A DNA stretch of 37,995 bases from Lachnospiraceae bacterium. GTDB lineage: Bacteria; Bacillota; Clostridia; Lachnospirales; Lachnospiraceae. The DNA lies in assembly GCA_021199235.1 (NCBI GenBank), contig JAJQIL010000029.1, forward strand, positions 1 through 37,995. Reading direction: 5' to 3'. The translations under genes and the position numbers were made by a program. The notes under the pieces are model-generated. The model saw only the letters and a list, made by a program, of their open reading frames with translations. It searched no databases and had not been told where the DNA came from. Positions 1-37,995 of the stretch are shown in pieces (position 1 is the stretch's first letter; every line of letters starts with the position of its first letter).

Positions 1-140
1 TTTCCATGCGATTTTTTGAGGTTTTCGGAGTGGAATTTACTTTTTCACTTCAGCATTTTTTTATTTTTCAGAATTATCTGATTTTCAGTATAACATCAGG
101 TACGTTTTTGAATTACGTGAACCATTCAGGTCACCAGCTC

Positions 141-167
141 GTAACTGTGGAAGTGCTGAGCAGTCAG
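141..167. repeat. Degenerate copy of the 27-bp palindromic repeat
   Basis: The left arm GTAACTGT is intact; the loop and right arm (GCAGTCAG) have drifted from the family form. It lies 3' of the sugar ABC ATPase gene, just beyond its terminator. About 22 of 27 positions agree with the best copies by eye. Confidence 0.4.
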
Positions 168-178
168 GAATGCAGAAA

Positions 179-206
179 GCGGGGAACCGCAATAACGATT
201 CCCCGC
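179..206 (-). terminator. Rho-independent terminator of the sugar ABC ATPase gene
   Basis: Perfect 8-bp arms GCGGGGAA and TTCCCCGC enclose a 12-nt loop. Read on the minus strand the hairpin lies about 35 nt after the stop codon and is followed by a short T-rich tract (TTTCT). The U-tract is weak, so efficiency is uncertain. Confidence 0.6.
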
Positions 207-240
207 AGCATTACCTGAACCTTCGGTCGTACAACCAGAA

Positions 241-1347
241 TTAGTTCGTGATCGTAAGCTCTGTATCCTTATCAAATACATGGATCTTGGATACATCAAT
301 AGCAAACTTCGCTACATCGCCGGTACGTACGGTTGTACGCGGATTTACTCTTGCGGTGAAGTTAGCGCCTTCCAGTGTGAAGTACAGATATACTTCAGCA
401 CCAAGAAGTTCGTATACTTCAATCTTTGCTTCCAGTACTGCGCCATTCGCCTTTGCGATCGCATCTTCATCATCAGACAGATGCTCCGGACGGATACCCA
501 TAACTACTGTCTTGCCGTTGTAGCCGGTCAGCTTCGCTGCCTTCTCAGCCGGAAGCTTGATCGATGTACTGCCAACCTTAAGGGATACATCGCTGCCCTT
601 TACTTCTACAACTGCGTCTACCATGTTCATCTGCGGAGATCCGATGAATCCTGCTACGAACAGGTTGCCTGGCTTGTTGTACAGATTCTGCGGGCTGTCT
701 ACCTGCTGCATAACGCCGTCCTTCATAACGACGATTCTGGTACCAAGCGTCATAGCCTCGGTCTGATCATGTGTTACGTAGATGATCGTAGCACCCAGTC
801 TCTGATGCAGCTTGGAAATCTCAGTTCTCATCTGTACACGAAGCTTTGCATCCAGGTTGGACAGCGGCTCGTCCATCAGGAACACCTTCGGGTTACGCAC
901 GATAGCACGTCCCATAGCAACACGCTGTCTCTGGCCACCGGAAAGAGCCTTCGGCTTACGGTCAAGGAGCTTCTCCAGGTCAAGGATCTTGGCAGCTTCC
1001 GTAACCATCTTCTTGATCTCATCTTTCGGTACTTTTCTCAGCTTAAGGCTGAATGCCATGTTATCATATACAGTCATATGCGGATACAGAGCGTAGCTCT
1101 GGAATACCATTGCGATATCTCTGTCCTTCGGCTCTACATCATTCACAACTCTGTCGCCGATCTTCAGTTCACCGGCTGTAATCTCTTCCAGACCTGCGAT
1201 CATACGAAGGGTCGTGGACTTTCCGCATCCGGACGGGCCTACGAAGATGATAAACTCTTTATCTTCGATTTCCAGATTGAAGTCTTTTACTGCTTCAAAT
1301 CCGTTCGGATAGGTTTTGTTGATATGGGATAAGCTTAAACTTGCCAT
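241..1347 (-). CDS. ugpC: Sugar ABC transporter ATP-binding protein (MsmX/UgpC family)
   Basis: This is the ATPase subunit of a CUT1-type carbohydrate importer and acts on the cytoplasmic face of the membrane. The 368-residue length is typical of MsmK/MsmX/UgpC proteins. Visible motifs are Walker A GPSGCGKST near residue 40, the signature LSGGQRQR near 135, Walker B FLMDEPLSNLD and the H-loop Asp-His of THDQTEAM. The last ~130 residues form the TOBE/MalK-like regulatory domain (GIRPEHL). The start is supported by GGGAGG seven bases upstream. No permease or solute-binding gene is adjacent, which fits the known role of MsmX-type ATPases as a shared energiser for several sugar importers. The symbol is a family label; msmX or msmK would do equally well. 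Confidence 0.93.
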   Translation of the reverse strand: MASLSLSHINKTYPNGFEAVKDFNLEIEDKEFIIFVGPSGCGKSTTLRMIAGLEEITAGELKIGDRVVNDVEPKDRDIAMVFQSYALYPHMTVYDNMAFSLKLRKVPKDEIKKMVTEAAKILDLEKLLDRKPKALSGGQRQRVAMGRAIVRNPKVFLMDEPLSNLDAKLRVQMRTEISKLHQRLGATIIYVTHDQTEAMTLGTRIVVMKDGVMQQVDSPQNLYNKPGNLFVAGFIGSPQMNMVDAVVEVKGSDVSLKVGSTSIKLPAEKAAKLTGYNGKTVVMGIRPEHLSDDEDAIAKANGAVLEAKIEVYELLGAEVYLYFTLEGANFTARVNPRTTVRTGDVAKFAIDVSKIHVFDKDTELTITN

Positions 1348-1571
1348 TTTAGAATCCTCCCTGATTCAATTTGTTTTGCCGGATACAGGTCCCGCCCGCA
1401 CGGCATTTATAATGTCATCAGTATACTAAATCTCTCATTTTTTTACCATACCACAACTGTACAAACTTTTCTCAAGCTTGTTGTGGGTTCTGCTTATAAT
1501 CTTTTTTTGATTTTTTCAAATTGAGCATTTTGCCGAAATTATTTGAAATTTATGTACAGAATGACGAACAC

Positions 1572-1600
1572 TTGCAAAATATGCCTGTTTTCTGTATACT
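1572..1600 (+). promoter_or_regulatory. Sigma-A promoter for the exonuclease gene
   Basis: The -35 TTGCAA (1572-1577), a 17-bp spacer and the -10 TATACT (1595-1600) are close to consensus. Transcription would begin near 1607, giving a leader of about 100 nt before the start at 1707. Confidence 0.7.
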
Positions 1601-1610
1601 GGAATCGTCT

Positions 1611-1678
1611 GACAGGGAAGCCGGCATTGGGAGTACTGGTCCGTACTCTTCCGGATCATCTGAAATTCAGATCCTGTC
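1611..1678 (+). promoter_or_regulatory. Structured 5' leader of the exonuclease mRNA
   Basis: Outer arms GACAGG (1611-1616) and CCTGTC (1673-1678) enclose two inner hairpins: GAGTAC/GTACTC (1631-1648) and ATCTG/CAGAT (1658-1672). Together they suggest a three-way junction starting almost at the predicted transcription start. I do not recognise a known riboswitch class. It could be a 5' stabiliser or a cis-regulatory element. This is a reading of base complementarity only. Confidence 0.4.
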
Positions 1679-1706
1679 GGCGGAGATTGTTTCGGAGGTA
1701 ATGAGC

Positions 1707-2792
1707 ATGAATTATATTGTACTGGATCTGGAATGGAATCAATGTCCAACCGGCAAGGCGCAGGAGGTTCCTTCGCTCCCTTTTGAAATTCTGGAGATTG
1801 GGGCTGTCCGCCTTAACGCGGAACATCAGATTGTCGATCGTTTTCGTGAAATTGTCAGGCCGCAGGTCTACACTTCTCTCCATTTTCGGACACGGGAAAT
1901 CGTAGCTTTACGCTCCATGGATTTTGCCGGCGCCAGAACGTTTCCCGAAGTCGCGGCTTCCTTTCTGAACTGGTGCCGGGGCAGTGCGGATGCTGTTCCC
2001 GAAGGTACAGCTCCCGGCAGAGACTCTTTGTCCGCCGGGAATGCCATGCATTATGATTCTGCTGAACCTGCCGGAGAAACCGTATCTGCCGGGATAACTC
2101 CTGAGCCGCCCGAATTCTGCACCTGGGGACCTGCAGACCTCACGGAGCTTCAGCGAAATCTTTCATTTTATAATATAGAAGCTAACTTTCCGTTTCCTTT
2201 TATGTATTATGATATCCAGAAAATATTCAGCATTGTCTATGAGGATCGAAAGTCCCGGAAATCACTGGAGTATGCTGTGGATTTTCTGAAACTCCCGAAA
2301 GAAATTCCTTTTCACTCGGCTTTAAGCGATGCCATCTACGCATCCATGGTAATGCAGAAGCTGACAGAACAACAGGTACGTGAAAATTCTTCTGTCGATT
2401 ATTTCCGCACACCGCGTACACGAAGCCAGGAGATCTACCTCCATTACAATACGTACGATAAATTTGTTTCCCGGCCTTTTGCGTCGGCAAATCAGGCGAT
2501 GAAGGACGCTGTGGTCACTTCGACCCGCTGTCCGGCCTGCGGCAAAGCAGCCCAGAAAAAAATCCGCTGGTTCTCGGCAGGCGGGCACAATCAGTTTGCT
2601 CTGGCCTGGTGCCCGGAACACGGCTACCTGAAATGCAAGATCCGCCTGCGCCAGAATCACGACGGGAAAACCTATGCGGTCAAAACCCTCAAGCCTGTCT
2701 CCCGCGAAGACGCGTATCAGATTTATGAAAAGAAGGAAGTTCTCAAAGTAAAACGGAAGCTGCACCGCCAGTTTCAAAAAGAGGGATTATAG
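1707..2792 (+). CDS. DEDDh 3'-5' exonuclease with C-terminal Cys-rich module
   Basis: The product (361 residues) resembles RNase T/DnaQ/KapD-like exonucleases. Exo I is DLEW (Asp7, Glu9), Exo II contains Asp144 in WGPAD, and the Exo III His and Asp lie in FHSALSDA. This is the DEDDh signature of a two-metal nuclease on single-stranded nucleic acid. Residues ~290-335 carry CPAC and a later CPEHG, a possible zinc ribbon, followed by a basic tail. Residues ~93-137 are a low-complexity Ala/Gly/Glu/Pro insertion between Exo I and Exo II. ATG at 1707 is preferred because GGAGG ends eight bases upstream; ATG at 1701 would be too close. The gene stands alone behind its own promoter and ends at a bidirectional terminator. 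Its substrate is not predictable. Confidence 0.82.
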   Translation: MNYIVLDLEWNQCPTGKAQEVPSLPFEILEIGAVRLNAEHQIVDRFREIVRPQVYTSLHFRTREIVALRSMDFAGARTFPEVAASFLNWCRGSADAVPEGTAPGRDSLSAGNAMHYDSAEPAGETVSAGITPEPPEFCTWGPADLTELQRNLSFYNIEANFPFPFMYYDIQKIFSIVYEDRKSRKSLEYAVDFLKLPKEIPFHSALSDAIYASMVMQKLTEQQVRENSSVDYFRTPRTRSQEIYLHYNTYDKFVSRPFASANQAMKDAVVTSTRCPACGKAAQKKIRWFSAGGHNQFALAWCPEHGYLKCKIRLRQNHDGKTYAVKTLKPVSREDAYQIYEKKEVLKVKRKLHRQFQKEGL

Positions 2793-2799
2793 TAGAGAA

Positions 2800-2846
2800 A
2801 AAAAGGAACTGCGCAGATTCATGCAATCCAACCGCAGTTCCTTTTT
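2800..2846. terminator. Bidirectional terminator between exonuclease and recombinase-like genes
   Basis: Arms AAAAGGAACTGCG and CGCAGTTCCTTTT surround a loop of about 19 nt, with an A-run on one side and a T-run on the other. The hairpin can therefore serve both convergent genes. Confidence 0.85.
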
Positions 2847-2904
2847 ATATTACAATATATCGTTGCAGCTTGCGTGATCCGGCGTGTGTCCCGTCAGATC
2901 ATAA

Positions 2905-3642
2905 TTATTTTGTCTGCTTAAAATTCTCAACCAGATCCTCCATCTCTTTGAGAAGGCAGTCTACCTTGCCGTAGTATGCGTCATTATTCAGCGGATTGTC
3001 CATCTCTTCGCCGATCTCAGAAAGAAGCGACTGCAGAGCCTCGATTCGCTTTTTGCCGTTCCCATTCTTGTACAGAAGGTAGCGGCTGCGCTCATTCTCT
3101 TCCGGCGTCATCTTGCGCAGATAAACCTCCACATTCGGCTTTTCACCGATATAACGATATGTGATGGAAGGCGACGCATGGTTCAGCAGGTTCTGGAGAT
3201 AGTAAATATCACCTGTCGACTTGTAATAACGCCATGCAAATGTCTTACGCATCGTCTGTGCGCCGATTGACGCCAGTCCCATGCTCTTGCCGGCACTCTT
3301 CAGCGCCCGGTAAGCCTGCTCTCTGGAGAGCGGCTGCGGAGAGCTGGCATGTCCCAGGATCAGATATGCATCCGGATCCTTGCCTTCCGTATAATTCATA
3401 ATTATTTCCTGCAGTTCTTTCGGTATCTGGAAAGTCCGCTTAATATTCTTCGTCCCAATGCTGGCTTCAATGCTCTCTTTTCCGCGAATATCCTTATTCT
3501 TAAACTTCAGGATCTCCTGCAGCTGAAGCCCTGTGCCTACGCCGATCTCAAACATGATATAATACTTATCATCCATCTCGCGCAGTTTTGCTTTGAATTT
3601 TTCCAACGTTTCTTCGTCTTTGATTGGTGCTACCCAGTTCAT
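2905..3642 (-). CDS. Tyrosine recombinase-like protein with degenerate catalytic site
   Basis: The 245 residues align with the catalytic domain of phage-integrase/Xer recombinases, but the N-terminal core-binding domain is absent. The box I arginine of the TGLR motif is Gln40. In box II the HxLRH motif reads QTMRK, so Arg132 is kept but both His positions are lost. The LNHAS motif with His155 and the nucleophile-position Tyr164 remain. Strand cleavage is therefore doubtful, and a DNA-binding or structural role is plausible. The gene starts 42 bases after the D-Ala-D-Ala carboxypeptidase stop and is probably cotranscribed with it. The final ~60 residues are a charged helical extension. Housekeeping surroundings argue against a recent mobile element. 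Confidence 0.75.
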   Translation of the reverse strand: MNWVAPIKDEETLEKFKAKLREMDDKYYIMFEIGVGTGLQLQEILKFKNKDIRGKESIEASIGTKNIKRTFQIPKELQEIIMNYTEGKDPDAYLILGHASSPQPLSREQAYRALKSAGKSMGLASIGAQTMRKTFAWRYYKSTGDIYYLQNLLNHASPSITYRYIGEKPNVEVYLRKMTPEENERSRYLLYKNGNGKKRIEALQSLLSEIGEEMDNPLNNDAYYGKVDCLLKEMEDLVENFKQTK

Positions 3643-3684
3643 CCTTTATCCATCCCTTCTTTAAAATAATAATTATTTATACCC

Positions 3685-5445
3685 TTACTTGTGCTCCGAT
3701 GAAATGCGCTCCTGACGTTCCCGTTCCAGCTCGTCGATCAGCCTCTCCGTCTCATGTGCTTTCCATTCCATCTCCTCAGCTTCCCGCGCGGCTTTCTCTG
3801 CTTCCGCCGCGGCAAGTGCTTCCTGTTCTTTCCGGAGCCGTTCCTGCTCCATCACTTCCCTCAGTTCTGCCTCGATTTCCGCTGTCGTCATCCGTTCAAT
3901 CTCTTCTTCTCTTCTCTTTCGTTCCTCCTCCTCCAATCTTCTTCTGCGCCGGATTCGTGCATCGGCTGTTGCCCGGAAAATCAATACAACAACAAGTACA
4001 ACAAGGACCACAAGCAGCACGGCTCCCCCGATCAGTATGATCATAAAATGCTGCTCTGCGTAATCCGTAAGAAACTGATATCCCTCATTCAATAAACCTG
4101 TTGTCTGGCTCAATACTTCATCCAGCCCTTCGATCTGAATGTTATCCTCCGAAGAAGTACTCTCCGCTGCAGAAACATTCGTCCCCAGACTGTATCTGGT
4201 CTGAACCGGAACAAATAATGTATTTAATTTACCAGTCGCAGTCCCGACCGGCTGTCCATTGTATTCATATGCAAATGATCTCGTGCTGCCATTTGACTCA
4301 GTAACGGTATATGTGATGTCCTCGGCCAAAGCGTCGTTCGGCAGGGTAATATGCACACTGCAGTTCTCAAGAGGAACCCTTTCCCATACCGGTGAAAGGA
4401 TTTCTGAGACAGTACCGAGATAATCCAGATGCATTATATCATAAAAAGATGATTTTGAACTGATATTATCATAATTTTTTGTATAAAAATTTTCGAAGCC
4501 ATATTCCAGAATTTCTGTGGATTCTGCATAAGCCTTTCCCGCCCCGTTGACTCTCAGGATCACGGAAACGAGATCCATTCCGTCCAGGCTGCCATACGTC
4601 ACAAGCGTATTCAGGCACTGGGACGTATAACCGGTCTTGCCGCCGACACACCAGCTCTGATAATATTCCGAATCCGACTGCATCATCTTGTGATGATTCA
4701 GGAATGAGCGGTCCTCTCCGGATAAGTTTGTCTCCGGGATGATATACTCCGTCGCACTGACAATTTCCCGAAACGTCTCATTCTCATATGCTGCCTGTGC
4801 GATCAGAGCCATATCATACGCACATGTATAGTGGTCGTCACTGTAAAGGCCGTGCGGATTGGAAAAATGTGTATTGACACAGCCGAGCTCCTCCGCCTTT
4901 TCATTCATCATATCAGCAAAGGCACTGACGCTGCCGGCAATATACTCTGCCACACCGTTCGCAATATCATTCGCGGAAGCAAGCATAATCCCGTAGGCAC
5001 AGTCGCGAAGCGTCATTTCTTCCCCCGGCTGAATACCGAGATGCGTACTGCCCTCTTCAATATCATAGACCACCTCGGTAAAGGTGATCGTATCATCCAG
5101 GTCGCAGTTCTCGATCAGGAGCAGCGTCGTCATGATCTTCGTGATGCTGGCCGGATACTGTTTTTCCGTCGCCTGCTTGCTGTAAAGGATCGTCCCGGTA
5201 TTCATATCCATGACGATTGCCGATGCCGCCTCAATCTGCGGTCCCTGCGGCCAGCCCTCAATCTCGTTCGACTCAATCGTGTAATAATAGGATTCCGGTA
5301 TCTCTGTTTCCGTCTGTGCAGCTTCCTGCTCACCGTCCTCCTCGGCATAAACTGTCGCGGACGGCACAAAAAAAGCCGCAAACGGCGTCAGGATCAGCAG
5401 GCAGAGCGCCAGCATACCCGCAGTCACTGATTTCCAGAATTTCAT
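3685..5445 (-). CDS. dacF: D-alanyl-D-alanine carboxypeptidase (PBP5/DacF family) with cytosolic coiled-coil tail
   Basis: This is an S11 peptidase that trims the terminal D-Ala of peptidoglycan stem peptides outside the membrane. An N-terminal signal segment (about 7-35) is followed by the three active-site motifs: SITK (Ser100, Lys103), SAN (157-159) and KTG (270-272). Family members of about 400 residues end in an amphipathic anchor. This one has a transmembrane helix (about 467-490), an RRRRR stop-transfer run, and about 90 residues of Glu/Arg/Ala-rich predicted coiled coil inside the cell. The start has AGGAGG upstream. A palindromic repeat lies in its leader (5470-5496). The symbol is by family only. 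Confidence 0.88.
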   Translation of the reverse strand: MKFWKSVTAGMLALCLLILTPFAAFFVPSATVYAEEDGEQEAAQTETEIPESYYYTIESNEIEGWPQGPQIEAASAIVMDMNTGTILYSKQATEKQYPASITKIMTTLLLIENCDLDDTITFTEVVYDIEEGSTHLGIQPGEEMTLRDCAYGIMLASANDIANGVAEYIAGSVSAFADMMNEKAEELGCVNTHFSNPHGLYSDDHYTCAYDMALIAQAAYENETFREIVSATEYIIPETNLSGEDRSFLNHHKMMQSDSEYYQSWCVGGKTGYTSQCLNTLVTYGSLDGMDLVSVILRVNGAGKAYAESTEILEYGFENFYTKNYDNISSKSSFYDIMHLDYLGTVSEILSPVWERVPLENCSVHITLPNDALAEDITYTVTESNGSTRSFAYEYNGQPVGTATGKLNTLFVPVQTRYSLGTNVSAAESTSSEDNIQIEGLDEVLSQTTGLLNEGYQFLTDYAEQHFMIILIGGAVLLVVLVVLVVVLIFRATADARIRRRRRLEEEERKRREEEIERMTTAEIEAELREVMEQERLRKEQEALAAAEAEKAAREAEEMEWKAHETERLIDELERERQERISSEHK

Positions 5446-5469
5446 TTTGCCTCCTAAAGACAGACTGTC

Positions 5470-5496
5470 TTAACTGTTCAATACCTTCACAGTTAC
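5470..5496. repeat. 27-bp palindromic repeat in the dacF leader
   Basis: TTAACTGT, an 11-nt loop TCAATACCTTC and ACAGTTAC match the family with one mismatch in the outer arm. It sits 25 bases upstream of the carboxypeptidase start, so it would form a hairpin in the 5' UTR just before the ribosome binding site. No target duplication is visible around it. Confidence 0.8.
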
Positions 5497-5825
5497 GCAT
5501 CAGGAACAAATTTCCATTAAGTAAAAATGATGTTACTCAAAATGTTTATCTTTAGTATATGGGAAAGTTCTGAAAAATGCAAGCCCCGCAGCGCATTTTT
5601 TGCTTTACAGGAACGAAGGAGTGGCCACCATATAAAGGGAGCTTCTGCTGAAGATGGCTTCCTTATTTTTTATCTTTACAGAAAAATGAGCAAACAGCAT
5701 CCTTTGTTTATAGCCAGGCTTATTGATCTATTATTCCTGACATTTACTCACGCAGCAAAGGATATAGTCTGGCTTCATCAAATACACGGGAAGGTTCCGC
5801 TAATGCATATACAATCCTATGCTAA
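5497..5825. other. Gene-free interval upstream of dacF
   Basis: No supported gene is seen here. A 107-residue plus-strand frame (5527-5850) lacks any recognisable family and a ribosome binding site. One hairpin (AAAAATGC with GCATTTTT, around 5575-5606) is visible. The dacF promoter should lie here; TATACT read on the minus strand near 5555 is a possible -10, but no good -35 accompanies it. Confidence 0.5.
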
Positions 5826-5864
5826 AACACAAAAAACGCCCATGCTGTAATCACAGGTTGAGCG
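5826..5864 (-). terminator. Terminator of the BlaI/M56/ABC operon
   Basis: Read on the minus strand, a hairpin with CTGT/ACAG and outer CGC/GCG pairing is followed directly by TTTTTT. It lies a few bases downstream of the last permease stop codon. Confidence 0.6.
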
Positions 5865-5869
5865 GTCAC

Positions 5870-6682
5870 CTATAGCTTATACAAACGGAGCATCGAGATC
5901 CACACCATAAGTACACCCAATCCGCTGTACAATAACAGGTTCAAGATCAATGCAAGCACAAGCCATGTGCCAATCGAAATTTGAACAGGAAATGCCACAA
6001 GTACCGAAATGCTCTGAACAGGCGCTTCTAAACACCTAAGGAAAGAAAAGTGCGCCAACAACAAAAGATCCTTCAGATAAAAGAGAAAGGTTAGAAACGC
6101 GCAGCACACAAAAACAGTTCCTGCCTTTGTCCTGACAAGCGTTTTACGGCCCCACTTTGTGACGCAAAGTACGCGAAAAAGCCTCTTCTTTTCGCAGAAA
6201 GCAGATAATACCGTAATCAAAATAACAGCAAAAATCAGGGCGGGCCGCACACCCATGCTTCCGGCCAGTTCTTCATAGTAAGAATCAAAAATAAGCCATG
6301 TCCCGTTTTCTTCGGCCTGCAGACTGCGCTCATAAAATGCTTCTATCGCCTCGCGTCGGCTGTAGTAATCATGATATTGCTCCCGGTAGGCAAGCCAGGT
6401 GTCTGCATCTATTTCACGCCGGCTGTATTTTCCTTCCATCTCTGTCTCCTGGGCGAGAACACGGTCGCATTCTTCTTTTAATTCTTCAATCCGTTCCAGC
6501 TTTTCCTCCGTAAGTTCTCCGCCATATTCCCGGTATAATGCTTCGCTGACCGCAGTATCACTTGCCTGTGAAACCCCTTTGTATCGCAGAAAGGAAATCG
6601 TACAGGAAATGCCAAACAGGATCAGCAGGCAAAGAAACAGTTTCCAGTTCAGGAATTTTTTACACTCATACCGGAACATCAT
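5870..6682 (-). CDS. ABC transporter permease-like membrane protein (second subunit)
   Basis: This 270-residue membrane protein is the last gene of the six-gene operon. Residues ~13-31 form a first transmembrane helix, and ~35-130 are a charged, probably extracellular helical region. Three or four further membrane helices follow (near 140-160, 187-207, 225-250 and the C-terminus). The layout fits an ABC-2 type exporter subunit, but I see no family-defining motif. The stop of the upstream permease and this ATG are directly adjacent, indicating translational coupling. The substrate is unknown; the paired permeases probably form a heterodimer. Confidence 0.7.
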   Translation of the reverse strand: MMFRYECKKFLNWKLFLCLLILFGISCTISFLRYKGVSQASDTAVSEALYREYGGELTEEKLERIEELKEECDRVLAQETEMEGKYSRREIDADTWLAYREQYHDYYSRREAIEAFYERSLQAEENGTWLIFDSYYEELAGSMGVRPALIFAVILITVLSAFCEKKRLFRVLCVTKWGRKTLVRTKAGTVFVCCAFLTFLFYLKDLLLLAHFSFLRCLEAPVQSISVLVAFPVQISIGTWLVLALILNLLLYSGLGVLMVWISMLRLYKL

Positions 6683-7888
6683 TTACCTCCTCGCAGTCCG
6701 AAGGATGCTGATTGCACATATGGAAACGAGCGCCACGATCATAAGCGTCGGAATCACATAAATCGGATACATCCAATCCCCGACCGTCAGGTACTGCGAC
6801 TGCTCCAGATACCAGGAAGCGTTGATCAATGCAACGGGATTGAACTCCTTCATCTGGTTCATAATTCTGGTGAAGTCAACCTGTGATATCAGATACCATC
6901 TGTCCGTATTTACGATGAAATCATTTTCATAAATGGCCATGTTTAAAAGCTCTGCAGCCGCTCCGATCAGAAACACAGCAACCGATGCCAGTGCCGCAAG
7001 GACTCCCTTTTTCAAGAGAAGGGACAACAGCATGGCAAGGAATACACAAAGCAACGACAGCAGGAAACAACCTCCTGCCGCTGCAAGCAGCAGATGCCAT
7101 ACCTTTAAACCGGACGCACAAAGTTCAAACCCTTCTACCAGAAAAAGCGGGCAGTTCAGCAGTTTTATCCAGTTACCTGTCAGAATAAACTGAGCCGCCC
7201 CAAAAAGCAGGAAAAAGTACAGGTCAAGTACAGTCGTCACCAAAATGCCTGTCAGAATCTTAGATGTATAAATGGCCGTGTCCCCTGTTTTCGTCACAGC
7301 AAGCAGACGGCTGCAGTGATTTTCTGTGTCCACACAAAAGGAGAATGCGAAAATCAAAAGTACAAGGATACAGGCAGGCCATCCGGCATATAGGAATTTT
7401 GCTGCCGCATACAGCTGATCCCTGTCTGCCATATAGTGGTTATTTTCTTCTGTGTAATCCGAATTGACAGAAGCCCCATTCATTTCGATAATGCTGCGGA
7501 TACTGTCATTCCTCTGTTCATTTGCTTCTATGCAGTCCAGCGCATCATTCAGATAAATAAAATCTGCCCACAGGGTTTCTCCATATTTTCCCGGCAGCGC
7601 CGCCTCTTCCTCGTCAAGCAGAGTGCCATCCTCTTCCGTGGAACGATAGAGCCGTCCCTCAAGCGCCTCTGCTTCTGATTCCAGCTGTTCTTTTTCCGCA
7701 TCGGTATAAGCGTTTCCGAGAGGCGAAAAAAATTCCGTTCGGTTCTGGTCAAGCCGATTGATAAACAGATAGCCGCCTTCCGAATGATAAAGCAACGCCA
7801 GAAAAAGAACCGTAGCAGCGATCAGCAGAAACAGATTTCGTTTCCGAAACACAAACTTTTTTAATTCAAACCGTATCAGTCCGATCAT
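6683..7888 (-). CDS. ABC-2 type transporter permease
   Basis: A 401-residue protein with an N-terminal membrane helix (about 19-34), a long charged extracytoplasmic segment (about 45-165) and five C-terminal hydrophobic helices, a common plan for ABC-2 permeases of exporters. The reading frame overlaps the end of the ATPase gene by 23 bases and abuts the next permease. The large outer loop rich in Glu and Asn could contact substrate or a partner such as the membrane-anchored DUF5050-like protein encoded upstream. The substrate cannot be read from sequence. Confidence 0.78.
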   Translation of the reverse strand: MIGLIRFELKKFVFRKRNLFLLIAATVLFLALLYHSEGGYLFINRLDQNRTEFFSPLGNAYTDAEKEQLESEAEALEGRLYRSTEEDGTLLDEEEAALPGKYGETLWADFIYLNDALDCIEANEQRNDSIRSIIEMNGASVNSDYTEENNHYMADRDQLYAAAKFLYAGWPACILVLLIFAFSFCVDTENHCSRLLAVTKTGDTAIYTSKILTGILVTTVLDLYFFLLFGAAQFILTGNWIKLLNCPLFLVEGFELCASGLKVWHLLLAAAGGCFLLSLLCVFLAMLLSLLLKKGVLAALASVAVFLIGAAAELLNMAIYENDFIVNTDRWYLISQVDFTRIMNQMKEFNPVALINASWYLEQSQYLTVGDWMYPIYVIPTLMIVALVSICAISILRTARR

Positions 7889-8612
7889 GTAGCTTCCTCC
7901 CCGCCAGCTTTAAATAATAATCCTCCAGGCTTTCCATCCCTTCCCGTGTCATCTCTTCCTCACAGACAGACAGCGGAAGACTTTTTATAATCCGCCCTTC
8001 GCTCATAAATAAAACCTGATCCGCAGTTTCCTCTACATCGGATACGATATGCGTAGACAAAAGCACACAGGCATCTTTCCCCATCTCCCGTATCATCTGT
8101 TTAAATTCCGCACGTTCCTCCAGATCCAGTCCAACCGTAGGCTCATCCAGCAGCAAAAGTTCCGGGCTCCCGATAAATGCCTGTGCAATCCCAAGGCGCT
8201 GCTTCATGCCGCCCGAATACGTGCGGATGCGGTCATTCCTGACATCATACAGATGCAGGCGGGTAAGCAGCAGATCCAGCTGCTCCGGATATTTTTCCTG
8301 CCCGCCCTTCAGCAGATAAAGATACTTCAGAAATTCATATCCGGTAAAATGCGGGTAAAACTCCATATGCTGCGGCAGGTAACCGATCCGGGAATGCCAT
8401 GTTTCCAGCTGTTTTTCGACATCCATGTCCCTGTAAAGTATCCGTCCGGTACTCGCCCGGGTCGTCGTAGCAATCATATCAAGGAACGTAGTTTTTCCGG
8501 CACCGTTCGGTCCAAGCAGTCCATACACACCATTATGAAATGTATAGCTGACATCTGACAGCGCAGCCTTATTGCCATATTTTTTGCCCAGATGATCCAC
8601 TTTGAATTCCAT
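7866..8612 (-). CDS. ABC transporter ATP-binding protein (exporter type)
   Basis: This is the ATPase of the exporter encoded with the two downstream permeases. Motifs: Walker A GPNGAGKTT, Q-loop GYLPQH, signature YSGGMKQRLGIAQA, Walker B LLLLDEPTVGLD and H-loop STHIVSD. The GVYGLLGPNGAGK context is typical of ABC-2 ATPases in Firmicutes. I chose ATG at 8612 (248 residues), since it begins at the conserved MEFKVDHLGKKYG and has AAGGGAG ten bases upstream. An in-frame ATG at 8642 with GAGGGG before it would add ten residues and cannot be excluded. A 156-base gap with a degenerate repeat separates it from the upstream gene. Confidence 0.9.
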   Translation of the reverse strand: MEFKVDHLGKKYGNKAALSDVSYTFHNGVYGLLGPNGAGKTTFLDMIATTTRASTGRILYRDMDVEKQLETWHSRIGYLPQHMEFYPHFTGYEFLKYLYLLKGGQEKYPEQLDLLLTRLHLYDVRNDRIRTYSGGMKQRLGIAQAFIGSPELLLLDEPTVGLDLEERAEFKQMIREMGKDACVLLSTHIVSDVEETADQVLFMSEGRIIKSLPLSVCEEEMTREGMESLEDYYLKLAGRKLHDRTDTV

Positions 8613-8658
8613 ACCGTATTGTCTCCCTTTTATTCCTGGCATTCTTTCCCCTCGCCGG

Positions 8659-8748
8659 GTTATGTTCCCAATCTTTGATTGTGGGGCGCGGGCATCCCAC
8701 ACTTCGCTTGCGATATTTCTTGTCGCTGTGAAGATATTGAACATCTAC
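8659..8748. repeat. Degenerate long-form palindromic element
   Basis: The right end (8722-8748) reads GTCGCTGT, GAAGATATTGA, ACATCTAC and aligns with the 27-bp family in about 21 of 27 positions. To its left, CCCACA and GCGATATTT resemble the middle hairpin of the 33836-33969 element, and GTTATGTTC at 8659 may be the eroded left end. It lies in the operon between the DUF5050-like and ATPase genes. Only the right end is reasonably convincing. Confidence 0.4.
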
Positions 8749-8768
8749 ATATCTGGGTGAATGAGTCA

Positions 8769-9890
8769 TTATTCCCCGATTACCTGCGGATAATCCAGTC
8801 TGGTTTCCTGTGTCCCGTCTTTTTTGATGCAATACAAGTGCCCCGGCCTGCCTCCTACTTCATCTTCTGGAAGCTCACCATCCGTTTTCATATATAGAAT
8901 CCAATCTGTTTCATCAAAAACATACAAGTACCCAGCCTGGCATTCTATAACCTTCTGGCGATTCGTCCCATCGTATTCTATCGAATACAATGTCGTTTCC
9001 CCATCATTCGGAAGAGTAATATAATAAATCCGATCATCCAGACAGTTAAACTGATACACTTCATCAAGGATAATCTGCTTGTCCTCCCCGTCCAGTGATA
9101 TGCTGCAGAGCGTATTTTCCATCTCATACACACTATCCGCGTCATATTGGGCACTGCGGTAATAGATTCTGTCGTCATGAATCTGCGGATAGTAGGCCAT
9201 GCCATCGCTAAGTCTTTTCTTATCTGTGCCGTCCAATGCCGCTGAATACAGAAATCTGTCTTCATCACAGAAGTACATCCTGTCCTCATAAAAAGTCAGC
9301 ATCTGCCCGACAAGAATCGGCGAATCCAGTACCTGTTCCGCCTCTGCTTCCCCTCCAAGCGCTACCCGGAACACACCATAATCGGTTGAAAAATACAGGT
9401 AACCCTCATATCCCCACAACCCGTAAATATCGTTATCCGCCTTGTAAAAACAGGTAACCTCACTGTCCGTGCATTTCAGGATTTCCTTTCTATAAGTATC
9501 CGATACGCCATAATAAGTATCAGACCAACTTACCAGATACTGAAAAAGCTGTTTCGAAGAGCAAAGGCTTCCGGTATGGAGGCAGGTAGAATCTTCGCAG
9601 GCCAATTCCAAAGTTCCATCGGATGTGTTGAAAAATACCATCCTGCTTTCCGAATCATCCAGTGACAGCTTCAGCACAATATACCCCATATCCAGCCATG
9701 TCTGCTCACCGCCATTTTCTGTATTGCCCTGATTGTTGCCCAGGCCTTCAAATAGTACCTCTTCATTCAGGCCGGCATTCCCGCTTTCGATCTTATTCTC
9801 TGATTTCTTACCAGTTGTCAAAAGAACCGCCCCGGTCAGCAGTAGCGCAAAACATACGATTCCTATTGTAACTTTATCTTTCTTCTTCAT
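8769..9890 (-). CDS. Membrane-anchored DUF5050-like beta-propeller protein
   Basis: The 373-residue product starts MKKKDK followed by a hydrophobic segment (about 8-26), so it is probably anchored and displayed outside. The rest consists of repeated YWTD-like strands of the type IYYRS, RIYYITL and YSIEYDGTNRQKV, alternating with Leu/Asp-Gly turns, as in DUF5050 or LRP-like propellers. It has no catalytic motif I can see. It sits between the M56 sensor and the ABC genes, so it may bind a ligand or help sensing or export. ATG 9890 is favoured by GGGAGG upstream; in-frame starts at 9926/9929 overlap the end of the sensor gene. Confidence 0.65.
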   Translation of the reverse strand: MKKKDKVTIGIVCFALLLTGAVLLTTGKKSENKIESGNAGLNEEVLFEGLGNNQGNTENGGEQTWLDMGYIVLKLSLDDSESRMVFFNTSDGTLELACEDSTCLHTGSLCSSKQLFQYLVSWSDTYYGVSDTYRKEILKCTDSEVTCFYKADNDIYGLWGYEGYLYFSTDYGVFRVALGGEAEAEQVLDSPILVGQMLTFYEDRMYFCDEDRFLYSAALDGTDKKRLSDGMAYYPQIHDDRIYYRSAQYDADSVYEMENTLCSISLDGEDKQIILDEVYQFNCLDDRIYYITLPNDGETTLYSIEYDGTNRQKVIECQAGYLYVFDETDWILYMKTDGELPEDEVGGRPGHLYCIKKDGTQETRLDYPQVIGE

Positions 9891-9925
9891 CTGCCCCTTA
9901 CCTCCCGATGTGGTTTCAGGACGCA

Positions 9926-11644
9926 TCACACCAATCGAATCTCCGGCATCACCTTAAGACCCGGGACCTGGAGCAAGCCGCTTAAATCCTCTGTATCAGA
10001 CATCCTGACCACGCAATACAAATTCTTCAGCATCACAAAACACTCAGCCCCGGTTAAATCTTTTACATAAGCACCAGTACAAGGGTCATAACATTCTGCG
10101 AGGTCAATGTCCCGTACTTTCAAAATCTCTTCTTCATTCAGGACTCCATTGTGGTCGGTATCAAAGTTTTTGGAAACATATGTCCTAAACAAATCATCTG
10201 GAAAATTCGAGCTGTCGATTTTCACTTCCTCAATCGGATCAATAATCGTAAACTCAGCATAAGCCTCCCCACAATACCTGCCCATGCCCGTGATGATAAT
10301 CCGTCCGGTTCCGACTTCTGTATTATTTTCATAGACAACAGTATAGTCCTCATTTTCCTGCAGGATATCATAATCTCCATCCTGATTGCGATAATAAAGC
10401 AGCACGACGGATGGTTCAAACGCTTCGCCAGTGTACTGATAAACGGTTTCTCCACGATTTACAACAATATCCAGAGTTCCGTTCTCTTCAAAGGACCGGG
10501 ATTCGGGTTCGGTTTCCGATTCCACTGCCGTCTCTGCAGCGCCATTGTACGTTTCATCGGAATTATTTGCGATTACATCAGACTCTGCACTCTCCAAAGC
10601 CAGACACGTCGCCCTTGTCATCACCACTACAAAAAAACAAAGCAGAAGCATTGTACAGCTAATCGCATTACAAACCAATTTTTTCTTTTTGGGCTTTTCT
10701 TTTTCTACAATAAAAACAATCCGTTCCTTTATTCCAATCATGCCAAACGATAAGGGGGCCGCAAAAGCGTACCTCTTCTGCACACTGCACGACAGCAGAG
10801 CATCTGCATAAGCCTTTTTATCCGTTGTCTGATAGCACCTGATCACCCGCTCATCACAGGCCAGCTCGATATCCCTGCAAAAATAATGATACGCAATCCA
10901 CACAAACGGGTTAAACCAGTGAATCGTCAGAAGCAGAAACGCCGCCTTTTTCCACAGATTATCTTTCCGGCTAAGATGAGCCCGCTCATGCGCGACAACA
11001 TAAGGAATCTGCTGTTCCTGCATATGGGATGGCAGGTAAATGCACGGATGCAGACCGCCCAGTACAAATGGTGTATCTATTTCATCACAGATAAAAACAT
11101 TTTCATAAATGCAGACAGACACCCGGAGCTTACTCTTTAGCAAAAAATAACGAATCCAGGTGTACAAAAGCAGGACAGCGCAGCCGCAAAGCCACACAGC
11201 CGTTCCGACAGTCACTGCAAATCCGGACAGCCTTATCTGCGGGATATCCAGACTCTCTCCAAGTATGCCCTGGGACAACAACGCCCATATTTTTCCGGCA
11301 AATTTTTTGAATGTGTTTTGTTTAAATTCTGTCCGTGAGTTTGCTGCGAGTTCATTGCATTCCGTTTCTGTCGATCCATCCGGCAGCGCAGAAGATGCTT
11401 CTATAATTTCTACATTCTCTGCAACTTCTTCTATCGATTTCTGGCTGAAGTTTTCTACAGTAATCAGGGAAGAACCTTTCCCCGACAGGATCGGGACAAT
11501 CAACAGTGTCCCTACCGGCACCCACAAAAGACAGCGAACCGCTTTCGAACCGTTTTTGACTGCTGTCCGCAGTAACAGCACCGCCAGAATCATCACAATC
11601 GAAGAAAGGCTCATATTGATCACTGCCAAAAAAATATCACTCAT
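9926..11644 (-). CDS. BlaR1/MecR1-like M56 metalloprotease sensor with Ig-like and EF-hand C-terminus
   Basis: M56 proteins are membrane zinc proteases that relay an outside signal by causing inactivation of a BlaI-type repressor. Here N-terminal helices (about 5-25 and 38-54) and a third (about 145-166) precede HERAH (His219, Glu220, His223) and the downstream ELACDE motif, the expected gluzincin site. After another membrane helix (about 326-345) the C-terminal ~220 residues are extracellular. They contain an acidic linker, an Ig-like strand-rich module (about 395-470) and a canonical EF-hand/dockerin-type loop (Asp495, Asp497, Asn499, Val501, Asn503, Glu506) within a leucine-rich-repeat-like segment. 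No penicillin-binding SxxK domain is present. The gene begins three bases after the repressor gene. Confidence 0.88.
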   Translation of the reverse strand: MSDIFLAVINMSLSSIVMILAVLLLRTAVKNGSKAVRCLLWVPVGTLLIVPILSGKGSSLITVENFSQKSIEEVAENVEIIEASSALPDGSTETECNELAANSRTEFKQNTFKKFAGKIWALLSQGILGESLDIPQIRLSGFAVTVGTAVWLCGCAVLLLYTWIRYFLLKSKLRVSVCIYENVFICDEIDTPFVLGGLHPCIYLPSHMQEQQIPYVVAHERAHLSRKDNLWKKAAFLLLTIHWFNPFVWIAYHYFCRDIELACDERVIRCYQTTDKKAYADALLSCSVQKRYAFAAPLSFGMIGIKERIVFIVEKEKPKKKKLVCNAISCTMLLLCFFVVVMTRATCLALESAESDVIANNSDETYNGAAETAVESETEPESRSFEENGTLDIVVNRGETVYQYTGEAFEPSVVLLYYRNQDGDYDILQENEDYTVVYENNTEVGTGRIIITGMGRYCGEAYAEFTIIDPIEEVKIDSSNFPDDLFRTYVSKNFDTDHNGVLNEEEILKVRDIDLAECYDPCTGAYVKDLTGAECFVMLKNLYCVVRMSDTEDLSGLLQVPGLKVMPEIRLV

Positions 11645-11647
11645 GCT

Positions 11648-12007
11648 CTAATCCTCACAAGAATCAATAATGCTGCGAAGTTCCTCAATCTCCGATGGTG
11701 TCAGCTTCCTCCTTTTCGTAAAAGCAGCCACAAATGCCGGAAGTGCCCCGTCAAAGGTCTCGTCCACAAAGCTCTCGCACTGCATTCCTTCGAAGTCTTC
11801 CTTTGAGATCAGAGAAGTAACTACACTGTCTTTGTTCTGAAAAATCCCCCGCTCGCAAAGTTTTCTCAGCACCGTGTACGTTGTCGGCTTTTTCCAGTTC
11901 AGCTCCCTGTTGCATAATTTTACCAGTTCTCCGGAACCAATCGGTTCGTTCTCCCAGATCAGGTCTGCAAATCGCGCTTCTACTGCGCCCAATCCATGTG
12001 TTGCCAT
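11648..12007 (-). CDS. BlaI/MecI/CopY-family transcriptional repressor
   Basis: A 119-residue winged-helix repressor, the usual partner of M56 sensors. The LGAVEARFADLIWENEPI start and the recognition-helix region KKPTTYTVLRKLCERG are characteristic of BlaI/MecI; the C-terminal half forms the dimer domain that is cleaved or released on signalling. ATG 12007 is chosen because GGAGG lies eight bases upstream; the in-frame ATG at 12022 overlaps that site. It is first in the operon and very likely autoregulates it. A perfect dyad at 12081-12094 is the best operator candidate. Confidence 0.9.
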   Translation of the reverse strand: MATHGLGAVEARFADLIWENEPIGSGELVKLCNRELNWKKPTTYTVLRKLCERGIFQNKDSVVTSLISKEDFEGMQCESFVDETFDGALPAFVAAFTKRRKLTPSEIEELRSIIDSCED

Positions 12008-12080
12008 TGCATCATCCTCCATTTAGTCTTTTCATTTAAAATTATATCATCGGCAGTTTTTGGTTTATAGATTGTAAATC

Positions 12081-12094
12081 GATAAAAGTTTATC
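12081..12094. promoter_or_regulatory. Candidate repressor operator (GATAAA-AG-TTTATC)
   Basis: A perfect 6+2+6 inverted repeat lies 74 bases upstream of the repressor start and between the divergent transcription units. TGTAAA direct repeats flank it on both sides. BlaI-type operators are short A/T-rich dyads, often containing TGTA/TACA. Binding is inferred. Confidence 0.45.
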
Positions 12095-12150
12095 ATATGT
12101 AAACCTCGCTGTCAATCACTGTTTTTAAAAGTAAAAAAGTGATATTCCGA

Positions 12151-12179
12151 TTGACTTTTTCTAATGATTTGGATATATT
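12151..12179 (+). promoter_or_regulatory. Strong sigma-A promoter pointing away from the repressor operon
   Basis: TTGACT (12151-12156), a 17-bp spacer and TATATT (12174-12179) make a near-consensus promoter. No plus-strand gene follows: the transcript would cross the repeats at 12241-12332 and run antisense to the sirtuin gene. Confidence 0.6.
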
Positions 12180-12185
12180 ATATAT

Positions 12186-12332
12186 AGGAGGCAGACGACA
12201 TCCTGCCGGTGCGACTGACACCACAATAATCCGAAACCTCTACCGGACGAATGGGCCGGAAGTCGGCAGGCGACGATAAACCCTGAAACTTGTACCGGGC
12301 GAATGGACCGGAAGTCGGCGGACGACGATAAA
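12186..12332 (+). ncRNA. Possible small RNA with tandem hairpin repeats
   Basis: Downstream of the promoter at 12151 there is no open frame of useful length, but a series of short stems: GGCAG/CTGCC, GGTG/CACC, then two copies of a 40-bp unit (12241-12280 and 12293-12332, 36 of 40 identical, period 52). Each unit can form CCGG/CCGG and GTCG/CGAC hairpins and ends GATAAA. Differences fall mainly in the loops. The class is unknown to me. It could also be a decayed repeat without function. Confidence 0.35.
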
Positions 12333-12414
12333 ATCAGTCATTAAGGGGAACGCGCAGCATATGATCTCTCCCACAGCATTGCTTTTACAAATTCTGATTT
12401 CCACCACGTACAGG

Positions 12415-13326
12415 TTACAGCTGCTCCAGCACTTTTCTAATATCATCATCCATACAAATACACTGCTGTGAGATTTCCCGCGGGCAAAAGGCTTCCCCCT
12501 GATTGATGCAGGCATAGACAGCTTTCGGGTTTTTCGAAGTCATTCGCCAGAAGGGATACTTGATAATCACCGGCGTATTCGCGCCCACACCCAGCTCCAG
12601 AAACAGGACATGCATGTTTTCATGCCGCCGGATAAACTCGTTGTACCGTTCGGCTGCTTTATGCCAGCCTTCATCCTCGACAAACGTATCGTCGCAGCGC
12701 AGGTTCACATTCATTGGCGCGCCGCAGACCGGACAGTGCGGAATCAATTCCGACGGGATCTTCATGTCCTTCTGCCCGGCAGCCATCTGTCTTACCGCTT
12801 CTTCATTGTCGTAAGTCTTGTCATGGCAGGGCTTTGAGCATTGCCACAGACCATAGTCGCCCTGTGTGTAGAACAGTCGTTTTTTATCAAATCCAGCCAG
12901 CTGGAACTGATGATCTACATTGGTGGTCAGCACAAAATAATCCTTATCCTTTACCAGCTCCAGCAGGTCAGTGTAAGGTTTTCCGACACCGGCCTCATAG
13001 CGATTGACCAGGATATGCCGCGACCACCACGCCCAGTATTCCTCCAGCGTATCAAAGGGATAAAACCCGCCGGAGTACATGTCGGTGATGCCATATTTCT
13101 GATGAAAATCCGCAAATGTCTTTTCGAACCGCTCCCCGCTGTAGCTCATGCCTGCGGATGCGGACAGCCCGGCACCTGCACCAATCACGATGGCATCCGC
13201 CGTCTCAATTTCATTTTTCAGCAATGATATTTTATCTGACGCCTTTGTCTGCGTGGAAAATGCTTTGCTGACTGTTTCACCGAAGAAGGTTCCGGTAGAT
13301 TTGTAAGTCGTTGTCCTTAAAGACAT
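12415..13326 (-). CDS. Class M sirtuin (SirTM), protein ADP-ribosyltransferase-type
   Basis: The 303-residue protein has the sirtuin NAD-binding motif GAGAGLSASAGM (49-60) and TTNVDHQF (134-141). The canonical catalytic His is replaced by Gln155 in FYTQGDYG, the hallmark of SirTM proteins, which mono-ADP-ribosylate proteins rather than deacylate them. The zinc Cys pairs are C163/C167 and C198/C201. ATG 13326 has GAGGTG eight bases upstream and lies inside the end of the macrodomain gene (50-base overlap), so the two are translated together. Known SirTM operons in Firmicutes target a lipoylated GcvH-like protein modified by LplA2; neither partner is present in this window, so the target here is open. 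Confidence 0.87.
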   Translation of the reverse strand: MSLRTTTYKSTGTFFGETVSKAFSTQTKASDKISLLKNEIETADAIVIGAGAGLSASAGMSYSGERFEKTFADFHQKYGITDMYSGGFYPFDTLEEYWAWWSRHILVNRYEAGVGKPYTDLLELVKDKDYFVLTTNVDHQFQLAGFDKKRLFYTQGDYGLWQCSKPCHDKTYDNEEAVRQMAAGQKDMKIPSELIPHCPVCGAPMNVNLRCDDTFVEDEGWHKAAERYNEFIRRHENMHVLFLELGVGANTPVIIKYPFWRMTSKNPKAVYACINQGEAFCPREISQQCICMDDDIRKVLEQL

Positions 13327-14086
13327 TGAAGATCACCTCGATTTCACTATGAGTCTGTTCTTTATATTCTTTTACCGTCCAGACCGCGATCTCTGCCGCT
13401 CTTTCATTTGGAAAATGAAATTCTCCGGTGGAGATGCAGCAGAAGGCAATGCTTCTGATGCCGTTCTGCTCCGCAAGCTCCAGACAGGAGCGGTAGCAGG
13501 AAGCGAGCAGTTCTTTGTCTCTTACCGTCAGCCGTCCGGTGACAATCGGCCCGACTGTGTGGATCACATAATCGCAGGGCAGATTAAACGCAGGTGTAAT
13601 CTTTGCCTCCCCGGTCCTGGCTTCCCCCAAATGCAGCTGACCTCTCCTTTCCGGTTCCTCCTGTCCCTGCCTGGCCATCATCTCTGCGCATGCACTTCGA
13701 AGCTGTATTCCTGCATAGGTATGAATCGCATTGTCAATACAACCATGATTGGGACAGAAACAGCCAAGCATTTGGGAGTTGGCGGCATTCACGATTGCCC
13801 CGCAGCGCAGCGTGGTGATGTCACCCTGCCAGAGATAAATGCCGTCCTGCACGGGGGTGAGGTCAGCAACATCTGTAATACCTTTTTGCCGAAGCTCTTC
13901 CTGCAGATATTGATCCTGCACTTCCAGAAAATCCGGACTGACCGGTTTTGGCATCCGTATATTGAACAGCGCCCGCAGCAGTTGTTTCTGCTGCTGTTCA
14001 TCTGCCGGAATTTCCATATCCCGGTACTGTTTTTCCTCAGAGAGAAGCTCCCTTATTAAATAAATCCTGCGTTCGTCCTGTGTCAT
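13277..14086 (-). CDS. Zinc-containing macrodomain protein-ADP-ribose hydrolase
   Basis: This 269-residue macrodomain removes ADP-ribose from proteins and is the standard partner of SirTM. The N-terminal ~85 residues are helical. The ADP-ribose-binding loop IVNAANSQMLGCF (98-110) follows, and CPNHGC with Cys111, His114 and Cys116 matches the zinc site of SirTM-linked macrodomains. HTVGP (176-180) and CISTGEFHFP (217-226) are the other ligand-binding loops. Its stop lies 50 bases inside the sirtuin gene, giving a writer/eraser pair. An unusual 160-base repetitive spacer separates it from the upstream Fe-S flavoprotein gene. Confidence 0.88.
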   Translation of the reverse strand: MTQDERRIYLIRELLSEEKQYRDMEIPADEQQQKQLLRALFNIRMPKPVSPDFLEVQDQYLQEELRQKGITDVADLTPVQDGIYLWQGDITTLRCGAIVNAANSQMLGCFCPNHGCIDNAIHTYAGIQLRSACAEMMARQGQEEPERRGQLHLGEARTGEAKITPAFNLPCDYVIHTVGPIVTGRLTVRDKELLASCYRSCLELAEQNGIRSIAFCCISTGEFHFPNERAAEIAVWTVKEYKEQTHSEIEVIFNVFKDNDLQIYRNLLR

Positions 14087-14099
14087 GGTTCCACACTGT

Positions 14100-14248
14100 C
14101 CCTCTCTTATAATTCCTTATGATCTCTTGTGATTTCTCAGGATCGCTTATGGATCCTTTATTCTCTCCTGTGAGCCCCGCGTTTTCTTACTGACCGCCTG
14201 CGACCTCTGGTAATCATCTATAATCTCCTGTTGATCGCCTGCGATCTC
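14100..14248. repeat. Degenerate low-complexity spacer with GATCGC palindromes
   Basis: On the minus strand this interval is purine-rich with many loosely repeated AGAGATC or AGGCGATC words. Two 15-base blocks, GATCGCAGGCGATCA and GGTCGCAGGCGGTCA, match at 13 positions, and each is a near-palindrome. No frame is conserved across it. Confidence 0.45.
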
Positions 14249-14857
14249 TTATCCTCTCTTTTCGATCGTCTGCTTCGGGCAGATCTCCGCACATCTTCCG
14301 CAGTGCAGGCAGCGGCTCTGGTCAATTACTACCGGTTTGGTAGAAATGTCAATGCATTTCTGCGGACAGACAGAATAACACAGCTTGCAGCCGATGCATT
14401 TTTCTCCTGCAAAATAACCACTCTCCACAGCCTGCGGCTGACCGATTACAATGCTTTCGCGCGTCACATGGGACGGATCGCTGATGTCGAAGTATTCCCC
14501 GCCTGCTTCATAAAGCTGGAACACCTCCAGAGCACTGCGGGTATCGGACGGATAAATCGCCTGCATATAGGTGTTCTTTTCAAAAATCTCATCCAGCTTT
14601 TCACTGCCAATGTTCCGAATCCGGCCGCGGAGGGATACAGATTTTTTATCCTTTGTGGCAGAGAGGGCAATGTACTTCTGCTTCATCAGCTGCGTGTAAA
14701 AAGCCTTTCCTTTCGCTGTCAGAAAGTATACGCCATTTTCATCCCACAGCATCATATCTATGGTGCGGGTCTGGGGATGGCCGTCCGTTCCAATGGTTGC
14801 CACCGTGGCAGAATGAATTTCTTCAACAAGCATTTTCAGATAATTATTTTCGCACAT
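14249..14857 (-). CDS. PPOX-family flavoprotein fused to a 2[4Fe-4S] ferredoxin domain
   Basis: The first ~130 residues belong to the pyridoxamine-5'-phosphate-oxidase-like split-barrel fold (VATIGTDGHPQTR near the start), which usually binds FMN or F420. The C-terminal ~60 residues hold two ferredoxin motifs, CIGCKLCYSVCP and CLHCGRCAEICP. This suggests an electron-transfer protein linking a flavin to iron-sulfur clusters; the substrate is unknown. ATG 14857 is chosen over longer in-frame starts because AGAGAGG is correctly spaced and the conserved fold begins immediately. It lies 137 bases downstream of a single-domain PPOX gene and may be cotranscribed with it. Confidence 0.82.
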   Translation of the reverse strand: MCENNYLKMLVEEIHSATVATIGTDGHPQTRTIDMMLWDENGVYFLTAKGKAFYTQLMKQKYIALSATKDKKSVSLRGRIRNIGSEKLDEIFEKNTYMQAIYPSDTRSALEVFQLYEAGGEYFDISDPSHVTRESIVIGQPQAVESGYFAGEKCIGCKLCYSVCPQKCIDISTKPVVIDQSRCLHCGRCAEICPKQTIEKRG

Positions 14858-14994
14858 GGTATCCTCTCTTAACAGTTCCCGATTAATACAGGGGACAATC
14901 GATTTCGCAAAAGCGCCGATAATCTTTCTTTTTAAAAGGCACTGCTCCGGGTGGAACAATGCCCGAATATTCCTGCTCGATTTTTCAGAATTAC

Positions 14995-15390
14995 TTAAAA
15001 CTCATACGGCGGGTTGCCGGAGAAGTCCGCGATCAGGCCGTGTGCGTTCTCCAGATAGAACACCTCGAAGATGGGGTTGTCAGCGGTCTGATACTGCCCT
15101 TTCACAATTGGGTTCTGGATGCACATTTCCTTTGCTGCCATATTGTTCTCAAATACAGCCTTGCCGTGCAGACGAATCCATGCATACTCCGGGCTGGATA
15201 CGGAAATCTCAATCTCCGGATTTTCCTGCATATCCTTGTAAACATCCTTGGTATTGTTGGTGCAGAACCAAAGTTTTCCATCCATCTCACCGGCAAACAT
15301 GAACGGACGGCATTTTGCCTTACCATCACGGCCTACGGTTGCAAGATACTGAACAGGATTCGCGTTTAAGAATTCGATTACTTTCTTCAT
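14995..15390 (-). CDS. Pyridoxamine 5'-phosphate oxidase family protein
   Basis: A 131-residue split-barrel flavoprotein of the PPOX superfamily (VQYLATVGRDGKAKCRPF at the start, IRLHGKAVFE in the middle). Such small members are usually FMN-binding reductases of unknown substrate. The gene has AGAGAGG upstream and a good minus-strand promoter (15477-15505). It is transcribed away from an HxlR-family regulator, which probably controls it; HxlR proteins often respond to electrophiles or oxidants. Confidence 0.85.
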   Translation of the reverse strand: MKKVIEFLNANPVQYLATVGRDGKAKCRPFMFAGEMDGKLWFCTNNTKDVYKDMQENPEIEISVSSPEYAWIRLHGKAVFENNMAAKEMCIQNPIVKGQYQTADNPIFEVFYLENAHGLIADFSGNPPYEF

Positions 15391-15476
15391 GATGAATACC
15401 TCTCTATAATAATAATTTTTGCTTTTCGGGAGACTGTCTGATCAGAACCATCTTGCTTTTCCCTTTCGCTGCTTAT

Positions 15477-15505
15477 ATAATAAGGCCGAACGCCGAGCCT
15501 GTAAA
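15477..15505 (-). promoter_or_regulatory. Promoter of the PPOX gene
   Basis: Read on the minus strand: -35 TTTACA (15500-15505), 17-bp spacer, -10 TATTAT (15477-15482). Just upstream, GTAAGCAC and GTGC...TTAC around an A-run (15507-15532) form an imperfect dyad that could be the HxlR-type operator. Confidence 0.6.
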
Positions 15506-15572
15506 GTAAGCACAAAAAAGTGCCATAGTTACCAAATGGAAACCATATAACATCTCTGAGGAGGATTTTATC

Positions 15573-15926
15573 ATGGAAACAGAAAAAGATATCAAAACAA
15601 CGCCGGCAAAAGAACTGCCGGCCTGTCCGGTAGAAACGACACTGACTCTGATCAGTGATAAATGGAAGGTACTGATTCTCCGGGACTTGCTGCCTGGAAC
15701 AAAACGGTTTGGAGAATTAAGAAAATCCATCGGGCATATTTCGCAGAAGGTGCTGACTGCCCAGCTCCGCCAGATGGAAGAAAGCGGGCTGGTGATCCGG
15801 ACCGTTTTCCCGGAAGTCCCACCTCATGTAGAATATACCCTGACTGATCTGGACTACAGTCTGAAACCGATTCTGGATGCCATGTGGGACTGGGGAGAGA
15901 ACTACAAAGCACAGAATGGACAGTAA
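15573..15926 (+). CDS. HxlR-family winged-helix transcriptional regulator
   Basis: A 117-residue HxlR/DUF24 protein: CPVETTLTLISDKWKVLILRDL is the family N-terminus with a conserved cysteine (residue ~19), followed by the wHTH region RFGELRKSIGHISQKVLTAQLR and the wing EYTLTDL. In this family the N-terminal Cys often acts as the redox or electrophile sensor. AGGAGG lies eight bases before the ATG. Divergent orientation to the PPOX gene suggests control of that gene and autoregulation. Confidence 0.9.
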   Translation: METEKDIKTTPAKELPACPVETTLTLISDKWKVLILRDLLPGTKRFGELRKSIGHISQKVLTAQLRQMEESGLVIRTVFPEVPPHVEYTLTDLDYSLKPILDAMWDWGENYKAQNGQ

Positions 15927-16065
15927 GATATATTTGTTCGCTCTACATCCAGTTATAGAAGAACTTACGTTGCAACCGCGCATTATCAGGAGAGTCCAGT
16001 CGAATGCACGGTTAAAGGACATTAATTACATCGCTTTCAATCAAACTGGCCTTTCAGCATTTTCA

Positions 16066-16094
16066 GCTTCCCACACCGATGAGATGTGGGAAGC
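16066..16094. terminator. Hairpin between the HxlR gene and the aminomethyltransferase fragment
   Basis: Perfect 10-bp arms GCTTCCCACA and TGTGGGAAGC enclose a 9-nt loop. There is no clear T-run on either side, so its use as a terminator is uncertain. It lies between convergent units. Confidence 0.4.
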
Positions 16095-16128
16095 CCGAGA
16101 CATTCATAAATATCGAAAAGATACAGTG

Positions 16129-16344
16129 TTATTCCAGACCGGAAGGAACTGTTGTCAGATCATAGTCCTTATTATCTGCGACGCCATGGATATACGGAAA
16201 CTTTGCTATCGTTGCACGAAGGTTTTTGATTTTCTTTCCATAATCTCCCCACTGAACCAGCACTTCTGTTCCTTCAACCGCCTGATCCACATCAATAATT
16301 GCATGACTTACCATAGTATGGAAATGCGAGCTAAAGGTAACCAT
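16129..16344 (-). pseudogene. C-terminal fragment of a GcvT/LigM-like aminomethyltransferase
   Basis: The 71-residue frame reads like the end of an aminomethyltransferase-family protein (MVSHAIIDVDQAV, EVLVQWGDYGKK, IRATIAKFPYI). Complete members have over 350 residues; an in-frame stop lies directly upstream of the ATG and no N-terminal part is visible. It is a remnant of a deleted gene. Frame and family assignment rest on memory of the C-terminal pattern. Confidence 0.5.
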
Positions 16345-16435
16345 TTTGAATCAATTTAAATCTGCCAAAATCAATCAAAATCAACCCTGATTCTTAGCTG
16401 GAGTTGATTGGTTCAGCAGCTATGTAATCCCGCTT

Positions 16436-16954
16436 TTAAATCTTAATGGCGAGCTGACGCATCATATAATACAGATCTGCCGTTTTCACTCCAAACGCAT
16501 TTGCGACATCAGGAATTTTCGCATTCTTATTGGGTGTTTTTGGACTTAAACCTCCTGATGATACCTCACCAGTTATGATTGTATAATCGTTCACCTTCGC
16601 CGCTGCTATCAGCCAGGGATCAGCAATATTCGCCGGTGCCCACGCTGCCAAAGCCTGCTCCCGATACAATCCACAGGTCTGTACATACCGCAGAACTTCT
16701 TGGTATTGATTGATAATTTCTTCAGAAACATGGCTGCAAACAATGAATCCTGTCTGCCGGGCCAGCCAGTCACTCAGAGCATCCTGGCCCTTGTCAATTT
16801 CATCTTTTACCATATCCAGTAAAATGAGCCTGCCTGTATCAGCTTTCTTTGACAATTCTTTCCAATAGGTCGGAACCAGATCAAAAGCATAATACAGCCT
16901 GTACGGTGCCACAAAGGAGTTTGTGTCGATCAGAAACTTCTCTTTTTCTACCAT
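16436..16954 (-). CDS. DUF4411 family PIN-like protein (putative toxin)
   Basis: The 172-residue product starts FLIDTNSFVAPYR, a PIN-type acidic first strand, and has further acidic positions in DMVKDEIDKG and ANIADPWLIAAAK, as expected of a metal-dependent RNase fold. DUF4411 proteins are regularly paired with ImmA/IrrE-type proteins in predicted toxin-antitoxin modules. The ATG at 16954 shares one base with the stop of the upstream gene (TGATG) and uses the GGAGG at its end, so translation is coupled. RNase activity is inferred. Confidence 0.78.
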   Translation of the reverse strand: MVEKEKFLIDTNSFVAPYRLYYAFDLVPTYWKELSKKADTGRLILLDMVKDEIDKGQDALSDWLARQTGFIVCSHVSEEIINQYQEVLRYVQTCGLYREQALAAWAPANIADPWLIAAAKVNDYTIITGEVSSGGLSPKTPNKNAKIPDVANAFGVKTADLYYMMRQLAIKI

Positions 16955-18111
16955 CACACACCTCCCAGATTCCGGGCCACTTCTGAAAACGTCTTTCTAC
17001 TGGTATTGGTCAAACGGTACGCTTCTGTATAAGATGTCCTGCCCATATGGATGCTTTCGCACAACGCCTTTACAAAACATTTGTCAAGACGCGCACCCTG
17101 CGTATTATAATAATTTCCACCACTGCTTTCCCTGATTTCTTTCATTTTTCGGAAATTATCAATGGCGTTCTGAACGATCTGATTATAAGCATCTTTGCCT
17201 ATTTTACCGCAGTCCATTGCTTTTCTGGCTACCACAATCTCACCACACCGAAGCTGTTTTGCCAGCTCCGCAACTGCTTTTGGCACATCTTCCTCTGCGT
17301 CATTCCATTTTTCCAGAAAAACGCGTTTGGGAACCAGCAGTTCACCAGCAACAGCATTACAGATTCTTTCCAGGTCACTCACCCCGTCTGCCCTGCTGTG
17401 CCTGTCATTATAGAGATCATTCTCACCAATCCAAATGTGCGCAGCTTCATGAAGCAGCGAAAACAGCTTTGCTCCGTTGGAATCACCTGTATTAATAAAG
17501 ATAAGCGGTGCCCAATCATCCACCATAGCAAAGGCTCTGAATTCATTTACGTCAAGAACACGGTGCGTATTCTTCCCGACAATACCGCTCATCATCACAA
17601 GGACTCCGCATTCCTCCAGCCTTTCACGAATATACATGAAAGCATCTCTGGAATTCCGGCAGTTTTCATACCAGCTTTCTGGAATCTCTAAATCCTCTCG
17701 TATCCTGCTGACGATGGCATCTGCTTCCTTCTGCCCTTTCATGCATCCAACAACCGGCAATATATCAAATCCGAGATCCTGCCTGTACTCCCGCATCCAA
17801 TCCTGAACCTTTTCCATTTCGTTCATGGTATCTATCAGATTGCGGCTGGGATTGGCCAGCTGGATACTGTCAACAGTGCGGTATTCCAACAGCTTAATTT
17901 CCTCTGCCGGTGGCGTCTGAAGGAAAAAATATCCCAAAGGAATATTGGATTTCCTGCTGAATTCTTCTATTTGATGAAAAGTAGGAGCTTTTGTGCCATT
18001 AAGCCAATTCGCTATATTGCCCAACAGCTTTTCTCCGAGCTTTTCTTCCTGCGTCTGGTTTAACGCCCAGCGGATAATCTCTGGCTGAACGTTCACATTA
18101 ACCATTGGCAT
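16954..18111 (-). CDS. XRE/ImmA-IrrE family metallopeptidase (putative antitoxin)
   Basis: A 385-residue protein with an N-terminal helical XRE-like DNA-binding region (about 6-70) and a zinc peptidase motif HEAAH in LLHEAAHIWIGE near residue 230, as in ImmA and IrrE. The C-terminal ~110 residues are helical and end with a SYTEAYRLTNTSRKTF segment. I chose ATG 18111 because AAGGGGG lies just upstream; the longer frame would start in non-homologous sequence. It forms a coupled pair with the DUF4411 gene. In such modules the XRE part represses the operon; the peptidase may remove a repressor under stress. The assignment as antitoxin is inference from pairing. Confidence 0.8.
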   Translation of the reverse strand: MPMVNVNVQPEIIRWALNQTQEEKLGEKLLGNIANWLNGTKAPTFHQIEEFSRKSNIPLGYFFLQTPPAEEIKLLEYRTVDSIQLANPSRNLIDTMNEMEKVQDWMREYRQDLGFDILPVVGCMKGQKEADAIVSRIREDLEIPESWYENCRNSRDAFMYIRERLEECGVLVMMSGIVGKNTHRVLDVNEFRAFAMVDDWAPLIFINTGDSNGAKLFSLLHEAAHIWIGENDLYNDRHSRADGVSDLERICNAVAGELLVPKRVFLEKWNDAEEDVPKAVAELAKQLRCGEIVVARKAMDCGKIGKDAYNQIVQNAIDNFRKMKEIRESSGGNYYNTQGARLDKCFVKALCESIHMGRTSYTEAYRLTNTSRKTFSEVARNLGGV

Positions 18112-18363
18112 AGCACATCCCCCTTCCCTGTCTTCCTTACAGTTAATTATAGCGATTAATTCTCGTTCCGCAAGAAAAATTTTCACCCTGCAGATATTTT
18201 CCCTGTTTTCCGAATGAACCCACATTCACTCCAAGGAAACGAAAAGCAGGCAGCGCCAACCGTTTCCGGCTGATTCTGCCCACTATGTATTATGTATTAA
18301 TTGCTCTCATCACTGATTTTCATCAATCAGAAAGCACATTTATCTGGCTCGTGTTTTTTATTT

Positions 18364-18740
18364 TTACACTTCTTCAATAATGCACGTATGATGCTTTCGG
18401 CTTTCGCCTTTCGCATCTTTATCATAGTTCACCCCAACCAGCATTACCCTGCCGCCGGAGCCTTTCAGCTTTCCATCATAGCGGTTGTCGTGTATTTGCT
18501 GAATCGCGGTATCCGCAGACTTGTTATATTTAAGTTCTATAAGCAGCGCGGGTTTGTCAGTTTCCTTTCGCGGAATGAAAGCATAATCAGCGAACCCTTT
18601 TCCAGGAGCCGTCCCATCGCGAAGCGATTCCATTGACGGCTCCGATCTGCCGCCGAACGAAGGTGAGGGGGCGTTTCCAACTGCGGGCAATTCACGGAAT
18701 ATCTCGTAATAATCAATGACGGTTTTGCAGCAGAAATGAT
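18364..18740 (-). pseudogene. C-terminal remnant of an AAA-ATPase/PD-(D/E)XK (DUF1703-type) protein
   Basis: The minus-strand frame contains VIDYYEIFRELP, then GKGFADYAFIPR and LLIELKYNKSADTAIQQI, the PD-(D/E)XK nuclease core found at the C-terminus of a common Clostridia AAA-ATPase family of ~500-550 residues. The ATPase part is missing: the frame runs into the start of the oppositely oriented GH20 gene. Between ELP and GKGF there is a ~25-residue extra stretch encoded by a palindromic insertion (18605-18643 plus flank). The left boundary of the remnant is approximate. Confidence 0.6.
18605..18643. repeat. Hairpin element related to the middle hairpin of the 134-bp MITE
   Basis: Perfect 9-bp arms GGAGCCGTC and GACGGCTCC enclose an inner ATCGC-GAA-GCGAT stem. 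The core CCCATCGCG.AGCGATT is shared with 33908-33924, while the outer arms differ but stay complementary. It is inserted in frame in the DUF1703-type remnant. Confidence 0.65.
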
Positions 18741-18757
18741 AGAGAGGAAAATATAAT

Positions 18758-20023
18758 ATGTTAAAACTTGTTACTTATCCAGGTGTGAAGGTGGAAAATC
18801 TGCCCGGAAATTGCATACTGCCGAGAAAAGCAGGCATTTGCACAGGGCCTTTTAGTAACAATTCTATAGCGGCATTTTCAGAACGCTGCGGTATTGAGAA
18901 CAGCGGGCCTGTATTTCTGACTTTAAGATGTAATAAGAAGCTGCCCGCAGAGGGGTATATACTGGAAATCTCAGAAAAAGGAATTACTGTAGAAGCATCC
19001 TGTGAACAGGGCGTCATTTGGGCGCTGACCACAGTTGCCAATTTACTGGATGACGGAAAACTGCCCTGCTGTCGTATTGAAGATGCACCCAAATATTCCC
19101 ATCGAGGTATCAGCCTGGACTGTGCCCGGCATTTCTTTCCGGCAAAGGAAGTCAAACGCATTATCAACACCATGTCCCTTGCCAAGCTGAATGTACTCCA
19201 CTGGCATTTGTCTGACGATCAGGGCTGGCGCATTGAAAGCAGGAAATTTCCGAGACTCCAGGAAGTGAGCGAGGCGTATTTTACACAGGATGAAATTCGC
19301 GATGTGGTACAATATGCTGCCCTGCGTGGTGTGGAGATTATCCCGGAAATTGATCTGCCTGGCCATACCAGCGGTATTCTGGCAGCTTATCCCGAATACA
19401 GTTGTTCCGGCAGGGAAGTGAATCTGGCAGCCTGTGGCGGCATCTATCCTGTGATTCTTTGCGCCGGTAAGGAAAAGACCTCCCAATTTCTAAAGGAACT
19501 GCTGGCCGAGATTACAAAACTGTTCCCTGGCTCCAGGTTTCATATCAGCGGTGACGAAGCCCCTAAATCCGAGTGGAAAAAATGCCCCCACTGCCAGGCC
19601 CGGATGCGTGAACTGGGTATCACCAGCTATGAGGATTTACAGGCAGATTTCTCCCGCAGGGTCAGTGATATTTTGAAATCTCTGGGTAAGCAGACCATTT
19701 GCTGGAATGAAACCCTTCGGGCCGATACTCCCCCGGAAGATATTCAGATACAGTATTGGACACTTCAATATCGGGATACCAGGCAAAACGCATGTTGGGT
19801 CAATCGTCATATCCTGAATAAGATCTTTACACAACAAAAAAACATAGCAATCAAAAGATGTATCATCATTTTTCATCTGTTTTACTGTAAGCGTTTAGAA
19901 CCTTTTTTTCAAAAATATATTTCGACGCAATGGGCAACCACGGGCTACTGCTGCCAGATCGGTACCCCGCTCCCCGGCTCCTGCATATTCGGCCAGATGC
20001 TTTCCACGAACTCATCCGAGTAA
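18758..20023 (+). pseudogene. GH20 beta-N-acetylhexosaminidase, truncated at the 3' end
   Basis: Residues 1-340 are a good GH20 protein: N-terminal domain, then HRGISLDCARHFF, LHWHLSDDQGWR and the catalytic pair Asp266-Glu267 in HISGDEAP, which hydrolyse terminal N-acetyl-hexosamines. After about residue 345 (base ~19790) homology stops and the frame runs through non-homologous sequence and 79 bases into the convergent membrane-protein gene. GH20 enzymes normally continue for over 100 residues with barrel strands and active-site aromatics, so this copy is probably inactive. There is no signal peptide. AGAGAGGAAA precedes the ATG. Confidence 0.72.
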
Positions 20024-21327
20024 TTGGCATCAATGAATTCTTCCAGCACATTCTGCTCCTCCATACCCTCCAGACGGTTCACATATCTCGAAAGCACCGC
20101 GCCCGACAGCAAAAGATCTGCAACCATCACCACAATGACACTCCAGGTAGCGATTACGCCAATCGCAGGAGGGATCTTTTCAATCAGACCGCTGACCAGT
20201 GGATACAGGCTCTTTACCCACAATACAGACAATATGCCCCCAAAGATGCAAAACAAAAGATTTGTTCTGCCGCCGATATTGAACATCATATCGCTGTAAT
20301 CCCAGAAAGTTCTGCCGAACACAAACTCGGAAATGACGCTGCAGGTGTATTCATAAACGCCCCACAAAACAGCGCCGGAAAAGAACACAAAACGATCTTC
20401 CCGGTTCACCAGCTTCTGCGTGACAACCGAAATAATCACCGCGCCGAAGCCCCATACAATAGAAAAAGTGCCATAAATCACGCTGGTACGACTCATCCAC
20501 ACGCCCGTTGTCGCCCACACAAACACTGTCTCAAACAGGTCACCGACAAACGCCCAGATAATAAAAATCCAGAGCAGCTTATTCAGACAAAGCCCTTTCG
20601 CGAAAACGTATTTGCCGGAGCGGATTTCATCCCGTTCACCCATGCCAGGGTAAGCGCGCTCCAAACGTCTCCAGACTGCGTTGCAAAGTCGGTTGCCTAT
20701 TTTTTCCTCGGACACGACCTGCGTCACATCCATGTGTTTCTCACCCTTCCCGGTCTTTTGACTGCCCTTTTCCCGCCTTTTTTCGAATGTCTCCCTGCGC
20801 TGTCTCATTTCTCCTGCATAGACAACCGCGATCATATCCAGCAGCAGGAATCCCAAAAGCATCAACCCCACCACCTGTAAAAACAAAACCGGCAGCAGCC
20901 TGACAAAGGTAAAAATAAAGGGATGCAGCAGCTTAATCAGCACCAGAATCACAGCAGATTTCACGATGGCCACAGTAGTACCCTTGAGTTCCCCGCCAAA
21001 CAGAGTATCCCTCTCATACTGCGAAAGTCTGTGGTGCAGGATACGGTGAGAGATGTCGCTCGTCACAAAATCCACCACCGACACAACTACCAGCGCGATC
21101 ATGTACTGCGTGAAAGTATTGAGAAAGCTTAACTCCTCCCCGACCGTCGGCAGCACCACCGCCAGAATATCCGCCATAACTCCATACTTCGGGCAGAGCG
21201 GCAGGTTAAAAAACCCTCGGTTACAGAATTTACGTCTGGTTACGGAGGTAATCAAAGCCTCACCCACCCATCCCATGAAGCTGTAAATCATAAAATAGAT
21301 CAAAAGTTCAGTGTATGTGTATTCCAT
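19945..21327 (-). CDS. Membrane protein with two CmpB-like (putative ABC transporter permease) domains
   Basis: The 460 residues contain two related membrane halves: YSFMGWVGEALITSV...RGFFNLPLCPKYG at the start, and WAFVGDLFETVFVW...SVIYGTFSIVWGFG after residue ~230. This is the ABC_trans_CmpB pattern (PF06541), common in Lachnospiraceae and of unproven function despite its name. Between the halves is a basic hydrophilic linker (about 170-225). The C-terminus is acidic and hydrophilic. No ATPase gene is adjacent. AAAGGGA lies upstream of the ATG. The 3' end overlaps the truncated GH20 frame. Confidence 0.78.
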   Translation of the reverse strand: MEYTYTELLIYFMIYSFMGWVGEALITSVTRRKFCNRGFFNLPLCPKYGVMADILAVVLPTVGEELSFLNTFTQYMIALVVVSVVDFVTSDISHRILHHRLSQYERDTLFGGELKGTTVAIVKSAVILVLIKLLHPFIFTFVRLLPVLFLQVVGLMLLGFLLLDMIAVVYAGEMRQRRETFEKRREKGSQKTGKGEKHMDVTQVVSEEKIGNRLCNAVWRRLERAYPGMGERDEIRSGKYVFAKGLCLNKLLWIFIIWAFVGDLFETVFVWATTGVWMSRTSVIYGTFSIVWGFGAVIISVVTQKLVNREDRFVFFSGAVLWGVYEYTCSVISEFVFGRTFWDYSDMMFNIGGRTNLLFCIFGGILSVLWVKSLYPLVSGLIEKIPPAIGVIATWSVIVVMVADLLLSGAVLSRYVNRLEGMEEQNVLEEFIDANYSDEFVESIWPNMQEPGSGVPIWQQ

Positions 21328-21357
21328 GATGTGTTCCCTTTTGCCTTTTTCAACAAG

Positions 21358-21555
21358 CTACGTCATATATTTTAATCCTGCCAGCTCAACATTATTTGCA
21401 AAGCTTCCAATTTCATCCTCATGCTCTTCAAAAAATGAAAACAAATATCTGCCACCATTTTCAGCATACTCTTGTTTTGTCAATTTGCTTTGATTCAGTT
21501 TGGCAGCTACCCTTCTAATATCAATTATGATATCATTCTGATTGATTTCTGTCAT
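21358..21555 (-). CDS. Small protein with a homing-endonuclease-associated repeat
   Basis: The 65 residues (IIIDIRRVAAKL..., LTKQEYAENGGRY, then ...AGLKY) fit one copy of the HEAR-type repeat that accompanies HNH endonucleases in mobile DNA. It has AAAGGGAT before its ATG and ends 30 bases before the CmpB-like gene. It may be an independent small DNA-binding protein or a remnant of a longer endonuclease gene. Confidence 0.5.
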   Translation of the reverse strand: MTEINQNDIIIDIRRVAAKLNQSKLTKQEYAENGGRYLFSFFEEHEDEIGSFANNVELAGLKYMT

Positions 21556-21714
21556 CTGGTATCCCTTTCAAATTCCGTAACTTCGGTTTGTTCCTTCCCG
21601 CCGATATCCCCATTATATCAGTCCCTCTCACCGCAAACAAGGAGAATATCCGCATTTTCGCTATGTAAGCAGCCCGCAGGCTGCCCAGGCTATGCCTGTC
21701 CACGGGAAAGCATA

Positions 21715-21969
21715 TCAGACTGGCTCATCATCTGCATCGTCTTCGTCAATCTCATAATCCTCGTCGTCGTACTCGTCTTCCGGTTCTTCCCCGGAATAGC
21801 CGTATCCACCGAACGATTCCAGTTCCTCGCTTTCTTCTTCCTCCTCATCTTCATAATCGACATCCGGATCGGACTTTGATTCTTCATCCTTTTTAGCCTT
21901 GATTCTGCTGTAAGCGAAAATACCGCCGCCAGCTGCCACCAGAAGAATTAACAGGAAAAATGGCCTTTT
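21715..21969 (-). pseudogene. C-terminal fragment of a DUF4366/CD1107-type mobile element protein
   Basis: The frame encodes a hydrophobic helix (FLLILLVAAGGGIFAY) followed by a basic stop-transfer region and a very acidic tail of Asp/Glu/Tyr, as seen at the C-terminus of DUF4366 proteins of Tn916/CTn-like elements. An in-frame stop lies at 21970-21972 directly before the helix and no start codon or N-terminal domain exists, so it is a remnant. Confidence 0.45.
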
Positions 21970-22053
21970 TCATTAGACAAAATCCTTCACTTTTCTAAAA
22001 ATATTAGACGGAATTATGTAGATTGGATCAGAAATGAATTTCCAAAAACAAAG

Positions 22054-22110
22054 AAATGCGGAGGTCTTTCTTCGTTCTCATCTAACGAAAAATTTTTCCC
22101 TTCCGCATTT
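22054..22110 (-). terminator. Terminator downstream of tRNA-Arg
   Basis: Arms AAATGCGG and CCGCATTT, separated by about 41 nt and followed on the minus strand by T-rich sequence, lie just 3' of the tRNA. Confidence 0.55.
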
Positions 22111-22118
22111 TTATGACG

Positions 22119-22192
22119 CGTCCCTGGCGGGATTCGAACCCACGGCCTTCCGCTTAGGAGGCGGACGCTCTATCCTGCTGAGCTACAGAGAC
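22119..22192 (-). tRNA. tRNA-Arg (anticodon CCU)
   Basis: The minus strand folds into a complete cloverleaf of 74 nt: acceptor GTCTCTG with CAGGGAC, a D-arm with AGCTCAGCAGGATAGAGC, an anticodon loop CTCCTAA with anticodon CCT, and a T-arm with GGTTCGAATCC. CCA is not encoded. It reads AGG codons. Its 3' side borders the accessory remnants, a typical insertion point for integrative elements. Confidence 0.95.
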
Positions 22193-22225
22193 TTTTTTAG
22201 TGCCTGTCAAGTATACTATATCCGC

Positions 22226-22329
22226 CCGCAAAAAACAAGCTGCTTTTTTTCAGAACAGCAGGCCGCAGACTGCCTGCTTCGCAGGCTATATGCCGCTTAC
22301 GCGTCATATGTCTGTGGCTTGATGGGCGT
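22226..22329 (-). terminator. Hairpin-rich region after the DUF3881 gene
   Basis: GCCTGC-GAA-GCAGGC and a following A/T-rich hairpin (AAAAAAGC with CTTGTTTTTT) lie between the DUF3881 stop and tRNA-Arg on the minus strand. The second is a plausible terminator. Confidence 0.45.
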
Positions 22330-23205
22330 CTACGCAAAATTTATCTTTCCCTGCAGCCAGATACTGCCCTTGAAACGGCGGCCGACCTCCGGCTCACCGA
22401 GGAGATCGCTTTTATTAATGCAGACATCAAAATACATATCATTGCATTCCAGATGCAGCACGTAGATTTGCTCGTCGGTGGCGGTATTGGTCACCTTTTC
22501 GTACTGCATGATATTGCCCAGGACCTGATACTGGTCGCATTCGGTGCCGCATGGCATGAAGCAGGTATCGACGATGGAATAGAGATCCTCCGTGTACATT
22601 CTCCGGGAGATCATCGTGTAGAGATCCATGTCTTCGATAGTCAGACTCTCGATGGCATCCTCGTCGCCGTTTTTTGCCGCGGAAAGAAGCTGGCTGCGCC
22701 TGGCCGTGCTCTTTTGCTGCTGATCAATCTGTTTACTGTCCTTCAAAACAGGAAACAGAATCTTTCCGCTGCAGGAGAGTCCGGACAGGGTGGCGGACAT
22801 TTTCCGGACAAAGATCTGGTTCAGAATCTGTTCACGCTGGCATTCCACCGTATTCTGTACGAAAAAGATAAGTGATACGCCGACTCGCCCATCATCGCAG
22901 GCGCCGGACCAGGACAGGCCGTCCACCCGTTTTTCGAGGGAAAGCTCTTCCTGCGTCGTTACCTGCGTTCCTCTTATACATGGAAAATAATACTGTCTGT
23001 GGAAACCGTCTCCGTCCAGATTGCCGCCGATGATAATTCCCATATTCGGCGCGTATTCCCTGTACATCTGCATACAGGCAGTGTTTTTATCTCCTTTGGC
23101 AATGATACGCTCTGTGTAATCATGAAACGTCTCATTCAGATATTTTTCCGCCTCAGACTCATTATTCAGTTTTCCAAAACCAATCGCCCTTAAATAAGAA
23201 TGCAT
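22330..23205 (-). CDS. DUF3881 family protein
   Basis: A 291-residue cytosolic protein starting MHSYLRAIGF, which I recognise as the DUF3881 family restricted to Clostridia, mostly Lachnospiraceae. It has no membrane segment and no catalytic motif that I can see. Conserved-looking stretches are YREYAPNMGIIIGGNLD and the C-terminal VGRRFKGSIWLQGKI. It lies downstream of serS behind a gap of 167 bases. The function is unknown. Confidence 0.7.
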   Translation of the reverse strand: MHSYLRAIGFGKLNNESEAEKYLNETFHDYTERIIAKGDKNTACMQMYREYAPNMGIIIGGNLDGDGFHRQYYFPCIRGTQVTTQEELSLEKRVDGLSWSGACDDGRVGVSLIFFVQNTVECQREQILNQIFVRKMSATLSGLSCSGKILFPVLKDSKQIDQQQKSTARRSQLLSAAKNGDEDAIESLTIEDMDLYTMISRRMYTEDLYSIVDTCFMPCGTECDQYQVLGNIMQYEKVTNTATDEQIYVLHLECNDMYFDVCINKSDLLGEPEVGRRFKGSIWLQGKINFA

Positions 23206-23225
23206 GTGTTCTCCCCGGAGATATT

Positions 23226-23323
23226 GTAACTGTTATATACGATGATTGTTCGTCCCATACAGCGAACGTTCTGGCTATGACTCTTCTGTGTACAAACTCT
23301 TCAATCCGGATAATTACAGTTAC
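23226..23323. repeat. Possible eroded palindromic element
   Basis: GTAACTGT (23226-23233) and ACAGTTAC (23316-23323) form perfect inverted ends around 82 bases in the serS-DUF3881 gap. The interior does not match the other long elements, and no flanking duplication is seen. Confidence 0.4.
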
Positions 23324-23372
23324 GTGATTTCTTATTTTTTTCTTTTGTATCCTGTTTTTTACAGCTTTTTCT

Positions 23373-24668
23373 TTATCTCTTATTTTCCGGCACCGGGATC
23401 AGCTCCATGCCGCCCATGTATAGACGAAGGGCTTCCGGAATGCGTACGGAACCGTCCTCGTTCAGGTTGTTTTCGAGGAACGCGATCAGCATACGCGGCG
23501 GTGCCACACAGGTGTTGTTCAGGGTGTGCGCAAGGTATTTGCCGTTCTTGCCGTTGACACGAATCTTCAGGCGGCGTGCCTGCGCGTCTCCGAGGTTCGA
23601 GCAGCTGCCGACCTCAAAATATTTCTTCTGGCGCGGGGACCAGGCCTCGACGTCACAGGATTTCACTTTCAGGTCCGCGAGATCACCAGAGCAGCATTCC
23701 AGTGTGCGTACAGGAATATCCAGTGTGCGGAAGTAATCCACAGTATTTTTCCACAGACGGTCATACCACATCATGCTGTCCTCCGGCTTGCAGACGACGA
23801 TCATCTCCTGCTTTTCAAACTGGTGGATGCGGTACACGCCTCTCTCTTCGATGCCGTGCGCGCCTTTTTCCTTGCGGAAGCAGGGAGAATAGCTGGTCAG
23901 TGTCTTCGGAAGCTCCTCTTCCGGAATGATGGTGTCGATAAATTTACCGATCATGGAGTGCTCGCTCGTCCCGATCAGGAAAAGATCCTCACCCTCAATC
24001 TTGTACATCATGGCGTCCATCTCAGCAAAGCTCATAACGCCGGTCACGACGTTGCTGCGGATCATATAAGGCGGGATGCAGTAGGTGAAGCCGCGGTTGA
24101 TCATAAAATCACGCGCATAGGAAAGCACAGCGGAGTGCAGACGCGCGATGTCGCCCATCAGATAATAAAAACCGTTGCCGGCCACTCTTCCTGCCGCGTC
24201 CATATCAATGCCGTTCAGCTTTTCCATGATCTCGGTGTGGTACGGAATCTCAAAATCCGGCACAAACGGATCGCCGAAGCGCTCCAGCTCGACATTTTCG
24301 CTGTCGTCTTTACCGATCGGTACAGACGGATCAATGATATTCGGGATGATCAGCATGATCTCACGGATTCTCGCCTCGACTTCTTTTTCTTTGGCACTCA
24401 GTTCTTCCACGCGCTCGGCATTTGCCGTCACCTGGCGCTTCACTTCCTCGGCTTCTTCCTTTTTGCCCTGTCCCATCAGCATACCGATCTGTTTGGAAAT
24501 CTTATTGCGGCTTGCGCGGAGTGCCTCCACTTCCTGCTTGATGTCGCGGTTCTGCTGATCAAGGTTAAGCACCTCATCCACGAGCGGCAGCTTTTCATCC
24601 TGAAATTTATTGCGGATGTTCTGTTTTACAACCTCCGGGTTCTCTCTTACAAATTTGATGTCCAGCAT
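23373..24668 (-). CDS. serS: Seryl-tRNA synthetase
   Basis: Class II synthetase charging tRNA-Ser. The 431-residue length is normal. MLDIKFVRENPEVVKQN begins the N-terminal coiled-coil arm; class II motif 2 is visible in CFRKEKGAHGIEERGVYRIHQFEK and motif 3 near NNTCVAPPRMLIAFLE. ATG 24668 is selected over an upstream in-frame ATG because GGAGG is eight bases away and homologs start MLD. The stop of DUF4446 is immediately upstream, so the two are cotranscribed, and no T-box leader is present. Confidence 0.97.
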   Translation of the reverse strand: MLDIKFVRENPEVVKQNIRNKFQDEKLPLVDEVLNLDQQNRDIKQEVEALRASRNKISKQIGMLMGQGKKEEAEEVKRQVTANAERVEELSAKEKEVEARIREIMLIIPNIIDPSVPIGKDDSENVELERFGDPFVPDFEIPYHTEIMEKLNGIDMDAAGRVAGNGFYYLMGDIARLHSAVLSYARDFMINRGFTYCIPPYMIRSNVVTGVMSFAEMDAMMYKIEGEDLFLIGTSEHSMIGKFIDTIIPEEELPKTLTSYSPCFRKEKGAHGIEERGVYRIHQFEKQEMIVVCKPEDSMMWYDRLWKNTVDYFRTLDIPVRTLECCSGDLADLKVKSCDVEAWSPRQKKYFEVGSCSNLGDAQARRLKIRVNGKNGKYLAHTLNNTCVAPPRMLIAFLENNLNEDGSVRIPEALRLYMGGMELIPVPENKR

Positions 24669-24669
24669 A

Positions 24670-25194
24670 TTATTGTCCTCCATTCATGTCGCTGAAATAT
24701 GTTACCGCCTGGCGCAGAGCTTCTTTTTCCTCCGGTCCGAGGACGATATAGGATTCACCTTTTACAATTTCCTTAATATAAGTGTAGCAGCCGTCCCTGC
24801 CGTGTATCGTGTTCAGCACGAAGCCGGAATCACTCTCATCCAGCATAGCCAGCGCAAAACTCAGTCTGCCGCCCACATCCGGAAACGCGTCGTACTTTAC
24901 AATTCCGATCTTATTTGCCGACCGTTTCTGCACTTCCTTGATACGATGTATCTCATCATTATGCAAACGGCTCATTTCCGTAAGCTTATCTACCTCAAGA
25001 AATTTCTGTGAAAATGCTTTTTCCAGCGATGCCGCATCCTTCCCTTTCATGAAAATACGGTATCGTTTCAGAAACCTCGTCATTTTCATTGATACATGTA
25101 CCATATACAGAAGTACAAGTACCAGGATTCCCATCATGGCAATCACAAGAATGCCGGGATCTATTCCCAGCGAATTCAATATTTTACTTTCCAT
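24670..25194 (-). CDS. DUF4446 family membrane protein
   Basis: A 174-residue protein with one N-terminal membrane helix (about 14-33), a charged helical segment and a C-terminal domain with KYDAFPDVGGRLSFALAMLDE and GCYTYIKEI, characteristic of DUF4446. It lies just downstream of parB in many Clostridia. Its function is unknown; the linkage suggests a link to origin segregation or sporulation, but this is inference. The stop lies two bases from the serS start. Confidence 0.82.
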   Translation of the reverse strand: MESKILNSLGIDPGILVIAMMGILVLVLLYMVHVSMKMTRFLKRYRIFMKGKDAASLEKAFSQKFLEVDKLTEMSRLHNDEIHRIKEVQKRSANKIGIVKYDAFPDVGGRLSFALAMLDESDSGFVLNTIHGRDGCYTYIKEIVKGESYIVLGPEEKEALRQAVTYFSDMNGGQ

Positions 25195-25227
25195 TTTGTT
25201 TTCCCCTTATTATAATCATTCCATTCC

Positions 25228-25339
25228 GTATTTATCAAACAGAACATATGTTTGATATCCTGTACGAATAAAAGCCAGGATGATATTTCAAATGAACTTT
25301 TTCCTGTAATTGTGAAGGTACAGAACACTTACGTATTTA
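25228..25339. repeat. Long-form palindromic element between parB and DUF4446
   Basis: The right end 25306-25332 (GTAATTGT, GAAGGTACAGA, ACACTTAC) belongs to the 27-bp family. Sequence to its left (AAATGAACTTTTTCC) aligns with AAATGGACTTTTTCC in the 33836-33969 element, and CAGAACA near 25240 matches that element's left end, so this is an internally shortened long form. GTATTTA occurs at 25228-25234 and again at 25333-25339, a possible duplicated target. Confidence 0.65.
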
Positions 25340-25427
25340 CTACGCAACTCGCATTCTAACATTCCGCAAACGGAATTTCAATCATAACATACATAAAAAC
25401 CCATTTCCTTTCATCAATTCCCCACAC

Positions 25428-26372
25428 TCATTGATGATCAGCAGGAATTGACTGAAACAGGTACATAAGCCGTTCCAATTCCTCATTTGAATAATAATCG
25501 ATCACAATTCTCCCCTTGTTGTTATTTTTATGCTCGATTGAAACCTTTGTGCCGAGCAGGGATTTCATTTTTTCTGCAAGATCCTGATAAATAAAATCCT
25601 GCGATGAGTCCGTTTCAGGCTTCGGCTTTTCTTTCTTCTCAGATGAAAGAACTTTTACCAAGCGCTCCACGTCACGCACACTGAGTTTTTTATCAAAAAT
25701 TTCCCGCGCGCATTGATACTGAAGCTCCGGGTCTGCAATCCCAAGAAGTGCTCTTGCATGACCTGTGGATAATTTATCTTCCACTACCATCTGCTGCACC
25801 CGTTCATCCAGCTTTAAAAGACGCATGGAATTTGTCACAGCGGTCCTGCTCTTGGATACTCGCTCTGCTACCTCTTCCTGCTTCAGATGAAATTCCGTCA
25901 GAAGTCTCTTATAGGCAGCTGCCTCCTCGATCGGATTCAGATTTTCCCTCTGGATGTTCTCTATCAGCGAAATCTCCACAGACTGCTGCTCAGAAAATTT
26001 GTGGATTATGACCGGCACTTCCTTCAGACCGGCAAGCTTTGCTGCCCGCCACCTGCGTTCTCCGGCGATGATTTCATAATAATCGCCTTTTTTCTGAACG
26101 ATCAGCGGCTGAATCACTCCAAACTGCCGGATGGAGTCCGCCAGTTCCATGAGAGATTCTTCATCAAATTTTTTTCTTGGCTGATCCCTGTTCGGTTCAA
26201 TCTGTGTAAGTTTTAATTTTATTTCTTCATTCAGGTTCGGCTCTCTGCTTCCAGTCTTTTTTGCGTCTGAATTTGCGGCTGCTTTTGCTGAAGGCTCCGC
26301 ACTGTTTCTTACAGAAGACTGTTTGGGAATCAGAGAATCAAGCCCTTTTCCAAGCCCTTTTTTTACTGCCAT
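25428..26372 (-). CDS. parB: Chromosome partitioning protein ParB (Spo0J)
   Basis: ParB binds parS, hydrolyses CTP to slide along DNA as a clamp, and loads SMC at the origin. The 314 residues include the N-terminal domain with IIAGERRWRAAKLAGL (CTP-binding region), the helix-turn-helix with HLKQEEVAERVSKSRTAVTNSMRLL, and a C-terminal dimerisation segment. The Ala/Lys-rich N-terminus (MAVKKGLGKGLDSL) is the typical ParA-stimulating peptide. It overlaps parA by ten bases. Two perfect parS sites are within 2 kb. Confidence 0.97.
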   Translation of the reverse strand: MAVKKGLGKGLDSLIPKQSSVRNSAEPSAKAAANSDAKKTGSREPNLNEEIKLKLTQIEPNRDQPRKKFDEESLMELADSIRQFGVIQPLIVQKKGDYYEIIAGERRWRAAKLAGLKEVPVIIHKFSEQQSVEISLIENIQRENLNPIEEAAAYKRLLTEFHLKQEEVAERVSKSRTAVTNSMRLLKLDERVQQMVVEDKLSTGHARALLGIADPELQYQCAREIFDKKLSVRDVERLVKVLSSEKKEKPKPETDSSQDFIYQDLAEKMKSLLGTKVSIEHKNNNKGRIVIDYYSNEELERLMYLFQSIPADHQ

Positions 26373-27139
26373 TCTTCCTCACCCCTGTGTATTACCTCTT
26401 CTGCAAGTAATCGATATGCTTCTGCACCTGCAGATTTTGTGTCATATTGTGTTACAGGCAGCCCATAGCTCGGTGCCTCTGCCAGCCTGACGTTTCTCGG
26501 AATAATACTTTTATAAATATTCTGATTCAGATTTTCCTTAACATTTTCCACTACCTGCAAAGACAGATTCGTCCTCGCGTCGTACATTGTAAACACGACA
26601 CCTTCAATTTCAATATCAGGATTCAGTCTTTCCTTTACCAGATCAATCGTATGTATCAGTTGACTCAATCCCTCCAACGCATAATATTCACACTGGATGG
26701 GAACGAGCACGGTATCGCCTGCACACATAGAGTTTATTGTAAGCATATTCAAAGACGGCGGACAGTCGATCAGTATAAAATCATAGTCCGATTTCACAGT
26801 CTCCAGTGCTTTTTTGAGAAGAAATTCCTTTTCTTTCAAACCAATCAGCTCAATTTCTGCTCCTGAGAGATTGATATTTGAAGGAATCAGGGAAAGATTT
26901 TCAAAAATTTCCTTCTGCAGACATTCCTCAATCGGTTCTTCGCCCAGAAGCATCTCATACACCGTTTTCTCTGCGCTGTCTTTATCCACTCCAAAACCGC
27001 TTGTCGTATTTCCCTGCGGATCCATATCTACCACAAGCACTTTTTTCCCATTTTCAGCAATGGCGGCAGACAAATTGATGGCAGTCGTAGTCTTTCCTAC
27101 TCCGCCTTTCTGGTTTGCCACCACAATTGTTCTCCCCAT
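26363..27139 (-). CDS. parA: Chromosome partitioning ATPase ParA (Soj)
   Basis: A 258-residue deviant-Walker ATPase with NQKGGVGKTTTAINL at the start, DMDPQGN and FILIDCPPSL. It drives origin segregation together with ParB and in Bacillus also regulates DnaA. The size is that of chromosomal Soj. It is followed by parB with a ten-base overlap. A parS site is about 140 bases upstream. Confidence 0.97.
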   Translation of the reverse strand: MGRTIVVANQKGGVGKTTTAINLSAAIAENGKKVLVVDMDPQGNTTSGFGVDKDSAEKTVYEMLLGEEPIEECLQKEIFENLSLIPSNINLSGAEIELIGLKEKEFLLKKALETVKSDYDFILIDCPPSLNMLTINSMCAGDTVLVPIQCEYYALEGLSQLIHTIDLVKERLNPDIEIEGVVFTMYDARTNLSLQVVENVKENLNQNIYKSIIPRNVRLAEAPSYGLPVTQYDTKSAGAEAYRLLAEEVIHRGEEEWQ

Positions 27140-27276
27140 ATATGAAACCGTTCCCCCCTTTTTTTTCTTTTCCAGTATACTTATGTTCTTACTGAAATTT
27201 TTGACTCTGCATCGTTCATTTCATTGTTCAGAGCTTTTCCAGTATAACACCATATCTGTCAAATTACCATACAAAA

Positions 27277-27292
27277 TGTTTCACGTGAAACA
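27277..27292. promoter_or_regulatory. parS site 1
   Basis: TGTTTCACGTGAAACA is a perfect 16-bp match to the bacterial parS consensus and lies upstream of parA. Confidence 0.97.
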
Positions 27293-27369
27293 TTCCTCTG
27301 TTTTTCACAAAAAAACTTTCGTTCAAAGGTTTTTTCATATCGAAACGCTGTAATACATTAATTATTTTG

Positions 27370-27396
27370 GTAACTGTTCAGTACCTTCACAGTTAC
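27370..27396. repeat. 27-bp palindromic repeat with 8-bp target duplication
   Basis: GTAACTGT, loop TCAGTACCTTC, ACAGTTAC: a perfect-armed copy. TTATTTTG occurs directly before (27362-27369) and directly after it (27397-27404). The stop codon of the minus-strand coiled-coil gene lies inside the repeat (27393-27395). Confidence 0.9.
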
Positions 27397-28037
27397 TTAT
27401 TTTGAATTTGCTGAGCATAATCTTTGATCAGTTTCAGACAATTCTTTAATTCCGCTCTGCACCGATTCTTATTACCATTCAGAAAAGCTATGGAGGTTTC
27501 CGTCTTATCATATACTGTTTTTAAAAGAGACAATAATTCCTCTTTATTGATCGTCTCTTCAATTGTACTGTGTTCTGATTCATGATCTTCATTTTCCGAA
27601 GAATCCTGGACTGGTACAAAATCATTCTTTTCTGAGTCATCATGATCTAACGGATCCTCTTTATCCGGCGTTTCGTTATTTATGATAACTTCATCTGATA
27701 TTTCCTTATTTTCAGAAGTTTCGTGATATAATTCATCTTTCAGAATCTGATATTCTTCGCGTTTTTTCAACGAATCCTCTATCAATTGCGAAACGTATTC
27801 CATTCTTTGCTTCAGTTGTCGAATTTCTTCCTGTTTTTCATTCAGATTTTCATCAATATTCTTTTTAATTGCTCTGGGAGAAAATATTGTTGTATCAAGT
27901 CTCTTTTCCCTTTGCAGTTCTTCCATCATATGTTCCGCACAGGAAAGATCTGTTACAAGTTCCTGCATTTCCTGCTCAAAGCCTGATATTTTTCTGTCAT
28001 TTTCATCCTGTAAATTCTCTATATATTCCTTTAACAT
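27393..28037 (-). CDS. Coiled-coil protein of unknown function next to parA
   Basis: I do not recognise this 214-residue protein. Residues 1-100 are strongly predicted coiled coil (heptad-like Leu/Ile with Glu/Lys/Gln) and include a short TTIFSPRAI segment. Residues ~105-160 are an acidic Ser/Asp/Glu linker. Residues ~165-214 are again helical with several Cys/Lys. No membrane helix is present. It lies between two parS sites and upstream of parA, so a role at the origin is possible. Its last codon and stop come from an inserted palindromic repeat. A ribosome binding site is weak in front of ATG 28037. Confidence 0.65.
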   Translation of the reverse strand: MLKEYIENLQDENDRKISGFEQEMQELVTDLSCAEHMMEELQREKRLDTTIFSPRAIKKNIDENLNEKQEEIRQLKQRMEYVSQLIEDSLKKREEYQILKDELYHETSENKEISDEVIINNETPDKEDPLDHDDSEKNDFVPVQDSSENEDHESEHSTIEETINKEELLSLLKTVYDKTETSIAFLNGNKNRCRAELKNCLKLIKDYAQQIQNK

Positions 28038-28071
28038 TTTTGAAACCCCAATCGATGACGATTTTTTTATT

Positions 28072-28149
28072 GCAGATAAATCTGAAAAGCCTCAATTTAC
28101 TCTTTTTTGTTTTTTAATCCAGTCTTTTGCAGATAAATCTGCAAAGCCT
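28072..28149. repeat. Pair of 21-bp direct repeats containing a palindrome
   Basis: GCAGATAAATCTG followed by A or C and AAAGCCT occurs at 28072-28092 and 28129-28149 (20 of 21 identical, 57 bases apart). The second copy contains the perfect inverted repeat GCAGAT-AA-ATCTGC. Both lie just upstream of the coiled-coil gene; they may be operators or a 57-bp duplication. Confidence 0.6.
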
Positions 28150-28245
28150 GTCTTTTCTTTTTACTGATGTTCTTTTCTTTGGTATCATACTACACAATTT
28201 ACGCGAACAAAAGAGGAAATTTACATAAAATATAATTTTAGAGAA

Positions 28246-28261
28246 TGTTTCACGTGAAACA
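28246..28261. promoter_or_regulatory. parS site 2
   Basis: Second perfect TGTTTCACGTGAAACA, between the coiled-coil gene and the divergently transcribed hydrolase-like gene, 969 bases from site 1. Confidence 0.97.
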
Positions 28262-28269
28262 TTTTTTTG

Positions 28270-28298
28270 GTGACAGAACCAGATATCAGTTGTATAAT
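28270..28298 (+). promoter_or_regulatory. Promoter of the hydrolase-like gene
   Basis: GTGACA (28270-28275), 17-bp spacer, TATAAT (28293-28298). The -35 begins only nine bases from parS site 2, so ParB occupancy could affect this promoter. Confidence 0.65.
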
Positions 28299-28299
28299 A

Positions 28300-28345
28300 A
28301 TGAGAATCAGTAGAGTACCTCGCACACACTGCAAGTTATAGATGA
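28300..28345. repeat. Partial copy of the long palindromic element (left part)
   Basis: AATCAG...AGTACCTCGCA followed five bases later by TGCAAGTTAT mirrors the first hairpin of the 33836-33969 element (GTACCTCGCA, 5-nt loop, TGCGAGGTAC). The right arm has decayed. It lies in the leader of the hydrolase-like gene. Confidence 0.5.
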
Positions 28346-28368
28346 AATGAAAGGAGCCTATTTATAAT

Positions 28369-29298
28369 ATGAAGAAAACGGTTCTGAAATTATCAGCAGC
28401 TTCAATTGGCGCATTACATTGCATCAATAAATATATTGATACAACGGTGTCAGATAACAGAATGAAATCAACAGGTAAAATATACAACTGGAAAAACGGA
28501 AACATTTTTTATCGAGTGTCAGGACAGGGTAAACCGATTCTTTTACTGCATGATGTGAATGTTTTTTCATCGGAAAATGACTGGAATCAGGTAATGTCAG
28601 GGCTTTCTGAAGACAATCGGGTATATGCGCCGGATCTGATTGGCTGCGGACGCTCGGATAAACCGGCTGTCACGTATACAGGGTATTTCTATGTGCAGAT
28701 GATCACAGATTTTGTCAAAAATGTAATCAGAGAGAAAACAACAGTCATTGCTTCAGGAAGAAGTTCGGTATTTGCATTAATGGCAAATGCTTTGGACACC
28801 GAGATATTTGATAAAATGATATTCATAAATCCGCCTGCGAAGTCTTCAATGAAAAAGATGCCCGATCAGCATTCGAAAATACTGATTCGGCTGTTCGGAC
28901 TTCCGATTATTGGTAAAACCTGCTATTATATGGCAACAAGCAGAACAAATACAGAAGATTATTTTTCTGAAAGGGGCTATTTTAACCCATTTTTGATAAA
29001 ACAGCAAACTGTCAGGGCAGCATATCAGTCGGCACATTATGGAAGCGGTAATGGAAGGTATCTGTTTGCAAGTCTGGAGGGAGGATATCTCAATACAGAT
29101 CCGACAGAGACATTAAAAAAAGCCGGGAAGGAGATAACTGTACTGATAAGCGATCACCTTCCTGGCTCAAAAGAAACTGCTGATAACTATGCAAAAATAA
29201 ACGAATCTGTAAAAATCAGAACCTTGAAAAACACGAAACAGCTTCCGGAGCTGGAAACACCTGACATTGTTGCAGATATAATTTTAGAAAGTATATAG
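28369..29298 (+). CDS. Alpha/beta-hydrolase fold protein, probably catalytically impaired
   Basis: The 309-residue protein has the alpha/beta-hydrolase layout: GKPILLLHDV (oxyanion region, HD instead of HG), PDLIGCGRSDKP, and a nucleophile elbow at 130-134 that reads GRSSV rather than GxSxG. In the C-terminal motif LPELETPD the expected catalytic His is Lys290/Gln291. A hydrophobic N-terminal stretch (about 5-18) may be a weak anchor. It may be a pseudoenzyme or use altered chemistry. It is the only plus-strand gene in the origin-proximal block, with its own promoter and AAAGGAG ribosome binding site. Confidence 0.75.
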   Translation: MKKTVLKLSAASIGALHCINKYIDTTVSDNRMKSTGKIYNWKNGNIFYRVSGQGKPILLLHDVNVFSSENDWNQVMSGLSEDNRVYAPDLIGCGRSDKPAVTYTGYFYVQMITDFVKNVIREKTTVIASGRSSVFALMANALDTEIFDKMIFINPPAKSSMKKMPDQHSKILIRLFGLPIIGKTCYYMATSRTNTEDYFSERGYFNPFLIKQQTVRAAYQSAHYGSGNGRYLFASLEGGYLNTDPTETLKKAGKEITVLISDHLPGSKETADNYAKINESVKIRTLKNTKQLPELETPDIVADIILESI

Positions 29299-29325
29299 TA
29301 GTAAAAACTTAATAACTGTATATGA

Positions 29326-30267
29326 TTATGAAAGGGGACTTTTTGTCGGAGTACCTGCTTTTCGCGGATACTTCGCAGGAGTACCCCTTTCTTTCCGGAT
29401 AAAAACAAACGATCGCTCAATATCTGTATCCGGAATCTGCGCCCTGTTTATAGACGTAATTGAACCGCCCAACAGGAAAATCGCCTTTTTTGCATCCAGA
29501 CATTCCTGATCAATCTCAGCGGATTTGTAAGCAATAAAAGTACCGCCGCGTCTGACGAAAGGTAAACAATATTCGGAAAGAGATGAAAGATTAGCGACCG
29601 CTCTGGATACACATATATCAAAACCTTCCCGGTAAGAGGAATCAAAAGCAGCATCCTCTGCCCTTCCATGAACAGCAGTAATATCGGACAACTGAAGTTT
29701 ACAGATTACTTCATTCAGAAACTGGACTCGTTTATTCAGGGAATCCAGCAAAACGACCTGAAGATCAGGAAATACAATTTTCAGCGGAATTCCCGGAAAA
29801 CCGGCGCCAGAGCCTACATCGATCAATTTTAATGCTGCATCCGTATTGGCACGCATACAAGTATTGGTATTAGTGTTGGTTTCAGTATTAGTATTAGTAT
29901 TGGTTTTAGTATTAGTCTTAGTGTTATTATCAGTAGTACCGTTATTAATATAATTATTTGCAGAATTATTATCAGATAGTATTTTTACATTTAAAGACAT
30001 ATGAACAGACGGCGTGGATACACTTACCAGCACACTGTCAAGAAAATGCTTCTGCGCGACATCTTCAAATTCTGTAATTGCAGTCAGATTCATGACGCGG
30101 TTTTTCTCAACCAGCAGTTCATAATAAGTCAGAAACTGTTCTGTCTGCTGTTCTGATAAGATAATATCTGCATTTATAAAACAATTCTTTATATAATTTT
30201 TTGCGTTTTCTCTATCAGGCACAATAGAAACAGAGCAAATTTTTTTTGACGTAACTTTCTCTTCCAT
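29326..30267 (-). CDS. rsmG: 16S rRNA (guanine-N7) methyltransferase RsmG with internal Thr-Asn repeat insertion
   Basis: RsmG methylates G527 of 16S rRNA using S-adenosylmethionine. The core motifs are present: NRVMNLTAITEFEDVAQKHFLDS, IDVGSGAGFPGIPLKI (SAM motif I), and FDICVSRAVANLS. Family members have about 240 residues; this one has 313. The excess is a ~60-residue Asn/Thr-rich insertion (about 85-145) just before motif I, with tandem Thr-Asn dipeptides, plus a 19-residue C-terminal extension. ATG 30267 is preferred, with GAGGGG upstream. It is the last gene of the mnmE-mnmG-rsmG series. Confidence 0.93.
   Translation of the reverse strand: MEEKVTSKKICSVSIVPDRENAKNYIKNCFINADIILSEQQTEQFLTYYELLVEKNRVMNLTAITEFEDVAQKHFLDSVLVSVSTPSVHMSLNVKILSDNNSANNYINNGTTDNNTKTNTKTNTNTNTETNTNTNTCMRANTDAALKLIDVGSGAGFPGIPLKIVFPDLQVVLLDSLNKRVQFLNEVICKLQLSDITAVHGRAEDAAFDSSYREGFDICVSRAVANLSSLSEYCLPFVRRGGTFIAYKSAEIDQECLDAKKAIFLLGGSITSINRAQIPDTDIERSFVFIRKERGTPAKYPRKAGTPTKSPLS
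29330..29391. terminator. Possible bidirectional hairpin overlapping the rsmG 3' end
   Basis: GAAAGGGG (29330-29337) and CCCCTTTC (29384-29391) can pair around a loop that contains two GGAGTACC direct repeats. It lies 30 bases after the hydrolase-like stop and inside the last codons of rsmG, whose C-terminal extension it encodes. Confidence 0.4.
29860..29928. repeat. Hexanucleotide microsatellite inside rsmG
   Basis: Plus-strand units of GTATTA/GTATTG type recur about eleven times with small changes; on the coding strand they give tandem Thr-Asn codons. A 6-bp unit keeps frame when copies are lost or gained. Confidence 0.75.
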
Positions 30268-30380
30268 ATTACAGAAACCCCTCACATCCCGATTACAGAT
30301 GGCATCTTTTTAACCTTATATATAATATACTATAAATAGTGAACTACCCATAGTCTAAGGCCACTGAGATTACCGTGAAT

Positions 30381-32246
30381 CTATTTCAGATGAATCAACA
30401 GAACCGAAATATCCGCAGGTGAAACGCCGGCTATGCGGGAAGCCTGACCGATAGAAGCTGGCCGGTATTTTGAAAGCTTCTGCTGCGCTTCAAGACGAAG
30501 CCCGGATATCTGATCATAATCAAAATTCTCCGGAATACGTTTAGATTCCAGCTTTTTAAACTGTTCAACCTGTTTCAACTGCCGTTCAAGATATCCCTTG
30601 TATTTAATTGAAATATTGACCTCTGTACGCACATCCTCCGGTAATTCCGGACGGGCAGCGTCAATATCTGCCAGAATATCATAGGAAAGCTCCGGACGCC
30701 GGATCAGTTCGCCAAGACAGATGGAAGATTTCAGTTCAGTACTGTTATAAGTACGAAGCAATTCCTGCACCTGCGGGCGATCACCGACAAACGTATGTTC
30801 TACTCGTTCTATCTCGGAAGCAATCTGTTCTTTTTTCCGCAAAAGTTTCTGATAACGTTCTTCATTGATCAGTCCGATCTCATATCCTTTTTCTGTCAGG
30901 CGCTGATCCGCATTATCCTGTCGAAGAAGCAGCCGGTATTCCGCCCGGGATGTCATCATCCGGTACGGCTCGGTATTTTCTTTTGTGACAAGGTCGTCGA
31001 TCAACACGCCAATGTACGCTTCTGAACGATCAAGGATCAGAGGCTCCTTTCCCTGAATCTGCCTTGCCGCATTGATGCCGGCGATAAGTCCCTGCGCCGC
31101 GGCTTCCTCGTATCCTGAGCTTCCGTTGAACTGACCCGCGGAATAAAGACCGCTGATCTTTTTAAATTCAAGTGAAAGCTTCAGCTGACGGGCGTCAATG
31201 CAGTCATACTCGATCGCATACGCATTTTTTACGATCTGAGCATGCTCCAGACCGGGCACGGAACGATACATGGCAATCTGTACATCCTCGGGAAGCGAAC
31301 TGGACATACCGGAAAGATACATTTCATTTGTATGAAGCCCTTCCGGCTCAACAAATACCTGATGGCGGGTTTTATCCGCAAATTTGACGACTTTATCCTC
31401 GATAGAAGGACAATAACGCGGCCCTGTCCCCTCGATCTGACCAGAAAAAAGAGGAGAACGGTCGATGTTTTTACGGATAATCTCGTGCGTCGTCTCGTTT
31501 GTATAGGTAAGCCAGCAGGAAACCTGCTCTTTCTGAACACTTTCCGGATCAGTCGTGAAGGAAAACGGGACTACCCGCTCGTCGCCCTTTTGCTCTTCCA
31601 TCTTTGAATAGTCAATCGACCATCCGGCAATACGGGCAGGAGTACCGGTCTTAAACCGCCTCATCTCAATGCCAAGAGAACACATGGAATCCGTCAGATA
31701 ATTCGCGGCAGCCAGACCATTCGGACCGGTATGCATACTGACATCTCCGTATATGCATCTGGCCTTTGAGTAGGTTCCCGAGCACAAAATGGCGGCCTTG
31801 CAGTGATAAACAGAACCGGAATATGTCTTCACGCCGACCAGAGTGCCATCCTCCACCAGCAGATCTGTCACTTCCAGCTGCCGGATCATCAGATTTTCTG
31901 TCTGCTCCAGCACCTGGCGCATACTTCTGCTGTAATCCGCCTTATCTGCCTGCGCCCGAAGAGAATGGACAGCCGGACCTTTCGAGCGGTTCAACATTTT
32001 AGACTGGATAAATGTTTTATCGATGTTTTTGCCCATCTCTCCGCCGAGCGCGTCAAGTTCCCGCACCAGATGTCCTTTCGAACTGCCTCCGATATTCGGA
32101 TTGCACGGCATAAGGGCAATGCTGTCCACACTTACTGTGAAAATAACGGTCTTCATCCCCAGCCGGGCACACGCAAGTGCAGCTTCACAGCCTGCATGTC
32201 CGGCACCTACGACGACAACATCCACAAATTCTTCTACCAAACTCAT
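30381..32246 (-). CDS. mnmG: tRNA uridine 5-carboxymethylaminomethyl modification enzyme MnmG (GidA)
   Basis: FAD protein that, with MnmE, installs cmnm5 at U34 of certain tRNAs. The 621-residue length is standard. [15 protein letters not shown] is the FAD-binding loop; [21 protein letters not shown] and the C-terminal [15 protein letters not shown] region are conserved. It follows mnmE with a gap of 121 bases that is almost filled by three tandem palindromic repeats. Confidence 0.97.
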
Positions 32247-32279
32247 AGTTCCGGCCTTCCTGTAATTCTTTCATAACTG

Positions 32280-32358
32280 GTAACTGTTCAATATCTTCAC
32301 AGTAAATAACTGTTCAATATTTTCACAATAAGTAACTGTTCGGTACCTTCACAGTTAC
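32280..32358. repeat. Three tandem copies of the 27-bp palindromic repeat
   Basis: Copies begin at 32280, 32306 and 32332, an exact 26-base period. The rightmost (32332-32358) is intact; the left two have decayed right arms. They fill the mnmE-mnmG intergenic region, so the cotranscript would carry one strong hairpin and two weaker ones before the mnmG ribosome binding site. Confidence 0.85.
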
Positions 32359-32367
32359 CACAATCAA

Positions 32368-33750
32368 CTACTTTCCCATACAGAACCGTCCGAAAATCTC
32401 ATTCACAAGATCTTCGCCGACTTCCTTGCCAATCACTCTGCCGAGAGCCGCATAAGCGTCCATCAGATCGATCGAATAAAAATCCTCCGGCAGGCCAAGA
32501 GCAATACTTTCCAGTACTTTTTTCAGGCTTTCGGAAGCAAGCACCAGCTCAGACTTCTGCCTTGCGCTGGATATGATCACTTCATCGTTAAATGTCAGCT
32601 CTCCCTGATAAAACATCTCTTTCAGAAGACTCTCCAGCGTATCAATGCCGGTCTCTTCCTTCGCCGATATTTCCGTGATTGGAAACCGTTCTCCTGTAAA
32701 AGAACGAACCTCTTCTTTTGTGACAACCGAAGGTAGATCCGTCTTATTTAAAAGAACAATGGTCTTCTTTCCGTCAAGAAGCTCCAGAATTTCCTCATCA
32801 TTTTCATCCATCGGTGCGGATGCGTCGACAACATAAAGGATCAGATCCGCGGATTCCGCCTTTTCCCTCGCCTTGTTAACGCCAATCCTTTCAATGCAGT
32901 CCTCAGTACTGCGAATTCCGGCCGTATCAATGATATTCAGCGTGATTCCTCCAAGAGAAATGGTCTCCTCCAGCGTATCTCTCGTCGTACCGGCGATATC
33001 TGTCACAATCGCCCGGTCCTCTCCGGCAAGCACATTCAAAAGAGAGGATTTTCCGGCATTCGGCCTGCCGAGAATCACAGTCTGAATCCCTTCTTTGATT
33101 ATTCTGCCGTTGTCCGCCGACAAAATGAGCGAATCAACAACCCGAAGCAGCTCTTCCGTGCGGATTTTCAGCTGTTCGGGATATCCATCCAGAGAATAAT
33201 GTTCCGGATCATCCAGAGCAGATTCGATAAATGCTGTCTCATAAAGAATCTGTTCCCGCAGGTCATTCACCTTGCGGCTTAAAGAACCCTTCAGCCGACT
33301 CACTGAGCTCTGCAGCGCATATTCATTCTTCGCCTGAATCACATCAATCACCGATTCCGCCTGTGAAAGATCAATTCTGCCGTTCAGAAACGCCCGTTTT
33401 GTAAACTCCCCCGGTTCAGCGGGGCGCGCGCCGTTTTTCAGCACTGTCTCCAGCACCCGCCTGGTCGCGTAAATGCCCCCGTGACAGTTAATTTCCACTG
33501 TATCTTCCATCGTAAAGCTTTTCGGAGCAAGAAAAAGGGAGACAAGCACCTCATCCACCGTCTTTCCCTCATCCCGGATATACCCGTAATGAACCGTATG
33601 GGACATCTGATCGGCCAGCTTCTTTTTGCCGCCCGGAGAGACAAACACACGGTCGCCGACATGCAGGGCATCCGGCCCGCTGATCCTCACAATGCCAATT
33701 CCGGACCCGCCAGGCGCCGTCGAAATCGCGGCAATCGTATCATCCTGCAT
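32368..33750 (-). CDS. mnmE: tRNA modification GTPase MnmE (TrmE)
   Basis: Partner of MnmG in U34 modification; 460 residues. N-terminal DTIAAISTAPGGSGIGIVRISG, G1 GRPNAGKSS, G2/G3 region TDIAGTTRD and DTAGIR, G4 NKTD, and the C-terminal FCMGK, whose Cys is typical of the family. ATG 33750 is chosen because AAAGGAG lies seven bases upstream; the in-frame ATG at 33771 overlaps that site. Confidence 0.97.
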   Translation of the reverse strand: MQDDTIAAISTAPGGSGIGIVRISGPDALHVGDRVFVSPGGKKKLADQMSHTVHYGYIRDEGKTVDEVLVSLFLAPKSFTMEDTVEINCHGGIYATRRVLETVLKNGARPAEPGEFTKRAFLNGRIDLSQAESVIDVIQAKNEYALQSSVSRLKGSLSRKVNDLREQILYETAFIESALDDPEHYSLDGYPEQLKIRTEELLRVVDSLILSADNGRIIKEGIQTVILGRPNAGKSSLLNVLAGEDRAIVTDIAGTTRDTLEETISLGGITLNIIDTAGIRSTEDCIERIGVNKAREKAESADLILYVVDASAPMDENDEEILELLDGKKTIVLLNKTDLPSVVTKEEVRSFTGERFPITEISAKEETGIDTLESLLKEMFYQGELTFNDEVIISSARQKSELVLASESLKKVLESIALGLPEDFYSIDLMDAYAALGRVIGKEVGEDLVNEIFGRFCMGK

Positions 33751-33794
33751 ACGCTCGCTCCTTTCTATCATTTACAAATGAACTGATATTGTAA

Positions 33795-33834
33795 GTAATA
33801 AAATCCTCCATATGTTGGAAATATATGGAGGATT
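33795..33834 (-). terminator. Terminator between jag and mnmE
   Basis: Perfect 12-bp arms AATCCTCCATAT (33802-33813) and ATATGGAGGATT (33823-33834) with a 9-nt loop, followed on the minus strand by a T-rich stretch. Its upstream arm forms part of the 8-bp target duplicated by the adjoining repeat element. Confidence 0.7.
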
Positions 33835-33835
33835 C

Positions 33836-33969
33836 GTAACTATTCAGAACAGTACCTCGCACTCGCTGCGAGGTACGTATGAAAACTTATATTTTACAGG
33901 AAAAAGTCCCATCGCGCAGCGATTTTAAATGGACTTTTTCCCGTAACTGTGAAGGTACTGAACAGTTAC
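33836..33969. mobile_element. 134-bp MITE-like element with 8-bp target duplication
   Basis: The element consists of three hairpins: GTACCTCGCA/TGCGAGGTAC (33852-33876), GGAAAAAGTCC/GGACTTTTTCC with an inner ATCGC/GCGAT stem (33899-33941), and the 27-bp palindrome (33943-33969). The outer ends GTAACTATTCAG and CTGAACAGTTAC are inverted (11 of 12). GAGGATTC occurs immediately before (33828-33835) and after it (33970-33977). It encodes no protein. GTAA ends and 8-bp duplications are known for IS66-family elements, so an IS66-type transposase may have moved it. Confidence 0.85.
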
Positions 33970-33992
33970 GAGGATTCTATGATTAATCTGAT

Positions 33993-35195
33993 CTACTCTT
34001 CGCCGCCCTCACTCTGATCTTCCGCCTGCGCAAATTCACTCTGCGCTGCTTCTATATCATAGGCTTTGTTGTATCCGCCCCGGTTATAACGGCCCCGATG
34101 ACCGCCGTTTCCATTGTATCTGGAATATCCTCCGCCATAGTTCCTGTCGCGATCCTTCTTCAGCGTAACCACGACCTTGCGGTACGGTTCATCCCCTTCG
34201 CTGTGCGTCGTCACATACGGATCATTCTGCAGTGCCGAATGAATGATTCTTCTCTCATAAGGATTCATCGGCTCAAGGAAAACCGGTCTCCTGGTCTTCT
34301 TTACCTTGGCAGCAATATTTCTGGCAAGATTCTCCAGCGTAGCCTTGCGGCGGGCACGGTAATCCTCGGTATCCAGCTTCACTCTTACATAAGAAGCCTT
34401 GCCCTTATTTACAACCAGGCTGGTCAGATACTGCAGAGAATCGAGCGTCTGTCCTCTCTTTCCAATCAGGACTCCCATGTCCTCGCCATCAATATTTACG
34501 CAAAGAGTGTCATCTTCAAAATCTGCCTTTACTTCTGCCTCCATATTCATGGCTTTCAGAACCTTGTTGACAAACTCAACAGCACGGCGTTTTGCTTCCT
34601 CCGGATCCGCAGGAACTCTCGGAGTCTTCGGTGCGGAATCCTGCTTATCTTCAGAAGCAGTCTCCGCGGCAGCAACGACGTCTTTTTTTGTCTCAGAATT
34701 GTTTTTTGCTTCCGCATTCTTTTTCGATTCAGAATGATTTCCGGGATCAGAGACCTTTTTCGAATCCGAAGCCTTCTCAGGCTTTCCTTTTTTCTGAGCA
34801 GAAGCATCTGAAAATCTGGCAGAAGAAACCTTTTCAGACTCCTTCTTTTCTTCTTTCTTCTCTTCTTTCTTCTCTTCTTTTTTCTGCTCTTTTAATTCCT
34901 TCTTTTCGGTCTTGAATTCTTTTTTATTTTCTTTTTTATAGTCTTTTTTGAAATCCTTTTTTGACTCTTTCTTCGCCTTTTCCGGCTTGTCCTCAAAGAT
35001 TTCCTTCATCAGATCTTCATCCGTAACCTTTTTCTTCGCCTCAATGACAGCCTTTCTGCCGCCAATACCCAGGAATCCTTTTGATCCCTCATCGATCACG
35101 GTATATTCGATGTTATCGCTGCTTGTGCCGAGCTGGATAGACGCCTCTGTAAGCGCATCCGCCACTGTTTTTGCTGTAACTCTGACTGTATCCAT
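33993..35195 (-). CDS. jag: RNA-binding protein Jag/KhpB with long Lys/Glu linker and RGG-like tail
   Basis: Jag (KhpB, EloR) binds RNA, works with KhpA and influences cell elongation. Domains: Jag_N (about 3-55, with GSKGFLGIGGRKA), KH (about 225-275, GKRG loop at 245-248) and R3H (about 283-347, with Arg315-Arg316...His319 in ERRIIH). Residues 60-205 are an unusually long Lys/Glu-rich disordered linker containing KKEE repeats. After the R3H domain a Gly/Arg/Asn/Tyr-rich segment (about 350-377) resembles eukaryotic RGG boxes. It lies directly downstream of yidC, the standard arrangement. Confidence 0.95.
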   Translation of the reverse strand: MDTVRVTAKTVADALTEASIQLGTSSDNIEYTVIDEGSKGFLGIGGRKAVIEAKKKVTDEDLMKEIFEDKPEKAKKESKKDFKKDYKKENKKEFKTEKKELKEQKKEEKKEEKKEEKKESEKVSSARFSDASAQKKGKPEKASDSKKVSDPGNHSESKKNAEAKNNSETKKDVVAAAETASEDKQDSAPKTPRVPADPEEAKRRAVEFVNKVLKAMNMEAEVKADFEDDTLCVNIDGEDMGVLIGKRGQTLDSLQYLTSLVVNKGKASYVRVKLDTEDYRARRKATLENLARNIAAKVKKTRRPVFLEPMNPYERRIIHSALQNDPYVTTHSEGDEPYRKVVVTLKKDRDRNYGGGYSRYNGNGGHRGRYNRGGYNKAYDIEAAQSEFAQAEDQSEGGEE

Positions 35196-35236
35196 AAAAT
35201 TACCCCCTGATTCCTCTGAATCCTGTAGCTGTTGTA

Positions 35237-36496
35237 TTATTTTTTCTTATTCTTTTCGTTATACTGCTGTACCATCTGTGCCTTTGCGGCCAGAGAACCC
35301 GGCTTTGCTGTCATATTACTCTTATAATAGTCCGTGGAAGCCTTGATCTTCTCAGCCTTTTCTTCCGCAGAAATCTGCTTTTTCTCTGTCGTTTCAATAT
35401 TTTTGGTGGATATCTTCGCCGTATTCGCGATCTTCTGCGGAGGAAGTCCCTGCTTCTCACGCTTTTTGTTCTCTTTTTCGAGATTCTTTTTGATCAGCTC
35501 ATCTATATCGATCTTTTCAATGCTTCTGTTGACAAAAAGCTGCTGTACGGTACGGACGACAGCACCGGCGATCCAGTAAATACCAAGACCTACAGGAAGC
35601 GACAGACAGAAAACCGCCGACATGATCGGCATCACTGTATTCATCGACCTCATCGTAGCATTCATGGTATCGTTCGAATTGGAATTATTCTGCTCATTGC
35701 CGGTAGAAGCAAGCTTCGCGTTCAGCCACTGTGTGACAGCAGCCAGAATTGGAACCAGAGCAGCTCCAATGATAAGCAACCACGAACCGGCACTATAAGC
35801 ATCCTGAATAATTGACATCGGAGAATCCGCGATGTTCAGACCAAGGAAATAATTCATGTTATTTACAGTCTCATGCGTCGAATTAATAAGCGAACTCAAC
35901 TCCGGAAAATTTGCCAGAAGATCCGCCCAGTTGGCAGTCTTGAACTTATAAAGGACATCAATGACCTTGTCCATCGACATCTCGAATTTATTGACACTTA
36001 ATGAACTGGCCGCTTCGGTCAGAAATTCTTCCGCACCGGACGTCTCAAGGAGTTCAGAAGCAAGAGAACCAAACGCGCTGTAAACAGATGAAACATAAGC
36101 CGGTACGTTCCAGATGACCCGGTAAAGGGCAAACAGAATCGGCATCTGAATCAGAAGCTGCAGACAGCTTCCCATCGGATGTACTCCATATTTTGCATAG
36201 ACAGCTTTTGTCTCCTCGTTCATCTTCATCATAGCTGCCTGATCATCTTTTTTGCCTTCGTATTTCTTATTGATTGCCTGAAGCTCCGGATTCATCTTGA
36301 CCTGGAGTTTTGAAAACCTTTGCTGCTGGATCGTCAGAGGCAGCATGATCATATAGATAATAATGGTAAACAGAATAATACACAGGCCGATATTCGGAAT
36401 CCCTATCTGCTCCTGCACCCAGAAAATTGCATTCATAATGTAACCGAGTACATTTGCAATCGGTCCGAGAATGCCTGTGGCTTTCGTCAATAACAT
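35237..36496 (-). CDS. yidC: Membrane protein insertase YidC (SpoIIIJ/Oxa1 family)
   Basis: YidC inserts membrane proteins alone or with Sec. The 419 residues contain the family helices: about 33-53 (first core helix) followed by QQQRFSKLQ with Arg60 at the hydrophilic-groove position, a cytosolic helical hairpin (67-105), then HPMGSCLQLLIQMPILFALYRVIW and two later pairs of helices near 240-260 and 290-320. The region between the second and third core helices has a ~90-residue extracellular insertion. The tail is basic, as needed for ribosome contact. No lipobox is present. Confidence 0.96.
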   Translation of the reverse strand: MLLTKATGILGPIANVLGYIMNAIFWVQEQIGIPNIGLCIILFTIIIYMIMLPLTIQQQRFSKLQVKMNPELQAINKKYEGKKDDQAAMMKMNEETKAVYAKYGVHPMGSCLQLLIQMPILFALYRVIWNVPAYVSSVYSAFGSLASELLETSGAEEFLTEAASSLSVNKFEMSMDKVIDVLYKFKTANWADLLANFPELSSLINSTHETVNNMNYFLGLNIADSPMSIIQDAYSAGSWLLIIGAALVPILAAVTQWLNAKLASTGNEQNNSNSNDTMNATMRSMNTVMPIMSAVFCLSLPVGLGIYWIAGAVVRTVQQLFVNRSIEKIDIDELIKKNLEKENKKREKQGLPPQKIANTAKISTKNIETTEKKQISAEEKAEKIKASTDYYKSNMTAKPGSLAAKAQMVQQYNEKNKKK

Positions 36497-36551
36497 TTTA
36501 TCTTTTCCTCCTTATGGCAGTCCTGCCATATATACTGTCCCACACAATTTT

Positions 36552-36761
36552 TCACGGAACCGGATCATACCCGCCCCTCGAAAACGGATTGCATCGCATG
36601 ATCCGCCATGCCGCCATGGCGCTTCCCTTTACGGCGCCGTACTTTTCAATCGCCTCAAGTCCATATTGGGAACAGGTCGGCGTGTACGGACATCTCAGTT
36701 TTTTTAACGGTGACAGATGCTTCTGATAAAACCGTATCATGCTTATCAGAATTTTCTTCAT
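36552..36761 (-). CDS. yidD: Membrane protein insertion efficiency factor YidD
   Basis: A 69-residue Yid[26 protein letters not shown] and [15 protein letters not shown] are diagnostic. It is a small membrane-associated amphipathic protein that assists YidC-dependent insertion. It lies 20 bases after rnpA and 55 before yidC. Confidence 0.96.
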
Positions 36762-36781
36762 AATAAAAGATCACTTCCTGT

Positions 36782-37135
36782 TTAAACAGAAGATTTTTCG
36801 CTCTGCACAATGGTATGAAGTCTCCCCAGATGCAGCAGCGCACTTTCTACTTCCGCATAATCCCTGCCCTTTACAGCAGGCCTTGCTACCACAACCATAT
36901 CAATTCCTTTGTCGAATTTCGATTCATTCAACCGGTAGCTCTCTCTGATCAGCCTCGTAACACGATGTCTGACCACACTGTTTCCCACTTTTTTACTCAC
37001 CGAAATCCCGATACGATTCTTCTGCGTGTCCTGTCTCATTACATACATGATCAGATATTTGTTTGCGTATGATTTTCTTTTTCTGTAAACACGTTGAAAC
37101 TCTTCATATTTTTTCAGGGATTCTGAAAATTCCAT
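36782..37135 (-). CDS. rnpA: Ribonuclease P protein component
   Basis: A 117-residue basic protein subunit that helps RNase P RNA mature tRNA 5' ends. The RNR-type motif is seen in NSVVRHRVTRLIRESYR, with RIGISVSKKVG before it. It follows rpmH, separated by a conspicuous long-arm hairpin. Confidence 0.96.
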   Translation of the reverse strand: MEFSESLKKYEEFQRVYRKRKSYANKYLIMYVMRQDTQKNRIGISVSKKVGNSVVRHRVTRLIRESYRLNESKFDKGIDMVVVARPAVKGRDYAEVESALLHLGRLHTIVQSEKSSV

Positions 37136-37163
37136 AATTTATAAATATCCTTTAAACGTACAA

Positions 37164-37230
37164 AGAGGGATTTTTGTCAGCTGCTGTGCGCCCACCATGT
37201 AAGGCAGACAACAGATGCAAAAATCCCTCT
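37164..37230 (-). promoter_or_regulatory. Long inverted repeat between rpmH and rnpA
   Basis: Perfect 13-bp arms AGAGGGATTTTTG (37164-37176) and CAAAAATCCCTCT (37218-37230) enclose 41 bases that are GC-richer. In the mRNA it would form a stable stem 20 bases after the rpmH stop. It may protect rpmH mRNA 3' ends, be processed, or attenuate rnpA. Confidence 0.65.
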
Positions 37231-37249
37231 GTTAAGAGACCTGGCAGAC

Positions 37250-37384
37250 TTAAGCCGACAAAACTTTTCTTCCCTTTGCTCTTCTTGCGGCTAAAACTTT
37301 TCTTCCGCCTGCTGTACTCATTCTCGCGCGAAAACCATGTACTCTTGACCTGTGTCTTCTGCCAGGCTGAAACGGCATCTTCAT
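37250..37384 (-). CDS. rpmH: Ribosomal protein L34
   Basis: The 44-residue bL34 reads [18 protein letters not shown] and ends in KGRKVLSA, with the conserved [11 protein letters not shown] centre. It is below usual ORF length cut-offs; a longer frame on the same strand obscures it. AAGGAGGT precedes the ATG at 37384. It is the first gene of the rpmH-rnpA-yidD-yidC-jag series and marks the replication origin side. Confidence 0.97.
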
Positions 37385-37503
37385 ATTCCGGCACCTCCTT
37401 TTTCATTCTCTTAACAGCTGCGTAATCCCCATCGCGGATCATCGTTCTGCTACTGTTTTTCTGATCATAATATAATCATGGTCTTTTTTGAGACATCAAA
37501 TCG

Positions 37504-37532
37504 ATTATATTCACAAAGACCTCTTAAGTCAA
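37504..37532 (-). promoter_or_regulatory. rpmH promoter
   Basis: On the minus strand: TTGACT (37527-37532), 17-bp spacer, TATAAT (37504-37509), near-perfect sigma-A consensus, giving a ~115-base leader. Confidence 0.8.
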
Positions 37533-37599
37533 GCAATTCCTTAAAAAAATTGCTTTTATATTCATAAAAAAAACAGGCAGGAATGGCAAAAATCCGTAA

Positions 37600-37845
37600 T
37601 AGTGTGGATAACTTTATCCATCAAATTCGGTTTACGTAAGTTTTCCACATTTTGTGGATAATTTGTTGATAAAAAAATCTTAATTATTGTAATCTGCTGA
37701 TTTATGAGGAGATTCCCGTTGGGGATATCCTTATGCACAACCTGTTTTCATTCTGCGTCCCTGTGTCGAATTATGTCAACTTTTTGACCTTTTCCTCATT
37801 TTATTCCAACTTATCCACAAAGTTATCCACAGATGTGGATGAAAT
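37600..37845. other. oriC region: DnaA-box cluster
   Basis: DnaA boxes: TGTGGATAA at 37603-37611 and 37653-37661; TTATCCACA at 37811-37819 and 37823-37831; weaker TTTTCCACA (37641-37649), TGTTGATAA (37664-37672), TTATGCACA (37731-37739) and TGTGGATGA (37834-37842). Two clusters are separated by about 130 bases including an A/T-rich run. The position next to rpmH matches Firmicutes origins; the second half may lie beyond dnaA, outside the window. Confidence 0.85.
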
Positions 37846-37858
37846 GACAATGATGCCA

Positions 37859-37912
37859 GGGTCGAAAGTCAGGAATCGAGCGTTTACGCTCAGATTCATG
37901 ACTTTATGACCC
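37859..37912. repeat. 54-bp near-perfect palindrome beside oriC
   Basis: GGGTC, AAAGTCA, GAATC and GAGCG pair in order with CGCTC, GATTC, TGACTTT and GACCC around a TTTA loop, 22 base pairs with only single-base interruptions and one short asymmetric bulge. It is unrelated in sequence to the GTAAC repeat family. Confidence 0.8.
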
Positions 37913-37995
37913 GCTTAAAACATGAGGAAGTAGCCGGCAGAAAAGAATCAAAATTTTACATTGATAATTCCCCGTTTTTGGTTTAATATTAGCGT

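Follow-up and report, generated by a model that had tools for sequence, protein, structure and literature searches.

The window, the whole 37,995-nt stretch of DNA analysed here, carries in the spacer between jag and mnmE a gene-less insertion of 134 bp (positions 33836–33969), which is a MITE. Its insertion with an 8-bp duplication, the spread of its family, the match of its ends to those of the ISBst12 group, the existence of long and 27-bp alleles at the same sites and the covariation of its stems were all observed directly. With a probability of about 0.75, we propose that the MITE was inserted in trans by an ISBst12-group transposase and that its long form can collapse to a 27-bp palindrome. 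A DDE transposase of the ISBst12 group, which is the single-ORF branch of IS66, would act in trans by recognising GTAACTRTTCAG ends, and 8-bp staggered cuts made by it would give rise to the 8-bp target duplications. The inserted long form, mostly 132–136 bp in length, would subsequently lose its interior by a deletion between two GTAACT repeats, one forming its left end and the other the inner margin of its right-end palindrome, with the two hairpins located between these repeats favouring strand slippage. The product of the deletion would be the 27-bp right-end palindrome, still enclosed in its 8-bp duplications. The elements described below thus probably form a MITE family with ISBst12-group ends, the 27-bp companion being its remnant.

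The 134-bp insertion, its copies and its fold

The window is contig C31 of the source genome, G000, a draft of 3.47 Mb that is 95% complete. The sequence of the spacer was read directly and genes were identified by Pfam. The insertion, recognised on the plus strand from its sequence and from copies elsewhere, begins GTAACTATTCAGAACAGTACCT, and its ends as read are GTAACTATTCAG on the left and CTGAACAGTTAC on the right, mutually inverted. The left terminal inverted repeat, GTAACTATTCAG (33836–33847, plus strand), is the same as in the ends of ISBst12-group elements; the right one, GTAACTGTTCAG, occupies 33958–33969 on the minus strand. The element is bordered by copies of the target duplication GAGGATTC at 33828–33835 and 33970–33977. 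A preliminary description of this DNA had reported an element of 134 bp, its ends inverted, its interior made up of three hairpins and its 8-bp target duplication perfect, and direct reading and folding confirmed it on each of these points. It had also denied the interior any coding capacity; in agreement, none of the ORFs of at least 80 aa listed for the window overlaps the element.

A search with the element returned 45 matches in its own genome at E ≤ 0.001, partial ones counted (40 of 271 first-look candidates were scored), and 22 of the 47 genomes of the genus, the own one included, contained matches. Target duplications were counted at 30 loci of the own genome, three of which were partial and were dropped. 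Among the remaining 27 full-length copies the duplication was 8/8 in 19 and at least 7/8 in 24, while a shifted control gave 0/243. The exceptions were L013 and L017, with 3/8 each, and L026, with 5/8. Exact empty sites (net −8) were found in relatives both for long and for 27-bp copies; those for long copies included L023, L024 and L027 in G013, L027 in G007 and L018 in G010, among others. The identification as a MITE, made originally from the window, is now backed by copy number, by target duplications and by exact empty sites at other copies. The element is short and gene-less, has inverted ends and a duplication of fixed length, is dispersed in copies with empty sites, and shares its ends with autonomous elements, namely elements of other family genomes and of pHTA426 that have ISBst12-group ends. 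It therefore belongs to the MITE class.

A stem-loop (inverted repeat I2, 33802–33834, minus strand) lies between the element and mnmE. One of its arms contains the target and overlaps the left copy of the duplication. The claim that the insertion stands against the jag terminator held as far as this overlap is concerned; the stem itself was not among the terminators listed by a simple terminator scan, and its role as the minus-strand terminator of jag is probable. Empty sites in sister strains, proposed as a check, were obtained for the several other copies named above, but no alignable empty allele of the window copy was found among the relatives whose jag spacer was examined. The jag–mnmE spacer of G010, about 60 bp in length, is without the element and not alignable to the window, and in the five other relatives where jag could be seen the spacer measures 130–374 bp and is unlike in sequence. 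One of these five, that of G016, holds a different short element of similar style, and another, that of G021, ends in a stretch resembling the 27-bp palindrome. The mnmE–jag spacer of G013 (L070) has a different palindromic insert of about 190 bp, which apparently lies within the loop of the jag terminator stem. Because this insert, too, appears in the stem loop, the jag terminator may be a repeated insertion target.

The 134-bp element folds into three hairpins with z = −6.95 as DNA and −7.33 as RNA, and in each case 0/200 shuffles were as stable. Hairpin 1 (GTACCTCGCA/TGCGAGGTAC, 33852–33876) has a stem that covaries across genera, and both stems of hairpin 2 (33894–33946), including the inner ATCGC/GCGAT stem, covary as well. 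Covariation was scored in 13 representatives chosen from 97 copies of 128–145 bp, such that none scored ≥86% against another; all 13 carry a target duplication. The fold is kept in these representatives, with 94.8% of cells paired and double changes in 15 of 30 pairs, figures that are flattered by the derivation of the structure from the same alignment. In the controls, 0/500 shuffles were as high on four measures and 1/500 on a fifth, and slid controls were 30–43% paired. Summed over the stems, there were 40 double-change cells vs 3 single-sided ones, and only 4 G-U cells among approximately 366 standard cells. So few G-U pairs suggest a constraint at the DNA level or on two strands, or else correction of the arms by template switching.

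Short dispersed palindromes with covarying stems could also be structured RNA genes, or REP-like sequences mobilised by a tyrosine transposase of the RAYT type. However, the 8-bp duplications found here are regular, and REP/RAYT systems are not known to make target duplications. The proportions of G-U cells and of single-sided changes given above would be unusual for RNA selected on one strand, and no Rfam family matched the element at gathering score. We regard this explanation as the least probable of those considered, with hardly any weight. The only Rfam families found elsewhere in the window were tRNA and GA-cis, the latter at 18601–18682 (57.5 bits) and unrelated to the element.

The candidate mover

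Elements of the ISBst12 group have ends of the GTAACTRTTCAG type and 8-bp duplications, and the MITE has both. For ISDge4, a member of the group, the available part of its report gives the ends GTGACTACTCAGCA/GTAACTGCTCAGCA and an 8-bp repeat (PMC12898284, 2026), and an ISBst12-group element is listed on pHTA426 in the part available of another paper (PMC8024623). The pHTA426 element, annotated as ISGka4 family, encodes a 485-aa IS66-like transposase with PF03050 and DUF6444; its ends are GTATCTATTCAGCCCAGTAC/GTAACTATTCAG, or GTATCTATTCAGCCCAGTACT/GTAACTATTCAGCCCGTAC in a longer reading, and its duplication is 8/8.

A DUF6444 search of the family gave matches in 12 of 299 genomes at E ≤ 0.001 (8 above cut-off). 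Paired ends without a matching duplication were found at L516 and L518. At L516, where the end GTAACTGTTCAGAAC was read, the pair GTATCTGTTCAGAACCCCC/GTAACTGTTCAGAACCCCC surrounds a gene for a 487-aa transposase; the reading of these ends as lying inside the gene was rejected, since the gene is in the opposite orientation and the ends enclose it. One matching end each was present at L514, L519 and L521, beside a short or cut gene; that of L514, beside a short gene, is GTAACTATTCAGAAC (GTAACTATTCAGAACCCCC in a longer reading). Duplications of 8/8 were found at L506, L522 and L523, the ends of which are slightly different (GTTAC-) and read GTTACTGTTCAC/GTTACTGTTCAG in L523. Within the genus, ISBst12-like protein matches occurred in 7 of 47 genomes and were mostly partial. 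A complete 2.27-kb single-ORF IS66-type copy is present in genus-mate G009, with a 520-aa ORF, an 8/8 duplication and ends GTTACTATTCAC that match at 10 of 12 bases. A 692-aa ORF of genus-mate G042 is accompanied by a single end, GTATCTATTCAG (11/12), 268 bp beyond the ORF; a second end was looked for there and none was found.

IS66 copies with matching ends, whose absence from the clade the preliminary description had named as evidence against an IS66-type mover, thus do occur in Lachnospiraceae, where they have ISBst12-group ends. Judged by its ends and duplications, the ISBst12 group is well indicated as the class of the mover. Which transposase moves the MITE we can only infer, because the own genome, 95% complete, yielded no IS66 transposase, whether of the ISBst12 group or other. 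Within the genus, an ISBst12-like match does not clearly track carriage of the MITE (4 of 16 carriers, defined as genomes with at least 18 matches to the element, vs 3 of 31 others). Since it is gene-less, the 134-bp element does not encode the single-ORF IS66-type transposase of the group, and it is filed as a MITE with ISBst12-group ends, not as a group member.

The IS66-type mover originally proposed was thus upheld for the ISBst12 group, the ends and 8-bp repeats of which match, but not for canonical IS66. A canonical three-ORF IS66 element would account for the GTAA start and the 8-bp duplication, and PF03050 occurs in 21 of the 47 genomes of the genus and in 105 of the 299 of the family, with the ISBst12 type counted in both. 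However, the readable canonical ends in the family start with GTAAGCG, GTAACCG or GTAAGTAG. They read GTAAGCGTCAAATAA or similar, with 8/8 duplications at L102, L107 and L119, and do not match the GTAACTATTCAG/GTAACTGTTCAG of the MITE. No pair of GTAACTGTTCAG ends was found to flank a gene at 65 loci (30 from the genus, 30 from the family and five further ones), in scans that took GTA/ATA starts only, at loci some of which are cut by contig ends, and that gave scattered single matches with 2–3 mismatches; such scans are blind to the GTTAC ends later found in G009 (locus L267, one of the 30). PF03050, which includes the ISBst12 type, is absent from the own genome at 95% completeness, and within the genus the presence of PF03050, whatever its kind, is no clear correlate of MITE carriage either (6 of 16 carriers vs 15 of 31 others). 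We consider a canonical element very unlikely to be the mover.

The 27-bp palindrome and its relation to the long form

The right end of the element is a 27-bp palindrome, GTAACTGTTCAGTACCTTCACAGTTAC (33943–33969, minus strand), that also occurs solo elsewhere in the genome. It was not reported in the first reading and was found as a stand-alone dispersed element. With up to 3 mismatches allowed and the right ends of long copies counted, the own genome contains 161 occurrences, the reversed control giving 0. They are often solo, and many have a perfect 8-bp duplication of their own. One such solo element lies in the window at 27370–27396 (plus strand) between two copies of TTATTTTG, at 27362–27369 and 27397–27404. 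An array of three units of 26–27 bp occupies 32280–32358 (plus strand) in the mnmG–mnmE spacer; the 7/8 target duplication at its last unit is the end of the preceding palindromic unit, as if insertions struck the ends of older copies. A degenerate 27-mer without a target duplication is found at 5470–5496 (plus strand), and a degenerate right end at 25306–25332 (minus strand) is probably that of an old long copy. At 27393–28037 there is a 214-aa ORF without a Pfam match, which takes its stop codon from the end of the solo 27-mer (GTTAC on the minus strand). In other genomes the palindrome varies: a paired change in both arms (GTAACTAT/ATAGTTAC) is present in 8 of the 13 copies listed for G321 and in one listed copy of G319, and 10 of the 13 listed for G267 have a one-arm change (CAGTCAC) instead.

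A duplication test around 27-mers, with up to 7 mismatches allowed and no partner end assumed, revealed duplications of at least 7/8 in 31 of 154 cases vs 1 of 770 control comparisons (both figures are sums, and the remaining 27-mers comprise, among others, old copies and the right ends of long ones). In the DNA searched, a partner end with a duplication was found at 164 of 328 right ends, the other 164 being without a partner. The size spectrum of those 164 elements is as follows: 65 of 27 bp, 65 of 132–136 bp, 10 of 141–143 bp, 17 of 151–236 bp and 7 of 50–96 bp. Two main size classes, 27 and 133–135 bp, were also evident in 1.22 Mb sampled from three species. No element above 300 bp with these ends and a duplication was found among the 328 right ends, many of the loci being only about 3 kb in length, so that longer ones could be missed; candidates above 300 bp for larger autonomous copies in the fetched DNA were rejected because of their poor ends.

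GTAACT (CGTAACT in the window copy) is found both at the left end of the long form and in the inner arm of the palindrome. The outer copy of this direct repeat (33836–33841) and the inner one (33943–33948), both on the plus strand, flank two hairpins and are the proposed site of deletion. Direct repeats on either side of hairpins are a configuration that favours slippage. Long and short forms were found at three orthologous sites. At the first, G007 has 27 bp and G013 has 135 bp within an identical 8/8 duplication. At the second, G000 has 27 bp (L051, 6/8), G013 has 53 bp and G012 is empty. At the third, 27 bp in G007 (C31:59611, 6/8) correspond to a truncated long copy in G013. Because these sites differ by a 27-bp vs a longer allele, solo 27-mers appear to be what an in-place deletion between the GTAACT repeats left behind, and we think that this is probably their origin. 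The change would run from the long form to 27 bp, with slippage as its presumed mechanism. Eight distinct long sites are common to G000 and G013 and equal in length within 1 bp (C83:47404, C83:50756, L006, L010, L019, L026, L028 and L029); as none of them is 27 bp in G013, collapse is not fast. Three further loci were set aside during this comparison. L067 was rejected as a 27/134 pair with G013, the differing duplications indicating a separate insertion; G007:C31:80255 is a complex site relative to G013 and was left out of the same-site count; and, by eye, the 1.5-kb insert next to the L057 site of G013 was taken to be unrelated.

States of the G000 sites in G013 were determined in a merged comparison, in which overlapping loci were counted once (L044 = L019, L068 = C137, L030 = L051, L042 = C22 and others) and sites with more than 12 unaligned flank bases, such as L053 and C83:72240, were omitted. 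Of the 27-mers with duplications of at least 7/8, four distinct sites were empty and four the same; with 6/8 duplications, two were the same and one was other (53 bp); below 6/8, where right ends of long copies are included, one was empty, one other and nine the same. Long copies were empty at three distinct sites, the same at five and other at one. The 27-bp sites of G000 that are empty in G013 leave room for direct insertion of 27-mers. The 27-bp palindrome might, then, itself be transposable: its two GTAACTGT arms would be what the transposase recognises as ends, with the 134-bp form a composite on it. Besides the empty sites in G013 (the four with at least 7/8 and the one below 6/8, which has 3/8), two 27-mers of G013 with 6/8 duplications are at sites empty in G000, and L064 is a 27-mer where G007 and G010 show none, 32 bp of its left flank being unaligned. 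The 65 copies of 27 bp with duplications of at least 7/8 in the fetched DNA fit such mobility as well.

Long copies and 27-mers also differ in the base that precedes the inner arm (p = 0.02 at 8/8 and 0.008 at ≥7/8). However, collapse predicts this bias equally, since the repeat grows to CGTAACT wherever the left end is preceded by a C, and the bias was rejected as ambiguous proof of mobility. The three same-site differences show that one form becomes the other in place. The inner arm of the palindrome and the 12-bp end have only 8 bp in common, and two transposase-bound ends would have very little room in 27 bp. In addition, a 27-mer common to G000 and G007 and absent from G013 (C83:72240) suggests that precise loss of 27-mers also occurs, which is another source of empty sites and blurs their counts. 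We rank collapse first and consider mobility of the 27-mer itself doubtful, if a good deal more credible than the alternatives discussed above. If an ISBst12-group transposase did insert the 27-mer as a mobile unit, duplicating 8 bp of target, few known transposable elements would be smaller; the 134-bp MITE would have this 27-bp unit as its core, and the near absence of G-U pairs in the stems would reflect a folded single-stranded or cruciform DNA intermediate.

Distribution and comparison with known systems

The exact 27-mer is present in at least 113 stretches of named genomes. The 80 matches listed come from Lachnospiraceae (Oliverpabstia, Blautia, Murimonas, Catenibacillus and Roseburia among them) or from MAGs labelled Clostridiales, Eubacteriales, Clostridia, Eubacterium or bacterium, and these loci display the recurring design with other interiors and 8-bp duplications. 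Across Lachnospiraceae genera, the design recurs with different interiors and covarying stems. In the family sample, the 27-mer (up to 2 mismatches) was found in 26 of 299 genomes, the own one included, with up to 132 copies in one. Among 2.9 million viral contigs there were 0 matches to the exact 27-mer or to an extended pattern, though hosts carry dozens of copies. Matches at 75–78% identity were found in 3 of 50,697 phage records, and none among 72,556 plasmids.

No description of the repeat was found in open-licence PMC papers. The element is new in detail and ordinary in kind. It ties a widespread repeat of gut Lachnospiraceae to a specific, little-studied transposase group, and the occurrence of long and 27-bp forms in the same duplication makes the decay of mobile DNA readable. 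By analogy with eukaryotic solo LTRs, a long insertion probably once stood where a solo 27-mer is now found. The covarying three-hairpin fold, gene-less and almost without G-U pairs, raises the question of DNA-level structure in transposition. In this family, the spread and decay of small mobile DNA can be studied in a simple natural setting.

REP/BIME sequences are short dispersed palindromes in high copy. The present repeats resemble them in this respect, but 8-bp duplications and DDE-type ends belong to the present element. Elements of the ISBst12 group, such as ISDge4 and the ISGka4-family element of pHTA426, are like the MITE in having GTAACTRTTCAG-type ends and 8-bp direct repeats; those delimited here are about 1.6–2.3 kb in length and contain a transposase gene, whereas the gene-less MITE shares only their ends. 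Canonical IS66 elements (GTAAGCG ends), as read here and in PMC11946415, have the GTAA start and the 8-bp duplication in common with the MITE and differ from it in the sequence after GTAA. Other MITEs with size variants are Correia/NEMIS (about 107/155 bp), QMITE1 of Coxiella (39–400 bp) and MITEAba12 (111–114 bp), which, in the available parts of their descriptions, are small and gene-less and have target duplications like the present element (PMC2229807, PMC10969869, PMC6382973). As far as those parts describe them, the present family is unlike all three in that its sizes fall sharply into classes of 27 and about 134 bp and that many of its 27-bp copies keep the duplication.
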